Assembly (NCBI RefSeq): GCF_000023985.1
Contig: NC_013156.1
Coordinates: 1,352,363-1,416,362, forward strand
Length of the DNA stretch: 64,000 bases
Direction: 5' to 3'
Origin: Methanocaldococcus fervens AG86
GTDB taxonomy: Archaea > AGJL01 > Methanococci > Methanococcales > Methanocaldococcaceae
Under the pieces are notes generated by a model. The model had not been told where the DNA came from, ran no database searches, and saw only the letters and a program-made list of their open reading frames with translations. The translations under genes were made by a program, and so were the position numbers. Below, piece by piece: positions 1 to 64,000 of the stretch. The first letter of the stretch is position 1. Every line of letters starts with the position of its first letter.

Positions 1-2016
1 AAATAACTTTAAATCACTTGGAATGCTCAAATTATAATCTTTATAAACGTTATCAACGAAATCCTTGATATCTCTATAATTCAGAGGTTTTTCATAAAAT
101 TTTATATAATTAATTGTTTTTTCTACCAATTCTTTGCTATATGGTAAGTGTTTATATGGCAAGAATATTTTTAGCTTATATTCTTTTCCATTCTCTTTCC
201 AATTCCTTCCTTTTCTGTGCAATCTCCCAGCCCTCTGTCCAAGTGCATCTGGTGGAGATAACTCAGAATACATAACATCGACGGACATATCAAGAGAGAT
301 TTCAATAACCTGAGTAGCAACAATAACATAAGGTTTATTTTGATTTTTTCTCATCTCTTCCAAAGTAAAAATCTCATCTTCTTTTTTAACTCTATCTCTA
401 TATGCAAATTGAGAATGGTAGAGAATTGCTGGGACTTTATCTTTTATTGCCTTATAAAATTCCTTCGCCCTTTCAACGGTATTTAAGATAATCGCTTGAG
501 ATACTCCTTTTTTATAATTCTCTATTATTTCATTGATTATGTATCCATCAACCTTCCATTCACCATTTTCTTTCCAAATTAAGTGATTCTCTAAATATTC
601 AAGTTTAAAAGGTTTGTAATTTAACCCTTCTTCATCAACTACAATCTCATAACCTTCAAGCTTGTTCATTAAAAAGCTTGGTAGTGTTCCACTCATAAGT
701 AGATGAGGAATATCCATTCTCTTTAAAATATCAAAAAGAGTTAATAAATGCTCTAATGTGTATTTCTCATAGTAGTGGACTTCATCAAAGATTATAACTG
801 AATTTTGAATGTTCCCCAAAGCAAAATCTGCCTGAGAAAATCCATGGACAAAAGAGTATATAACATGGTCAATGGTAGTTATCGTTATTGGCTTAAAGAA
901 TACATTACCTTTAAAGTTTTCGTCTCTAATCTCCTCTAAATCTTCCTCATCATCTATTTCTTTTGAGTCTTTTAGTTTTATAAAGCTCTTTCCATGGAAT
1001 AAACCAACATTTTCCTCTCCAAAAATCTTTATCAATCTATCATACATTGCATTGCTTGTTACTTGCGTAGGCATTGCTAGGATGATTTTGTTTCTTTTAA
1101 AGTTTTTTAATGCATTTAATGCCCAAAGTAATGCTCCCTCTGTTTTACCCCTCCCACAAGGAGCAAACAATATCACAAACTTATTTTTTGAGTTATAAAG
1201 TTCTTTTTGGAATTTATATGGCTCATAACCTTTTAATATAAGTGATATCGGATTTTTAATATCTAACGTTGGAACATAAATCTCTAGATTCTCTAAAACA
1301 TCTTCAAAAGTCCCTTCCTTGTCTTTTGCATATTCACTGAAATTTAAACTTGCAAAATCATCACACAATTGAAGAATAGCAAACATGAATGAAAATATTG
1401 ATTTTAATTTTATTTTTTCATCAAAACTTAGTGATTTAATATAATTATTTGTCTCTATCCAATATTTCCTCCTTAATTTGTGTAGTTCTAAAGGTTTTGC
1501 ATCTTTTGGAATCTCATTTATCTTCAACTCCTCAAACTCAAAAAACTTTGAAAATCCAAGAGATTCATAGGCATCCTTGGAATTTTTTATAAATTCTTTG
1601 ATTTCCTCTATTAAAAAAGTTCCTTTTTTGTATTGTTGATAATCAGCATATAAATTATTATAGAGTTGTGTATGATGAGATAGAATAGCAAAAACTTCAA
1701 TTGGAATATCGAACAAATAATCAAACTCAATACTATCAATAATCGGAAGGGCATAAAGTGGATGCGGATGTTTATTACTCCTTTTGCCTTTTATTATATT
1801 ATTTTGGAACTCCTCAGTTATCTTTCCAATATCATGCAAATAAATGGTGAAAAAAGTATTTTTTATAAATTTTTCGGTCGGAATTTGCCATCTATTACAG
1901 AAATTATCAACTACATCAAAATTTCTCTCTAAATATTCTTTATAGATTCTTAATGCATCGTAGGTATGTCCTTTCAATGTCTGAAATGCATTACCTTCCC
2001 TTTTGGCAAGAATCAT
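1..2016 (-). CDS. cas3: CRISPR-associated helicase-nuclease Cas3 with N-terminal HD domain (3' end outside window)
   Basis: Open without a stop for 672 codons from an ATG at 2016 to the window edge, so the C-terminus is missing. Cas3 is the helicase-nuclease recruited by Cascade to unwind and cut foreign DNA. The N-terminal HD domain shows H17, the H61-D62 pair (YLHDIGK), H83/H85 and H114-H115. A superfamily 2 helicase follows, with Walker A APCGRGKT near residue 285-292, DEVH near 411, SGTLPS after it, and motif VI QRAGRLHRKGR near 595-605. HD and helicase are therefore fused in one chain, HD first. The start ATG shares its A with the TAA stop of cas5 (TAATG), which points to translational coupling. 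Last gene of the cas8-cas7-cas5-cas3 operon visible here. Confidence 0.93.
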   Translation of the reverse strand, partial: MILAKREGNAFQTLKGHTYDALRIYKEYLERNFDVVDNFCNRWQIPTEKFIKNTFFTIYLHDIGKITEEFQNNIIKGKRSNKHPHPLYALPIIDSIEFDYLFDIPIEVFAILSHHTQLYNNLYADYQQYKKGTFLIEEIKEFIKNSKDAYESLGFSKFFEFEELKINEIPKDAKPLELHKLRRKYWIETNNYIKSLSFDEKIKLKSIFSFMFAILQLCDDFASLNFSEYAKDKEGTFEDVLENLEIYVPTLDIKNPISLILKGYEPYKFQKELYNSKNKFVILFAPCGRGKTEGALLWALNALKNFKRNKIILAMPTQVTSNAMYDRLIKIFGEENVGLFHGKSFIKLKDSKEIDDEEDLEEIRDENFKGNVFFKPITITTIDHVIYSFVHGFSQADFALGNIQNSVIIFDEVHYYEKYTLEHLLTLFDILKRMDIPHLLMSGTLPSFLMNKLEGYEIVVDEEGLNYKPFKLEYLENHLIWKENGEWKVDGYIINEIIENYKKGVSQAIILNTVERAKEFYKAIKDKVPAILYHSQFAYRDRVKKEDEIFTLEEMRKNQNKPYVIVATQVIEISLDMSVDVMYSELSPPDALGQRAGRLHRKGRNWKENGKEYKLKIFLPYKHLPYSKELVEKTINYIKFYEKPLNYRDIKDFVDNVYKDYNLSIPSDLKLF

Positions 2017-2792
2017 TAAAACACCCTAATAAACTCATCTCCAAAGTCCCAAGCTTTTAAAGGTTTTTCAGTTGAATATGGAAACTTTCTTGGGATAGAG
2101 ACGAGTTTATATTCAGAATAAACCTCTTTTAACTTGCCTTTCTTGTCTTTTACTGGAATAAACCTATATGGTAGTTTTTCAAGTATGCAGTTTTCATGAA
2201 TTCCATCTAAGATACTATTTATCTCATTTTCTTCGACTTCTTTTACTTTAACCGGCTTAAATACTTCAATATCTACCAAATCATCAGATGTTCCAAGATA
2301 TAAAGGTCTCTCTGGACTTTTTAAGGCATAATAAATCTTTTTTATTTTCTTCTCTTCTCCCACAAGATAAATCCAATACTTTGGCATTATTAGAAATTCC
2401 CTATGCATCGGTGAAGAAGGAAATGCCCTTTCATAAATCATCTTCTCCACTTTTACGAGATTCTCTTTTCCACAGTTTGGACATTTTTTTGGCTTTGAAT
2501 CAGCTATTTTCTCAAATCTACAATTTTCACATCTATAACATGACTTTCTTGAAATCATCTTTAAGAATTTAGCCATCTCTCTACCAATCTCTATTTTGCC
2601 TTCAACTCTCATCCCAATCTTAAACCAATTTTGTATCTCGAATGAATCTCTCGGCATTCCTAAGGCATTGGCTATTAATCCTCTAATTGCCGTAAAAGGA
2701 GGAAGTTTATAAGTTAAAGATAAAGAGGTTGTAACTGGCTTCCTAAAACTTACAAAGTATATTCCCTCGCATCTAAACTTCAACCCCCACAT
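2016..2792 (-). CDS. cas5: Cascade subunit Cas5 with an internal zinc-cluster insertion
   Basis: Cas5 is the RAMP-fold Cascade subunit that holds the crRNA 5' handle. The N-terminus (FRKPVTTSLSLTYKLPPFTAI, residues 17-37 region, followed by RGLIANALG) has the Cas5 pattern of a first beta strand and a helix that starts after a TAIRG turn. Residues 85-107 hold five cysteines spaced C85-x2-C88-x2-C91 and C104-x2-C107, a zinc-ribbon-like insert that typical Cas5 proteins of this length lack as far as I know. The ATG has a GGTGTTTCT ribosome site. It lies 12 nt after cas7 and overlaps cas3 by one base, so it belongs to the same operon. Family assignment rests on the N-terminal pattern and position. 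Confidence 0.85.
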   Translation of the reverse strand: MWGLKFRCEGIYFVSFRKPVTTSLSLTYKLPPFTAIRGLIANALGMPRDSFEIQNWFKIGMRVEGKIEIGREMAKFLKMISRKSCYRCENCRFEKIADSKPKKCPNCGKENLVKVEKMIYERAFPSSPMHREFLIMPKYWIYLVGEEKKIKKIYYALKSPERPLYLGTSDDLVDIEVFKPVKVKEVEENEINSILDGIHENCILEKLPYRFIPVKDKKGKLKEVYSEYKLVSIPRKFPYSTEKPLKAWDFGDEFIRVF

Positions 2793-2804
2793 AGAAACAC
2801 CGAT

Positions 2805-3710
2805 TTATAAGTTAATTTCCTCTAAATAACTCAATGCATCTTTTATTGCCTCATGAGGAGCTTTAACTTTTATATTTAAATCTTCAAATATATTTTTAAC
2901 TTCTTCCTCATTCTCAAAGAGGCATGGGATAAGTCCAGCAAATATTTTTGGTGAATACTCTGAAACATCATTAAGAATTGCCTTTAACAACTCAACATTT
3001 ATTGTATTAGCTTTCAAATCTATTGCCTTTTGCAATCTATGGGAGTATTTATCTTGGAATGCAATTATTATAAAGTCTGGTGTGAAATCAGTTAATAACC
3101 TTGCCTGCTTTGAGTAATCTGACAAATATCTTAGAGATTCAATAACCTTTGAAATCCTATTTTTACGCTCTTCATCATTTACGCAGTAATCAATTTTAAC
3201 AGTTCCATTTTCAATCTTCTCCTCTCCTCCAACCCTTTTAACATCAATGGCAATCCCTACCTTATAGATATTAACTCCAATTTCAACATTTACTATGTCC
3301 CCCTCTGATTTTTCTCCTCCTCTATATCTTCTTGTTAAGAAATCAACTGCTGAGTTTTCATCAAATGGCAATAGTCCTATCGCTGGAGACACTTTAACTG
3401 GTGAGACTCTTGTTCTTGCTCCAACATCCTTCTCTGGCTTCATGAATCCAAAGAGGTCGCATCCTATACAGTTTTTTATATCTCCACAAGTTTCTCCTTT
3501 ATCATCTGGGACGCACATAAATTCATTTTCATTCAAATTCCTTCTAATTGCCTCTTTTATATAGTATCTCATTGCCTGTCCTGAAACGTAAGGATATTCA
3601 ATTCCATTTTTCTTAAATTTCTTGACATCAATAAAGTTGCTCTCCCCTTCCCCAGAATTTAAGTTTGTTAAATCAGTTTTTGATAACCAAACTATCTCTA
3701 TGCCTTTCAT
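2805..3710 (-). CDS. cas7: Cascade backbone subunit Cas7 (DevR/Cst2-like)
   Basis: Cas7 forms the helical backbone of Cascade along the crRNA spacer. The protein opens with a RAMP strand, then [19 protein letters not shown] at about 40-58, which matches the SGqamR(y) signature of the DevR/Cst2 branch, and a downstream segment with [18 protein letters not shown] cysteine group around residues 75-88 (C-x5-C-x2-C pattern in the [17 protein letters not shown] stretch) may bind metal. Its ATG follows the cas8 stop directly and uses the GGGAGGGGATT site inside the end of cas8. 301 residues is normal for the family. Confidence 0.88.
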
Positions 3711-5273
3711 CTAATCCCCTCCCTTTTTCAATTTTTTGATAGCAAGATACATGGATGAGTAGATAACTAACAAATCCCTAATCTCCTTCCAGATTTTTTC
3801 ATGTTCTTTAACCATAACTACAAGTTCATCTATTGCAGTTGGTTTTATTTCTCTAAGCTCTTCTTTTTCCATTCCAGCCATTTTTCTTGATATTTCTCTT
3901 AAAACACTCCAAAACTCATCAATAGTCCTAACTTTATCAAGTTTATACAATAGAGAGGAATTTGCAAGAGATATTTTTGCAATAATATTCCCAACACTTT
4001 TTATTATATCCAATTTCTCCTTAGGAATTCCCATATTTACCAACCTCCATAAGTAGATGAGTTCATCTAAGATTTGATAAGCATCTGATGATAAGATAAC
4101 GAAACCCCCTTTTCTTGGCATCAACTGCTTTGAGAAAGTTCTAAAGTCATCTATTAGTAGAGATTTTGCTAAATTCTCCTTAATTTCAGTAGTTATATTC
4201 CAATCAGTAACAAATCCTTTGTTGGTCTTCTTTTTGAAGTATATTCCCTTTATCATATTGGTATATATCAGATATCCGTTTTCTATTAACTTACTTATCA
4301 CCTCTAAGATTCCTTTATCAACATTTATCGTCTCAAATTTGACATTTTTAACTTTACCTAATGGGATGTGTAATACTCCCCAATTATTGCATAATACTTC
4401 ACTCATCTTTACATTAAAAATGAATTTCTCATAAAATGCCAATAATGTTGTATATTCTCCAAATGTTTCTTCAAAATCGTCAGAATTAGGTTTTTTAAGT
4501 AGATTTCCATATCTTCCTGAAATATTTAGAATCCCTGCGTGTAGTGTTTCTTCTTTAAACTTGTTAAGCTTAGTTAAGCTTTCAAATATTGGAAGGAATA
4601 AAAATGTTTTGTTTTCTTTTGATGATGTGTGATATATTAGCCCTTCGTCAGTCCATTCCAGAACTCCCAACAAATAACACATTAAACATAGATTTTTATG
4701 ATATTCTGGAAGAGATTTGATTGTTCTAATTCCACTTAAGCTTTTATTCTTCGTTACAAATGGATAAATTGCTTGTTTTAATGTATAACTTTTTTTATAT
4801 CTGCCTCCACACATTATACAGATTTTATTCCCTTTTTTACTTTCTTTTAGCTCATCCAATATTTTAGGAAGTTTATTCCAGTCAAATACATCCTCTTTTA
4901 ATTTTACAGCTCCGTATTCTTTTTTACCTTCTTGAAGTAAAATAAAGTCCTTCTTAATCTCTTTTGGAACTTTTGCCTTTTTATCTTCTCCTATTACAAT
5001 CATATTCCTATATTTATGTTTTATCTGCTGAACTAATGCATTTTTAAACTTTTCAAAGTCATTAAATTCAAAGATTAGTTTATCATTGCTCAATGCGACA
5101 TTAAAATCCTCATTATCTATCTTTTTTAGAACTCTATAAAAGTTTTCTAATGCATTGTCCATCCACACATCATAGTAAATTGGAACTTCAAATATAAAAC
5201 TTTTAGATTTTTTATATCTTTTATTTTCTACATTACTTTGGTCTATAAAATTATCAAGCGTTATAACTGACAT
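3711..5273 (-). CDS. cas8b: Cascade large subunit, Cas8b/Cst1-like
   Basis: The large subunit of type I-B-like Cascade recognises the PAM and recruits Cas3. I have no single diagnostic motif; the call rests on position between cas6 and cas7, size (520 residues) and a two-part zinc finger typical of Cas8b/Csh1/Cst1: C152-x2-C155 (ICIMCGG) and C196-x2-C199 (LCLMCYLLG). An in-frame ATG lies 66 nt further up, but the ATG at 5273 is preceded by GGTGGGGGT and is the better start. It is the first gene of the operon cas8-cas7-cas5-cas3. Subtype I-B versus a I-A/Tneap-like mix cannot be settled by eye. Confidence 0.8.
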   Translation of the reverse strand: MSVITLDNFIDQSNVENKRYKKSKSFIFEVPIYYDVWMDNALENFYRVLKKIDNEDFNVALSNDKLIFEFNDFEKFKNALVQQIKHKYRNMIVIGEDKKAKVPKEIKKDFILLQEGKKEYGAVKLKEDVFDWNKLPKILDELKESKKGNKICIMCGGRYKKSYTLKQAIYPFVTKNKSLSGIRTIKSLPEYHKNLCLMCYLLGVLEWTDEGLIYHTSSKENKTFLFLPIFESLTKLNKFKEETLHAGILNISGRYGNLLKKPNSDDFEETFGEYTTLLAFYEKFIFNVKMSEVLCNNWGVLHIPLGKVKNVKFETINVDKGILEVISKLIENGYLIYTNMIKGIYFKKKTNKGFVTDWNITTEIKENLAKSLLIDDFRTFSKQLMPRKGGFVILSSDAYQILDELIYLWRLVNMGIPKEKLDIIKSVGNIIAKISLANSSLLYKLDKVRTIDEFWSVLREISRKMAGMEKEELREIKPTAIDELVVMVKEHEKIWKEIRDLLVIYSSMYLAIKKLKKGGD

Positions 5274-5337
5274 ACCCCCACCAAGTTGATAAATATTTTG
5301 AGTTATATATACTTTAAAATTCAGTTTATGGTTAAAC

Positions 5338-5352
5338 ACATATATAAATATG
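5338..5352 (-). promoter_or_regulatory. TATA-box promoter of the cas8-cas7-cas5-cas3 operon
   Basis: On the minus strand the sequence reads ATATTTATATATGTG, an archaeal TATA element 65-80 nt before the cas8 start. It lies downstream of a T-rich stretch that ends the cas6 transcript, so cas6 and the effector operon are probably separate transcription units. Confidence 0.5.
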
Positions 5353-5387
5353 ACGATAAAATTTTAATTTACATAAGTAAAGTGACT

Positions 5388-5408
5388 TAAAAAATAAAAA
5401 ATAAAAAA
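5388..5408 (-). terminator. T-rich terminator after cas6
   Basis: Immediately after the cas6 stop codon the minus strand is three T runs of six or more separated by single A residues. Archaeal termination typically occurs at such oligo-T tracts without a hairpin. Confidence 0.5.
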
Positions 5409-6119
5409 TTATTCAATATTCACAACCATTCCAAAGCCCATGCTATTCTTCTCCCCAAAACCACACTCATAACCAAATTTTATCAAATCATAATCTCCCC
5501 ATACTTTAAACACCATTTCAGAACATCTGCAGTAAATTCCTTTTATATTCATCCTCTTAGGTCTAAATTTCAAGACCTCAAATTCAAAGTCCATATCACA
5601 TTTTTCATTATAAAATGCTTCATATTTCTTTTTTAAGTTATTTTTTAAGTTTTCATAAAATTTTGAATTGTTTGGAAGTAAATCATAATTTTTCAACCCC
5701 TCCTCAGTTTCAATCATAGTTTTTAAGTATATTGGAGAAAGCGTCTTCAAAACATTAAATCTCTTTGGAATTGGTAAAACCTTGGCCTTTCTTATAAGAA
5801 ACTCTGTATTTCCAACTCTTAGCTCTCCATCTTCTAAAAGTCCTTCAACAAAATTTTCTATAAATTCAGTTTTTGGAGATGATATGTAGAGATATGCCTT
5901 TCCATCTATTGTTTCTATTCCTTCCTTTTTAATAACTCTCCTTTTTATCTGCAGTAAAGAGAAAGTAAAGAACTTAAATTTTTGATAGCTATGTAATCTT
6001 TTAGCATATTCAGGATTTGCTGAGTGGATTTTTTTATATATGGCTGAGGCTAAGTAGTATTGATGATTGTAAGGAATTGTTGTGAATTTGTCAGTTTGCA
6101 GCTCTAATTCAATCCTCAT
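5409..6119 (-). CDS. cas6: CRISPR RNA endoribonuclease Cas6
   Basis: Cas6 cuts the CRISPR precursor transcript within each repeat. Visible hallmarks are the N-terminal IPYNHQYYLASAIYKKI stretch near residue 15-31, the following RLHSYQKFKFFTFS segment carrying the candidate catalytic histidine, and the C-terminal glycine-rich loop GFGEKNSMGFGMV. Length, 236 residues, is usual. An ATG 12 nt upstream is possible, but GAGGGGGAT sits right before the ATG at 6119. The gene is the most upstream cas gene and seems to be transcribed alone. Confidence 0.93.
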   Translation of the reverse strand: MRIELELQTDKFTTIPYNHQYYLASAIYKKIHSANPEYAKRLHSYQKFKFFTFSLLQIKRRVIKKEGIETIDGKAYLYISSPKTEFIENFVEGLLEDGELRVGNTEFLIRKAKVLPIPKRFNVLKTLSPIYLKTMIETEEGLKNYDLLPNNSKFYENLKNNLKKKYEAFYNEKCDMDFEFEVLKFRPKRMNIKGIYCRCSEMVFKVWGDYDLIKFGYECGFGEKNSMGFGMVVNIE

Positions 6120-6187
6120 TATCCCCCTCATAAAAGATTTAAATAGAATAACATTAACTACTTTAGGTATATTTATGGTGGGTATTT

Positions 6188-7180
6188 ATGGATTTATATT
6201 CAATGGCTGAGTATCTTGTAATGCATTATGGTTATATCGGGTTGTTCATAATATCATTTACAGAGGCATTTATACAGCCAATTCCTCCAGATGTGTTTAT
6301 AATTGGAGCTTCATACTTTGGATTAAATCCAATAATCTCGGCTATTGTAGCTACTATAGGCACGACTTTAGGAGGATTATTTGGCTACTTTTTAGGTGAT
6401 AAGTTAGGGCATCCAATATTTGTAAAACTTTTTGGAGAGAGATATTTGCATAAAGGGGAGGAGTTTTTTAACAAATATGGGGTTTTTGGAGTGTTTATTG
6501 CTGGCATCTCCCCATTGCCATATAAGGTTATCGCATGGCTTTCAGGTATTTTTGAAATGCATAAATTATGGTTTACAATTGGAACTATAGTTGGCAGATT
6601 TCCACGATTTTTGACAGTTGCATATTTTGGAGGTATTTTGGGAAATAATAAATTAAATGATATTAATATTTGGCTTTTTTATTTGATAAACTCGCATTAC
6701 AACCAAATACTCGATATAATCATGCCAATCATCTCAAAAATAACCTATCCATTAATTGCTATAGTTTCTATAATCCTATTCCTAAAAAATAGAAAATTTT
6801 GGGTAAAGCTAATTTTTATCTTATTTTTAGCTTTTGTGATTGCCTATTCATTGAAATATTTGATACATGAGCCAAGACCTTATTTTGTTTTAGATAATAT
6901 ACATCTTTTATGCTATGAAGGGAATGAGCCAAGTTTTCCAAGTGGGCACACAACTTTGGCATTTGCATTATCAACAGCTTTATTATTTTATTCAAGAAAA
7001 ATAGGAGCAATATTTTTAATTTGGGCAATTCTTGTAGCTTATAGTAGAGTTTATGTTGGAGTTCATTATCCATTTGATGTGTTTGCTGGAGCTGTTATTG
7101 GTATAGCTTGTGGATATCTAACGACCGTTGATATATATAAAATAATGAATAAATGTAAAAAACATACAAAAGATTATTAA
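6188..7180 (+). CDS. DedA-family membrane protein fused to a PAP2 phosphatase
   Basis: An integral membrane fusion of two lipid-linked domains. Residues 1-155 look like DedA/SNARE-associated proteins, a lipid scramblase-type family: [11 protein letters not shown] at 25-35, GYFLGDKLG at 66-74 and [16 protein letters not shown] at 105-120. Residues 180-325 are a PAP2 acid phosphatase with all three signatures: K223 to R230-P231, P251-S252-G253-H254, and S286-R287 to H293 and D297. PAP2 enzymes remove phosphate from polyprenyl diphosphates or phosphatidic acids, so a role in recycling a dolichyl-type carrier at the outer face is plausible but inferred. GGTGGGT precedes the ATG. It diverges from cas6, and the TTTAAATA at 6138-6145 could be a TATA for either gene. 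Confidence 0.88.
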
Positions 7181-7212
7181 AAATTAAAAATGAAAAAGAA
7201 TTTAGAAGAAAT

Positions 7213-7698
7213 TTATTCTTCTTTAAAGTATTCGTCATAAACTCCAGCATCGATTTCTTTTTGAACTTCTTTAGGGTCTTTTCCTTCAACTGTAACTCCC
7301 ATTGAACCGCAGGTTCCTAAAACTTCTTTTACAGCGTTCTTTAAAGTGTATGATAACATAGAGTCCATTTTCATCTTAGCTATTTTAATAACTTGCTCTA
7401 ATGTTAAGTTTCCAACAATTTCGTGTCTTGGTTCATGGGCAGCTGTTTCAATTCCCAATTCTTTTTTGATTAAAGCAGTTGTTGGAGGAATACCAACCTC
7501 AATCTCAAACTTTCTTGTTTCTGTATCAACTATAACCTTAACTGGAACCTGCATTCCTTCATAGTCTTTTGTTTTTTCATTAATCTCTTTAACAACCTGC
7601 ATGACATTAATTCCTAAAGGACCAATAGCTGGACCCAATGGTGGTCCTGCTGTTGCTCTACCTCCGGTAACTAATACCTCTACAACCTCCTTAGCCAT
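7213..7698 (-). CDS. rpl11: 50S ribosomal protein L11
   Basis: Binds the GTPase-associated centre of 23S rRNA. The N-terminal segment [22 protein letters not shown] is the L11 signature (residues 8-29), and the C-terminal RNA-binding domain ends in [15 protein letters not shown]. The ATG at 7698 has GAGGTG six bases upstream; the GTG nine bases earlier is part of that ribosome site and is rejected as start, leaving 161 residues. L1, L10 and L12 are not adjacent. It lies after nusG but has a good promoter of its own. Convergent with the DedA-PAP2 gene, with an AT-rich 32-bp gap between the stops. Confidence 0.97.
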
Positions 7699-7765
7699 AA
7701 TATTCACCTCAATATTGGGAGTGTTTCAGTGAGAAATATAACGTGTAGATAAAATTAATGCATTA

Positions 7766-7778
7766 GGTATATAAAGTT
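7766..7778 (-). promoter_or_regulatory. TATA-box promoter of rpl11
   Basis: The minus strand reads ACTTTATATACCT, an excellent match to the Methanocaldococcus TATA consensus, about 70 nt ahead of the L11 start and downstream of the nusG stop. It suggests L11 can be made independently of ftsZ-secE-nusG. Confidence 0.65.
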
Positions 7779-7793
7779 ATGCCTTACGTTTAG

Positions 7794-8237
7794 TTAATCC
7801 TTATGCTTTGAAATGATTTTAACACCTTCAACAGATAAGGTTATTGGTATAGGAACAGTGGCATTTTCAAGTTCCAATGTAACTTCTTCCTTATTTTTAT
7901 CAACTCTAATAACCTTTGCCCTTTCTCCTTTAAAAGGTCCAGCGATAATCTCAACAACATCTCCTTTTTCAATATTTTCAATAATTTTCTTTGGAGTTAA
8001 TAATGGTTCTATTTCCTCAATAGCAACGGTTCCTGGAACAATTCCTCTAACTCTTGGCATTCCTTTTATTAATTCTTCAACATCTCCCTTTGATTCAGCT
8101 TCAACCAACACATACCCTTTTAAAGATTCTGAGGCTAATATTGAGTAAACATCTAACTGCTCCTTCTCAGCTCTACTTGCCATTAATCCTGCTATATTCT
8201 TTTCCTGACCAACCATTGTTCTAACTGCAAAAATCAT
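7794..8237 (-). CDS. spt5: Transcription elongation factor NusG/Spt5
   Basis: Archaeal Spt5 binds the RNA polymerase clamp, with Spt4, and raises processivity. The N-terminal NGN domain covers residues 1-85 (MIFAVRTMVGQEKNIAGL and the KGYVLVEAES strand), and a KOW domain follows with GDVVEIIAGPFKGERAKV near 91-108. Its 147 residues match the two-domain archaeal form. GGTGGGACT precedes the ATG. An A/T-rich TATA candidate (ATTTTTTATATAAT on the minus strand, 8307-8320) lies between secE and this gene, so it may be transcribed from its own promoter as well as by read-through. Confidence 0.96.
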   Translation of the reverse strand: MIFAVRTMVGQEKNIAGLMASRAEKEQLDVYSILASESLKGYVLVEAESKGDVEELIKGMPRVRGIVPGTVAIEEIEPLLTPKKIIENIEKGDVVEIIAGPFKGERAKVIRVDKNKEEVTLELENATVPIPITLSVEGVKIISKHKD

Positions 8238-8328
8238 AGTCCCACCTATAGATTTTAAAAAATAAAAAAGATAAAATAAAAAAAGTTTCTGAAATATTAA
8301 AATTTCATTATATAAAAAATTATTTAAA

Positions 8329-8541
8329 TTATGCGGTTGGAGGTTTTAACAGACCTTTAATGTATGTTGCTGGAACGTGGATTATGTATCCAATAATTCC
8401 GAGTAAAGAAATTCCTAAAGCTGTTGTTTTAGCGACAGCCAAATATTCATCTTTTGTAGGCTTTTTTAAAACTAACCAAACCCTTCTACATTCTTCAATG
8501 AATTCTTTAAGTTGTTCCATCTTTTGATTTAAATTTTCCAT
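8329..8541 (-). CDS. secE: Protein translocase subunit SecE (Sec61 gamma)
   Basis: Small single-spanning subunit of the SecYE translocon. The pattern is an amphipathic N-terminal helix (QLKEFIEECRRVWLVLKKP), the KPTKDEY turn, and one membrane helix ALGISLLGIIGYIIHVPAT near the C-terminus, as in Sec61 gamma. Two ATG codons are adjacent; the second, at 8541, gives better spacing from AAGGGGAT. Seven bases separate it from ftsZ, so the two are cotranscribed. SecE next to NusG is a widely conserved pairing. Confidence 0.93.
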   Translation of the reverse strand: MENLNQKMEQLKEFIEECRRVWLVLKKPTKDEYLAVAKTTALGISLLGIIGYIIHVPATYIKGLLKPPTA

Positions 8542-8551
8542 CATATCCCCT

Positions 8552-9646
8552 TTAGATTTTTGGGATATTTAATAAATCGGTTTTCTTCCTCTTAAGTCCT
8601 GTTTCTCCAAATTCTACTCTTGACTGAACTCCAGTAACAACTAATAAGGCTCTTACAGTATTTTCTAAGTTTTCATCTATTGTGGCTCCCCATATTATTG
8701 TAGCGTTAGGGTCTAATCTTGAAGAAACTGTAGCAACAACATCTTTTGCCTCATCCAATGTTAAATCTTCAGGACCCATTATGTGGATTAAAGCTCCAGT
8801 AGCTCCATCTATATCAACATCTAATAATGGGGAGTTTAACGCCATGTTAACAGCTTCCTTAGCTCTCTTCTCGCTATCGCTCTCTCCAATACCTATCATT
8901 GCCAAGCCTCCATTGCTCATAACAGCCTTAACATCAGCAAAGTCAACGTTAATCAATCCATCTTTGGTAATCAACTCAACTAACCCTTTTACAGAGTTGA
9001 TTAAAACTTCATCAGCTACTTTAAACGCTACTTTTAATGGCATGTTTGGAACTATTTCAAATAATCTTTCGTTTGGAATAACAACCAATGTATCAGTATT
9101 TTGCTTCAGCTTTTCTAAACCTTCCATTGCATTCTTCATTCTAACTTTTCCTTCCATGGCAAATGGTAATGTAACTACAGCAACTGTTAAAGCTCCTATT
9201 TTTTTAGATATCTCAGCCACAACAGGGGCTGAACCAGTTCCAGTTCCTCCACCTAAACCACAAGTGATAAATACCATATCCGAGTCTTGGATTGCTGCTT
9301 TAATCTCTTCAGCACTTTCTTTTGCAGCCTCTTCGCCAATCTTTGGATTTCCTCCAGCCCCTAAACCTCTTGTTAATTTTTTACCAATTAAAATCTTTTT
9401 ATCTGCTTTTGTTCTAATTAATTGCTGAGCGTCTGTATTTAGGGCAATGGTTTTAGCTCCTTCTATACCCTCTAATGTTAATCTTGTGATTGTGTTGTTT
9501 CCAGCTCCACCACAACCAACTACTGTAATTCTTGCTTTAGTTTGCTGTAAATATTCCAGTAACTCCTTATCTTCTGGAGATAATTCTAATTCATTAAATT
9601 CTTCAAATCCTTCTCCTTCTTCTAAAACATTTTTTAAGAATTTCAC
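8552..9646 (-). CDS. ftsZ: Cell division GTPase FtsZ
   Basis: Tubulin-family GTPase that forms the division ring. VVGCGGAGNNTI (43-53) and the tubulin signature GGGTGTGSAP (132-141) bind GTP, and the T7 loop INVDFADVKAVM carries the catalytic N-x-D-x2-D arrangement. The start is a GTG at 9646 with a perfect GGAGGT six bases upstream. The protein is 364 residues with an N-terminal acidic extension of about 35 residues. First gene of the ftsZ-secE(-nusG) unit; diverges from top6A. Confidence 0.97.
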   Translation of the reverse strand: MKFLKNVLEEGEGFEEFNELELSPEDKELLEYLQQTKARITVVGCGGAGNNTITRLTLEGIEGAKTIALNTDAQQLIRTKADKKILIGKKLTRGLGAGGNPKIGEEAAKESAEEIKAAIQDSDMVFITCGLGGGTGTGSAPVVAEISKKIGALTVAVVTLPFAMEGKVRMKNAMEGLEKLKQNTDTLVVIPNERLFEIVPNMPLKVAFKVADEVLINSVKGLVELITKDGLINVDFADVKAVMSNGGLAMIGIGESDSEKRAKEAVNMALNSPLLDVDIDGATGALIHIMGPEDLTLDEAKDVVATVSSRLDPNATIIWGATIDENLENTVRALLVVTGVQSRVEFGETGLKRKKTDLLNIPKI

Positions 9647-9680
9647 GTTATGACCTCCGTAAAATTGTTTATCCCTCGAT

Positions 9681-9693
9681 GATAAATATAAGC
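9681..9693 (-). promoter_or_regulatory. TATA-box promoter of ftsZ
   Basis: The minus strand has GCTTATATTTATC about 36-47 nt upstream of the ftsZ GTG, giving a predicted start site close to the ribosome site. The shared 238-bp divergent region also holds GGTATAAAAATTTAT at 9802-9816, the likely top6A TATA element. Confidence 0.5.
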
Positions 9694-9884
9694 TTAAGAT
9701 AACTGCGACCTAAATAATTATATATGGACATTAATTATATAGTATTTCCCTACGCAAGTATTGCTGAGTTTTACAATAATTATTATTCAATTTTAAAATT
9801 AGGTATAAAAATTTATTGGTTATGATGCTTTCATAATAAAAATAATTATGGATAGGATATATTAAAACTTATTTGGTGAGTGTT

Positions 9885-10994
9885 ATGGTTAAGCTTCCTG
9901 CTATATCAAAAAAACCAAGGGAAATTGCAAAACAAAAAATTATTGAACTTGCTAAAAAGATGTATGAGGATTTAATGAAGGGTAAAAGACCAAAAATAAC
10001 CATGCCAATTAGAAGTTTATCCAACGCGATGTTTGATAAAGAGAAGGGTTCATTTACATTAGTGGGTAAAGAAAAGGCAAGAACATTAACTGTAAATCAA
10101 GCAAAGATTTTTGCACAAACAACAAAGATGTTAGAATTCGCTAAGCAGTTATTGGAAACAAATGACTTCTCAACACTAAGGGAAGCTTATTACGTTTCAA
10201 AAAACTGGGGAGAGGCAAGATTTGATGACCAGCAAGCATCAAACAACGTTATTGAGGATTTAGAAGCTGCTTTAGGTGTGTTAAGAGAGCATTTAGGATT
10301 TATCCCTGAAGAAGATGGTTCTTCAGTAGTTGGGCCGTTAAAAATTATTGAAGAAACACCAGAAGGAGAGCTTGTTGTTGATTGTACAAAATTGGGAACT
10401 GGGGCTTATAACATCCCTAATGATGTAACAAAATTGAATCTTGAGACAGATGCAGATTTTGTTTTGGCAATAGAGACATCTGGTATGTTTGCAAGGTTAA
10501 ATGCGGAGAGATTTTGGGATAAACATAACTGCATATTGGTTTCATTAAAAGGGGTTCCGGCAAGGGCTACAAGGAGGTTTATAAAGAGGCTTTACGAAGA
10601 ACATGAACTACCTGTTTTGGTATTTACTGACGGAGATCCTTACGGGTATCTAAACATTTACAGAACGTTAAAAGTTGGGAGTGGAAAGGCAATACACTTA
10701 GCTGACAAGCTGTCAATTCCTGCAGCAAGGTTGATTGGCGTTACCCCACAAGATATTGTTGATTACGATTTGCCTACTCATCCATTGAAAGAGCAGGATA
10801 TTAAGAGGATAAAGGATGGGTTAAAGAACGATGACTTCGTAAGAAGCTTCCCAGAATGGCAGAAAGCTCTAAAACAAATGCTCGATATGGGAGTTAGGGC
10901 GGAGCAACAGTCTTTAGCTAAGTATGGTTTAAAGTATGTCGTTGATACATACTTACCTGAAAAAATCAAGGATGAGAGCACATGGCTACCATAA
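9885..10994 (+). CDS. top6A: DNA topoisomerase VI subunit A (Spo11-like)
   Basis: Cleaves both DNA strands, in a heterotetramer with subunit B, to relax supercoils and decatenate. The winged-helix domain contains the tyrosine pair Y102-Y103, the second being the expected nucleophile, and the Toprim domain shows E197 and D249-G-D251 (VFTDGDPYGY). The ATG at 9885, after GGTGA, gives 369 residues; a TTG 12 nt upstream is within its ribosome site. Subunit B is not in this window. It ends 25 bp from a convergent gene. Confidence 0.97.
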   Translation: MVKLPAISKKPREIAKQKIIELAKKMYEDLMKGKRPKITMPIRSLSNAMFDKEKGSFTLVGKEKARTLTVNQAKIFAQTTKMLEFAKQLLETNDFSTLREAYYVSKNWGEARFDDQQASNNVIEDLEAALGVLREHLGFIPEEDGSSVVGPLKIIEETPEGELVVDCTKLGTGAYNIPNDVTKLNLETDADFVLAIETSGMFARLNAERFWDKHNCILVSLKGVPARATRRFIKRLYEEHELPVLVFTDGDPYGYLNIYRTLKVGSGKAIHLADKLSIPAARLIGVTPQDIVDYDLPTHPLKEQDIKRIKDGLKNDDFVRSFPEWQKALKQMLDMGVRAEQQSLAKYGLKYVVDTYLPEKIKDESTWLP

Positions 10995-11018
10995 ATTTTA
11001 TTTTTAAAATAAATGACA

Positions 11019-11279
11019 TCAATGTTCAATCACTACAAACTCATCAACAGCTTTACCAAATCTCCTATTCAGATGAATCACATGTGCACTCCCACAGACA
11101 ATGGCAACAACATCATGTTTTTTCAACTCATTTTCAATCTTTTCCTCCATAGTCATGCAGTAAATTGGTTTCTTCTCATAACAATCATGAAAGCTCAACG
11201 TGTTATCAACAACATCTTCATAAAACTCTTTTGGAAGCGTCAACTTACAACCAGAGAAACAAAACTTTGGAATCTTCAA
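11019..11279 (-). CDS. C-terminal part of a small TraB/PrgY-like protein (frame-split gene)
   Basis: Eighty-six codons from a TTG. The segment DVVAIVCGSAHVIHLNRRFG near the C-terminus resembles the second conserved block of TraB/GumN-type proteins (GxxH followed by a hydrophobic strand). The frame begins as TTGA, overlapping the TGA of the preceding frame, with no good ribosome site. Together with the upstream frame it would make one protein of about 145 residues with both TraB blocks, so this is probably the second half of a gene broken, or recoded, by a -1 shift at AAAAGG. Function unknown. Confidence 0.55.
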   Translation of the reverse strand: MKIPKFCFSGCKLTLPKEFYEDVVDNTLSFHDCYEKKPIYCMTMEEKIENELKKHDVVAIVCGSAHVIHLNRRFGKAVDEFVVIEH

Positions 11280-11452
11280 CCTTTTGAGGCTTCAATGAAC
11301 GCAGTCCATTGGTCCCTCATCTTCCTGGATATCAGAATTCTGAAGTTACATTCTAATAGAACAGCGTCTGGCTTATAGGAAAAAGCTTTCTTCATCTTTG
11401 CTTTTGTTAGTTTAGAATCTTCTTTATGGTTGGTAGCTACTATAGTCAACAT
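11276..11452 (-). CDS. N-terminal part of a small TraB/PrgY-like protein (frame-split gene)
   Basis: Fifty-eight codons from an ATG with GGTGGTGA upstream; a TTG six bases earlier is an alternative start. The text TIVATNHKED, then KPDAVLLECN 24 residues later, matches the first TraB block (G-T-x-H, then kPDxVxxE). The frame stops at TGA within GCCTCAAAAGGTTGA. Adding one A to the AAAA run would join it to the next frame without a stop. It lies between top6A and the recombinase gene, transcribed toward top6A. Confidence 0.55.
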   Translation of the reverse strand: MLTIVATNHKEDSKLTKAKMKKAFSYKPDAVLLECNFRILISRKMRDQWTAFIEASKG

Positions 11453-11585
11453 TTTCAAGTCACCACCTCAAAGTGAACAGTTAGTCAACGATTTCACTGA
11501 AGAGTTTTTTAAATAAAATTATTAATAATGAATTTATCAACCTATTTTTAAATAAAATTTTACAGAGTATGTTAATTGTGGTAGC

Positions 11586-12257
11586 ATGAACTTATGGGAT
11601 TGGAACTTATTAACTATAAATGAAACTAAAAAAACGCCAAAAGGTTCTTGGGATATGGGGATTGACTACGAGCAAACTTATAAAATGTTTAGAGAGGAAT
11701 TACAAAAAATAAAAAGCAAAAAAATCCTTTACAAAGACGATTATAAGAAAATTGCATACTTGATAACTTATCTTTTACAATTAAGGAATGGTTGTAGGAT
11801 TTGGGAGGCCATTTCGGGAATGATAAACATAGCAATTAATTTAGATAATTTTGACTGGAATGAGAGGATAATTGTTAGGGTTAGAACTCAAAAAAGGAAG
11901 GACTTAGAGTTTAGGGAAATAATTCTCCCAAAATTTATAACAAAAGAAGATATAGAATTAGTAAAATCCATTTTCATAAACATTAAAAAAGAAATAGATG
12001 AAAAATCCACTTTAGAAGAGAAATTAGCAGTAAAGAAGAAGATTGTTAAGAGGTTTGGAGCATGGCTTTATAAAAATTATAAAATTAACACCCACTCTCT
12101 AAGGTATGCCTACATAACCTATTTGGGTAAGAGAGGAATTCCAGCACAGGTTTTAGCAAAAATTACCAAACACAAAAATCAAAATTACATCACATACTAT
12201 ACCCAAAATGTTTTAGCTAAGGAGATTTTAACCAATTATGGGGATTTGGATGATTGA
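11586..12257 (+). CDS. Tyrosine recombinase/integrase
   Basis: A 223-residue site-specific recombinase. The catalytic set is readable: R71 in GCRIWEA, K103/K105 in the beta hairpin, H170-x2-R173 (HSLRYAY), H196 (KHKNQNYI) and Y204 or Y205. Only about 60 residues precede the first arginine, so the core-binding domain is small or absent. That fits a minimal archaeal recombinase rather than a phage integrase. GTGGT lies just before the ATG. I see no tRNA gene or attachment-site repeat nearby. M. jannaschii has, as I recall, a similar gene beside top6A. Confidence 0.85.
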   Translation: MNLWDWNLLTINETKKTPKGSWDMGIDYEQTYKMFREELQKIKSKKILYKDDYKKIAYLITYLLQLRNGCRIWEAISGMINIAINLDNFDWNERIIVRVRTQKRKDLEFREIILPKFITKEDIELVKSIFINIKKEIDEKSTLEEKLAVKKKIVKRFGAWLYKNYKINTHSLRYAYITYLGKRGIPAQVLAKITKHKNQNYITYYTQNVLAKEILTNYGDLDD

Positions 12258-12756
12258 AGTTAAAATTTCAAAAATTCCAACGTGGGAGGAGGTTGAGGAG
12301 ATTGTAAAATTGAGAAAAAAGGATTTGGTTTTATTAAAATTGCCAAAATCTGTTTTTGAGCATCCAAAAATGGTTTATAAGTTGGAGTATTTGAAAAATA
12401 ATGGTGTTTTTGTTGAGGTTGAGAATGCTAAGAGGGGGAGGAAGAGGAGGGTTACTGATGAGATGGTTAAAAAAATTCATGAGTTGATTGTTAATGGTTG
12501 TTCGATTAGAGAGACTGCAAAGATTTTAAATCTTGGCAAGTCTACTGTTTGGGATTATGCTAAGGATTGTATTGGAGAGTTGAAGAGGGAGTATTTGAAG
12601 AGGTTGATTTGGGAGTATAAAGAACACTTAATTAAAAATGGTAAATACACTCCAAGTGTTCAGTTGTTGTTTTTAGAGTTGGAGGCTTGTGTTGATGTAG
12701 ATTTGGAGATGGCAAAGAATATTTTGAAAGAGATAATAAATCATGCTAAAAATTAA
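12250..12756 (+). CDS. Helix-turn-helix protein with an N-terminal LPKS domain
   Basis: A 168-residue protein that overlaps the recombinase stop by 8 nt, so the two are coupled. The ATG at 12250 follows GGGGAT; an upstream ATG at 12238 is less likely. Residues 1-70 alternate strand and helix with an LLKLPKS motif and end in a basic RGRKRR linker. A helix-turn-helix follows (IRETAKILNLGKSTVWDY), then a helical tail. The layout and several positions match the product of the gene at 21025, so both belong to one family. Probably DNA-binding; target unknown. Confidence 0.75.
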   Translation: MIEVKISKIPTWEEVEEIVKLRKKDLVLLKLPKSVFEHPKMVYKLEYLKNNGVFVEVENAKRGRKRRVTDEMVKKIHELIVNGCSIRETAKILNLGKSTVWDYAKDCIGELKREYLKRLIWEYKEHLIKNGKYTPSVQLLFLELEACVDVDLEMAKNILKEIINHAKN

Positions 12757-12869
12757 TAATTTGGATTCAGCTATTTTTAAGAATTTATATATAACAATTT
12801 TATAATATTATTTTATATTCAATCTTTCAAATTAATTGATTTTATGTCAATATCTGTCCGGAAATTTTT

Positions 12870-12890
12870 AACCAAAGTTGGACTTTGGTT
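12870..12890. repeat. Perfect 8-bp inverted repeat
   Basis: AACCAAAG, a 5-base spacer, then CTTTGGTT. It sits in the 251-bp gap between the convergent HTH and trkH genes. It is not followed by a T run on either strand, so an ordinary terminator is not obvious. It could be a protein-binding site or part of a recombination site for the adjacent recombinase. Nothing else codes in 12757-13007. Confidence 0.5.
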
Positions 12891-13007
12891 TGAAAGTCTA
12901 ACATTGCCCAAACAACAAAACACTAACGTCAAAACACACACTAAAAAACAAAAAATAAATCCCCATCACTTTTGTAATCCAGTGGAATGAAGTGTTTAAA
13001 AAAAGAA

Positions 13008-14426
13008 TTATCTGCTTTTGCAAATCCTCCTAATTTTCAAATATAATGTTGCCAATAAAACAAGCACTGGAATTATTTCTAATCTACCAATCCACATGCC
13101 TATAATTCCAGCTATTTTTCCAATTATTGGAGTTTCTAAAGTAACAACTCCTAAAGACATACCAATATTTGAAGTAAATGAAACTGCATCAAATATTGCA
13201 TTATAAGGGCTATATCCTAAATAAATTAGCGTTAAAGCTATTAAAAACGATGAAAAGCTGTATAGAAAGAATACAATAAATGCCTCCCTAATTATACTAT
13301 AATTTAAATCAAGATTCTCAAGATGCTCATGAATAACTGCAGATTTTGGATAGATAATTTCCTTTATCTCATACCAAAGGGCTTTTAATATAACCAAAAA
13401 TCTGATTATCTTAACCCCCCCAGTTGTTGTTCCAGCTCCACCACCAATCAGCATTAAGAAGATAATTAAAAGTAATGAAAGATTTGAGAGATTTCCAATA
13501 TTTATTGTTGTAAAGCCAGTTGAAGTCATTGCTGAAACTACCGTAAAGAGAGAGTCAATTATTGGAACGTTATCTTTTATTGAAATGATTATTGAAGTTA
13601 TAATTATAACAATTAAGGCATATCTCGTTTGAATATCACTAAAATATTTTCCAGTTAGTATCCTATGGTGTATAGAGAAGGATACAACCCCCCCAACCAT
13701 CATTATTCCAATCATAATAAGTTTTGCAAAATCGTTATATGGAAAGCTGTAATTGCTTATACTCATTCCTCCAGTGCAAATACCAGTCATCGTTAAATTT
13801 AACGCCTCCCAAAAACTTAACCCAGCTAAATAAAGCAAAAGAATTCCCAAAATAGTGTATAGAATATAAATCCACACAATTGTCTTTATCGTTCCCATGG
13901 CACTTGGCATTATCCTTTCCTGCCTAGCCTCTGATGCATATAAAAGATATGCAACAGTTCCAGATCTTGCTAAAACGAGGGCTGATAAAACTAATATCCC
14001 AACCCCTCCAATCCACTGCTGAAAACTCCTCCAAAACAAAACAGATTTTGGCAAAACTTCAACATTTGGTATTAAGGTCATTCCAGTTGTAGTCCAGGCA
14101 GACATGCTTTCATAAACTCCATCAATGTAGGAAAAATAGGGTATTGATAAGTATAGAGGAATAGCTCCTATAAGTGAAGCTATAAGCCAAGCTAATGCGG
14201 AAGCTATCATGGTGTGATGTAATTTTAAATTCTGATGTTTTGTAACTTTTTTTAAAATAAACCCAAAAATTGTAAAAAATACCCCTGGAATTAAAAAATT
14301 GAAAAGAGTGTTTTCGTTATAGTATATGGAAACTATGCAAGGAACTAACGTAAATAATCCAAGGATTTGTATTATTCCCCCAAGTATGTGTAAAATCCCT
14401 TCAACATCTTTCTTTTTAATTGCCAT
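13008..14426 (-). CDS. trkH: TrkH-type potassium uptake protein
   Basis: Membrane subunit of a Trk K+ transporter. The four pore-loop repeats can be found in order: SAWTTTGMTL, GICTGGMS, SAMTSTGFTT and SFTSNIGMSLG, with the glycine of each filter present. About ten hydrophobic segments span its 472 residues. GGTGA lies nine bases before the ATG. No TrkA regulatory subunit is in the window. It is the last gene on the minus strand of a group that starts with the LOR/SDH gene at 17310, with only 26 nt to the kinase gene. Confidence 0.95.
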   Translation of the reverse strand: MAIKKKDVEGILHILGGIIQILGLFTLVPCIVSIYYNENTLFNFLIPGVFFTIFGFILKKVTKHQNLKLHHTMIASALAWLIASLIGAIPLYLSIPYFSYIDGVYESMSAWTTTGMTLIPNVEVLPKSVLFWRSFQQWIGGVGILVLSALVLARSGTVAYLLYASEARQERIMPSAMGTIKTIVWIYILYTILGILLLYLAGLSFWEALNLTMTGICTGGMSISNYSFPYNDFAKLIMIGIMMVGGVVSFSIHHRILTGKYFSDIQTRYALIVIIITSIIISIKDNVPIIDSLFTVVSAMTSTGFTTINIGNLSNLSLLLIIFLMLIGGGAGTTTGGVKIIRFLVILKALWYEIKEIIYPKSAVIHEHLENLDLNYSIIREAFIVFFLYSFSSFLIALTLIYLGYSPYNAIFDAVSFTSNIGMSLGVVTLETPIIGKIAGIIGMWIGRLEIIPVLVLLATLYLKIRRICKSR

Positions 14427-14452
14427 GAGTATTTCACCTTAAAATAAAAAAG

Positions 14453-15385
14453 CTATGCTTCTTCCTCTAACATATCCTCTTCACTCAACCCCTCCAGCTC
14501 AACCATTGTTTTTAATCTTTCAGTAATTATATTTAGGCAGTTATCAACTGTCTTACTAATCTTTATATTTTCAACTACAGGAATTCCTTTCTTTTTTGCA
14601 GTCTCAACCATGTAATCATTTATCATCCTAATTATTTTAAAGTATTTCAAATATCTCTCAGTAGGCCTGCTTGAAACCCTTCCTCTTGCGTAGAACCTCA
14701 TTTTATGTAATTTCTCATCATATATTGTTAGCATAATAAAAACAACATTTGGATTTTCTAAATATTTATCTTTTAAAAGGGTTGGAATTAGGTGAGTTCC
14801 TTCCATGATTACACTCTGTCCTTCAATTAAACACCTGTCTATAACCCCCTCCACCCCAGTTAACACAGCTTCAGAATGCCTTTCAAACCCTTTAATGTAT
14901 ATGTTTCCATCCTCATTTTCCCTCAACACCTTCCAGGCAGTGTAACTCGATTCGTAAAGAGTTGGGATAAGTTCTCTTGATATAACCTTTCTCATAACTT
15001 CCCTTATTGAATCAGTTCCTATAACGCTTGGAATTCCTAATCTTGAAGCAATTTCAAATGCAATGGTTGATGTTCCAACTCCGCTTGCCCCTCCGATTAA
15101 AATAACTATCGGTCTTCTACCTAAAACCATTCTCCATAGTAAATACTTTTTAGCAACTTCATCATAATTTTTTGAAATTAAATAGTAATAAACTCTCCTC
15201 CTCAAATCAGATTTATCAATAACCTTAATATTCTCTTTTTTTAGCATTTCATATATATCCCAAGCTATTCTATAAGCAATACTTGGTTTTAATCCAGCAG
15301 CTGTTAATGACCTCGCCAAAATACCCTTTGAAAACGGCATTTCATAGGATTTTCCCCTCACGATTATATCATTCTGTAAATCCAT
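14453..15385 (-). CDS. 2-phosphoglycerate kinase (cyclic 2,3-diphosphoglycerate synthesis)
   Basis: Phosphorylates 2-phosphoglycerate to 2,3-diphosphoglycerate, the precursor of the thermoprotectant cyclic 2,3-diphosphoglycerate in hyperthermophilic methanogens. Residues 1-75 resemble an ATP-cone domain (IIVRGKSYEMPFSKGILARS), as in methanogen 2PGK. The P-loop IGGASGVGTST is at 97-107, and EGTHLIP and RPTERYLKYF follow. GGTGGAACG precedes the ATG. The cyclase for the second step is not here. Confidence 0.88.
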   Translation of the reverse strand: MDLQNDIIVRGKSYEMPFSKGILARSLTAAGLKPSIAYRIAWDIYEMLKKENIKVIDKSDLRRRVYYYLISKNYDEVAKKYLLWRMVLGRRPIVILIGGASGVGTSTIAFEIASRLGIPSVIGTDSIREVMRKVISRELIPTLYESSYTAWKVLRENEDGNIYIKGFERHSEAVLTGVEGVIDRCLIEGQSVIMEGTHLIPTLLKDKYLENPNVVFIMLTIYDEKLHKMRFYARGRVSSRPTERYLKYFKIIRMINDYMVETAKKKGIPVVENIKISKTVDNCLNIITERLKTMVELEGLSEEDMLEEEA

Positions 15386-15397
15386 CGTTCCACCGAT

Positions 15398-16045
15398 TTA
15401 ACTTAAAATTTCGTCTGCATTTAATTTTTCAGCGTTGTAAAGTTGCTTAGCCCTTAAGTATAAAAGCTCATCCTTATCATCCTCAACAACAACAAAAATT
15501 TTTTCTGGATTATATTTATTTATAAATCTCTCAACATTTTTTCTTGCTATCTCAACTTTTTTCTTTAATCCCTCTAAAGCCTTTTCTGGAATTCCTATGG
15601 CTTTCATGTCTTCAATATCTAACATTCCCTCAGTGCAAACAACCTTTAAATTAGGATTTTTGTTTTTAAGTTTTTTAAATAATTTTTTATTTGAAACAAT
15701 GTATAGGGCGTTTTCACTAATCTCTTTTTCTTCAAATTCAAACCCAAAGTTAGCTAAAAGCCTATTTAAATGTTCTTGGCATTTTATAATTAATTTACAA
15801 AATTCTTTTGCCTCTTCTTCATTCAATTCATGTTTTGGAGCTTTTTTATATAAAAAGTCATCTGCCTCAATCAACAAATAAACTGCCTTTTTAAATTCAT
15901 TAATATCTATCTTTCCAGGTTTTGCATCTCTATAGGATATTTTTTTCTTTCCTTCAGTTTTTTCTACCTTTACTTTAGCTTTTTTTAGTTGAGATATTGT
16001 TGAGATTCCCTTTCTAATTAATTCTTTTGAGTATTCAACTCTCAT
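15398..16045 (-). CDS. Uncharacterised methanogen protein (DUF2100-like)
   Basis: A 215-residue, soluble, lysine- and glutamate-rich protein. The middle part ([36 protein letters not shown]) has alternating strands and helices suggestive of a Toprim-like or Rossmann-like fold, but no catalytic motif stands out. I recall this as the DUF2100 family of methanogens; the link is from memory. Its start overlaps the end of the LOR/SDH gene by four bases (ATGA) and 12 nt separate it from the kinase gene, so it is part of that operon. Function unknown. Confidence 0.7.
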
Positions 16046-17310
16046 TCTCTTCCCTCATCTTTTTTATTCTCTTTCTCCAATTTTTCCAACTCCTCAACCA
16101 ACATTGGTAGGAAAACTCCAACGTCTGTAACTATACCTAAAGCCTGAGAAGTTCCTCTATCCATTAACTTTGTTACAACCGCCTGATTTATATCAACGCA
16201 GATTGTTTTAACCCACGAAGGTAGTAAATTACCTGTAGCTATTGAGTGTAGCATAGTGGAGAGCATTAAAACCATGTCTTTTCCTTTTAAAAGCTCTCTC
16301 ATCATTTCCTGAGCTTTAACAACGTCTGTAATAACATCTGGTAAAGGACCGTCATCTCTTATACTTCCAGCTAATACATAAGGCACATTGTTTTTTATAC
16401 ACTCATACATAACCCCTTCCTTTAAAATCCCCTGCTCTACAGCATTTTTTATACTTCCTGCCCTCATTATTGTATTTATAGCCCTTAAATGATGGCTGTG
16501 CCCCCCTGGAACACTCTTTCCAGTTTTTAAATCAACTCCCAATGATGTTCCATACAAAACACTCTCTATATCGTGAGTAGCTAATGCGTTTCCAGCAAAT
16601 AATGCCTGAACATAACCCATTCTGATGAGCTTAGCTAAAGCCCACCCAGCTCCTGTGTGAATTACAGCAGGACCTGCAACAACAACAATTCCTCCATTCC
16701 CAGTCTTTCTATATTTCTCCCTAACTTCATACATTTCTTTAGCTATTTTTCTAATAATTGTTTCCTTTGGCTTTTCTGATGAAGCATCAGATTTCATAAA
16801 CTCAAATAATCCCCCAGATTCCCTTGGTTTTTCTGGTGGAATAACTCTAACTCCTTTATGCCCTACAACAACTAAATCTCCTTTTTTGATATTTCTAATT
16901 GTTTTTACCTCTGCCCTCATTTCATCTGGGTAGACAACAATAGCTCCATCCATTTTTTGATTCTCCACTTCTATCCACTTACCTTTAAATTTAATAAAGG
17001 TTTTATGGTTTGTTGTTGAATAAAACCCTTCTGGTAGAACCATATCTTTCTCTGCTGGCTGTAGTTCAACCTCTTCAATCTCAGGAATCTCAGCCCCTAA
17101 GTCTCTCAACTCAGATAATATTTCATCTACATGCCTCTCATCTTTTCCAATAACCAAAATCTTTGCATAACTTGGATCTGTCTTCCTTTTCCCAATTTCA
17201 AACTCTAAAACTTTGTAATCCCCACCCATATCTAAGATTTTATCAAAAACCCTTGGTAAGATTAGGCTATCTATAATATGTCCTCTTAATTCAATTTCTC
17301 TCATAAACAT
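16042..17310 (-). CDS. LOR/SDH-domain protein, archaeal ornithine cyclodeaminase type (TIGR00300)
   Basis: The N-terminal half ([32 protein letters not shown]) is a LOR/SDH domain and the C-terminal half ([41 protein letters not shown]) is the conserved nucleotide-binding region of TIGR00300 proteins. A methanococcal member has been reported as an ornithine cyclodeaminase that makes proline and is unrelated to the bacterial enzyme. The same activity here is inference. 422 residues, full length. GAGGGAT precedes the ATG. First gene of the unit running down to trkH. Confidence 0.82.
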
Positions 17311-17449
17311 GACAATCCCTCACAATAAGTGTTTAGAATTATACTTTTTAAGGGATGTATTTAACAGTTATGTATCTATCAAAATCTTTTTATACTATTT
17401 TATACTGTCTATTTAAACCAATTTTATCAATAATTTAAAGAGGGATAAT

Positions 17450-17764
17450 TTGAATACACTAAGATTTAAAAAAGATAAAGCAATAAAAATAAGTGAGGAG
17501 TTGTTTCCGGATGAGTTATGTGAGAGATGTGGAAGATGTTGCATTTTACATGCTTACAAAACAGAAAATGGAGTAGAAACAATATACTGTGAGCATTTAG
17601 ACCCAAAAACAAAGCTGTGTAAAGTTTATAAGGATAGGTTTAAACATGGATGCTTAACAGTAATGGAAGGAATTTTAGCCGGTGTTTTTCCAAAAGACTG
17701 TCCCTATGTGAAAAATTTAAAAAATTATGAAGAGCCTGGATTTTATAGGTATTTGAGAGATTAA
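17450..17764 (+). CDS. Small CxxCxxxCC protein (YkgJ/UPF0153 type)
   Basis: A 104-residue protein with the family signature C-x2-C-x2-CC near the N-terminus (ELCERCGRCCILH), then C in IYCEHLDPKTKLCKVY and a final PKDCPYVKN. These cysteines are thought to bind zinc or an iron-sulfur cluster. The start is a TTG nine bases after AGAGGGAT; there is no ATG in reach. The stop overlaps the aminotransferase stop by four bases (convergent). Role unknown. Confidence 0.8.
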   Translation: MNTLRFKKDKAIKISEELFPDELCERCGRCCILHAYKTENGVETIYCEHLDPKTKLCKVYKDRFKHGCLTVMEGILAGVFPKDCPYVKNLKNYEEPGFYRYLRD

Positions 17765-19056
17765 TGCAAAAATTCCTCTATTTTTTCAGCTAATGTATCG
17801 AATATCCATTCAAATTTATTATCATCTCTTTCCAATAAGGTAACCCTAAACCCGTTAAGTTGGGAGCAGAATGATGTTAAAGGCACTACACAAATTCCAG
17901 TTGAAGCTAATAAGTAATAAACAAACTTCTTGTCGATAGTTGCATTTTTTATTTGGTTATCTATAAATTCTTTCAATTTATCATTTTCAATTTTTATTGA
18001 GTTATTTCCATTCAAATAACTGTCTTCAAACACAACAGACATATAAAATGCTCCATTGGCTTTATTTGCTACAACTCCCTCCAAATCCTTTAATTTTTTG
18101 TAGGCAGTGTTAGACCTCTTTTCAAAAAACTTATTCCTCTCATTTAAGTATTTTTTATAATTTCTATGCCCCATAATTCTTGGAATAGCCATTTGAGGCA
18201 AAGTGGTGGAGCAAACTTCTATCAACTTGGCTTTGTAAATGCTTTCAACATATTTTTTAAATTCTTCATCCTTATCAGCGTTATAAACTTCAATCCATCC
18301 ACATCTTGCCCCAGGCCATGGAATTTCTTTAGATATTCCTTTCAACGATAAACCACAAACGTCATCTATTACCTCACAAAGTAAATGCTGTTTCTTTCCA
18401 TTGTAAACTAAATTGCAATATATTTCATCACAAATAATGAACAAATCGTATTCATTAGCTAAATCAACGATCTCATTCAATATCTTTTTTGGATAAACAG
18501 CTCCTGTAGGGTTGTCGGGATTTATTATTAGAATTCCGCTAACTGCTGGATTATATTTAATCCTCTTCTCCAAATCATCAATATCTGGATACCAATAGTT
18601 GTAAGGATCTAAAAAGTATGTTACTGGTGGGGAACCTGCATGAGATGCCTCTGCAGAAGAATGAGTTGAGTAGGAAGGAGATGGATTTATAACTCTAACT
18701 TGCCTTTTCAACAAACCATAAATCTTTGCTATGGCATCTCCCAATCCATTAAAAAATATGATATCCTCAGCTGTTATTTGAGCACCTCCTCTTTTATTTG
18801 TTTGCTCAGCTAAAAACTCTCGTGTTTCTAACAAACCTTTAGTAGGGCAGTAAGCATAAGAACAGTCGTTTTTAACAATCTCAGCTATAATATCCTTGAT
18901 CCAATCTGGAATTTTTTCTCCCTTAGCTACTGGGTCTCCTATGTTTTCCCATGTAATGTTTACTCCAAACTCTTCTACCTTTTTAGCAATATCAACAATC
19001 TCTCTAATCTCATAGCTCAATTCCTTAGCTCCTACATCTATTATGGGATTCCTCAT
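17761..19056 (-). CDS. PLP-dependent aminotransferase, fold type I
   Basis: A class I/II aminotransferase of 431 residues. The landmarks are NGLGDAIAKIYG (cofactor phosphate loop), INPDNPTGAVYPKK, the CDEIYCNLVY aspartate that pairs with the pyridine nitrogen, and the SKEIPWPGARCGW block, whose lysine should carry PLP. Substrate cannot be read; family members of this length include alanine- or aspartate-type enzymes. GAGATGAAA precedes the ATG. The 5' leader holds one of two matching palindromes that also flank the divergent thiolase gene, which suggests shared control. Confidence 0.88.
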   Translation of the reverse strand: MRNPIIDVGAKELSYEIREIVDIAKKVEEFGVNITWENIGDPVAKGEKIPDWIKDIIAEIVKNDCSYAYCPTKGLLETREFLAEQTNKRGGAQITAEDIIFFNGLGDAIAKIYGLLKRQVRVINPSPSYSTHSSAEASHAGSPPVTYFLDPYNYWYPDIDDLEKRIKYNPAVSGILIINPDNPTGAVYPKKILNEIVDLANEYDLFIICDEIYCNLVYNGKKQHLLCEVIDDVCGLSLKGISKEIPWPGARCGWIEVYNADKDEEFKKYVESIYKAKLIEVCSTTLPQMAIPRIMGHRNYKKYLNERNKFFEKRSNTAYKKLKDLEGVVANKANGAFYMSVVFEDSYLNGNNSIKIENDKLKEFIDNQIKNATIDKKFVYYLLASTGICVVPLTSFCSQLNGFRVTLLERDDNKFEWIFDTLAEKIEEFLH

Positions 19057-19067
19057 GTTTTCATCTC

Positions 19068-19085
19068 AAAATAGAACTCCATTTT
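19068..19085. promoter_or_regulatory. Palindromic operator copy 1 (aminotransferase leader)
   Basis: AAAATAGA, AC, TCCATTTT: an 8-2-8 palindrome with one mismatch. Twelve consecutive bases (AAAATAGAACTC) are the exact reverse complement of copy 2 at 19149-19160. It lies between the presumed transcription start of the aminotransferase gene (TATA ATTTATATATC, minus strand, 19123-19133) and its ribosome site, where a bound repressor would block elongation or initiation. Confidence 0.65.
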
Positions 19086-19142
19086 TTATAAAACTCATGC
19101 GTAATTTACCATTATTTTATGTGATATATAAATTTTACTATT

Positions 19143-19160
19143 AAAATAGAGTTCTATTTT
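19143..19160. promoter_or_regulatory. Palindromic operator copy 2 (thiolase promoter)
   Basis: AAAATAGA, GT, TCTATTTT: a perfect 8-2-8 palindrome. It directly abuts the TATA element TTTATATACT (19161-19170) of the rightward gene, so it covers the BRE position. Occupancy would be expected to block TFB/TBP entry. It also lies upstream of the leftward promoter. Confidence 0.7.
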
Positions 19161-19185
19161 TTTATATACTTTAAGTATTATATAG

Positions 19186-20118
<933 letters not shown>

Positions 20119-20802
20119 TTATTTAAATGCACTCATCAAAGTCCATGCCTCTTTCCCACTTATAAAAGCTCTATTAACTAATCTCTTAAATATAATCTTG
20201 CAGAGTTCTTTTTTATGCTCAGGAATTTTTTTATTTCTGTCAATAAATTCGTTAAACTTTTTTATTAAAAGCTCTTTATCTTCTTTTGATGCTTCCCTCA
20301 TATTAATATCTAAAAATTTATTTTCAACCTTTTTTGCATATATTTCATATAAAATAACTGCAACAGCATGAGAAAGGTTCATAATAGGGTATTTCTCAGA
20401 TGTTGGTATAGAAACCAATAAATCACATTTATCTATATCCTCATTTCTCAGACCATCATCCTCTCTACCAAAAACAATGCCTATTTTTCCTTTAACTTCT
20501 AATATTTTATCTGCCAATTCCTTTGGCGTTATTGGGACTCTTTTTAAATTCCTATCACCACCTCTTGCTCCTGAAGTGGCTATAACAAAATCTAAATCCT
20601 TTATAGCTTCATCAAAGCTATTATAAAATTTGGCATTATCTAAAATTTCTCTTGCATGAACCGCCATCATATAAGCCTCATTATTTATTATACTTTTATC
20701 TCCAACTATTCTAAGCTCTTCAAATCCAAAATTCATCATAACCCTTGCTATACTACCAACATTTCCACTGTATTTTGGATTAACTAAAACGACAGAAATC
20801 AT
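20119..20802 (-). CDS. trmJ: SPOUT-class tRNA 2'-O-methyltransferase, TrmJ type
   Basis: Opens with VVLVNPKYSGNVGSIARVMMNFGF, the N-terminal block of SpoU/TrmJ enzymes, then GKIGIVFGREDDGLRNEDI and VSIPTSEKYPIMNLSHAVAVILYE, which form the knotted AdoMet site. It should methylate the 2'-hydroxyl of nucleotide 32 in tRNAs, by family. The GTG nine bases upstream of the ATG at 20802 is probably part of the ribosome site. Convergent and adjacent to the thiolase gene, another tRNA modification enzyme. A 170-bp palindromic repeat lies upstream of it. Confidence 0.9.
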   Translation of the reverse strand: MISVVLVNPKYSGNVGSIARVMMNFGFEELRIVGDKSIINNEAYMMAVHAREILDNAKFYNSFDEAIKDLDFVIATSGARGGDRNLKRVPITPKELADKILEVKGKIGIVFGREDDGLRNEDIDKCDLLVSIPTSEKYPIMNLSHAVAVILYEIYAKKVENKFLDINMREASKEDKELLIKKFNEFIDRNKKIPEHKKELCKIIFKRLVNRAFISGKEAWTLMSAFK

Positions 20803-20827
20803 TATTATCACGTTGAAACTTTAGTAG

Positions 20828-20997
20828 CAACCTTTTGTAAAAGGTTGATCAAAACGGATGCATTGCCTCGCTATGCTCGGCAATGCCTCTTAGTTAAAGT
20901 GGGGCTGAACGTAGTGAAGCCCCCGCTCTGGGTATCCCAATAGGGCGAAGCCCTATGGTAAGGAAGGGCTTTCAGCCCCTCATAATGTCTCTTTTTT
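20828..20997 (+). repeat. Palindrome-rich mosaic repeat, copy A
   Basis: A GC-richer block made of five consecutive hairpins: CAACCTTTT-GT-AAAAGGTTG; GCATTGCC/GGCAATGC; GGGGCT/AGCCCC; ATAGGGC-GAA-GCCCTAT; GGGCT-TTC-AGCCC. It ends in CATAATGTCTC and a run of six T. The ends match copy C (56872-56943); the middle, from AATGCCTCTT through TTAAAGTGG and CCGCTCTGG, matches copy B (46937-47115). It occupies the gap between the minus-strand HTH gene (21025) and trmJ. Compared with copy C it carries an insert of about 110 bp after GGATGCATT. Not a tRNA and with no open frame. Confidence 0.85.
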
Positions 20998-21024
20998 GTA
21001 AGTATGGTTTGTAGTAGTTTATGT

Positions 21025-21414
21025 TTATTTAGATTCTCCGTTATCTTTCTTTTTCTTTAATTTATAATAATGATACTCAACCGTCTTCAAATTAATTCCA
21101 GTTATTTCAGCAATTTCTTTTGGTTTTTTGTCTAAGTGTTTTTTTATAATCTTATCTACATTTGTAGGTCTTCCAGTTTTTGGCTCTATTGGGATAACTT
21201 CAACATCAACTCCTTCTAAAGCCTTTATAATCTTTTTTGAGCTCCTCTTGTACTTTGATTTTGGTAGATATATCTTCTTAGGTTCACAGTTTTCCAATAA
21301 CGCTATTGCTACATCCCTATCTAACTCTAAATTTATATAAACCTCATCCTCTGTATCGCAGCTTTTAATTTTTTCAATCAATTCCTCCTTAGTTTTAGCC
21401 CTTAATTTCTTCAT
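21025..21414 (-). CDS. HTH protein with LPKS domain, paralogue of the one at 12250
   Basis: A 129-residue protein. The first 80 residues alternate strands and helices and contain KKIYLPKS; a TGRPT linker follows, then a helix-turn-helix PKEIAEITGINLKTVEYHYY and a basic tail. LPKS, a later V-E-V strand, GR and the HTH spacing all line up with the 12250 product. GGGATTGT precedes the ATG. It starts 15 nt after the PP2C-like membrane protein gene and should be cotranscribed with it, which hints at a signalling pair. A DNA target is not known. Confidence 0.7.
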   Translation of the reverse strand: MKKLRAKTKEELIEKIKSCDTEDEVYINLELDRDVAIALLENCEPKKIYLPKSKYKRSSKKIIKALEGVDVEVIPIEPKTGRPTNVDKIIKKHLDKKPKEIAEITGINLKTVEYHYYKLKKKKDNGESK

Positions 21415-21429
21415 ACAATCCCTTAAGCT

Positions 21430-22806
21430 TTAGCGTATTATTTCTATTTTAGAGATTGTAATATTTATTAAATCCTTTGGAGAATCTCTAATATCATCAC
21501 ATTTAACAATTAAATTATAAGTTTTTTCTTTTTCTTTAGTTTCTTCAAAGAGTTCGATTAATGTGGAGTTTTTATATAAGACGGTTTCATTTTTTATATC
21601 AATTAATTCAACGTTATCATCTTTTGACTTTATTGCTATGTAGTAATATCCTGGCTCTGGAAACGTTATAGACATTGGTATTACATTTATATCCTCCGAT
21701 ATTTCATCTACTTGAAATTTTATTAAAAACTTTAAAACCTCTACGGTATTCCTTGTTAATCCGTTATTATCCTTTCCGACTACATTTGTTGATACACCTA
21801 CACTTGGCTGGCTTGTTAATCTTTTATCATCTTCTATTTCATTCATATCTTTTGTTGATATATTTATAATTGGTTCACTACTGTTTAAACTGGTATTCGT
21901 GCTTTTTATTATATTACCATTTGATTCTTCATTTAATGTCAAAAACAATCCAAACATAAGAACTAAAATTAATATGAGCAATAATGAAACACCTCTAATA
22001 ATATTTAATTCAATTTTAGGTAGTTTTTTATCATCTTCATCTTCAGATATTTCTTCGCTCTCATTCCTTTTTAATACCGGTTCTAATTTGACAATTTCAT
22101 CATCCACTGGCTTTTCGTCAAAAGATACAATGAGAAGAGGAGAGTTTTTATCTAAATTTAGCTTGTTTTTTATGTTATTTCTTATCTTATTAATGTTTTC
22201 TTTGTTAGATACTATATCATTTACAATCTCTAAAATTTTATATTTAAATGGCTTAGCCATTAGTTTATTGTTCTCCTCTTTAAGTTTGAACAGCTTTCCA
22301 TCGAGGTTATTACTACAGGCGATGATAGTTCTTGGCTCTTCTATTAATTTAAATTTTATAAATTTTTCCCAATCTTCCAAATTGTAGTTTTTATTTAAAT
22401 CAAATGGGCAATATAGACGATAATTTTTATCTATAACAAAAATAGGGGAGTTTCCTAAAGAAAATAACATTAAATTCCCATTTTTATAAACTCCTCCAGA
22501 AATAGATAAATTTAAATTATCGTATTCAATTTTTTTCTGTTTTATAAATTTTTTTATATTTTTAAGGGCTTCATGGAACCCCACTTCTATAAGATTTTTT
22601 AAATTGGTTATGTACCTATTATTATAAACTTCATTACAAAACGTCCTTGAGAAAATCTCGGATATCTTAAACCCATACCTTAGTGCGTTTGGCTCATCAC
22701 ATATAACAAAAACAAGGAAATCTTCATCTTTATCTAATATATAGTAGGAGTACTCACTATAATTATTGTCGAGCAAATACCCACTTGAAACAGAAAAGAT
22801 AATCAT
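21430..22806 (-). CDS. Membrane protein with a degenerate PP2C-like domain
   Basis: A 458-residue protein in three parts. Residues 1-230 follow the PP2C phosphatase pattern: CDEPNALRYG at 36-45 where DGxGGh is expected, SLGNSPIFVID at 116-126 for vGDSraYl, TIIACSNNLDG at 160-170 for llLcSDGl, and NSPLLIVSF at 221-229 for the terminal DNxTvivv strand. Most metal-binding aspartates are replaced. One membrane helix at 272-291 follows an acidic linker, then an outside domain of about 165 residues rich in serine, threonine and asparagine. GGTGATGTC precedes the ATG. The similarity is my reading of the pattern; a pseudophosphatase sensor is inference. Confidence 0.6.
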   Translation of the reverse strand: MIIFSVSSGYLLDNNYSEYSYYILDKDEDFLVFVICDEPNALRYGFKISEIFSRTFCNEVYNNRYITNLKNLIEVGFHEALKNIKKFIKQKKIEYDNLNLSISGGVYKNGNLMLFSLGNSPIFVIDKNYRLYCPFDLNKNYNLEDWEKFIKFKLIEEPRTIIACSNNLDGKLFKLKEENNKLMAKPFKYKILEIVNDIVSNKENINKIRNNIKNKLNLDKNSPLLIVSFDEKPVDDEIVKLEPVLKRNESEEISEDEDDKKLPKIELNIIRGVSLLLILILVLMFGLFLTLNEESNGNIIKSTNTSLNSSEPIINISTKDMNEIEDDKRLTSQPSVGVSTNVVGKDNNGLTRNTVEVLKFLIKFQVDEISEDINVIPMSITFPEPGYYYIAIKSKDDNVELIDIKNETVLYKNSTLIELFEETKEKEKTYNLIVKCDDIRDSPKDLINITISKIEIIR

Positions 22807-22889
22807 GACATCACCAAAATTAAATTAGTGGTTTAATTACTTAAGTTTTTGATAATATTTGATATTTATATTTTTAGTTTGGTGATAAT

Positions 22890-23510
22890 ATGATTTTAAA
22901 GCTTAATGGATATGGTTATAGCTCAAACTCCTATCTAATAGTTGGGAAGAAAAATATGTTAGTGGATCCTGGAGCTTCTGGGACGTTTAACATATTAATG
23001 GAGGAATTAGAAAGGAATAAGATAAAAAATATTGATTTAATAATAAACACTCACTGCCATTACGACCACTCATCGGCAGATTATTTGGTTGAGGAGTATT
23101 TTAACTGTCCAACCCTAATTGAGGATAAAGAAGTTAAGCATTTAAAGAATGGGGATGAGGTTACAGTATCGGCATTGTTTGGAGCTAAGCTAAACCCGCC
23201 AAAGGAGATAATTTCACTCTCAGAAATTGAGGAAGAGCTAAAAGATTATGGTTTAGAGGTTATAAGAACTCCTGGACATACTTATGGTTCTATTTCAATA
23301 ATCTATGAAAATAATTTGATAACTGGAGATACAATCTTTGCCTATGGGGTTGGTAGGTGGGATTTACCTACAGGAAATGTTATAGAGCTGAGAAATTCAA
23401 TAAATATGTTGGAGAGAATAGCAAATGAGAGAAATGTAGATAGATTATACCCTGGACATGGAGATATTGGAGATAGAATGGCTTTTAGCTATGCAAAACT
23501 CTTTATATAA
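22890..23510 (+). CDS. Metallo-beta-lactamase-fold hydrolase, glyoxalase II-like
   Basis: Carries the full metal site: NTHCHYDHSSAD (H-x-H-x-D-H), PGHTYGS, the bridging aspartate of TGDTIFAYGVGRWD and the YPGHGD histidine. 206 residues, a single MBL domain without extension. The GVGRWDLPTGN stretch is typical of glyoxalase II/persulfide dioxygenase-like members, but substrate is unknown. GGTGATAAT precedes the ATG. Head of a rightward group that continues with cofC, moeA and polB. Confidence 0.88.
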   Translation: MILKLNGYGYSSNSYLIVGKKNMLVDPGASGTFNILMEELERNKIKNIDLIINTHCHYDHSSADYLVEEYFNCPTLIEDKEVKHLKNGDEVTVSALFGAKLNPPKEIISLSEIEEELKDYGLEVIRTPGHTYGSISIIYENNLITGDTIFAYGVGRWDLPTGNVIELRNSINMLERIANERNVDRLYPGHGDIGDRMAFSYAKLFI

Positions 23511-23568
23511 ACCAGTTTTAACTAAAATAATCCAGAAAATAATCTTAAATAATTAAAACAGTGATATA

Positions 23569-24225
23569 ATGAAAGTAATAATCCCAGTATCACCAATAAA
23601 CTCATTAAAAACGAGGTTATCAGAATTTTTAAGCAGTGAAGAGAGGAAGAATTTACTGTTAAATATGCTTAGGGATATAAAAAAAGCTTTAGAAGGATTG
23701 GATGTTGTTGTTGTGAGTAGAGATGATGAGATATTAGATTTTGCCAAATATGAATTAAAGGCAGAAATTGTTAAGGAAAAATACAAAGGGCTTAATAATG
23801 CAATAAAACAGGCGTTTGATGAAATAGATGATGAAGAAGTTATCATCATTCCAGCAGATATTCCATTAATTAAGAAGAAACATATTGAGGATATTTTAAA
23901 GCTTTCTAAGGATTATGATTTGATTATTGCCTCTTCAAGAGGAGGAGGAACTAATCTATTATATTTAAAGTCAAAAAATTTGATTGAATTGAGATATGAG
24001 GGATTTAGTTTTTTAAAACACTTAGAAGAGGCAGAGAAGAGAAATTTGAGGTATTATATTTACGATTCGTTTTTAATTTCTGTTGATATCAATACACCAG
24101 AAGATTTAGGAGAGATATTTATTCATGGAGACAATACATATACAAAAAACTATCTAAAGGGCTTAGGTATTGAGGTAGAGCCAAAGCACTCATCAGCTGG
24201 AAGATTTGTAGTAAAGAGGAGATAA
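23569..24225 (+). CDS. cofC: 2-phospho-L-lactate guanylyltransferase CofC (coenzyme F420 synthesis)
   Basis: Activates 2-phospholactate (or phosphoenolpyruvate) with GTP for F420 assembly. The first residues [20 protein letters not shown] are the CofC form of the nucleotidyltransferase loop with the conserved K-x-[12 protein letters not shown] supplies the metal-binding aspartate, and [13 protein letters not shown] and [16 protein letters not shown] are characteristic. 218 residues. GTGATATA precedes the ATG. One base separates it from moeA. Confidence 0.93.
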
Positions 24226-24226
24226 T

Positions 24227-26089
24227 ATGGTTAGATATTTGACATTACACAGCATTGAGGAAGTAAAATCAATAATAAATGAGCATTTGGAAAAATTAAA
24301 AAATGAAGTTGAAGAAGTTGATTTATTTAATGCAGTTGGAAGGGTTTTAACTGAGGATATTTTTTCTAACGTAGATGTTCCACCTTACGATAGGGCGAAG
24401 ATGGATGGCTATGCAGTTAAAGCAGAAGACACCTATGAGGCAGATGAAGATAATCCAGTAGAGCTAAAAATTATAGGTAGCTTAAAAGCTGGTGAGGTTA
24501 AAGATTTGGAAATAAATAATGGAGAATGTGTAGAGATAGCCACTGGGGCGATGATTCCAAAAGGAGCTAACGCTGTAGTGATGGTTGAATACACTGAAAG
24601 AGAAGGAGATAAAGTTAAGATATACAAAGCCGTTCCTCCAATGGAGAATATTCAATTCACTGGCTCAGATATAATGGCTGGAGAACTCGTTTTGAGAAAA
24701 AATACAAAATTAACTCCAAGGGATGTTGGGGTTTTAGCTGCAATTGGGAAGAGTAGAGTTAAGGTCTATAAAAAGTTAAAATTTGGAATAATATCTACTG
24801 GAAATGAGCTTATAAGCCCAGAAGAGCCATTGGAATTTGGAAAAATATATGATATAAATTCCTATGCTTTAGCTTCATATATAAAAAATCTCGGCTACGA
24901 TTTTGAATTCTTTGGAATAGCTAAAGATGATAAAGAGGATTTGAAGGAAAAGATTAAAAAGGCTTTAAAATGCGATATAATTTTGTTAAGTGGAGGTACT
25001 TCTGCAGGTGTTGGGGATTTAACTGAAACTGCAATAAAAGAGCTCGGTGGGGAAATCTTAGTTCATGGAATAAAGATAAAGCCAGGAAAACCAACAATAG
25101 TTGGAAAAATAAAAGATAAATTAGTTGTAGGATTGCCAGGTTATCCAACCTCCTGCTTAACAATATTTGATGTGTTCTTTGGAGATGAAAAAAATGTTGT
25201 AAAGGCAATGTTTCCGCAGAGGTATATTTCAGCTAAAGGAAGGGTAGAGTATTTGCCAGTTATTTTGGTTAAGCATAAAAATGGCTATTCTGCCTATCCA
25301 ATAACTAAAGGGAGTGGGGCTATAACCTCTTTATCAGAGGCAGATGGATATATAGTTATTGAAGAAAATAAGGAAATTTTAGAAAATGAAGAGGTGGAGG
25401 TTCATTTATTTGGAGATGTTAAAGTTGGATTAAATATTATTGGTAGCCATTGCATTGGTGTGGATATAATTTTAAAAGAGGCCAAATTGTTGGCAAAAAC
25501 TATAAATGTTGGTTCTTTAGGTGGATTATTGGAAATAAAAAGAGGAGAGGCAGATATTGCAGGAATACACTTATTGGATGAGAAAACAAACACCTACAAT
25601 ATTCCATTTTTAGAAAGATATATGGTTAAAGACGCTTTATTAATTAGAGGTTATATTAGAGAGCAAGGATTTATGTTTAGGAAGGAATTGGAGTTCAATT
25701 CAATTGAAGATATTGTAAAAAATATTTATAACTTGGAGTTCATAAATAGAAATAAAGGCTCTGGAACGAGGATACTGTTTGATAAATTCTTAAAGGATAA
25801 TAAGATTAATCCAAAAGACATTAAAGGCTATAACATAGAGGCAAAGACACACTCAGCAGTTGCTGCAGCTGTAGTGATGAAAAAGGCAGATATTGGTTTA
25901 GGGATAAGGAATGTTGCAGAGCAGTATGGTTTAGAATTTATCCCATTGGCCGATGAACATTATGATTTTTTAATTAGAAAGGAGAGATTTAATGATGAGG
26001 ATGTCCAAAAGTTTATTGACGCATTAAAAAAGGCTAAATTGCCGTTTAAAAAGCCTGAAAACTGTGGGGATGTTATATGGGAAAGTTAA
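24227..26089 (+). CDS. moeA: Molybdopterin molybdenumtransferase MoeA with C-terminal substrate-binding-like domain
   Basis: Inserts molybdate or tungstate into molybdopterin, needed for formylmethanofuran dehydrogenase. Residues 1-400 are Moe[33 protein letters not shown]-type motif, [26 protein letters not shown] and GLPGYPTSC. Residues 405-620 are a periplasmic-binding-protein-like domain ([31 protein letters not shown]) that in archaea is often fused to MoeA and may sense the oxyanion. GGAGATAAT precedes the ATG. The stop overlaps the start of polB by 13 nt. Confidence 0.93.
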
Positions 26090-29000
26090 ACATTGATGCT
26101 TTGATAGACAACACATATAAAACCGTTGATGATAGGGCAGTTATCTGCCTCTATTTAATTAATTCTATTTTAAAAGATAGGGATTTTAAACCATATTTTT
26201 ACGTTGAACTTTATGATGACAAAGTTAAAGATGAGGATATTGAGACAATAAAGGATTTTCTATTAAAAAATGGTTTATTGAGGTTTGTTGAAAATATAGA
26301 AGTTGTTAAAAAAATTATCCTTAGAAAGGAAAAGGAACTAATTAAAATTATAGCCACACATCCTCAAAAAATTCCAAAACTTAGGAAGATTAAAGAATGC
26401 CCAATAGTTAAAGAGATTTATGAGCATGACATTCCATTTGCTAAGAGGTATTTAATAGATAATGAGATAATTCCAATGACTTATTGGGATTTTGAAAATA
26501 GAAAACCTGTAAGTATAGAAATTCCTAAATTAAAAGTAGTTGCTTTTGATATGGAGGTTTATAATAGAGATACTGAGCCAGACCCTGAAAGAGACCCTAT
26601 TTTAATGGCAAGTTTTTGGGATGAGAATGGCGGGAGGGTTATAACCTACAAAAAATTTAATCATCCAAATATAGAAGTAGTTGAAAACGAGAAAATATTA
26701 ATTAAGAGAATCATTGAAACGTTAAGGCAATATGATATAATTTATACTTACAACGGAGATAATTTCGATTTTCCTTATTTAAAGGCAAGGGCTAAATTTT
26801 ATGGCATAGATGTAGAGTTGGGAAGGGAAGGAGAGGAGTTAAAGATAAAAAGAGGGGGAATGGAGTATAGAAGCTACATCCCGGGGAGAGTTCATATAGA
26901 CCTATATCCAATATCAAGAAGGTTGTTAAAATTGACAAAATACACATTAGAGGATGTAACTTACAATTTATTTGGTGTTGAAAAGCTAAAAATCCCTCAT
27001 ACAAAGATTGTAGAATATTGGGCAAATAACGATGAGACATTAATTGAATACTCATTACAAGATGCAAAATACACATATAGAATAGGAAATTACTTCTTCC
27101 CTTTGGAGGTTATGTTCTCAAGAATTGTTAATCAAACTCCTTTTGAAACTACAAGGATGAGTTCTGGGCAGATGGTTGAGTATCTCTTAATGAAGAAAGC
27201 ATTTAAGGAAAATATGATCGTTCCAAACAAACCAGATGAAGAAGAGTATAGAAGGAGGTTATTAACAACTTATGAAGGCGGATATGTGAAAGAACCCGAG
27301 AAAGGGATGTTTGAGGATATAATAAATATGGATTTCCGCTCTTTATATCCTTCAATAATCATTTCCTATAATATAAGCCCAGATACCTTAGATTGTGAGT
27401 GTTGTAAAGATATTAGTGAAAAAATATTGGGGCATTGGTTTTGCAAAAAGAGGGAGGGGTTGATTCCAAAAACTTTGAGGAATTTGATTGAAAGAAGGAT
27501 AAATATTAAAAGGAGGATGAAGGAAATGGCTAAAGCTGGGGAGATTAATGAGGAGTATAGGCTTTTAGATTATGAACAGCAATCATTGAAGATCTTGGCT
27601 AACAGCATTCTACCAGATGAATATTTGGTGGTTATTGAAGATGATAAAGTAAAAGTAACTAAAATTGGGGAATACGTAGATAACTTAATAGAAAAAAATA
27701 AAGAGAAAGTTAAGTATGAAAAGAAGAGTGAAATCTTAGAGGTTGATAATCTAAAAACCTATGCATTTAGTAAGATAGATAAAAAATGTAGGATAAGAAA
27801 AGTTAAGGCTTTAATTAGGCATCCTTACTCTGGAAAAGCATATAAGATAAAACTAAGGTCTGGTAGGTCAATAAAAGTTACAAAAGGACATGGCTTGTTT
27901 AAATATGAAAATGGAAAAATTGTAGCAGTTAAAGGAGACGAGATAAAAATTAAAGATTTAATTGTAGTTCCAAGAAAGATTCCTTATATAAATAAAGAGG
28001 TTATTATAAACATTCCAAAGGGTTTAATTGATGCAGATGAAGAGGAGATAAATGATTTAACAATTACAAAACATAAGGATAAAGAGTTTTTAGTAAAGTT
28101 GAAAAAGACTATTGAAGATATAGAAAAAAACAAATTAAATGTTGTATTTGAGGATTGCCTCAAGTATTTAGAAGACCTCGGATTGATAAGATATGAAGGC
28201 ATTAAAAGGATAAATAAATTGGAGATAGATATTCCAAATAAGAGAAAACTCAGCATATATAAAAAATACATTGAAACGATTTTAGATTATGGAACATTTA
28301 GAAAAGGTAAATGTAATATCCAGTATATAAAAGTTAAAGAGTATATTCCAGATATTCCAGACAAGGAGTTTGAGGACTGTGAAATTGGAGCCTATAGTGG
28401 AAAGATAAAAGCCCTTCTAAGATTAAATGAAAACTTGGCTAAATTTTTAGGATACTTTGTAGCAAGGGGGAGATTGAAAGAGATAAAATTAAAAGGAGAA
28501 ACGGTTTATGAGGCTTGCGTTTATAAATCCTTGCCAGAATATCAAGAAGAAATTGCTGAAGTATTTAAAAAGGCATTTGGAGCTGGTGCTATAGCCAGGG
28601 ATAAGGTTACATTGGACAAAAAGATTGTTTATTTGGTTTTAAAATATATATTCAAATGTGGATATAAGGGCAGAAAGCATATACCTGAACAGTTGTTTTT
28701 AGCTAATGAAGAGGTTATAAAGAGCTTCTTAGATGGATTTTTAAAGGCAAAGAAAAACTCTCACAAAGGAACATCAACATTTATGGCTAAAGATGAGGAA
28801 TACTTAAACCAGTTGATGCTCTTATTTAACTTGGTTGGAATCCCCACAAGATTCACTCCAGTTAAAAATAAAGGATATAAATTAACCTTAAATCCAAATT
28901 ATGAGTTGGTTAAAGATTTAATGCTCGATGAAGTTAAGGAAATTGAGGAATTTGATTATAACGGCTATGTATATGATTTAAGCGTTGAAGAGGACGAAAA

Positions 29001-31020
29001 CTTCTTAGTAAATAATATCTACGCCCATAATAGCCATTACGGGTATTTAGCTTTTCCAAGGGCGAGATTTTACAGTAAAGAGTGTGCAGAAGTTGTTACA
29101 TATTTGGGGAGGAAATATATTCAACAAACAATGGATGAAGCTGAAAAATTTGGATTTAAGGTTATTTATGCTGATAGTGTTACTGAAAATACAGAAATTA
29201 TAGTTAAAATAAATGGAGAAATAAAATTCATGAAAATTAAGGATTTGTTTAAAAAAGTTGATTATGCTGTTGGAGAAAAAGAATATTGCCTCTTGGATGA
29301 TGTTTATGCCTTAACTTTAAATGATGATGGAAAGTTGATTTGGAAAAAAGTGCCTTATGTTATGAGGCATAGGGCAAATAAAGATATCTATAGAGTTTGG
29401 ATTACCAACACTTGGTATGTGGATGTTACAGAAGACCATTCTTTAATTGGTTATTTAAATACCACTAAAAAAAGAAATGCTAAGAAGATTGGAGATAGAT
29501 TTATTGAAATTAAACCAAACAACCTTGGAAAAGATGTGAAGTCATTAATAACTATAAATAACTCATTAGTTGATGATAAGCCCGTTAATAACATTAGCAT
29601 TAGATTTTGGGAGTTAGTTGGGCTATTAATTGGAGATGGCAGTTGGGGAGGTAAAACAAACTCTGCAAAATATTATTTAAGGTTATCTGCCGGATTGGAT
29701 AAAGATGAAATCATTAAAAAAGTATTAGAACCACTCAAAGAAATAGGAGTAATTTCAAATTACTACCTTGAAAATGAAAAAGGGGATATTAGAATTCTTA
29801 GTAAAAAATTGGTTAGGTTTATGAATAAATTCAAAGATGAAAATAATAAGAAAATAATCCCAAAATTTATGTTTAAGTTATCAAAAAGGAAAATTGAAGC
29901 GTTTTTAAGGGGCTTGTTTAGTGCTGATGGAACAGTTATAGTAAGAAGAGGTAATGCAGAAATTAGATTTACAAACACAAATGAAAATATCATTGAAAAC
30001 GTGAGAAAACTTCTATATCTAGTTGGAATATCTAATAGTGTTTTTAAAGAAAATAATCCAAACAAATACAAAGGGAAGGTTTCTAAAACTTTCTCATACC
30101 ACATAAATATTAAAAACAAAATAAGATTTGCCGAAAGGGTTGGATTCATATTGGATAGAAAAAATGAAAGATTGATAAATCTAAATAACAAATGGAAATC
30201 TACGATCAGAAACTATGATTTTGATATAGCAAGGGTTAAAAAAATTGAAAAAATTGACTATAACGGCTATGTCTATGATATTGAGGTTGAAGACACTCAT
30301 AGGTTCTTTGCAAATGGAATTTTAGTTCACAATACTGATGGATTTTATGCCATTTGGAAAGAAAAAATTAGTAAAGAGGAGCTAATAAAAAAAGCTTTGG
30401 AGTTTGTTAATTACATAAATTCAAAACTGCCTGGTAGCATGGAGTTGGAGTTCGAAGGTTACTTCAAAAGAGGCATCTTTGTTACTAAGAAGAGATATGC
30501 GTTAATTGATGAGAATGGAAGAGTTACAGTAAAAGGGCTTGAATTTGTAAGGAGGGATTGGTCTAACATAGCAAAAATAACACAAAGAAAGGTTTTAGAG
30601 GCGTTATTGGTTGAGGGTAATATAGAAAAGGCTAAAAAGATAATTCAAGATATTATTAGAGACTTAAGGGAGAGGAAGATAAAAAAAGAGGATTTAATTA
30701 TTTATACTCAACTAACAAAAGACCCTAAGGAGTATAAAACCACAGCTCCACATGTTGAGATAGCTAAGAGATTGATGAGAGAAGGTAAAAGGGTAAAGGT
30801 TGGAGATATCATTGGTTATATAATAGTTAAAGGAGCAAAGTCGATAAGCGAGAGGGCGAAGCTTCCGGAAGAGGTTGATATTGAGGATGTTGATGTAAAT
30901 TATTACATAGATAACCAAATTTTACCTCCAGTTTTGAGGATTATGGAGGCAGTTGGTGTCTCAAAAAATGAATTAAAAAAAGAAGGAGCTCAATTAACTT
31001 TAGATAAGTTTTTTAAATAA
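26077..31020 (+). CDS. polB: Family B replicative DNA polymerase with two in-frame inteins
   Basis: 1647 codons that splice to a 785-residue polymerase. The exonuclease motifs are FDMEVYN (D158, E160), [11 protein letters not shown] near 226 and [10 protein letters not shown] near 325. Polymerase motif A is MDFRSLYPS near 418; motif B (KILAN, then SHYGYL) and motif C (YAD, then TDGFY) are each cut by an intein. The C-terminal QLTLDKFFK is a PCNA-binding box. A related box ends RfcL at 36612. The ATG lies inside the end of moeA. Loss of splicing of either intein would destroy activity since both sit in the active site. Confidence 0.97.
27604..29031 (+). other. Intein 1 of PolB (motif B site), degenerate endonuclease
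   Basis: Residues 510-985 (476 residues), from S510 (ILPDEYLVV) to N985 after a penultimate histidine, with S986 as the +1 nucleophile. Block B shows VTKGHGLF (T and H), and block [20 protein letters not shown]. The DOD endonuclease is recognisable, but its two helices read FLGYFVARG (residues 790-798) and [11 protein letters not shown] (884-894). The acidic residue expected before each final glycine is R797 in the first and K in the second, so cleavage activity is probably lost while splicing residues are intact. Confidence 0.92.
29176..30333 (+). other. Intein 2 of PolB (motif C site), intact-looking endonuclease
   Basis: Residues 1034-1419 (386 residues), from S1034 (VTENTEIIV) to N1419 after H1418, followed by T1420. 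It interrupts the YAD-TDG catalytic motif. Block B is [10 protein letters not shown] and block [20 protein letters not shown]. Both LAGLIDADG helices retain acids: LVGLLIGDG with D1187 and [10 protein letters not shown] with D1284. By family this is a DOD homing endonuclease able to cut an intein-less allele. Confidence 0.93.
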
Positions 31021-31408
31021 AAATTAAATAAAAATATTAATAAATTAAAAAATAGAATTTTATTAAAAACTTGTCTCTATTATTTATTGTAATCTTCTCT
31101 TAGTGAGTTTTTCTGATTTTAATTATTTTGCTTTTAGTTTTTATTTTTTCATCTATCTTATTTATTGCTGATAATTTTTTCTGTTTTGGAATAAATAAAA
31201 GTAATTTTTATTTAATAACGAGTTTTGAATTTCAAATAATGTTTTTTCATTAGCAAAGATTCTCAATTAAAAATTTATGTCTATATAGCGTACATATTTT
31301 TATCCTTTTGTAGAATGCATCCATACATATTAATAACCGAAAAGATTATTAAGTCGATTGGAAAACATATTATTTAGATGCTAAAATCAAAATTGGGGTG
31401 ATATTAAA
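31021..31408. other. AT-rich 388-bp intergenic region without a gene
   Basis: No plausible coding frame or structured element on either strand. It is very AT-rich with several T runs directly after polB, which may serve termination, and it holds the upstream region of the lipoprotein gene, including a CCGAAAA BRE-like element near 31338. GGGGTGAT at 31395-31402 is the ribosome site of that gene. Confidence 0.5.
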
Positions 31409-32466
31409 ATGAATCTACGGATAAGTGTAATTTTAATACCAATATTAGCTTTTGTAATATTATTTGCTGGGTGTGTTGAAGAATCTAAAGAAATTACAGT
31501 AGCTCCTTCAAATAGTACGACTAACACGATAAAAGCAGAAAATACATCAGTATCAGAAACCATAAAAATGTAAATAATAAATCCACATTAGAAATAATAT
31601 CAACTCCACCAGGAGCAAAAGTTCTTATAAACAATGAGTATAAAGGAGCAACTCCTCTAAATTTAACTCTAAAAGAAGGAACTTACAATGTTAAACTTAT
31701 AAAAAATAACTATAAAAAATACACAACATCAATAACAATTAAGCCAGGAGAAACAAAAACAATAGCTGTAAAACTTGAGGAAATACCTAAAACAGGCACT
31801 TTAATAATAAATTCAAATCCTTCAGAAACAGAAGTTTATATTAATGGGAGCTATAAAGGATGTACTCCGTTAAAATTAACATTAGATTCAGGTTCTTATA
31901 CAATTAAAATTACAAAAGATGGCTATTATGAATATAATAAAATTATTAACCTTAATCCTGGAGAATCTATAAATATAAATGCAAATCTAAAAGAACCTTT
32001 AGGAACGTCAGAAAATCCTGCAGAAGTTGGAGATATCGTTAGGGTAAAAGATGGTTTAGGACACGTTTATGATGTAGCAGTGTTAGACTATATAAAAGGA
32101 GAAAAAGCGAATAGTTTAATAGAAAATGCAAATCCATTAAACCCTAAACCAATGAAAGATCATGAGTATCTATTAGTGAAAGTCTGGGTAAAATACATAT
32201 CCGGCGAAAAATCAGGTTATATATGTTCGTATGATTTCACAGCATATAGTATTATGGATAAAAAATACGATAAACATCAACCTGCGATGGTTGTATTGCC
32301 AGACAATCTTTCTGAGTTAGATGGGGCTTATGTATTGCCAGGTGGCGAGATGGAAGGGTGGATACCATTTGAAGTTCGTAAAAATGCAGAAATTTTAATA
32401 ACTTTTAATGGAATACCTTCTGGAGATACCTTAAGTGTATTAGAAGAACCACTTTGCTTTATATAA
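31409..32466 (+). pseudogene. PEGA-domain lipoprotein interrupted by a -1 frameshift
   Basis: Frame one begins at ATG 31409 (ribosome site GGGGTGAT) and encodes a lipoprotein signal ending in LLFAGC-type lipobox plus a Ser/Thr/Asn linker, then stops at TAA 31571-31573. A second frame is open from about 31561 to the TAA at 32464-32466 but has no start codon until 32080. It encodes two PEGA repeats (STPPGAKVLINNEYKGATPL and NSNPSETEVYINGSYKGCTPL) and a C-terminal DUF4352-like domain. One extra A in the AAAAA run at 31564-31568 would join the two into a 352-residue secreted lipoprotein. A mutation, a base-calling error in a homopolymer or -1 recoding are all possible. Confidence 0.82.
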
Positions 32467-32500
32467 AAATAGAATAAAATTTGATGAAAATTTGATAAAT

Positions 32501-33421
32501 TTATTTTTCATTTTCAAATATAAACTTAAATACTCCTTTTTGAACGTGCAGCCTATTTTCTGCCTCATCATAAACAACTGAATGCTCTCCATCGATAACG
32601 TCATCAGTTATCTCAAATCCTCTATTTGCTGGAAGGCAGTGCATAACAATTACATCATCTTTAGCATAATCTAATAGCTTACTATTGATTTGGAACGGTG
32701 GGAAGATTTTTAAAACCTCTTCCTTATCTTTATCATCCCCCATGCTAATCCACACATCAGTATATAACACATCTGCATCTTCAGCAGCTTCTATTGGATT
32801 GTTTGTTAAGGTTATTGAGCCCTCTCCATACTTTTCAATTATTTCTTTAGCTTTTAAAATTGTCTTAGCATTTGGTTCATAGCCTCTTGGTGTTCCAACA
32901 TAAATATCCATTCCTACTAAAGCAGAACCTAAAATTAAAGAATTACAAACATTGTTTCCATCTCCTAAATAGGCTATTTTTAATCCATTTAATTTTCCTT
33001 TATATTCCTTTATTGTCATTAAATCAGCCAATATTTGGCAGGGGTGGGCTAAATCACTTAAAGCGTTGATAACAGGGACTGTTGAATACTTAGCCATCTC
33101 TTCCAAATGCCTATGTTTATAAACTCTCGCTACAATGGCATCTACATATCTACTCATAACCTTTGCAGTATCCTTTATACTCTCCTTCTTCCCTAAGTGT
33201 ATTTCATCTTGATTCATTATTAACGGATGCCCGCCCAACTCATACACTGCAATATCAAAGCTCATTCTTGTTCTTGTTGAGGGTTTTTCAAACAAAATTG
33301 CTACGCTCTTCCCATCCAATATTCTTTCATGTTTTCTTCTGTTTTTTTTGAAATATAGTCCATATTCAATAATTTTTAATACATCTTCTCTACTTAACAC
33401 ATCCAAATCTAAGAGATGCAT
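32501..33421 (-). CDS. argF: Ornithine carbamoyltransferase
   Basis: Makes citrulline from ornithine and carbamoyl phosphate in arginine synthesis. Carbamoyl phosphate site [12 protein letters not shown] near residue 50-61, HPCQILADL near 130, and the ornithine-site loop [12 protein letters not shown] near 263-274 are all present. 306 residues, full length. GGTGATATA precedes the ATG. Convergent with the lipoprotein remnant and divergent from the methyltransferase gene. Confidence 0.97.
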
Positions 33422-33510
33422 TATATCACCTTAAACATAGATAATCAATTTTTATAGTTAAGAGTATTATTTTAATTTAACCATCAATTATAAACATTAC
33501 TGGTGATAAA

Positions 33511-34101
33511 ATGCATTATTTTTCTGAAAAGCCAACAGCTAAATCTGATATAAAAATTGTTGAAGATATATTAAGAGGAAAAAAATTAAAATTTAAGACA
33601 GATGCGGGAGTTTTCTCCCATGGAAAGGTGGATAAGGGAACTAAGATATTGGTTGAAAATGTGGTTGTTAATGAGGATGAGGATATCTTAGATTTGGGTT
33701 GTGGTTATGGGGTTATAGGCATTGCGTTAGCTGACGAGGTAAAATCAGTTACAATGGCTGATATAAATAGGAGGGCTATAAAATTAGCTAAGGAAAATAT
33801 AAAATTAAATAACTTAGAAAATTATGATATTAGGGTAGTTCATAGTGATTTATATGAAAATGTTAAGGATAAGAAGTATGATAAGATTATAACAAATCCA
33901 CCAATAAGGGCTGGAAAGGAAGTTTTACACAAAATTATTAAAGAAGGAAAAGAGATTTTAAAAGATGGTGGAGAGATTTGGGTGGTTATTCAAACAAAAC
34001 AGGGGGCTAAGTCTTTGGCAAAATTTATGGAAGAAGTTTTTGGAAACGTTGAAACTGTCACCATAAAAGGAGGTTATAGGGTTTTAAAAAGTAAGAAATA
34101 G
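33511..34101 (+). CDS. AdoMet-dependent methyltransferase, RsmC/MJ0882-like
   Basis: A 196-residue class I methyltransferase. Motif I is ILDLGCGYGVIGIALAD, the acidic loop is ADINRRAIKLAKEN, and motif IV is ITNPPIRAGKE, the N-P-P-x type used for exocyclic amines of guanine, adenine or glutamine. This resembles the C-terminal half of bacterial RsmC and matches, from memory, the M. jannaschii protein of known structure. The substrate is probably RNA, not proven. GGTGATAAA precedes the ATG. It starts a run with trm5 and rfcL. Confidence 0.85.
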   Translation: MHYFSEKPTAKSDIKIVEDILRGKKLKFKTDAGVFSHGKVDKGTKILVENVVVNEDEDILDLGCGYGVIGIALADEVKSVTMADINRRAIKLAKENIKLNNLENYDIRVVHSDLYENVKDKKYDKIITNPPIRAGKEVLHKIIKEGKEILKDGGEIWVVIQTKQGAKSLAKFMEEVFGNVETVTIKGGYRVLKSKK

Positions 34102-34116
34102 ATTTTTGGTGATTCT

Positions 34117-35127
34117 ATGCCATTATGCTTAAAAGTAAACAAAAAATTTGGAGAAAAAACGAGAAGAATATTGATAGAAAACAATTTATTAAATAAAGAT
34201 TATAAAATAACATCTGAAGGGGATTATTTATACTTACCAATAAAAAATGTTGATGAAGAGATTTTAAAGAGTATTTTAGATGTTGAATTTGATTTAGTTG
34301 AAAAAGAGCTTAAGAAAAAAGAAATTATTAAAAAGCCAAGTTTTAGGGAAGTTGTATCAAAAAAATATAGAAAGGAAATTGATGAAGGATTAATCTCTTT
34401 ATCCTATGATGTGATTGGTGATTTGGTAATTTTACAGATTTCAGATGAGGTTGATGAAAAAATAAGGAAAGAGATTGGGGAATTGGCTTATAAATTAATT
34501 CCATGCAAAGGAGTTTTTAGGAGGAAGAGTGAGGTTAAAGGAGAGTTTAGGGTTAGAGAGCTGGAGCACTTAGCAGGAGAGAACAGAACTTTAACGATTC
34601 ATAAGGAAAATGGGTATAGGCTTTATGTTGATATTGCAAAGGTTTATTTCTCTCCGAGATTGGGGGGAGAGAGAGCAAGGATTATGAAAAAGGTCTCTTT
34701 GGATGATGTGGTTGTAGATATGTTTGCTGGGGTAGGGCCTTTTTCAATCGCCTGCAAAAATGCCAAAAAAATCTATGCCATAGATATAAATCCGCATGCA
34801 ATAGAGCTTCTAAAAAAGAATATAAAGTTAAATAAATTAGAGCATAAGATAATACCAATATTGAGTGATGTCAGGGAGGTTGATGTTAAAGGAAATAGGG
34901 TTATAATGAATTTACCAAAATTTGCTCATGAATTCGTTGATAAAGCTTTAGACATTGTAGAAGAGGGAGGAGTTATTCACTATTATACAATTGGAAAGGA
35001 TTTTGATGAGGCAATAAAATTGTTTGAGAAAAAGTGTGATTGTGAAGTTTTGGAGAAGAGGATAGTTAAGAGTTATGCACCAAGGGAATATATATTAGCT
35101 TTAGACTTTAAAATTAATAATAAATAA
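34117..35127 (+). CDS. trm5: tRNA (guanine-37 N1)-methyltransferase Trm5
   Basis: Methylates G37 next to the anticodon to prevent frameshifting. Three-domain archaeal layout: an N-terminal D1 recognition domain, a middle domain ending FSPRLGGERARI, then the Rossmann core with VVDMFAGVGPFSIAC and MNLPKFAHEF (the NLP motif). 336 residues. GGTGATTCT precedes the ATG. A second Trm5-related enzyme (Taw2) is at 51875. Fifteen bases follow the upstream methyltransferase. Confidence 0.95.
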   Translation: MPLCLKVNKKFGEKTRRILIENNLLNKDYKITSEGDYLYLPIKNVDEEILKSILDVEFDLVEKELKKKEIIKKPSFREVVSKKYRKEIDEGLISLSYDVIGDLVILQISDEVDEKIRKEIGELAYKLIPCKGVFRRKSEVKGEFRVRELEHLAGENRTLTIHKENGYRLYVDIAKVYFSPRLGGERARIMKKVSLDDVVVDMFAGVGPFSIACKNAKKIYAIDINPHAIELLKKNIKLNKLEHKIIPILSDVREVDVKGNRVIMNLPKFAHEFVDKALDIVEEGGVIHYYTIGKDFDEAIKLFEKKCDCEVLEKRIVKSYAPREYILALDFKINNK

Positions 35128-35145
35128 TTGAAAATGGGATACTCT

Positions 35146-36612
35146 ATGTTAAGTTGGGTAGAGAAGTATAGACCAAAATCACTTAAAGAAGTTGCCGGGC
35201 ATGATAAGGTTAAAGAGCGATTAAAAACATGGATTGAAAGCTATCTAAGGGGGGAGAATCCAAAGCCAATTTTGTTAGTTGGTCCCCCAGGTTGTGGAAA
35301 AACAACATTAGCTTACGCTTTAGCAAATGATTATGGATTTGAAGTTATTGAATTAAATGCAAGTGATAAAAGGAACGCTTCAAGTATAAAAAAGGTTGTA
35401 GGTCATGCTGCTACATCTTCATCAGTTTTTGGGAAGAAGTTTTTAATTGTATTGGACGAGGTTGATGGAATCTCTGGAAAAGAGGATGCTGGAGGAGTTT
35501 CTGAGTTAATAAAAGTTATAAAGAAGGCAAAGAATCCAATAATATTAACTGCAAATGATGCTTATGCAACATCAATAAGGAATCTTTTACCTTACGTTGA
35601 AGTAATTCAGCTAAATCCAGTACATACAAACTCCGTCTATAAAGTTCTAAAGAAGATAGCTGAAAAAGAGGGGCTTAATGTGGATGATAAAATATTGAAG
35701 ATGATAGCTCAGCATTCGGCAGGAGATTTGAGAAGTGCTATAAATGATTTAGAGGCTTTAGCTTTATCTGGGGATTTGAGCTATGAAGCAGTTCAAAAAC
35801 TTCCGGATAGAAAGAGAGAGGCAAATATCTTTGATGCTTTAAGAATTATTTTAAAGACAACGCATTATGGAATAGCTACAACCGCTTTAATGAATGTTGA
35901 TGAGACACCAGATGTTGTAATTGAATGGATTGCTGAAAACGTCCCAAGAGAGTATGAAAAACCTGAAGAAGTGGCAAGGGCTTTTGAATACCTGTCAAAG
36001 GCAGATAGATATTTAGGTAGAGTAATGAAAAGACAAAACTTTGGATTTTGGAAGTATGCAACAACATTAATGACTGCAGGTGTTGCCCTATCAAAGGATG
36101 AGAAGTATAGAAAATGGACGCCTTATAGTTATCCAAAGATATTTAGGTTATTGACAAAAACTAAGGCGGAGAGGGAAATATTAAAGAAAATATTGAAGAA
36201 AATTAGTGAAAAAACACATGCTTCATCAAAAAGGGCAAGATTTGATTTGCAAATGCTCAAAGTTTTGGCTAAAGAAAATCCTTCTGTAGCTGCTGATTTG
36301 GTTGATTACTTTGAAATAACAGAGGATGAACTTAAGATGTTAGTTGGGAATAAATTGGCTTCAGAAGTATTAAGAGTATTAAAAGAAAAGAAAAAATTAG
36401 AAAGAAAGAAAAAGAAGGAAGAGAAAGAAAAGAAAAAAGATGAACTTAAAAAGGAAGTTGTTGAAAAAATTAAAGAAGTTGAAGAGAAGAAAGAAGAAAA
36501 ACCAAAAGTTGAAAAAACTAAAGAGAATGAAAAGAAAAAAGAGAAAAAAACTGAAAAGAAAAAGAAAGAGGAAAAAGGAAAGCAATTAACGTTAGATGCC
36601 TTCTTTAAATAA
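35146..36612 (+). CDS. rfcL: Replication factor C large subunit
   Basis: Clamp-loader ATPase that opens PCNA. It begins [13 protein letters not shown], has Walker [14 protein letters not shown], Walker [11 protein letters not shown], sensor 2 [13 protein letters not shown] and the clamp-loader collar. The C-terminal 110 residues are almost entirely lysine and glutamate and end with the PCNA-binding box QLTLDAFFK. The ATG at 35146 after GGGAT is preferred to a TTG 18 nt upstream that has no ribosome site. 488 residues; no intein. Near polB, so polymerase and clamp loader genes share a neighbourhood. Confidence 0.96.
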
Positions 36613-36681
36613 AATAGATAACTTTAAATATAACTATGAAGTAAGATTTTATTACAACTTAAAAAAATTGTGGGGATTAAT

Positions 36682-36999
36682 ATGTCAGAAGAAAAAAATG
36701 TTAAAGAGATAAAAATTGAAGTTCCTAAGGAAATTGCAGAAAAGATAGAAAAAGTAACAAACTTTTTAAATAGTTTAAAAGAAAAGAAAGAATCTGTTTC
36801 AAAAGAAAAAGTTGAAGAGATGTTAAAAGTAATAGATGAAATTAAAAATAAATTACCTAAACTTGCTGTGGATGTTGAGAAGATAGCCAAGGTTTTAGAG
36901 GGGAGTGGAAGTGAAGTTAAAATTGTGTTTGATAAGTTAACAATTGATGGAGAAGTTGGTTTAAAATTCGTTCCATTAAAGAAAGAGAAAAAAGAATAG
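36682..36999 (+). CDS. Small charged coiled-coil protein, unknown function
   Basis: 105 residues with no motif I recognise. Residues 10-75 are a heptad-rich helix with high lysine and glutamate content; the last 30 residues look like two or three strands (VKIVFDKLTIDGEVGLKFVPL). ATG at 36682 with GGGGATTA; the GTG at 36670 is inside that site. It shares its helix-then-strands layout with the next gene and may be a distant paralogue. It has its own short AT-rich upstream region after rfcL. Confidence 0.65.
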   Translation: MSEEKNVKEIKIEVPKEIAEKIEKVTNFLNSLKEKKESVSKEKVEEMLKVIDEIKNKLPKLAVDVEKIAKVLEGSGSEVKIVFDKLTIDGEVGLKFVPLKKEKKE

Positions 37000-37008
37000 A
37001 GTGAGATT

Positions 37009-37416
37009 TTGCTTAATAAGCTTAATTATCTATTTTTATTTCAGAAATTGATAAAAGAAGGGAATTTGAAAATAATAATTACCAACATTTTTTCTTTAGT
37101 TATCAATAGAGATTACGTTATATTGGATATTGAAAATATAAACCTTCTAAAGAAAATGGTAGAGGCAATTGCTCCAAAAAAGAATGAAAAAATAAAAAGT
37201 TTTTTTGAAAAGATTGATGATTTAAAAAATCTTTTATCGGAAGTTTCAAAACTAGCTGAGATTTTAGTTAAAGAAAAAAAGACAATTATTTTAAAATATC
37301 ATGGAAGAGAAATTTTAATTGTCGGTTATGATGCAAGAGGGGGTTTAATATTAAAAAATATAAAAATTGTTGACAAATTAGATTTAATAAAGATGTTAAG
37401 TGAGTTTAGAGATTAA
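37009..37416 (+). CDS. Small coiled-coil protein, unknown function
   Basis: 135 residues, not recognised. The central part is helical (KNLLSEVSKLAEILVKEKK), followed by strands TIILKYHGREILIVGYDARGG, resembling the C-terminal half of the upstream gene. The start is a TTG after GTGAGAT; no ATG is available early in the frame. Nine bases after the previous stop, so cotranscribed. The stop overlaps the convergent dadD stop by four bases. Confidence 0.6.
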   Translation: MLNKLNYLFLFQKLIKEGNLKIIITNIFSLVINRDYVILDIENINLLKKMVEAIAPKKNEKIKSFFEKIDDLKNLLSEVSKLAEILVKEKKTIILKYHGREILIVGYDARGGLILKNIKIVDKLDLIKMLSEFRD

Positions 37417-38675
37417 CTTCTCAAAATCTCATACATCTCCTCTGCTTTTTCATAAACCTTTTCTTCATCGACAGTTAAAATTTTCCCTTCCCTCATAACA
37501 ACATTTCCATCTATTATAACGTCATCTACAAAGCCGTTAAATGCATAAACTAAATGGGATGTTATATTCTCTTTTGGATATAAATATGGCTTATCCATGT
37601 TTATTAAAACAATATCTGCCAAGTATCCTTCTTTTAACTCCCCAGCTTTTATATCCAATGCCTTAGCTCCATTTTTGGTGGCAAAGTTAAACGCTTCCTC
37701 AGCTTTAACAACAGTTGGATTTAGATTAACTCCTTTATGCAAAATAGCAGATATCTTTATCTCTTCAAATAAATTTAAGTTGTTGTTGCTTCCGCATCCG
37801 TCAGTTCCTAATGTGATATTTATATTTTCATTCAAAAGCTTTGGAATTGGAGCCACTCCAGAAGCTAATTTTAAGTTGCTAATTGGGTTGTGAGAGATAT
37901 TTATGTTCTTTTTTTTAATTATTTTTATTTCTTCATCAGTTAAATGCACGCAATGAGCAGCTATAACTCTAACATCATCAAAGAAACCAAATGAGTTCAA
38001 ATAAATAAATGGCTCCAAGCCAGTTTTCTCCTTAACCATCTTTATTTCATCTAAGGTTTCATTCATGTGTATGTGTATTGGGACGTTATACTTTTTAGCT
38101 AAATTATTAACCTCAATTAAAAGTTCTTTAGAGCATGTATATGGAGCGTGAGGACCGAGAGCTGGTTTTATTCTGCTGTTATTTAAGTTATTTATGTAGT
38201 TTATATACTTCTCAGCATTTTTAATCTCTTTTTCCCTCTTTTCTTCATCAAACAAGTCTATCATTCCATATGCTAAAAAAGCTCTCATTCCGCTTTCATC
38301 AACTGCTTTGGCAATTCCCTCCAAGAAGAAATACATATCGTTAAATGTTGTTGTTCCACTTCTGATCATCTCAATGCATCCCAATAAAGTCCCCCAATAA
38401 ACAATCTCCTCATTAAGTTTTGCCTCCATAGGCCAGATGTAGTTGTTTAGCCACTCCATTAAAGGCAAATCATCAGCAACTCCCCTAAATAATGTCATTG
38501 GTATGTGTGTGTGAGTATTTATCAATCCAGGAATAGCTATTTTCTTCTTTCCGTCTATAATTTCAGCATCTCCAATCTCTTCTCTTTTAACTTCTCCAAT
38601 CTTTTTTATTTTGTTTCCTTCAATTAATATATCCTGCCTCTTTCCATTCACAAATACATCCTTTACCAATATCAC
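37413..38675 (-). CDS. dadD: 5'-deoxyadenosine/S-adenosylhomocysteine deaminase (DadD type)
   Basis: Amidohydrolase that deaminates 5'-deoxyadenosine, and more slowly SAH and MTA, which recycles radical SAM by-products. Metal ligands are INTHTHIPM (H-x-H), GPHAPYTCS, AAHCVHLT and LGTDGCGSNN. The RGVADDLPLMEWL loop is the family's substrate segment. 420 residues. The start codon is GTG, preceded by GGTGAAAGA. Twelve bases separate it from the upstream OLD-like ATPase gene. Confidence 0.92.
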   Translation of the reverse strand: MILVKDVFVNGKRQDILIEGNKIKKIGEVKREEIGDAEIIDGKKKIAIPGLINTHTHIPMTLFRGVADDLPLMEWLNNYIWPMEAKLNEEIVYWGTLLGCIEMIRSGTTTFNDMYFFLEGIAKAVDESGMRAFLAYGMIDLFDEEKREKEIKNAEKYINYINNLNNSRIKPALGPHAPYTCSKELLIEVNNLAKKYNVPIHIHMNETLDEIKMVKEKTGLEPFIYLNSFGFFDDVRVIAAHCVHLTDEEIKIIKKKNINISHNPISNLKLASGVAPIPKLLNENINITLGTDGCGSNNNLNLFEEIKISAILHKGVNLNPTVVKAEEAFNFATKNGAKALDIKAGELKEGYLADIVLINMDKPYLYPKENITSHLVYAFNGFVDDVIIDGNVVMREGKILTVDEEKVYEKAEEMYEILRS

Positions 38676-38687
38676 TCTTTCACCTGA

Positions 38688-40961
38688 TTAGAGTTTATGA
38701 TGCTTAACAAAATATTCAAAGAATTCTTTAAATTCTTTTAACCTAAGTTCCGAATCTGCATGTTTTGGGTAAGTGTATATAAAGAGTTTTTTCCTGATAA
38801 TATCGTTCAATCTCTCCTTTAATGGATTTATGCAGTATCCAATAACCTCTTCATAAGTTGTTAATGTAGCGTAACCTTTTGTTTTAAGCTTTCTTCTATA
38901 ATTTTCCATGGTTTCAACGAACTCTTTAATTACGGCATTGAATTCTTCTTTAGATAACCAAAACGGTGCCCTATCTTCAAAAAATTTTATATAATTTTCC
39001 ATTTCTTTTTGATATTTTCCTTCATCCATTAATTTGTATCTTATTTTTATGCCATCATGTTCTTTGAGAACTTCTCTTTCATATAAGCTATAAACTTCCC
39101 ATTCACTGAGCATTAAAATATACGGTATTTTTGTAAATTCTAACAAGCTTAAATACTTTATATATGCCTTTGTATCTTTCAAGCGTATTACTTCAACAAC
39201 ATATTCATCAATAGGAGATTCAGGCAATCCTGCTAAATCGGATATTGCAACATCTATATTCGAACTTATTAGAATTGATATATCTGATAAGAAAATTTTC
39301 TTAATATAGGTGTCAAGGATATATTTTTTCCCATACGTTTTTTCTAACTTTTCCATAACATCTCTTATCCTAATGAATTTCGTGGACTTTTCTCCATCTT
39401 TTATGTAGAATCTAAAAGTATTGTTGATGTTTGCTTCATCTATAAAGTGATGGGAGTATATAATCACAAATATCTGCGACTTGATATTTTTATTTTTCAA
39501 AATTTTTATTAATTTCTTCTGATATTTTGGATGAAGATTTGCAAAGGGAGTGTCGAGTAAGATTACTTTTCCTTCGTAACCGAATATTAATGTTAGTATT
39601 TCTAAAATCTTTTTTATACTCAATCCAACCATATCTATAGGAATTTCAAATTCTCCAGAATATACGGTAATTTCAGGCCTATTTTCCACCAAAATTACAT
39701 CAAAAGTAAGATTTTCGTCTTCAAATATGTATTCAAACATTGCTTTAATTTCCATATATTTTTTTCTTAATTTCAGGTTTGTATTGTTTTTTAGACAAAA
39801 CAAATAGTTAGAAATCCAGTTTTTTAGTGGGTAGAGTAAGTATGGATTATCACTTCCTTCAATTGTTCTATTTTCAAGTAAACATTTAAAGAGTCCGGCA
39901 AATTTTGGATCTGAAAGTCCTAATTTCATTTCATCGAAAGAATCGTACTCATAAGTTATTATATTATCTTCATATATTTTTAACAATAAAGTATTCAAGG
40001 AAATCTCTTTGATATCATTACTGTTTATTTTACAAAATTCAAAAATTTCTTTTAAATATCCAACAACTTCCGTATCCCACGGATTTTCTTTAACGTATTC
40101 TAAAACCTTATCGATATTAATTGACATTTTATTGATCAACAATTCATTTAAAGACAGTAAAATGATAAAAACAGTTAATATCTTCTCATCCATATTCAAT
40201 TTTTTAATAAAATCTACATATATATCTAAATTCTCTCTAAATTCTTTTATTAGGTTATAGTTGTCCCCAATTATTTGTGTGATGTTTTCTTCTCCATCAA
40301 TTAAAGTGTTAAAGTATATTCTATTACTTTCTTTATAGGTCGATAGCATTGCGTTAATTGATGAAACTATAATTCCTTTTAAATCGTTTATTAGCTTTAT
40401 AGTTTCAACGTTACGATTTAAATCATGCAAAATTTCACTATGGTCGATTAAATCTGGAGTGATTTTATCTAATTCGTATTTTATCAAGTAATTCATTATT
40501 TTTTCTATGTCTTCTTCTAAATTTTTTAATTTAAGTATAAAATATGGCTCTCTACAGGATACTTCAGAACACTCCCATACATATATCCCTTCTGAGAAGT
40601 AGTTTGCAATATTACTCATAACATTTAATTTTAAGTGGTTACATAAGTTTATAATTTCAGGACTATTTACTTTAAAGAAAATTCTAAGAAATTTTGATAT
40701 AATTTCCTTATCACATTCATCAAATAAAACCTCTACATTTATTTCTGCCATTTTTTTGTTTTTTTCGTGCAGGAGGACCTCCAAATCTATAGGCGATATT
40801 TTTCTGTTTATAATATTTTTTAGTAATTTTAATACTCTAAACAAATTAGTTTTCCCCACATTATTTGAACCAAATATTGTGATGATATTTCTATCATCGA
40901 ATGTTATTTTGAAATCATCAAAAGAGAATAAATTTTTTGCGTGTATTGACCTTATTTTCAT
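38688..40961 (-). CDS. OLD/RecF-like ABC-type ATPase, unknown role
   Basis: A 757-residue protein. The N-terminus KIRSIHAKNLFSFDDFKITF and Walker A GSNNVGKT (31-38) are typical of RecF/OLD ATPases. The Walker B is KVILLDTPFANLHPKYQKKL, followed by an H-loop YSHHFIDEAN. Between them lies a large helical insertion of about 450 residues. After the ATPase, about 220 residues occupy the place of the OLD Toprim nuclease, but I cannot find its E and DxD acids. The ATG at 40961 has GGTGAAAAT; one 30 nt upstream has no site. Probably cotranscribed with dadD. Confidence 0.7.
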   Translation of the reverse strand: MKIRSIHAKNLFSFDDFKITFDDRNIITIFGSNNVGKTNLFRVLKLLKNIINRKISPIDLEVLLHEKNKKMAEINVEVLFDECDKEIISKFLRIFFKVNSPEIINLCNHLKLNVMSNIANYFSEGIYVWECSEVSCREPYFILKLKNLEEDIEKIMNYLIKYELDKITPDLIDHSEILHDLNRNVETIKLINDLKGIIVSSINAMLSTYKESNRIYFNTLIDGEENITQIIGDNYNLIKEFRENLDIYVDFIKKLNMDEKILTVFIILLSLNELLINKMSINIDKVLEYVKENPWDTEVVGYLKEIFEFCKINSNDIKEISLNTLLLKIYEDNIITYEYDSFDEMKLGLSDPKFAGLFKCLLENRTIEGSDNPYLLYPLKNWISNYLFCLKNNTNLKLRKKYMEIKAMFEYIFEDENLTFDVILVENRPEITVYSGEFEIPIDMVGLSIKKILEILTLIFGYEGKVILLDTPFANLHPKYQKKLIKILKNKNIKSQIFVIIYSHHFIDEANINNTFRFYIKDGEKSTKFIRIRDVMEKLEKTYGKKYILDTYIKKIFLSDISILISSNIDVAISDLAGLPESPIDEYVVEVIRLKDTKAYIKYLSLLEFTKIPYILMLSEWEVYSLYEREVLKEHDGIKIRYKLMDEGKYQKEMENYIKFFEDRAPFWLSKEEFNAVIKEFVETMENYRRKLKTKGYATLTTYEEVIGYCINPLKERLNDIIRKKLFIYTYPKHADSELRLKEFKEFFEYFVKHHKL

Positions 40962-41040
40962 ATTTTCACCATATGACCAAAAATTCTTCAATTAATATAT
41001 TTTTAATTGATATTTAAATTATTCCCTACACATCAATTAA

Positions 41041-41062
41041 CCGAAAACCTTAAAATATTATT
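41041..41062 (+). promoter_or_regulatory. BRE/TATA promoter of ilvC
   Basis: CCGAAAACCT (BRE-like) followed by TAAAATATTA. It lies about 60 nt before the ilvC start in the region divergent with the ATPase gene, leaving a leader of roughly 40 nt. No leader peptide or attenuator is seen. Confidence 0.5.
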
Positions 41063-41122
41063 TGTCAGTTAATTAATTTAACAACATTTCTAAAAATACT
41101 AAAATGTTCTATGGTGGTAGAG

Positions 41123-42115
41123 ATGGTTAAAATATTCTACGATAAAGATGTAACGTTTGATGCTGTTAAAGACAAAACTATAGCAGTTATTGGTTATGGA
41201 AGCCAGGGAAGAGCTCAGGCATTGAACATGAAAGATAGTGGTTTAAATGTTATAGTTGGTCTAAGACCTGAAGGAGCTTCATGGAACAAGGCAATCAAAG
41301 ATGGACATACAGTTATGACTGTTGAAGAGGCTGCCGAGAAAGCTGACATCATCCACATATTAATACCAGATGAAGTTCAGCCAGCAGTTTATAAAAAGCA
41401 AATTGAGCCTCATTTAACAGAAGGGAAGACAATAAGCTTCTCACATGGTTATAATATCCACTATGGATTAATAAAACCTCCAGAGAATGTTAATATAACA
41501 ATGGTTGCCCCTAAAGGACCAGGGGCAATGGTTAGAAAGACATTTGAAGAAGGGTTTGGAGTTCCTGGATTAGTTGCTGTTGAGAGGGATTACACAGGAG
41601 ACGCTTTACAAATCGCTTTAGGAATGGCTAAAGGAATTGGATTAACAAGAGCTGGAGTAATAGAAACAACATTTAGGGAAGAGACAGAGACCGATTTATT
41701 CGGAGAGCAAGTTGTTTTATGTGGAGGAGTTACTGAATTAATTAAAGCTGCATTTGAAACATTAGTTGAGGCAGGTTATGCTCCAGAAATGGCTTACTTT
41801 GAAACATGCCACGAGTTAAAGCTAATTGTTGATTTAATCTATCAAAAAGGATTGCAGGGAATGTGGGAAAACGTTTCAAACACTGCTGAATATGGAGGAT
41901 TAACAAGAAGAAAAAGAGTTATAAATGAAGAGTCAAGAAAAGCGATGAAAGAAATATTGAAAGAAATTCAAGATGGAAGATTTGCAAAAGAGTGGAGTTT
42001 AGAAAATGTTGCTGGAGCACCTCAATTAAATGCTTTAAGAAGATTGGAGAAAGAGCATTTAATTGAAAAAGTTGGTAAAGAATTAAGAAAGATGTGTGGA
42101 TTGGAGAAAGAATAA
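41123..42115 (+). CDS. ilvC: Ketol-acid reductoisomerase
   Basis: Second enzyme of valine and isoleucine synthesis. The Rossmann loop [12 protein letters not shown] is near the N-terminus, the [14 protein letters not shown] block follows in the middle, and the knotted domain has ETDLFGEQ and [12 protein letters not shown] with the metal-binding acids. 330 residues as for class I enzymes. The ATG at 41123 after GGTGG is preferred to one at 41111. Monocistronic; other ilv genes are not adjacent. Confidence 0.97.
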
Positions 42116-42116
42116 T

Positions 42117-43397
42117 TTAAATTAAGCTCCATTTCCAGAATGGGATTATTTTTATTAAATATTCTTTATCATTAACCGTTATTTTTTCAAATCCTTCAGT
42201 ATCGTAGGTAATAATTTTTAAATTAACATTATCAAGCTTTAAATCTTTAATTGCCTTTTCAAAGGCTTTAATTTCCCTTTCCTTGTTTATTTCATTTAGT
42301 TCATAGCACACTTGAATTAATTCCTTCTCTTTATCAAATATTAAAAAATCAACCTCATAGTTTTTTCCTTTGATGTAAAAAAGATTTTCATTCTCAACAA
42401 AACCTTTTTTTCTCAACTCCAAAAATACAAGGTTTTCTAAAATCCTACCTTTATTTCTACTAAAATTCAATGAAAAATTCCACATTCCATCGATAATGTA
42501 AAGTTTTGAGTTAGAGACAGTTTTTGTTTTATAAGAGAAGTTGTTTAACAAAAATATTAGGTAAGAATCACCAAAATAATCTAAATAGTTGTAAATACAC
42601 TCCCTACTTATTTTTGTATTGAATTCTTTGAGTAGATTGATAATCTTTTTTATAGAAATTTCATTGGCAAATAAATTTATTAAAATGTTTCTTAAAACCT
42701 TAATTTCCTTTATATTCCTAATGTTATGCCTCTCAACAACATCTCTATAAAATATACTATCCAAATACTCCCTTAAAATATCTTTTTTGATTTCTTCATT
42801 ATCTATTAAAGTTATTTCAGGAAAACCTCCAAATTTAATGAACTCATTTAAATATTTTAACAATTCTGCCTTTTCAATAGTTGAATATCTTTCTTTAACG
42901 TCAAAATTCTTAAACTTCAAAAATTCTTTAAAGTTTAATGGTAGTATCTCTGTTTTTATATTTCTTCCTCTTAAAGATGTGGAAATTTCTTTTGATAATA
43001 ATTTAGAGGACGAACCAGTTATAAAAATGTTGAAACCACTGTCATTCAATCTCCTAATAAATTTATCCCAACTATCAATATTTTGAATCTCATCAAAAAA
43101 TAAGTTTTTTGTGTTTTTTATAGACAATGCAATCTTTAAAAGCTCATTTAATTCCTTTGTAGTTGTATTTATTAACCTCTCATCTTCAAAATTTATGTAG
43201 AGAAAATCATCTTTAAAATGCTTTTTTATTATTTGGAATAAAAAATATGTCTTTCCTCCTCTCCTTACACCATAGATAACCTTTATTTTATTAGGGATTA
43301 GCTTTATTTTGATACTCCTATCAATAACATTTGCTTTTTTAACATTTTCTAAATTGTCTAATACAATCTCTTCAAACAATATATTTTTGTCAATCAT
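42117..43397 (-). CDS. Archaeal AAA+ ATPase with C-terminal DUF4143 domain
   Basis: Walker A is YGVRRGGKTYF near residue 40-50 and Walker B NLFFDEIQNIDSW near 95-107, with sensor ITGSSSKLLS. The C-terminal half carries the winged helix and DUF4143 block, including YEVDFLIFDKEKELIQVCYE, which has the E-V-D...Q spacing of a PD-(D/E)XK-like fold. Such ATPases are common and variable in archaeal genomes and their role is unsettled. Start is ambiguous: ATG at 43397 or GTG at 43406, neither with a strong ribosome site. Confidence 0.82.
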   Translation of the reverse strand: MIDKNILFEEIVLDNLENVKKANVIDRSIKIKLIPNKIKVIYGVRRGGKTYFLFQIIKKHFKDDFLYINFEDERLINTTTKELNELLKIALSIKNTKNLFFDEIQNIDSWDKFIRRLNDSGFNIFITGSSSKLLSKEISTSLRGRNIKTEILPLNFKEFLKFKNFDVKERYSTIEKAELLKYLNEFIKFGGFPEITLIDNEEIKKDILREYLDSIFYRDVVERHNIRNIKEIKVLRNILINLFANEISIKKIINLLKEFNTKISRECIYNYLDYFGDSYLIFLLNNFSYKTKTVSNSKLYIIDGMWNFSLNFSRNKGRILENLVFLELRKKGFVENENLFYIKGKNYEVDFLIFDKEKELIQVCYELNEINKEREIKAFEKAIKDLKLDNVNLKIITYDTEGFEKITVNDKEYLIKIIPFWKWSLI

Positions 43398-43498
43398 ATT
43401 TGACACTTTTGATATTTTTATGTCTAATATGTTGGATAGGATATTTAAATTTTTTCATATACGACAATAAACATAACTTATTTCAACAAAATCAAAAA

Positions 43499-43510
43499 CT
43501 TTATATAATT
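43499..43510 (+). promoter_or_regulatory. TATA-box promoter of the regulator gene at 43540
   Basis: CTTTATATAATT matches the TATA consensus closely and is 30 nt from the GTGATT ribosome site, implying a leader of only about ten nucleotides. Confidence 0.6.
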
Positions 43511-43539
43511 AGGGTACAATTTTTTTATTTGTGATTACT

Positions 43540-44235
43540 ATGGAAAAGGTGGCGATGTATATAATAGGAGATATTGTCTTAGCTGAAAATACTGGAAATG
43601 CACTAAAAAAATGGAGAAACCTCTTTAACATCCAACAAATAGAATTGGCTAAATATTTAAACGTCTCTCCATCTGTGATAAGCGATTATGAAGTTGGAAG
43701 GAGAAAGAATCCCGGAGTAAATATCATAAAGAGGTATGTTTTAGGATTGATAGAAATAGATAAAGAAAAAGGAGGGCAAACAATAAAAGCATTAAAGAGG
43801 ATTTTAGATAAAAGCCCGTCAATGAAGGCAATTTTATCAATAAAAGAATATAGGAATCCAATAGCACTCGAAAAATTTATAGAGGTTATCGATGGTGAGA
43901 TGCTAGTTGGGGATAACTTAGATATACCAATATATGGGCATACTGTGGTTGATAGTATAAGGGCGATATTAGAAATGACAGGTGATGAGTTCTATCACCT
44001 CTATGGGTGGACTACTGAAAGGGCTTTGATATTCACAAACGTCTCAACTGGAAGAAGTCCAATGGTTGCAGTTAGAGTTAGTGTGATGAAGCCAAGGGTT
44101 GTTGTCTTACAAGGGATAACTAAAGACAATGTAGATAAATTAGCTTTAAAATTAGCTGAAATTGACAACATTCCATTAATAACAACACAAATTGAAACAA
44201 AAGAGCTCATAAAAAAATTGAATGAAATAAAATAA
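43540..44235 (+). CDS. XRE-family transcription regulator next to the mevalonate genes
   Basis: 231 residues. A helix-turn-helix of XRE type is at about 20-60 (NIQQIELAKYLNVSPSVISDYEVGRRKNPG). The C-terminal 130 residues (GDNLDIPIYGHTVVDSIRAI, FTNVSTGRSPMVAVRVSVMKP) form a mixed alpha/beta domain that may bind a ligand. The ATG at 43540 follows GTGATT. It is 37 nt upstream of HMG-CoA synthase on the same strand; a role in controlling isoprenoid synthesis is inferred from position only. Confidence 0.8.
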   Translation: MEKVAMYIIGDIVLAENTGNALKKWRNLFNIQQIELAKYLNVSPSVISDYEVGRRKNPGVNIIKRYVLGLIEIDKEKGGQTIKALKRILDKSPSMKAILSIKEYRNPIALEKFIEVIDGEMLVGDNLDIPIYGHTVVDSIRAILEMTGDEFYHLYGWTTERALIFTNVSTGRSPMVAVRVSVMKPRVVVLQGITKDNVDKLALKLAEIDNIPLITTQIETKELIKKLNEIK

Positions 44236-44272
44236 TAAAGAATAAATAAAATTTGATGAATTTGGTGGAATT

Positions 44273-45310
44273 ATGGTTGGTATTGTAGGTTATGGGGCAT
44301 ACATTCCAAAATATAGGATAAAAGTTGAAGAGATAGCAAGAGTATGGAATAAAGACCCTGAATCAATAAAAAATGGTCTTTTAGTTTATGAAAAAGCAGT
44401 TCCAAGCTTAGATGAGGATACTGCAACTATAGCTGTTGAAGCGGCAAGAAATGCGTTGAAAAGAGCTGAAATAAACCCAAAAGATATTGGGGCTGTTTAT
44501 GTGGGTAGTGAAAGCCATCCTTATGCGGTTAAGCCAACAGCTACAATAGTTGCTGAAGCTATAGATGCAACTCCAGAGTTAACTGCCGCTGATTTAGAAT
44601 TTGCATGTAAGGCAGGAACTGCAGGAATTCAGATGTGTATGGGATTAGTTGAGAGTGGTTTAATTAAATATGGTTTGGCTATTGGGGCAGATACAGCTCA
44701 AGGAGCTCCAGGGGATGCTTTAGAATATACAGCAGCAGCTGGAGGAGCAGCATACATAATTGGAAAATCAAACGTTGTTGCAGAGTTTAATGGAACCTAT
44801 TCCTTCACAACAGACACCCCAGATTTTTGGAGAAGAGAGGGGAAGCCATATCCAAGACATGGAGGAAGATTTACAGGAGAGCCAGCTTACTTTAAACATG
44901 TGATTAATGCAGCTAAAGGATTGATGGAGAAGATGGGAACAAAGCCAGAAGATTATGATTACTGTGTTTTCCATCAACCAAACGGAAAGTTCTATGTTAG
45001 AGTGGCTAAGATTTTAGGATTTAAAGAGGAGCAGTATAAATTTGGACTATTGACTCCTTACATTGGAAACACCTATTCAGGAGCTGTTCCTTTAGGATTG
45101 TCAAACGTCTTAGACAACTGTGAAGGTGGAGAAAGAATTTTAGCTGTTTCTTATGGAAGTGGGGCTGGAAGCGATGCTTTTGATATAACTGTAACATCAA
45201 AAATAAAAGAAGTTAAAGATAAAGCTAAGAGAACTTCCTATTACTTAGAAAGAAAAGAATACATTGACTATGCATTATACGCTAAATTTAGGAAGAAGAT
45301 TAAGATGTAA
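44273..45310 (+). CDS. Hydroxymethylglutaryl-CoA synthase (archaeal mevalonate pathway)
   Basis: Condenses acetoacetyl-CoA with acetyl-CoA to HMG-CoA for archaeal lipid isoprenoids. Thiolase fold with catalytic E in [13 protein letters not shown], cysteine in [13 protein letters not shown] and histidine in [20 protein letters not shown] is near the end. 345 residues, archaeal type. GGTGGAATT precedes the ATG. With the thiolase at 45363 and the DUF35 protein at 47127 it should form the channelled acetoacetyl-CoA thiolase/HMGCS complex described from a methanogen. Confidence 0.94.
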
Positions 45311-45344
45311 GGGAGAATGATTGAGAGAATAAAAAGATTTTTAG

Positions 45345-46541
<1,197 letters not shown>

Positions 46542-46554
46542 AGAACGTGAGAGA

Positions 46555-46746
46555 TTGACAGAAAAGTTCTGCCCATTTATTAAGGATATATGTAAAAAAG
46601 ACAACTGTGTAATGTGGATTGGAGGGGAGTGTAGGCTAATCATGCTTATAGATTTATACATATCATCAAAAATCTACGAGCTTTATGGATATGAAGATGG
46701 AGCGGTAGAAGTTGAATTTGAAGAGGAAGGGGATGAAGCAAGTTAA
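46555..46746 (+). CDS. Small cysteine-rich protein, unknown
   Basis: 63 residues if translation starts at the TTG at 46555, 13 bases after the thiolase stop and just behind GTGAGA. Upstream codons of the same frame overlap the thiolase and are less likely. The N-terminal half has four cysteines, C-x6-C-x4-C-x8-C, with a tryptophan between the last two, which looks like a metal or Fe-S site. The C-terminus is acidic. Position within the mevalonate gene group suggests cotranscription, not function. Confidence 0.6.
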
Positions 46747-46764
46747 ATTTTTATGGTGAATAAT

Positions 46765-46938
46765 ATGTGCAGTTGCAATCTCTACTTTAATGGAGAGTTA
46801 GTTATGGAAGATGTCATGATTGTTGAAAAAAATGGGAATAAAATTATAGCAATTGATTTATTTGGGGATAAAAAAGAGTTTGTTGGGGAGATTAAAAAAA
46901 TCGACTTAAATGAAAATAAGATATTCATAGAAGCATAG
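46765..46938 (+). CDS. CooT-like small protein
   Basis: 57 residues starting MCSCNLYFNGE, with the second-residue cysteine and the alternating V/I-rich strands (VMIVEKNGNKIIAIDLFGDKK, then GEIKKIDL) of the CooT family, whose bacterial member binds nickel as a dimer. The ATG at 46765 has GGTGAATA; a GTG/ATG twelve bases earlier lacks a site. The stop codon TAG shares two bases with the first hairpin of the palindromic repeat copy B. Confidence 0.7.
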   Translation: MCSCNLYFNGELVMEDVMIVEKNGNKIIAIDLFGDKKEFVGEIKKIDLNENKIFIEA

Positions 46939-47115
46939 AGGCATAGCCTCTATCAGATGAAATCCTACGGATTTCATTACTCGCCTATTGGCGATTGCTA
47001 TACTCCAGAGCGGAGTTGCCAAAAGGCAACTCCACTTTAATCCAAGAGGCATTATGGAGGGTTGAAAGCCCTTCCTTAATGCATCTGTTTTGGTCAAGCT
47101 TTTTCTAAAAGGTTG
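46937..47115 (-). repeat. Palindrome-rich mosaic repeat, copy B
   Basis: Read on the minus strand it begins CAACCTTTT and continues GATGCATTAAGGAAGGGC, AATGCCTCTT, TTAAAGTGG and CCGCTCTGG, matching copies A and C in blocks. Hairpins in order: CAACCTTTT/AAAAGCTTG (imperfect), GGGC/GCCC-type, GGAGTTGCC-TTTT-GGCAACTCC, TCGCC-AATA-GGCGA, ATGAAATCC-GTA-GGATTTCAT and AGAGGC-TAT-GCCTCT. It fills the whole gap from the CooT-like stop codon to the ribosome site of the DUF35 gene. No open frame. Confidence 0.85.
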
Positions 47116-47126
47116 GGAGGGAGAAT

Positions 47127-47522
47127 ATGGTTGTTAGAAGTTGGAGACACATAAAGGAAAGATATAACCTAATTGGAGTTAAATGTAAAAATTGTGGGAC
47201 TGTTTACTTCCCTTCAAGAGAGATATGTCCCAAATGTAGAAGAAAAACAGAGTTTGAAGAAATAAAATTGAGTGGAAGAGGGAAAGTTTATACTTATTCA
47301 ATTGTCCATGTAGCACCAAAGGATTTTGAAAAACAGGCTCCTTATGTAATAGCCATAATTGAGTTGGAAGAAGGAGCAAGAATTACAGGGCAGATAGTAG
47401 ATTGTAAGCCAGAAGAGGTTTATATTGGCATGCCTGTTGAAGTAGTGTTTAGAAGAATTAAAGAAGATGGTGATGATGGAGTCATAACATATGGCTACAA
47501 ATTTAAGCCTGTTGAAAACTAA
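47127..47522 (+). CDS. DUF35 zinc-ribbon/OB-fold protein, partner of thiolase and HMGCS
   Basis: 131 residues: a rubredoxin-like zinc ribbon (VKCKNCGTVYFPSREICPKCRRK) followed by an OB fold (GRGKVYTYSIVHVAPKDFEKQAPYVIAIIEL). In the known methanogen complex the DUF35 protein bridges thiolase and HMG-CoA synthase and shares a CoA-binding tunnel. GGAGGGAGA directly abuts the end of repeat copy B. T-rich sequence follows the stop. Confidence 0.9.
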   Translation: MVVRSWRHIKERYNLIGVKCKNCGTVYFPSREICPKCRRKTEFEEIKLSGRGKVYTYSIVHVAPKDFEKQAPYVIAIIELEEGARITGQIVDCKPEEVYIGMPVEVVFRRIKEDGDDGVITYGYKFKPVEN

Positions 47523-47541
47523 ACTTTTATTTTATTTTTTC
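47523..47541 (+). terminator. T-rich terminator after the mevalonate gene group
   Basis: ACTTTTATTTTATTTTTTC directly follows the DUF35 stop; several T runs without a hairpin, as expected for archaeal termination. Confidence 0.45.
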
Positions 47542-47634
47542 ATATTATTAATTTATATATTCAAATAAATTATAAAAACTTTTTTATAATTCTTTTTTGG
47601 ATATATAAACATATAAAAATAAATCGGTGAAGTT

Positions 47635-49434
47635 ATGAAAAAAATATTGATTTTTGGATTGGTTATTTTAGTAGCAATTTCTTTTTGCGGATGTTTTGAA
47701 AAACCTGAAAGTAGTGAAGATTTTAAATTAATGCCTGCTAATTCAAAAATAAAATTTGAAGAATTTAAAAATAATCTAAATCTAAACTATCAGAACTACT
47801 ACGCATCAAGAGAGATCGTATCAGCAGAGGAAAAAGCTGTCGAACCAGGAAGATACTCAGAAACAAATGTTCAAGTTAAAGGTGTTGATGAAGCAGACAT
47901 ATTAAAAACTAATGGGAATGTTATAGCTTTCTCCTCTTATAAAACATATTTAATTAAGCCATTACCTCCAGAAGATGCTGATATAATATATAATCTTTCT
48001 CAAAGTGGAAGGCTATATTTAATAAATGATACTTTAATCGTTATTGGCTGGGATAAAATAACCTCTTATAACATCTCAAATCCAAAAAATCCAAAAAAGT
48101 TGTGGGAGATGGATTTAGAAGGTAGCTATGTAGATTCAAGATTATACAACGGAAACCTCTATTTGGTTGTTAGAAATAACTCTATAGAATGCCCAATTGT
48201 ATGGAATGGGTATAAAATTGGCTATGAAAAATATTACATCCCAGAGCTACCTCCAATCTACACGAGAGACTTTGATATAACATATATAATTAGCAAAGTA
48301 GATGTAAAAACTGGAAAAGTTAAAGATTCTGTTGCAGTTGTTGGAAATTATAGGACAACATTATATATGTCAAAAAATAATTTGTATTTTGCTTATCATC
48401 TAAAAACTAATGAGCAAAAGCTTATGCTCGACTTTTTAAAAGAAAATGTAAATAAATATTTCCCAGAGGAGATTAGTGATAAAATAAATAAGGTTATAGA
48501 AAATAAGGACTTTGGAGATAATGCAAAATATGTTGAGATAACTGAAACTATTGAAAAGTATTTAAATACTTTACCATCTGAGAAAAGATATAATTTAATG
48601 AAAGAGTTGGAAAATGACTTTGAAAACTATTTGGAGGAGCATTGGGAAGAGTATGAATTTACTGGCATTGCCAAAATAAACCTAAAAAACTTTGAAGTTA
48701 AAAGCGGAAAGGTTAGTGGGCATTTGATAAACAACTTTGCCATGGATGAATACAATGGTTATTTAAGGATAGCAACAACGATAGGGGATTGGAGATTTAG
48801 AGAGAAAACAACAAATAACATATATATTTTAGATGAAAACCTAAACATCGTTGGAAATTTAACTGGGTTGGAGAAGGGAGAGAGAATTTATGCAGTTAGA
48901 TTTATGGGAGATAAGGCATATGTTGTAACCTATAAAGAAACCGACCCTTTATTGGTTGTTGATTTAAAAGATCCAAAGAATCCAAAAATTTTAGGAGAGC
49001 TAAAGATTCCCGGCTATTCAACTTATTTGCATCCAATAGGAAATAACCTATTTATATGCATTGGAAAGGATGATGATGGAAAGCTAAAAATATCTTTATT
49101 TGACATTTCCGATTTAAAAAATCCAAAGGAAGTGGATAAATATAAATTGAATGAATGGTGGAGCCCAGCATTGTGGGATTATCATGTCTTTTTATGGGAT
49201 GAAAAATATAGAATATTCTTCTTCCCAGCCAATAATCATGCTTATATCTTTAAAGTTGAAGATAATAAGATAGAGATGGTTAAAGATGATAAGCATAAAA
49301 CAGCAGTACTGAGAGCTTTGTTTATAAATGATTATCTATATACTTTCTCTTATTCAGAAATGCACGTATTGGATGAAAATAACTGGCATTTAATTAAAAA
49401 GGTAAGTTTTGATTTTGAAGGTTATCCTCCCTAG
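47635..49434 (+). CDS. Secreted beta-propeller lipoprotein
   Basis: 599 residues. The lipoprotein signal is a hydrophobic stretch ending SFCGC at about residue 20. The conserved core (VQVKGVDEADILKTNG, then LIVIGWDKITSYNISNPKNP repeats, VDLKDPKNPKILGELKIPGY, FDISDLKNPKEV) is that of the archaeal/bacterial beta-propeller family PF09826. Blades repeat the D-x-x-N-P-K pattern. It should be anchored outside the membrane; ligand unknown. GGTGAAGTT precedes the ATG and ATTTATATAT at 47551-47560 is a good TATA. Confidence 0.88.
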   Translation: MKKILIFGLVILVAISFCGCFEKPESSEDFKLMPANSKIKFEEFKNNLNLNYQNYYASREIVSAEEKAVEPGRYSETNVQVKGVDEADILKTNGNVIAFSSYKTYLIKPLPPEDADIIYNLSQSGRLYLINDTLIVIGWDKITSYNISNPKNPKKLWEMDLEGSYVDSRLYNGNLYLVVRNNSIECPIVWNGYKIGYEKYYIPELPPIYTRDFDITYIISKVDVKTGKVKDSVAVVGNYRTTLYMSKNNLYFAYHLKTNEQKLMLDFLKENVNKYFPEEISDKINKVIENKDFGDNAKYVEITETIEKYLNTLPSEKRYNLMKELENDFENYLEEHWEEYEFTGIAKINLKNFEVKSGKVSGHLINNFAMDEYNGYLRIATTIGDWRFREKTTNNIYILDENLNIVGNLTGLEKGERIYAVRFMGDKAYVVTYKETDPLLVVDLKDPKNPKILGELKIPGYSTYLHPIGNNLFICIGKDDDGKLKISLFDISDLKNPKEVDKYKLNEWWSPALWDYHVFLWDEKYRIFFFPANNHAYIFKVEDNKIEMVKDDKHKTAVLRALFINDYLYTFSYSEMHVLDENNWHLIKKVSFDFEGYPP

Positions 49435-49449
49435 GTCATTAAATAATTA

Positions 49450-49470
49450 AATTTTTATTTTTTATTTTTG
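49450..49470 (+). terminator. T-rich terminator after the propeller lipoprotein
   Basis: Three consecutive T runs (five, seven and five) separated by A residues, starting about 15 nt after the stop. A TATA candidate for aspS (GTATATTTAAATATA) follows at 49477-49491. Confidence 0.5.
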
Positions 49471-49597
49471 ACCAAGTATATTTAAATATAAAGATAATAT
49501 AAAAGCTTAGGAAACTATAAAAAGCATAAACTATTATTAAACTTAGAGTTCCATTGAGGTTTTATATTGATGAAACACAGTGACTTAGGTGGATGTG

Positions 49598-50902
49598 ATG
49601 AAGTGGAAAAGAACTCACTATTCAGCAAACATTAAACCAGAAATGGATGGAGAAGAAGTAGTTATAATGGGTTGGGTTCATTCAATTAGGGCATTAGGGA
49701 AGATTATATTTGTTATCTTGAGAGATAGAGAAGGAATGGTTCAAATTGTAGCACCAAAACAAAAAGTTGGGGATGAATTATTTAGCCAAATAAAAAAACT
49801 TGGAGCTGAGGATGTTATAGCTGTTAGAGGAAAAGTTGTAGCAAATGAGAAAGCACCAAATGGATTTGAAATACTTCCATTGGAATTAGAAGTTTTAAAC
49901 ACCGCTCAAAGACCTTTGCCTTTAGATCCTGCTGAAAAAGTTCCAGCTGAGTTAGATACAAGATTAGAAAACAGATTTTTAGATTTAAGAAGGCCTAAAA
50001 TCCAAGCAATATTTAAAATTAGAAGTGAAATGTTAAGATCTGTAAGAAAAACACTTTATGAGGAAGGATTTATTGAGGTTAATACACCAAAATTGGTGGC
50101 AAGTTGTACTGAAGGAGGAACAGAGCTTTTCCCAATCTCATACTTTGAGAGAGAGGCATTTTTAGGGCAAAGTCCTCAGTTGTATAAGCAGATGTTAATG
50201 GCTACTGGATTGGATAGGGTTTTCGAAATAGCACCAATATTTAGGGCTGAAGAACACAACACAAGAAGGCATTTAAACGAGGCAACTTCAATAGACATTG
50301 AAATGGCATTTGCTGATGACAAAGATGCTATGGAGATGTTGGAGAAGGTTGTTTATAATGCATTCTTAGATGTTTATGAAAATAGAAAGAGAGAGATTGA
50401 AACGTTAGGAATAGAATTTGAATTACCACCAGAAAAGTTTGATAGAATTACTTATGATGAAGCTATCGATATTGCAAATGCAAAGGGTGTTGAGATAGAG
50501 TGGGGAGAGGATTTAAGTAGAGAGGCTGAAAAGGTTATTGGAGAGGAAATGGGAGGTTTATACTTCATAACCGACTGGCCATCAGAAACAAGACCATTTT
50601 ACACAATGCCTGATGAAAAGAATCCAAATATATGTAAGGCATTTGATTTAATGTATAAAGATTTGGAGATCTCTTCAGGAGCTCAGAGAATTCATTTATA
50701 TGATTTGTTAGTTGAGAATATTAAGAAGAAAGGGTTAAATCCAGATGGGTTTACATACTATTTAGAGGCATTTAAATATGGAATGCCACCACACGCTGGT
50801 TGGGGATTAGGAGCTGACAGATTTACAATGGTTTTGACACAGCAAGAGAACATTAGAGAGTGTGTATTATTCCCAAGAGATAGGCAGAGATTAACTCCAT
50901 AA
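49598..50902 (+). CDS. aspS: Aspartyl-tRNA synthetase
   Basis: Class II synthetase: an N-terminal anticodon-binding OB fold ([26 protein letters not shown]), motif 1 near the [12 protein letters not shown] segment, motif 2 [17 protein letters not shown], motif 3 [11 protein letters not shown]. Archaeal size (434 residues) without the bacterial insertion domain. Several archaeal enzymes also charge tRNA-Asn; whether this one does cannot be read by eye. The ATG at 49598 follows GGTGGAT; a GTG nine bases earlier lies within it. Confidence 0.97.
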
Positions 50903-50928
50903 TCCAATATTTTAAAAATGAGATGATT

Positions 50929-51870
50929 ATGATTGCCAAAATCATCCAAATTTTCTCATTGACACTTACTTTTTTGTATTACAGCATACCAACACTTATT
51001 ATTGGTTTGTTTATTTCCCAAATTTTAATAGAAGGAAATATAATTAAAAAAATCTATTTTATTGGGAGGGTGTTTACAAAAATTGCAAATCTTCCAGAAG
51101 AGTGTGGGTTGGCAATAACAACCTCTTTTATTGAACCAAGAATGGCAAATATAATGCTCGTTGATTTTTATAAAAAAGGAATTATAAACAAAAAAGAGCT
51201 TTACATCTCATCTTTAATAGATGCGTTTCCAGCCATTCTTAGGCATTGGGATTCTTTACTTCCAATATTAATAGCTACTTTAGGATTTTTTGGAGTAGTT
51301 TATTTTATAATCTTGGTTTTAATTGGATTTATTCAGACGATGATTTTTATAATTGTTGGGAAAATAACGTTAAAAAGTAGAAAATACAAGGAAGAAAATG
51401 TTGATAAAAAGATAAGGCTAAATAAGGATGTTTTTTATAAAGCTTTTAAAAACACTTTGAAATATGGGATTCCAATCATAAGGGATATAATTATCGCCTC
51501 TTTTATCACATCGTTTTTAATAGAGTTAGGATTTTTCAGCTATCTAACTGAAATTATAAAAAACACCGCCTATAGTTTGCCATTTTCTGTTGAAGAAATT
51601 ACCGTGGCAGTTACACAACCAATTAACTACATAGGGGCTTATGTCTTAGCTGGAGAATTTTTAAATAAAGGTATTTTAAATGAGCTCGAAGTTTTTAGAT
51701 CTTTACTTTTGGGCTCTGTATTGTCAAGCATTCCTGCTTTAAGATTTTTAGCTCCTTATTACATGGGCATATATGGGTTTAAGGATGGCTTCAATATAAT
51801 GATGATATCAACAGCTGTTAGGGTTTTGATAACAGTGGTTTTTATAATAATTATAAGTTTAGCTTTGTGA
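50929..51870 (+). CDS. Membrane protein with nucleoside-recognition (Gate) domain
   Basis: About eight hydrophobic helices over 313 residues. LPEECGLAITTSFIEPRMANIMLVDFYKKG and PAILRHWDSLLPIL are the Gate-domain motifs found in nucleoside transporters and SpmA/B-like proteins, duplicated here in a second half (SVEEITVAVTQPINYIGAYVLAG, SSIPALRFLAPYYMG). Substrate unknown. GAGATGATT precedes the ATG at 50929; an in-frame ATG at 50923 is also possible. Five bases separate it from taw2. Confidence 0.82.
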   Translation: MIAKIIQIFSLTLTFLYYSIPTLIIGLFISQILIEGNIIKKIYFIGRVFTKIANLPEECGLAITTSFIEPRMANIMLVDFYKKGIINKKELYISSLIDAFPAILRHWDSLLPILIATLGFFGVVYFIILVLIGFIQTMIFIIVGKITLKSRKYKEENVDKKIRLNKDVFYKAFKNTLKYGIPIIRDIIIASFITSFLIELGFFSYLTEIIKNTAYSLPFSVEEITVAVTQPINYIGAYVLAGEFLNKGILNELEVFRSLLLGSVLSSIPALRFLAPYYMGIYGFKDGFNIMMISTAVRVLITVVFIIIISLAL

Positions 51871-51874
51871 TACC

Positions 51875-52618
51875 ATGAAATATCAAAAAATTGGAGATAT
51901 TGTTGTAGTAAAAAAAGAATTGAATGAGGAGGAGATTAAAGAAATTGTAAATAAAACAAAATGTAAAACTATTTTGCTATACACTACCCAAATAACTGGG
52001 GAGTTTAGAACTCCACATGTAAAAATTTTATATGGTAATGGGACGGAAACAATACATAAAGAATATGGCTGTTTGTTTAAGTTAGATGTAGCTAAAATTA
52101 TGTGGAGTCAAGGAAATATTGAGGAAAGGAAGAGGATGGCACATATAAGCAATGAAAATGAGGTAGTTGTTGATATGTTTGCAGGAATTGGATATTTTAC
52201 AATTCCAATGGCTAAGTATTCAAAACCAAAATTGATTTATGCAATTGAAAAAAATCCAACTGCTTATCATTATTTATGTGAAAATATTAAGCTAAATAAA
52301 TTAAACAATGTAGTTCCAATTTTAGCTGATAATAGGGCTGTTGAATTAAAGGATGTTGCTGATAGAGTTATTATGGGCTATGTTCATAAAACTCACAAAT
52401 TTTTAGACAAGGCTTTTGAGTTTTTAAAGGATAGGGGGGTTATACATTATCATGAGACGGTTGCTGAGAAGATTATGTATGAGAGACCTATAGAGAGATT
52501 AAAGTTTTATGCAGAAAAAAATGGTTATAAGCTTTTAAATTATGAAATAAGGAAAATTAAAAAATATGCTCCAGGAGTTTGGCATGTTGTTGTAGATGCA
52601 GAATTTGAAAAAGTTTAA
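51875..52618 (+). CDS. taw2: tRNA wyosine aminocarboxypropyltransferase Taw2 (TYW2)
   Basis: Transfers the aminocarboxypropyl group of AdoMet to 4-demethylwyosine-37 of tRNA-Phe. It is a Trm5 relative lacking the D1 domain: VVVDMFAGIGYFTIPMAK is motif I, and the position of the Trm5 N-L-P motif reads VIMGYVHKTHKF, typical of TYW2 rather than Trm5. 247 residues agrees with the archaeal enzyme. It starts near the end of the Gate-domain gene and is probably cotranscribed. Confidence 0.92.
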   Translation: MKYQKIGDIVVVKKELNEEEIKEIVNKTKCKTILLYTTQITGEFRTPHVKILYGNGTETIHKEYGCLFKLDVAKIMWSQGNIEERKRMAHISNENEVVVDMFAGIGYFTIPMAKYSKPKLIYAIEKNPTAYHYLCENIKLNKLNNVVPILADNRAVELKDVADRVIMGYVHKTHKFLDKAFEFLKDRGVIHYHETVAEKIMYERPIERLKFYAEKNGYKLLNYEIRKIKKYAPGVWHVVVDAEFEKV

Positions 52619-52638
52619 TTATTTAATTATAAAGTTAA

Positions 52639-52911
52639 TTAGATTCTATGCATATATTTAAATATATCTTCATGTTGAACTATAACCTTAACACCTAATT
52701 CATCTCCAGCCTTTTCAAGCTCTTTTTTTAATGTTGTAAAATCTACCTTTGCCTTTGATATATCTACGAGCATGATCATGGTAAATAGATTATCCATAAT
52801 TGTTTGACTTATATCCAAGATGTTTGCATTGTTTTCAGCCAAAACTTTTGAAATTCCTGCAACTATTCCAGTCCTATCTTGCCCAATAACCGAAACTACA
52901 ATTCTGCTCAT
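52639..52911 (-). CDS. ACT-domain protein (UPF0237)
   Basis: 90 residues, one ACT domain: VVSVIGQDRTGIVAGISKVLAENNANILDISQTIMDN. The DRTGIV turn is the usual amino-acid-binding loop. The LFTMIMLVDISK strand follows. Likely a small regulatory sensor; ligand unknown. GAGGGAAAAG precedes the ATG. Convergent with taw2. Confidence 0.9.
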   Translation of the reverse strand: MSRIVVSVIGQDRTGIVAGISKVLAENNANILDISQTIMDNLFTMIMLVDISKAKVDFTTLKKELEKAGDELGVKVIVQHEDIFKYMHRI

Positions 52912-52983
52912 CTTTTCCCTCTTTTAATTGTCATAGAATTTATGTTTTGATAATAAGTTTTTGATAATAAAAACTTTTTTACC

Positions 52984-54339
52984 TTATGAAATCGTAGCTA
53001 TAGTTCTAACACATCCCCCACCATCACCAACAGGGACACTCTGCCCATACTTACCACAATACCCAACACTCAACTTGAAATCATCCGTAACGGCATCAAC
53101 TTTAAATAAAATATCTAAAATTTCTCCACTCAATCCAGCATCTTTTAAAACTTGAGTTAGCTCACCATTTTCAATTAAATATGCTTCAACAGCGCTAAAC
53201 TGGAATAATCCTTTTCCTGTATCAACTTGCCCGCCTCTTGAACCTCTTAAAAATATTCCTTCTTTTGTATCTTCTAAAAGCTCTTCAAAGTTCCAATCTC
53301 CGGGTTTTATAAAGGTGTTGCTCATCCTTACAATAGGCTTACTTAAGCCTTCAGCTCTACCATTTCCTGTTAGCTCAGCATCCATCCTTCCAGCAGTTTC
53401 TCTTGAATGCAAATATGTTTTTAAAATTCCATTTTCAATGATAACAGTTCTCATTCCTTTAACTCCCTCATCGTCATACTTGTAGGAACCGAAAGCTTCA
53501 TCAACTGTAGCATCATCTATAACTGTTACATACTCACTTCCTACCTCTTTATTTAACTTATCTTTAAATACGCTATCGTTTTGTAAAACTAAATCAGCCT
53601 CTGCAGCATGTCCTACTGCTTCATGTATAAATACTCCAGCCAATTCAGGGTCTAATATTACTTTAAACTTACCTTTTGGGCATGGTTTTGCTTTCAATAA
53701 TCTTAAAGCTCTATTTTTTGCCTCTAAAGCTAAATTTAAATACTCATCTTTTATTTTCTCAAATCCAAATCCACCAGTTCTCTCAGCACCAAATTGTAGA
53801 TTTCCATTTTCCTTAGCAACACAGTTCATGTACATTATACATCTTGTTATATCCCCCTCAATTCTTGAACCTTCACTGTTTAAAAATATCTTTTTCCCAA
53901 ATACATCCGAATAACTAACGGAAACACTTTTAATTTTTTCATTAAGCATGTTTTTATATGTATCTATAACAATTTCTTTCTTCTCTTCAATATCAACATT
54001 AACAGGATTTATTTTCCCAATCATTTTATAGTTATCCACTATCGCCTTATAATCTTTTAAAACAACTTCTTTTTCAGAATACTCATTTGAAATTTTAGCC
54101 ATTTTATACGCTTTATCTATTAGTTTTTCAATCTCTTCTTCATTTACTATATTTGAAGTAATAAATCCCCACCCATTTTTATATAAAACTCTAACAGCTA
54201 CACCATTCCCAAAACCTGAAGAGATTTCTTCTATCTTACCATCTTTTAATGTTATTGAGTTACTCTCCCCTATATTTATTCTTATATCTGCATAATCGCC
54301 TACTTCCAATAATTTTTCAATTTTTTCCAAATTGAGCAT
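52984..54339 (-). CDS. tldD: TldD-type metalloprotease
   Basis: The zinc site FIHEAVGHAAEADLVL (H-E-x3-H) is near the middle, and the C-terminus shows GSRGGQVDTGKGLFQFSAVEAYLIENG and SVGYCGKYGQSVPVGDGGG, both diagnostic of TldD. In bacteria TldD/TldE mature peptides; the archaeal substrate is unknown, and no TldE is adjacent. The ATG at 54339 has GGTGATATC; one 48 nt upstream has no site. 451 residues. Diverges from the next gene. Confidence 0.93.
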   Translation of the reverse strand: MLNLEKIEKLLEVGDYADIRINIGESNSITLKDGKIEEISSGFGNGVAVRVLYKNGWGFITSNIVNEEEIEKLIDKAYKMAKISNEYSEKEVVLKDYKAIVDNYKMIGKINPVNVDIEEKKEIVIDTYKNMLNEKIKSVSVSYSDVFGKKIFLNSEGSRIEGDITRCIMYMNCVAKENGNLQFGAERTGGFGFEKIKDEYLNLALEAKNRALRLLKAKPCPKGKFKVILDPELAGVFIHEAVGHAAEADLVLQNDSVFKDKLNKEVGSEYVTVIDDATVDEAFGSYKYDDEGVKGMRTVIIENGILKTYLHSRETAGRMDAELTGNGRAEGLSKPIVRMSNTFIKPGDWNFEELLEDTKEGIFLRGSRGGQVDTGKGLFQFSAVEAYLIENGELTQVLKDAGLSGEILDILFKVDAVTDDFKLSVGYCGKYGQSVPVGDGGGCVRTIATIS

Positions 54340-54406
54340 GATATCACCAATACTAAAATATAATTTTTTTGAATATTTTATTAGCATAATGTTTTATGGT
54401 GGTTAG

Positions 54407-55072
54407 ATGAGAAAGACAGCAGTAATTTTATTTATAATAATAAATATCCTGCCCTTGGCTATTTTGGGAATATACTTATATGAGAATATAGGAGGAGCAG
54501 AAAATGTTAATGAGGTTGTAAAAAATTCACCATTTAAAGAATTCGTTTATATAGATCATAAAACTCTCATGATACTTAAAGACTCTGGTAATATCCAAAA
54601 TGTTCCAGAAATACTTAAAGAATCTTTGATTTTTATTAACGGCATTTATATTGGAGATCATGGAAGTGTTGGAATTAAAATGCCATTAGGATTTTTAGTT
54701 AAATATATTCCAATTGAGAACTTTGAATATTACAACGGAGTTTTAATAACAAATCCAAGCGAATCTGATTTTGGTAAAGCGGAAATAAATGATTTAATCA
54801 GCACAATTCCACAAGATTATAAGGATGTCATTATATATAAACAAGATTATGCAATAGGTATATATTATGATTTGAAGACAAATAAAACTCATGTTGTATA
54901 TGTTTTTAAAAAATCTGATTATTCTGAAATTAATACTGAAATGCTTGAAGATAAACTTCTACAGGAAACAAATGCTGTTAGCTGTGAAGTAATTAACATG
55001 GGAGATAAAGTTTGTGTTTATTTGGAGTTTAATGGAATAAACTTGGATTTAATGAACAATGGGATATCATGA
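54407..55072 (+). CDS. Membrane-anchored protein, unknown
   Basis: 221 residues with an N-terminal membrane helix (residues 5-26, no lipobox) and an outside domain without a motif I know. The domain alternates short strands and helices (KEFVYIDHKTLMILKDSG, DVIIYKQDYAIGIYYDLKTN) and has two cysteines near the C-terminus that could pair. GGTGGTTAG precedes the ATG. The TGA overlaps the hemD ATG (ATGA), so it is coupled to hemD and hypD. Confidence 0.7.
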   Translation: MRKTAVILFIIINILPLAILGIYLYENIGGAENVNEVVKNSPFKEFVYIDHKTLMILKDSGNIQNVPEILKESLIFINGIYIGDHGSVGIKMPLGFLVKYIPIENFEYYNGVLITNPSESDFGKAEINDLISTIPQDYKDVIIYKQDYAIGIYYDLKTNKTHVVYVFKKSDYSEINTEMLEDKLLQETNAVSCEVINMGDKVCVYLEFNGINLDLMNNGIS

Positions 55073-55800
55073 AGGTTGTAATAACAAGACCTAAAGAAAG
55101 GGCTGATGTGTTTTCTAAATTATTGAAAAAAGAAGGATTTGAGCCGATAATATTTCCAACTTTGGAATTAATATACAATAAAGATATAAAAGTTAATTTA
55201 GATAATTATGATTGGATAGTTTTTACATCTCCGAGTGGAGTTATTGGCCTATATAATATAATTGAGGAAGCCCAGAGGGAAGAGGTAAAAAATAAAAAAA
55301 TCGCTGTTATTGGAGAAAAAACCGCAAAAGCTTTTAAAGAATATTTTGGTAGAGAAGTTGATGTAATGCCAAAAGAATACACTGCAGAATCTCTTTTAGA
55401 AGAGATTAAAAAAACCGCCAAAAGTGATGATAAATTTTTAATTCCCACAACACCATCAACAAGAGATGTTTTAAAAAATAACCTAAATGCCGATTTACTG
55501 TTTGTGTATAAATCAGTTGAGCCTGAAAATCTAAAGGAAAATATTGAAAAATTAAAAGAAAATATAAAGGATGAGAGGTTTATCTTAACATTTACAAGTG
55601 GATTAACAGCTAAAAACTTTTTTAAATACGTTGATGATGAATTTGCCGAGATTATAAAAAATAATTACATAGTTGCTATAGGACCGATAACAGCAAAAGT
55701 TATTGAAGAATTTGGATTTAAACCATTAATTCCAAAAATATATACAATTGAAGGGATTTTAGAAGTTATTAAAATGATTAAAGAGGGAAAGAATGATTAA
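55069..55800 (+). CDS. hemD: Uroporphyrinogen-III synthase
   Basis: Closes and inverts ring D of hydroxymethylbilane on the way to cobamides, F430 and siroheme. Two-lobed fold with ITRPKERADVFSKLLKKEGFEPIIFP at the start, NYDWIVFTSPSGVIGLYN, and the later FILTFTSGLTAKNFFKY and VAIGPITAKVIEEFG, the usual HemD blocks. 243 residues. Overlaps its upstream neighbour by 4 nt and hypD by 8 nt. Confidence 0.93.
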   Translation: MKVVITRPKERADVFSKLLKKEGFEPIIFPTLELIYNKDIKVNLDNYDWIVFTSPSGVIGLYNIIEEAQREEVKNKKIAVIGEKTAKAFKEYFGREVDVMPKEYTAESLLEEIKKTAKSDDKFLIPTTPSTRDVLKNNLNADLLFVYKSVEPENLKENIEKLKENIKDERFILTFTSGLTAKNFFKYVDDEFAEIIKNNYIVAIGPITAKVIEEFGFKPLIPKIYTIEGILEVIKMIKEGKND

Positions 55801-56869
55801 CTTAAACGATAGGGTCATTATAAAAAAAGCTGTAGAGAAGATAAACAAACTCGCTGAGAAGGTTGATAGTTTAAAGATTATGCACGTTTGTGGAAGCCAT
55901 GAGCATACAATCTGTAAATATGGAATTAGGGATGTATTGCCTGAAAATATATCCGTTGTTCCAGGTCCTGGCTGTCCTGTTTGCGTAACAACTCAAAAAG
56001 AGATTGATACAGCTATATATTTGGCAGATAAAGGTTATGTTATAACAACACTTGGGGATATGTATAGAGTTCCAGGAAGTGAAAAATCTTTGATGGAAAA
56101 GCAATCTGAAGGCTGTGATGTTAGGATTGTATACAGTATAAGTGAAGCTGTAAAAATGGCTAAAAAAGAAAAGGACAAAAAATTTGTTTTTGTAGCAATT
56201 GGTTTTGAAACTACAGCTCCAACAACGGGAGCTGAGCTAATAAATTTAAAAAATAAAGATATTGACAACTTTTTTATACTAAACTGCCATAGGCAAACCC
56301 CTCCTGTAATGGAGTTTTTGTTAAGCGAGGGCGTTTATTTGGATGCCTTTATCTGCCCAGGGCATGTTTCAACTATAACTGGTTTAAAGCCTTATTACGA
56401 GCCATGTAAAAAATATAACGCTCCAATGGTTGTTGCAGGATTTGAGCCAGTTGACGTGTTAATGGCAATAATTATGATTTTAAGACAAGTTATAAATGGA
56501 GAGGCAAAGGTTGAAAATGAATATACGAGGGTTGTAAAGCCAGAGGGTAATGTTTTAGCTCAAAAAATAATAAATGAGGTTTTTGAAAGTATAGATATTC
56601 CTTGGAGAGGATTCCCAGTTGTTAAAAATGGCGGTTTTGGATTAAGGGAAGAGTATAGGAAATTTGATATTTATGAGCATGAAGATATTCCTGAAATTAA
56701 AGAAAAAGTTCCTAAGGGCTGTATATGCGATAAGATTTTAAGAGGAGAAAAGCTTCCAACTGACTGCCCATTATTTGGAAAGGTTTGCACGCCATTAAAT
56801 CCAGTTGGCAGCTGTATGGTATCAGATGAAGGGACATGTAGAATATTTTACAAATATCAGAGGATTTAG
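55793..56869 (+). CDS. hypD: Hydrogenase maturation factor HypD
   Basis: Scaffold, with HypC, for the Fe(CN)2CO group of [NiFe]-hydrogenases. IMHVCGSHEHTICKYGIRD has the conserved cysteine, PGPGCPVCVTTQKEID the second motif, and FETTAPTTGAE and GGFGLREEYRKFDIYEHEDIPEI-type segments follow. The C-terminal region has the cysteines GCICDKILRG, DCPLFGKVC and SCMVSDEGTC that bind a [4Fe-4S] cluster. 358 residues. Other hyp genes are absent from the window. Confidence 0.97.
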   Translation: MINLNDRVIIKKAVEKINKLAEKVDSLKIMHVCGSHEHTICKYGIRDVLPENISVVPGPGCPVCVTTQKEIDTAIYLADKGYVITTLGDMYRVPGSEKSLMEKQSEGCDVRIVYSISEAVKMAKKEKDKKFVFVAIGFETTAPTTGAELINLKNKDIDNFFILNCHRQTPPVMEFLLSEGVYLDAFICPGHVSTITGLKPYYEPCKKYNAPMVVAGFEPVDVLMAIIMILRQVINGEAKVENEYTRVVKPEGNVLAQKIINEVFESIDIPWRGFPVVKNGGFGLREEYRKFDIYEHEDIPEIKEKVPKGCICDKILRGEKLPTDCPLFGKVCTPLNPVGSCMVSDEGTCRIFYKYQRI

Positions 56870-56871
56870 TT

Positions 56872-56943
56872 CAACCTTTTACTAAAAGGTTGATCAAAAC
56901 GGATGCATTAAGGAATGGCTTTCAGCCCTTCATAATGTCTCTT
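56872..56943 (+). repeat. Palindrome-rich mosaic repeat, copy C (minimal form)
   Basis: CAACCTTTT-ACT-AAAAGGTTG hairpin, then ATCAAAACGGATGCATT, AAGGAATGGCTTTCAGCCCTTC and ATAATGTCTCTT. It begins 3 bases after the hypD stop. It is the shortest copy and both of its ends match copy A, which has about 110 bp more in the middle. A weak look-alike hairpin (GAACTTTTTTACTAAAAGTTTC) follows at 57005-57026. Confidence 0.85.
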
Positions 56944-57080
56944 ATTTGAGCATCTAATAGAAGAATTTCCGTCGTTCTATTGTATTATTCTCTTTTATTT
57001 GATAGAACTTTTTTACTAAAAGTTTCATATCAATGGGGTAAATCCCTTATGGTGTTATTGCTTTTTTATATGCATCTAAA

Positions 57081-57160
57081 TTTATCATGATTTATCATTA
57101 TAGATTAAAGGCAATTTGTCATTATTTTTCATTAAAGACATTTATCATGATTGTTCATGA
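57081..57160. promoter_or_regulatory. Operator array: three tandem pairs of a 10-bp repeat
   Basis: Consensus TTTATCATKA. Pair 1 at 57081-57100 (TTTATCATGA, TTTATCATTA), pair 2 at 57115-57134 (TTTGTCATTA, TTTTTCATTA), pair 3 at 57141-57160 (TTTATCATGA, TTGTTCATGA). Units inside a pair are adjacent, one helical turn apart. The array ends just before the TATA box of the small gene at 57229. A fourth pair lies before tusA. Confidence 0.75.
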
Positions 57161-57167
57161 GCAAAAA

Positions 57168-57179
57168 AGAATATATATT
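57168..57179 (+). promoter_or_regulatory. TATA-box promoter of the small membrane protein gene
   Basis: AAGAATATATAT, directly downstream of operator pair 3, about 50-60 nt before the ATG at 57229. Confidence 0.6.
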
Positions 57180-57228
57180 AGTTTTTTCAATGATATAAGT
57201 GAAAACAATGAAGTAATGGGGTGATACT

Positions 57229-57399
57229 ATGAACGCAAAGATGCACTACCTACATATGGTTAATCAAGAGCTTGAAGAATTGGAGAATATAAAGAGAGAT
57301 TTAACGAGATCATACAGAGGTAGCGAAGCAACAAAATTCATGGGATATGTATTAGCTGGATTAGTTATAATATCTGCTGTTGCACCTATTTTATTCTAA
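57229..57399 (+). CDS. 56-residue tail-anchored small membrane protein, unknown
   Basis: Begins at ATG 57229 with a strong GGGGTGAT ribosome site and ends at TAA 57397-57399. Residues 1-35 are a charged helix (HMVNQELEELENIKRDL), and one membrane helix occupies about 37-55 (FMGYVLAGLVIISAVAPIL) right at the C-terminus. No known motif. Promoter, operator array and ribosome site all support it as real. The same operator repeats lie before tusA, so it may act with the sulfur-relay genes. Confidence 0.75.
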   Translation: MNAKMHYLHMVNQELEELENIKRDLTRSYRGSEATKFMGYVLAGLVIISAVAPILF

Positions 57400-57449
57400 A
57401 TTGTGAAAATTTACAGAATAAAAATAGTTTGGACTATTTTTAAGGATAA

Positions 57450-57469
57450 ATTGTCATTATCTATCATTA
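57450..57469. promoter_or_regulatory. Operator pair 4, upstream of tusA
   Basis: ATTGTCATTA followed directly by TCTATCATTA, the same tandem 10-bp unit as the array at 57081-57160. It is about 60 bp upstream of the presumed tusA TATA element (TTTTATATTT, 57531-57540). Confidence 0.65.
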
Positions 57470-57579
57470 CAAAATTAGATATTAGAAAATTTAATAACCA
57501 ATATGTAATTAAAGAATTTTCAGATTAATTTTTTATATTTTTTAAACATATTTCTATTAAAAAATTTTATGGTGAGGTT

Positions 57580-57795
57580 ATGAAAAAACTTGATGTTACT
57601 GGAGATATTTGCCCAGTTCCAGTTTTAAAAACAAAAAAAGCTTTAGAAGAATTAAATGAAGGGGAGGAGTTAGAAGTTGTTGGTGATTACAAACCAGCAT
57701 TGGAAAACATAAAAAGATTTGCTGAAAATAATGGATACACAGTAGTTTCTGCTGAAGAAACAGAAAATGGATTTAGAATTGTAATAAGAAAATAA
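57580..57795 (+). CDS. tusA: TusA/SirA-family sulfur carrier
   Basis: 71 residues with the family signature CPVPVLKTKKAL at 10-21; the first cysteine carries persulfide in TusA. LEVVGDYKPALENIKRFAENNGY completes the two-layer fold. GGTGAGGTT precedes the ATG. Followed after nine bases by a DsrE-like gene, a pairing common in sulfur transfer or sulfur-compound metabolism. Confidence 0.9.
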   Translation: MKKLDVTGDICPVPVLKTKKALEELNEGEELEVVGDYKPALENIKRFAENNGYTVVSAEETENGFRIVIRK

Positions 57796-57804
57796 GGTGA
57801 AAAA

Positions 57805-58149
57805 GTGAAATTTACAGTAATTATTACAGAAGCTCCTTATGGAAAGGAGAGAGCTTACTCAGGGTTGAGATTTGCATTAACAGCTTTATTGGAAGGGATT
57901 GATGTAAATATCTTCTTAATTGAGAACGGAGTTTATGTTGCTAAAAAGGAGCAAAATCCTTCAGAAATGCCAAACTATTCAGAGCTGTTGAAGAATGCAA
58001 TTGAGTTAGGGGCTGTTGTTAAAGCTTGTGGACCTTGCTGTAAAGCAAGAGGTTTAAAAGAAGAGGATTTAATTGAAGGAGTTCAATTAGCTACAATGCA
58101 CGACTTAGTTGCCTTTGTTAAAGAAAGTGATAACGTAGTTACATTCTAA
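57805..58149 (+). CDS. DsrE/TusD-like sulfur-relay protein
   Basis: 114 residues with the DsrE-type fold: VIITEAPYGKERAYSGLRFALTAL, VNIFLIENGVYV and the cysteine loop KACGPCCKARGL, three cysteines of which one should accept sulfur. Start is GTG after GGTGAAAAA. Probably coexpressed with tusA. Exact donor and acceptor are unknown. Stop overlaps the convergent DHH gene by four bases. Confidence 0.85.
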   Translation: MKFTVIITEAPYGKERAYSGLRFALTALLEGIDVNIFLIENGVYVAKKEQNPSEMPNYSELLKNAIELGAVVKACGPCCKARGLKEEDLIEGVQLATMHDLVAFVKESDNVVTF

Positions 58150-59135
58150 TTTTGTTTTGCTTTTTTATATTCCTCTACAAATCTTTTATAACAAAGGTTT
58201 AAAACTTCTTTTATAACCTTCTCTTTACTTTTACTTTTATCATAAGGGACATTTAACCCACCAGCTTCACCATGCCCCCCACCACTTCCTCCCAACTCTT
58301 TCCCAATCTTTTCCATTAAATTACCTAAATGCACATACTTAGAAACATGCTTCCTACATCTTGCACTAACTCTAATCTCCCCTTCCTTTTTCCTAACAGC
58401 TACAACAAATGCTATATCTGCCCCAATACTTACAATTGTTTTTGCACATGAGGCCTCATGAGAACTAACGTGAGATAAAGCTATTCTGAGCTTGTCAAAC
58501 TCTCTAATCTCCATCCTACTACATGCCTTTAAATGGGCTGTTCTCTTACTTGCATCGCTCTCCTGAGATAATAAATACAAAATCTTTTGGAAGCTTATGT
58601 CTTTTATTAAATAACTGATTAACTCAAATGTTTTTGGCTTGGCTAACTTTAAATGCTTAGTGTCATAGACAATTCCACATAATAAAGCTATTCTGATATT
58701 CTTTGGTGGAAATATATTCAACTCCTTAAAAATCTCTGCTATGATTTCAGATGTTGATGGATAATCCTCCTTAATTATATAATACTTGCAGATATCCGCC
58801 AAATCGGTTTTTTTGTGATGATCTATCAAAATAACCTCTTTCTCCTTTAACTCATCAAAATTAACCTTTAATTGATTTATTGAAGCAGTATCAACTATAA
58901 ACACAGTTTCTGGTAGTTTAGGATAAACCTCAACATCCACTTTTTCTCCAATTTCATTTAAAATGTTTCTTGAAACCTTACTAACGGAATCTGCTGAAAT
59001 CCTGAACTTTCCCTTTGGATTTAATTGAGAAGCTAAATATTTTAAAGCTATGCAGCTCCCGATTGCATCGGGGTCTGCATTGTGATGACATAAAAAAAGA
59101 ATCTCATCTCTTTTTAAATAATCTAATAGCTCCAT
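58146..59135 (-). CDS. DHH/DHHA1-family phosphoesterase (NrnA/RecJ-like)
   Basis: Motif I is FLCHHNADPDAIGS, motif II VFIVDTASINQ, motif III LIDHHKKTD and motif IV GIVYDTKHL, giving the two-manganese site. The C-terminal DHHA1 domain has GGSGGGHGEAGG. 329 residues from the ATG at 59135 (GGTGG upstream), the size of NrnA-like nanoRNases or bisphosphate phosphatases rather than full RecJ. Substrate not decided. Confidence 0.9.
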   Translation of the reverse strand: MELLDYLKRDEILFLCHHNADPDAIGSCIALKYLASQLNPKGKFRISADSVSKVSRNILNEIGEKVDVEVYPKLPETVFIVDTASINQLKVNFDELKEKEVILIDHHKKTDLADICKYYIIKEDYPSTSEIIAEIFKELNIFPPKNIRIALLCGIVYDTKHLKLAKPKTFELISYLIKDISFQKILYLLSQESDASKRTAHLKACSRMEIREFDKLRIALSHVSSHEASCAKTIVSIGADIAFVVAVRKKEGEIRVSARCRKHVSKYVHLGNLMEKIGKELGGSGGGHGEAGGLNVPYDKSKSKEKVIKEVLNLCYKRFVEEYKKAKQN

Positions 59136-59218
59136 TTCACCCACCATAAAAAAATAAACTTCTTAAAATTTTGAAAATTTAAAATAATTAAAAACTTAAA
59201 AATTAAAAGAAAAATTAT

Positions 59219-59560
59219 TTATTGTGCTGTAGGTATCATTTTTTGTAATTTTTCCTGTAATTCTTTTAATCTTGATTGTATTTTTTCTTCCTGTTTTTCT
59301 AATGTTTTTACCCTCAACTCCAATGTTTCAATTTTTTCTTCCAATTCTTTTTTAACTTCATCTTTTTTTCTCTTAACAAATAACCCCCCAACTAATTTAT
59401 AGACTTCATCACTTGTAGATTTTTCCAATTCTTCTAAAGCTTTTTTACTTTCTTTTAATTCAGTCTCTACACCTTGTTTCTGCATTAAAATCATCTGTAA
59501 TTGTTGCTGCAACTGCTGCAACTGCATTAACTGAGCTTGGATTTGTGGTGGTAATTCCAT
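59219..59560 (-). CDS. pfdB: Prefoldin subunit beta
   Basis: 113 residues forming two coiled-coil helices either side of a beta hairpin ([19 protein letters not shown]), the prefoldin beta pattern. The N-terminal helix is a glutamine-rich repeat ([16 protein letters not shown]). Prefoldin carries unfolded proteins to the thermosome. ATG at 59560 after GAGGTGA; TATA candidate TTTTTATATTATTT on the minus strand at about 59601-59616. Confidence 0.95.
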
Positions 59561-59648
59561 AATAGTCACCTCAAGTTAATATTTAGTTGATATTAAAATA
59601 ATGGGAAATAATATAAAAATCTTTCCAATTTTATTTAATTCTAAAAAT

Positions 59649-59951
59649 TTATTGAATTATTTTATTTAACTTGCCCTCAACAAATAGGGAGATGTTTTTA
59701 TCAACGCTATCCCCTTCTGCATGATAAATATCTATTTTCTTACTAAATTTTTTGTAGTTCTCCTCATTTATGCTTTTACATATAAGTGCGTTAATTTTTT
59801 CTTTTATAAGAGCTTTTTGAATATTTTCATCATTAAAAATAACTTTTGTTCCTTTTATTTCATTATCCTCCATCCTAAAAATTAAAAAATACTTACAGTC
59901 TTCAAAACTGTCGCTAATTTTATCAACATCCATTGAAACAGCTATTTTCAT
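59649..59951 (-). CDS. NifX/NafY-like dinitrogenase cofactor-family protein
   Basis: 100 residues in the fold of PF02579: KIAVSMDVDKISDSFEDCKYFLIF at the start, NALICKSINEENYKKF in the middle and the final FVEGKLNKI. The family binds Fe-S or FeMo-type clusters; small archaeal members often have unknown roles. GGGACT precedes the ATG. No nif genes are nearby. Confidence 0.75.
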   Translation of the reverse strand: MKIAVSMDVDKISDSFEDCKYFLIFRMEDNEIKGTKVIFNDENIQKALIKEKINALICKSINEENYKKFSKKIDIYHAEGDSVDKNISLFVEGKLNKIIQ

Positions 59952-60009
59952 AGTCCCAACTCACACGTCTGTTAAAAAATAATTTAAAAATATTGATTTT
60001 ATAAATACT

Positions 60010-61314
60010 TTATCCTGAGAGGTAGACAAATCTCAAGGCAAATATTGCAGCTAAAACATAAACAAGCCAGTGAACTTCTCTCCACCTTCCCGTGAATACC
60101 TTTAAGATTGGATAGCTAATGAATCCTAAAGCAAGTCCTGTAGCTATACTATAGGTTAGAGGAATTGTTAATAGAGTTATGAATGCAGGAATTGATTCTG
60201 TGTAGTCCTCAAGATCAATATTCTTTATGGATTTTATCATTAAAGCCCCTACGATAACAAGAGCTGCTGCTGTAGCGTAAGGTGGAATTGCCTTAACTAC
60301 CGGGTAGAAGAATAAGGATAGCAAAAATAAAGCTGCTACAATTACTGAAACAAAACCTGTTCTCCCTCCAAGTGCAATACCGCTTGCAGACTCTATATAA
60401 GTTGTTACAGTGGAGGTTCCAAATAAAGAACCAACAACTGTTCCAGTAGCATCTGCCATTAATGCTTCTTCAACTCTTGGTAGTTTTCCATCCTTATCCA
60501 AATATCCAGCCTGTGAAGCTAATGCACTTAATGTTCCCAATGTATCGAACATATCAACAAAGAAGAATGCTAAGACAATTGTCAATAACCCTAAGTTTAG
60601 AGCTCCCATTACATCAAGCTGTAGAAATGTTGGAGCTACGGATGGAGGCATTGATACAATTCCTTCTGGGAATGGTGAAACACCTAATATCATCCCTATC
60701 AATGAGGTTACAATAATTCCGATTAAAATAGCTCCAATTACATTTCTACTAACTAAGATTGATGTTAAAAATATTCCAAACAACGCCAACAATGTGGATG
60801 GCTCCATCAAATTTCCTAATGTAACCAATGTGGCTTCACTATCAACAATAATACCTGCATTTCTCAGCCCAATAAATGCAATAAAAAGCCCAATACCAAC
60901 AGCAGTTCCGTATTTTATAGCGTTTGGTATAACGTTAAAAATCCAAGTCCTTATTTTTGTTAATGTTAAGATTATAAACAACACTCCAGAGATAAAAACA
61001 GCCCCTAAAGCAACTCTCCAATCAACACCCATACCCAAACAAACTCCATATGTAAAGTAAGCGTTAAGACCCATTCCTGGAGCTAGGGCAAATGGGTATT
61101 TAGCATACAAACCCATAATTAACGTAGCCATTGCCGATGCTATACATGTGGCAACCATGACAGCTCCAAAATCCATTCCAGCAACGCTTAAAATTTGTGG
61201 ATTAACAAATATTATATATGCCATTGTCATAAACGTTGTTATTCCTGCGAGCGTTTCTATTTTTAAGTTGGTTCCATATTTTTCGAACTCAAAATACTTT
61301 TCAATAAATTTCAT
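60010..61314 (-). CDS. Purine permease, AzgA/NCS2-like
   Basis: About 12-14 membrane helices over 434 residues. LAGITTFMTMAYIIFVNPQIL near the start, ALAPGMGLNAYFTYGVCLGMG, and FVDMFDTLGTLSALASQAG in helix 8 or so are the AzgA-branch (adenine/guanine/hypoxanthine) motifs; ESASGIALGGRTG follows. The ATG at 61314 follows GGTGGTGA. Transport direction is presumably proton-coupled uptake. Confidence 0.92.
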   Translation of the reverse strand: MKFIEKYFEFEKYGTNLKIETLAGITTFMTMAYIIFVNPQILSVAGMDFGAVMVATCIASAMATLIMGLYAKYPFALAPGMGLNAYFTYGVCLGMGVDWRVALGAVFISGVLFIILTLTKIRTWIFNVIPNAIKYGTAVGIGLFIAFIGLRNAGIIVDSEATLVTLGNLMEPSTLLALFGIFLTSILVSRNVIGAILIGIIVTSLIGMILGVSPFPEGIVSMPPSVAPTFLQLDVMGALNLGLLTIVLAFFFVDMFDTLGTLSALASQAGYLDKDGKLPRVEEALMADATGTVVGSLFGTSTVTTYIESASGIALGGRTGFVSVIVAALFLLSLFFYPVVKAIPPYATAAALVIVGALMIKSIKNIDLEDYTESIPAFITLLTIPLTYSIATGLALGFISYPILKVFTGRWREVHWLVYVLAAIFALRFVYLSG

Positions 61315-61459
61315 TTTCACCACCCAACATTGGCATAATATTCATTTATATAATTCAATGTTTTAAAAGCTTATAATAAAATAAAAGTTATGATTAGCCT
61401 TTAAATAGTTAATCCTTTAAGTTAGGTTATTAAAATTTATAATGGGTTTAATAATCAAG

Positions 61460-62962
61460 CTAATTTTCCAAAATTCTCCCCTCTAAATATTTTTCATATG
61501 CTTTAGTTATCTTAACTTTTTTAATCTCCCCAATACATTTAGCCCCATCCTTGACAACAACCATCAATCCACTATCTTGGAGATAGGCAATGGCATCTCT
61601 TTTATTTCTAAAATGCCTTTCTGATATTATAACCTCTAAAACTCTACCAATGTACTTTTTCTTTATCTCTAAATTTATTTTGTTGGCTGTTTCCCTAATT
61701 AATAAAGAATGTTTGGTGATATTTGGCTTAAAGTTTTGAAATGCAGACATTGGGAGGGGTCTAAATTTATAAACTGTTATTTTATCAATGTAATGCTTAA
61801 TCTTATGCATAAAATTAACTGTATTCTTTGCCACTTTTTCATTTTCTCCTGGTAAGCCGTAGATGAAATAAACCTGTGCCTTTAAATTATATTTTTTTGC
61901 TATCTTTACAGCTTTTAAAACATCTTCTGGAGTTGTAGGTCTTCCTAATAACTTACAATGCCTTTCATCACCGCTTTCACATCCTATGTATATTGGAGTT
62001 TTCAAATACTTGCTAAATATCTCCGCAACTTTCTCGTTGAACAAATTTGCCTTTATATTTTCAATTAATACATTTGCGTTATATTTGTCAGCTAAATCTT
62101 TACATTTTGATAACAAAGATTCTATTGCCTCATAGTTAGGCTCTGGGAAATATGGATTTATTAGTTTTTTCCCCCTCTTGTAATCTAAAAAATCTGGGGC
62201 AGATAAAACAATCCTCTTAACTCCCTCTTTTAACAAATCCTCAACCTCTTTTAAAATATCTTCTTCATCCCTACTTCTTGCATATCCAAAGACAGATGGG
62301 ACTGAGCAGAAACCACAACCTGGATTTATATTTAATGGGCATTTTAATGTTCCCTCTTTGCATAAATTGCATTTTTTATTGGTGCATAGTAACAGAGGTC
62401 TTTTAAAATTACTACACCCTCTAACAACCTCAACATAAACCCTTGCAGAGAAGTAGTTTTTATAATCTTTAATCTCAGTTGACGGTGTTATCAACTTTAA
62501 ATCAGTTAAAATTTCCCTTAATGGATTTATTTTTAGTTCATCCTCATCGTAATCCCAGTAAGTTGTTCCTTTCACACCTTCAGCGTTAAACTCCTTTTTT
62601 ATCAACTCCCTTATCGTTACCTCCCCCTCTCCAACTATACTTATATCCGCCTCTATTTTTTCTAAAAGGTTTATGTCATTGGCTACTGGTCCTCCAACAA
62701 TTACATTACTGTTAGTTTTTAATTTAATTCGCTCAACCAATTTTTTAACACATTTAAAGTCAGAAGTCATTGCACTAATAAAAATTAAGTCGTATTTTTT
62801 AACATCGTTAATGTTTAAATCTTCTACTGGTTTAATCTTAGCTTCAATTCCCTCATTCTGCAAAATACCTTTAACCGTTCTCGGCCCAGCTCCAATAACA
62901 TCCCTTGCTAAAACTCTTTTTCCATCACCAGAAGCTAAGCAATCAATAATTAATGCCTTCAT
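61460..62962 (-). CDS. B12-binding-type radical SAM protein
   Basis: 500 residues. The N-terminal 130 residues form a Rossmann-like B12-binding-type domain (DLIFISAMTSDFKCVKKL, VGGPVANDINLLEK, VGEGEVTIRELI). The radical SAM core starts with VEVVRGCSNFKRP and has a cysteine-rich loop (C-x2-C pairs) before PGCGFCSVPSVFGYARS. RIVLSAPDFLDY and YFIYGLPGENEKV are barrel strands. The last 70 residues (IGRVLEVIISERHF) resemble a TRAM-like nucleic-acid domain. Substrate unknown. The cluster cysteine spacing is unusual and needs alignment. Confidence 0.8.
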   Translation of the reverse strand: MKALIIDCLASGDGKRVLARDVIGAGPRTVKGILQNEGIEAKIKPVEDLNINDVKKYDLIFISAMTSDFKCVKKLVERIKLKTNSNVIVGGPVANDINLLEKIEADISIVGEGEVTIRELIKKEFNAEGVKGTTYWDYDEDELKINPLREILTDLKLITPSTEIKDYKNYFSARVYVEVVRGCSNFKRPLLLCTNKKCNLCKEGTLKCPLNINPGCGFCSVPSVFGYARSRDEEDILKEVEDLLKEGVKRIVLSAPDFLDYKRGKKLINPYFPEPNYEAIESLLSKCKDLADKYNANVLIENIKANLFNEKVAEIFSKYLKTPIYIGCESGDERHCKLLGRPTTPEDVLKAVKIAKKYNLKAQVYFIYGLPGENEKVAKNTVNFMHKIKHYIDKITVYKFRPLPMSAFQNFKPNITKHSLLIRETANKINLEIKKKYIGRVLEVIISERHFRNKRDAIAYLQDSGLMVVVKDGAKCIGEIKKVKITKAYEKYLEGRILEN

Positions 62963-62985
62963 TTTTTCCCTTATTTAGAATTTAG

Positions 62986-63762
<777 letters not shown>

Positions 63763-63774
63763 TTGGCTGATACT

Positions 63775-64000
63775 ATGAAAATAATAAAAACTGAATATGA
63801 TAAGATTAAGCCGTATATAACAAAAGATGGCTCAATAATTAGAGAGTTGATGCATCCAAACATTTATGAATGGGTAAAGCAGAGTTTAGCAGAGGCTATA
63901 GTTCCAGTAGGTTCTAAAACCTTGTTGCATAGGCATCACAAATCAGAGGAGATATACTACATATTAGAGGGAAAGGGATTGATGACATTAGGTGATGAAA
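63775..64000 (+). CDS. Cupin-domain protein (3' end outside window)
   Basis: An open frame from ATG 63775 to the window edge, 75 codons visible. The cupin motif HRHHKSEEIYYILEGKG (G/H-x-H-x3-4-E) binds a metal. The start has GGCTGAT upstream, 12 bases after the biotin ligase stop. Single small cupin, as in sugar isomerase-like or stress proteins; activity unknown. Confidence 0.85.
   Translation, partial: MKIIKTEYDKIKPYITKDGSIIRELMHPNIYEWVKQSLAEAIVPVGSKTLLHRHHKSEEIYYILEGKGLMTLGDE

Follow-up and report, generated by a model that had tools for sequence, protein, structure and literature searches.

The stretch of DNA analysed here (the window) comprises 64,000 nucleotides of Methanocaldococcus fervens AG86 (NC_013156.1, positions 1,352,363 to 1,416,362), and the genes and promoter elements located in this paragraph lie on its + strand. 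A gene at 57229..57399 encodes a 56-residue protein that is predicted to be tail-anchored, with an acidic N-terminus, a D-L-x-R-(P/S)-(Y/F)-(R/T)-G motif and a single C-terminal hydrophobic segment. Its TATA box (ATATATATTA, 57171..57180) is found at the same place in the orthologues and is preceded, by our reading of the sequence, by a probable BRE (AAAAAGA, 57164..57170) whose position the orthologues keep as GCAAAAAAG. A hairpin followed by a T-rich stretch (57419..57442; fold of -8.5 kcal/mol, z of -2.6) is the likely terminator of this small gene, and the hairpin sequence is conserved in close relatives. Farther downstream are a gene of the TusA sulfurtransferase family (57580..57795; PF01206, E=6e-27) and a dsrE-family gene (57805..58149; PF02635, E=4e-30), for which a probable TATA box can be read at 57530..57539. 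The intergenic region begins, on its 5' side, with part of a dispersed intergenic repeat (56872-56950) that has 67 further matches in the genome, most of them 80-100% identical over 21-77 bp. An Rfam search of the window returned no match.

Four operator boxes of 26 bp, to which no strand is assigned, flank the small gene. Box 1, the distal one (57080..57105, ATTTATCATGATTTATCATTATAGAT), is a full palindrome without a mismatch to the 26-bp consensus and scores 30.9 bits; box 2, in the middle (57114..57139, ATTTGTCATTATTTTTCATTAAAGAC, conserved across the order as AATTTGTCATTATTTTTCATTAAA), has a degenerate right flank and scores 19.5 bits; box 3, the proximal one (57140..57165, ATTTATCATGATTGTTCATGAGCAAA, conserved across the order as CATTTATCATGATTTATCATGAGC), abuts box 2, reaches into the BRE, has its centre about 19 bp upstream of the TATA box and scores 18.4 bits; box 4 (57449..57474, AATTGTCATTATCTATCATTACAAAA) is placed on the 3' side of the small gene, about 60 bp before the TATA box of tusA, and scores 23.3 bits. 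These scores come from a matrix built on 65 sites in front of genes of the regulon, those of the small gene being left out, and the next-best place in the window reaches 4.8 bits with the same matrix. The original prediction had described the boxes as four adjacent pairs of the 10-mer TTTATCATKA, three of them upstream of the TATA box of the 56-residue membrane gene and all serving as operator of a regulator, and its placement of the pairs is borne out both by the sequence, with units at 57081/57091 (both exact), 57115/57125 (one mismatch each), 57141 (exact)/57151 and 57450/57460, and by the matrix, which ranks them first in the window. Taken singly, the 10-mer shows no enrichment in the window (49 matches with at most one mismatch, 43.7 +/- 6.5 expected). 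Across the genome (1.507 Mb, 99.9% complete), paired 10-mers with up to three mismatches give 30 strand-hits vs 6 for the reversed control, which confirms that they occur far above chance expectation, and the 26-bp palindrome gives, at the same tolerance, 22 strand-hits vs 0, in support of an operator.

The symmetry of this operator was read from sites collected by searching a 16-bp core, TMATKATTNWTMATKA, in the genus and in seven Methanococcaceae. In the columns outside this core, the 65 sites of other genes define the unit as a 26-bp inverted repeat, ATYTRTMATKATT|AATMATKAYARAT, with A-T-Y-T-R as its left and Y-A-R-A-T as its right flank. Among the 64 unique sites, positions at 9-13 bp on either side of the centre are complementary in a fraction of 0.58-0.81 (0.32-0.41 expected), and the 10-bp direct repeat is not continued into the flanks, identity at the two diagnostic columns being 0.03 and 0.09; on this palindromic flank symmetry the direct-repeat operator is rejected. 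All four boxes match the operator consensus ATYTRTMATKATTWATMATKAYARAT at 18-31 bits, and the degenerate right flanks of boxes 2 and 3 may reflect a different binding mode. The resemblance of the pairs to direct repeats arises from the inner half-sites (TMATKA, near-palindromes 10 bp apart), which contain the palindromic TCATGA. Operators of the OmpR/PhoB type are tandem direct repeats; their unit spacing of 10-11 bp is like that seen here, whereas inverted-repeat symmetry is favoured for the present operator. A cooperative regulator binding direct repeats had been proposed, and of this proposal the cooperativity is still suggested by the spacing, boxes 2 and 3 being abutted, while the unit itself is a palindrome.

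The palindrome matches in the genome (up to three mismatches) fall on about a dozen loci. They precede MnhG-, MnhC-, NuoB- and NuoD-like genes, which by homology and established knowledge we take to be Ehb-type hydrogenase operons, as well as cdhA, cdhD, the acetyl-CoA synthetase gene, cobN, a formate-transporter-type gene (focA), a gene for an HTH-CBS protein and the small-gene locus; porG carries the operator core and a weaker full site with four mismatches. The same target set is found in other Methanocaldococcus and in Methanococcaceae, i.e., in both families of Methanococcales, and is joined in the latter by cdhC, cdhB, a transporter of the acetate type (Gpr1/Fun34/YaaH) and, less strongly, the ATP synthase operon, the assignments of cdhB and ATP synthase being made by reading the sequence. 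In three genomes of Methanococcaceae (L145, L162, L224), operator copies stand before the apparent first gene of an A-type ATP synthase operon, and another genome (G002, L124:1070-1416) has a good copy at the gene of a membrane protein that is unrelated, about 99 residues long and without Pfam match. The target set is that of the autotrophic acetyl-CoA pathway together with its electron supply. The original prediction had asked whether a genome scan would find the pairs before sulfur or metal genes; apart from those at the small-gene locus, the matches nearly all precede genes of CO2 assimilation.

Within this regulon the small gene has the densest cluster of operators. Scored with the other-gene matrix, two or three boxes above 11 bits lie upstream of it in 30/30 orthologues; several genomes have only two, and in the 23 three-box promoters the spacings are 33-36 and 26-27 bp, with boxes 2 and 3 exactly 26 bp apart in all but two. 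The original prediction was to lose ground if orthologous promoters lacked the array; they have conserved it. Two side observations concern this promoter: one genome (G022) has two copies of the small gene (L155:4931-5300 and L233) with the triple operator at both, and in another (G003, L035) an insertion of about 95 bp with inverted ends TAGGACTTTCGCAG...CTGCGAAAGTCCTA separates the TATA box from the start codon. Homologues of the small protein occur in 34/36 Methanococcales genomes, and a search at the level of the phylum led to the same 36 genomes only. D24 and R27 are invariant in a 21-row alignment, within the motif D-L-x-R-P-Y-R-G or a variant of it; a Pfam search found no match to the protein, and a PDB search with its profile no convincing one.

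We regard it as likely that the four boxes are operators of an autotrophic-carbon regulon extending over the whole order and bound by a dimeric regulator, and that the array upstream of the small gene is activating. At the majority of the ehb, cdh, por, acs and satP promoters, the operator is centred about 25-50 bp downstream of the start of the TATA box and thus covers the region of the start site, which is the position of a repressor. The order is reversed, with the operator upstream of the TATA box, at cobN (centre 13-22 bp before TATA) and at the small gene (19 bp). For TrmBL1 of Pyrococcus, upstream sites are reported to activate and sites downstream of the promoter elements to repress (PMC4706686). 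On single operators downstream of TATA, the dimeric putative regulator would thus probably block RNA polymerase at most targets, while by analogy with the position rule of TrmBL1 the same regulator, filling the three-box array upstream of BRE and TATA, would most likely activate the small gene. Synthesis of the small protein would then be opposite in phase to CO2 fixation, and the protein may have its target in a partner within the membrane, e.g., Ehb. It is tempting to speculate, although we would sooner doubt than defend the full scheme, that the regulator turns CODH/ACS, Ehb and POR off and, via the triple operator, the small protein on, the latter serving as a post-translational brake on, or partner of, Ehb.

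The main alternative, plausible if on the less probable side, is repression of the small gene by the array, in which case the gene would be controlled in parallel with ehb and cdh and its product would serve Ehb or CODH/ACS as an anchor or accessory subunit. Box 3 is in contact with the BRE, and a protein bound there could cause repression by keeping out TFB or, in this alternative, TBP; moreover, the small gene shares its regulon with ehb and cdh, and membrane operons of the Ehb type make up many of the targets. However, boxes 1-3 all lie upstream of TATA at a fixed spacing, unlike the repressor position seen at most other promoters, and arrays in an upstream position are more typically activating.

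Box 4 raises the question of whether the boxes on both sides of the small gene act together. A box 3' of the small gene scores above 16 bits in 13/30 genomes of both families, with differing downstream neighbours, which would suit a DNA loop of about 350 bp closed around the gene by boxes 1-3 and box 4; yet about half of the genomes have no 3' box, and in some this box may belong to the next gene, so that we find a loop rather improbable. The original prediction had instead joined the small membrane protein to the sulfur-relay genes. Indeed, several Methanocaldococcus as well as G034/G035 have tusA-dsrE 3' of the small gene, and a direct-repeat reading of the pairs is possible; in the five genomes with tusA directly 3' of the small gene, the operator upstream of tusA scores 23.3, 27.0, 25.5, 16.5 and 20.4 bits. 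The remaining scorable tusA orthologues (about 7/30 tusA loci were left out of this scoring) have no upstream operator, all scores being at most 2.3 bits, and in two genomes with two genes between the small gene and tusA the operator remains beside the small gene. The sulfur-relay regulon is rejected on these grounds, tusA carrying the operator only where it adjoins the small gene, and the link between operator and sulfur genes appears largely incidental. Given that the targets are carbon genes, that the flanks show palindromic rather than direct symmetry and that the box keeps its place beside the small gene despite insertions, it is very unlikely that a regulator recognising direct 10-bp repeats ties the membrane protein to the tusA-dsrE sulfur relay. 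The two genes inserted between the small gene and tusA (L235:4177-5142 and L236:4142-4927) look like a toxin-antitoxin-type pair, the second protein being HEPN-like by eye. Two draft genomes yielded no detectable match to the small gene or to tusA, which is most simply explained if the shared locus has been lost or falls in a gap. As for mere resemblance of the pairs in AT-rich DNA, to which the unenriched single 10-mer might point, it is refuted by the genome-wide controls and the order-wide conservation and keeps practically no probability.

We agree with the original prediction that the regulator is not obvious in the window. Elsewhere in the genome, the leading candidate, judged from sequence, is the HTH-CBS protein, which is encoded in 35/36 genomes. 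Its promoter (L260-L289; G000:C1:544809) contains repeated ATTTATAATCAT half-sites conserved in both families, and the operator there scores at least 7 in about half of the orthologues. Domains of the CBS type are common sensors of adenosyl ligands. An XRE-type HTH protein, present in 36/36 genomes (L104/L185; G000:C1:314215), was also considered. Its promoter shows three stacked palindromes, namely a palindrome of its own (GAATAAnnTTATTC, in 18/28 promoters), the regulon operator as a weak copy only, and an NrpR-type GGAAN6TTCC, which is nearly always accompanied by the operator copy and vice versa. With its own distinct palindrome and a weak operator copy, it looks more like a target that also has NrpR-type sites than like the regulator, and we set it aside in that role; the gene is possibly a junction of carbon and nitrogen control. 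Proteomics of M. maripaludis reported POR and acetyl-CoA synthetase up under nitrogen limitation and CODH/ACS down under phosphate limitation (PMC2723118), shifts that are consistent with carbon/nitrogen control. For TrmB-family proteins, which may still qualify as the regulator, no strong operator was found in the regions inspected around their genes in the genus.

Several known archaeal systems invite comparison. TrmBL1 and the Thermococcales glycolytic motif of Pyrococcus likewise provide a palindromic operator for a central-carbon regulon, with a half-site TATCAC similar to the TATCAT found here; nevertheless, TATCAC-N5-GTGATA differs from TATCAT-N8-ATGATA, so that the present operator falls outside the TGM-type palindrome, and the TrmBL1 targets concern sugars whereas ours concern CO2 fixation. 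The NrpR regulon of Methanococcus also relies on methanogen palindromic operators, two of them in some promoters according to work cited in PMC2723118, but its operator GGAAN6TTCC differs in sequence and targets, is absent from the four boxes, and adjoins a weak regulon operator only in the xre promoter. MreA of Methanosarcina acetivorans, a TrmB-family protein, resembles the proposed regulator as a dual regulator tied to acetate/acetyl-CoA metabolism, but it belongs to a different order and no binding motif has been identified for it (PMC4158304). Finally, EnfR of Thermococcus onnurineus is a dimeric archaeal regulator on an inverted repeat at a codh cluster; its operator, however, has 36 bp and a different sequence, and the cluster is energy-yielding (PMC10570040). 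Palindromic archaeal operator regulons as such are thus known, but the present regulon seems not to have been described before, and likewise its triple array and the small protein: in the literature searched, which left subscription journals and preprints outside its scope, the motif and methanococci are not described together.

Coordinated changes of CO2-assimilation proteins have been reported without an operator or a regulator (PMC2723118), and in the literature searched the transcriptional coordination of CO2 assimilation in hydrogenotrophic methanogens, comprising CODH/ACS, Ehb, POR and acetyl-CoA synthetase, is unexplained. The present analysis supplies an operator, an order-wide list of targets and two candidate regulators. 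The small membrane protein, conserved and unannotated as it is, is a good candidate for a regulator or subunit so far missing from the carbon-fixation machinery.
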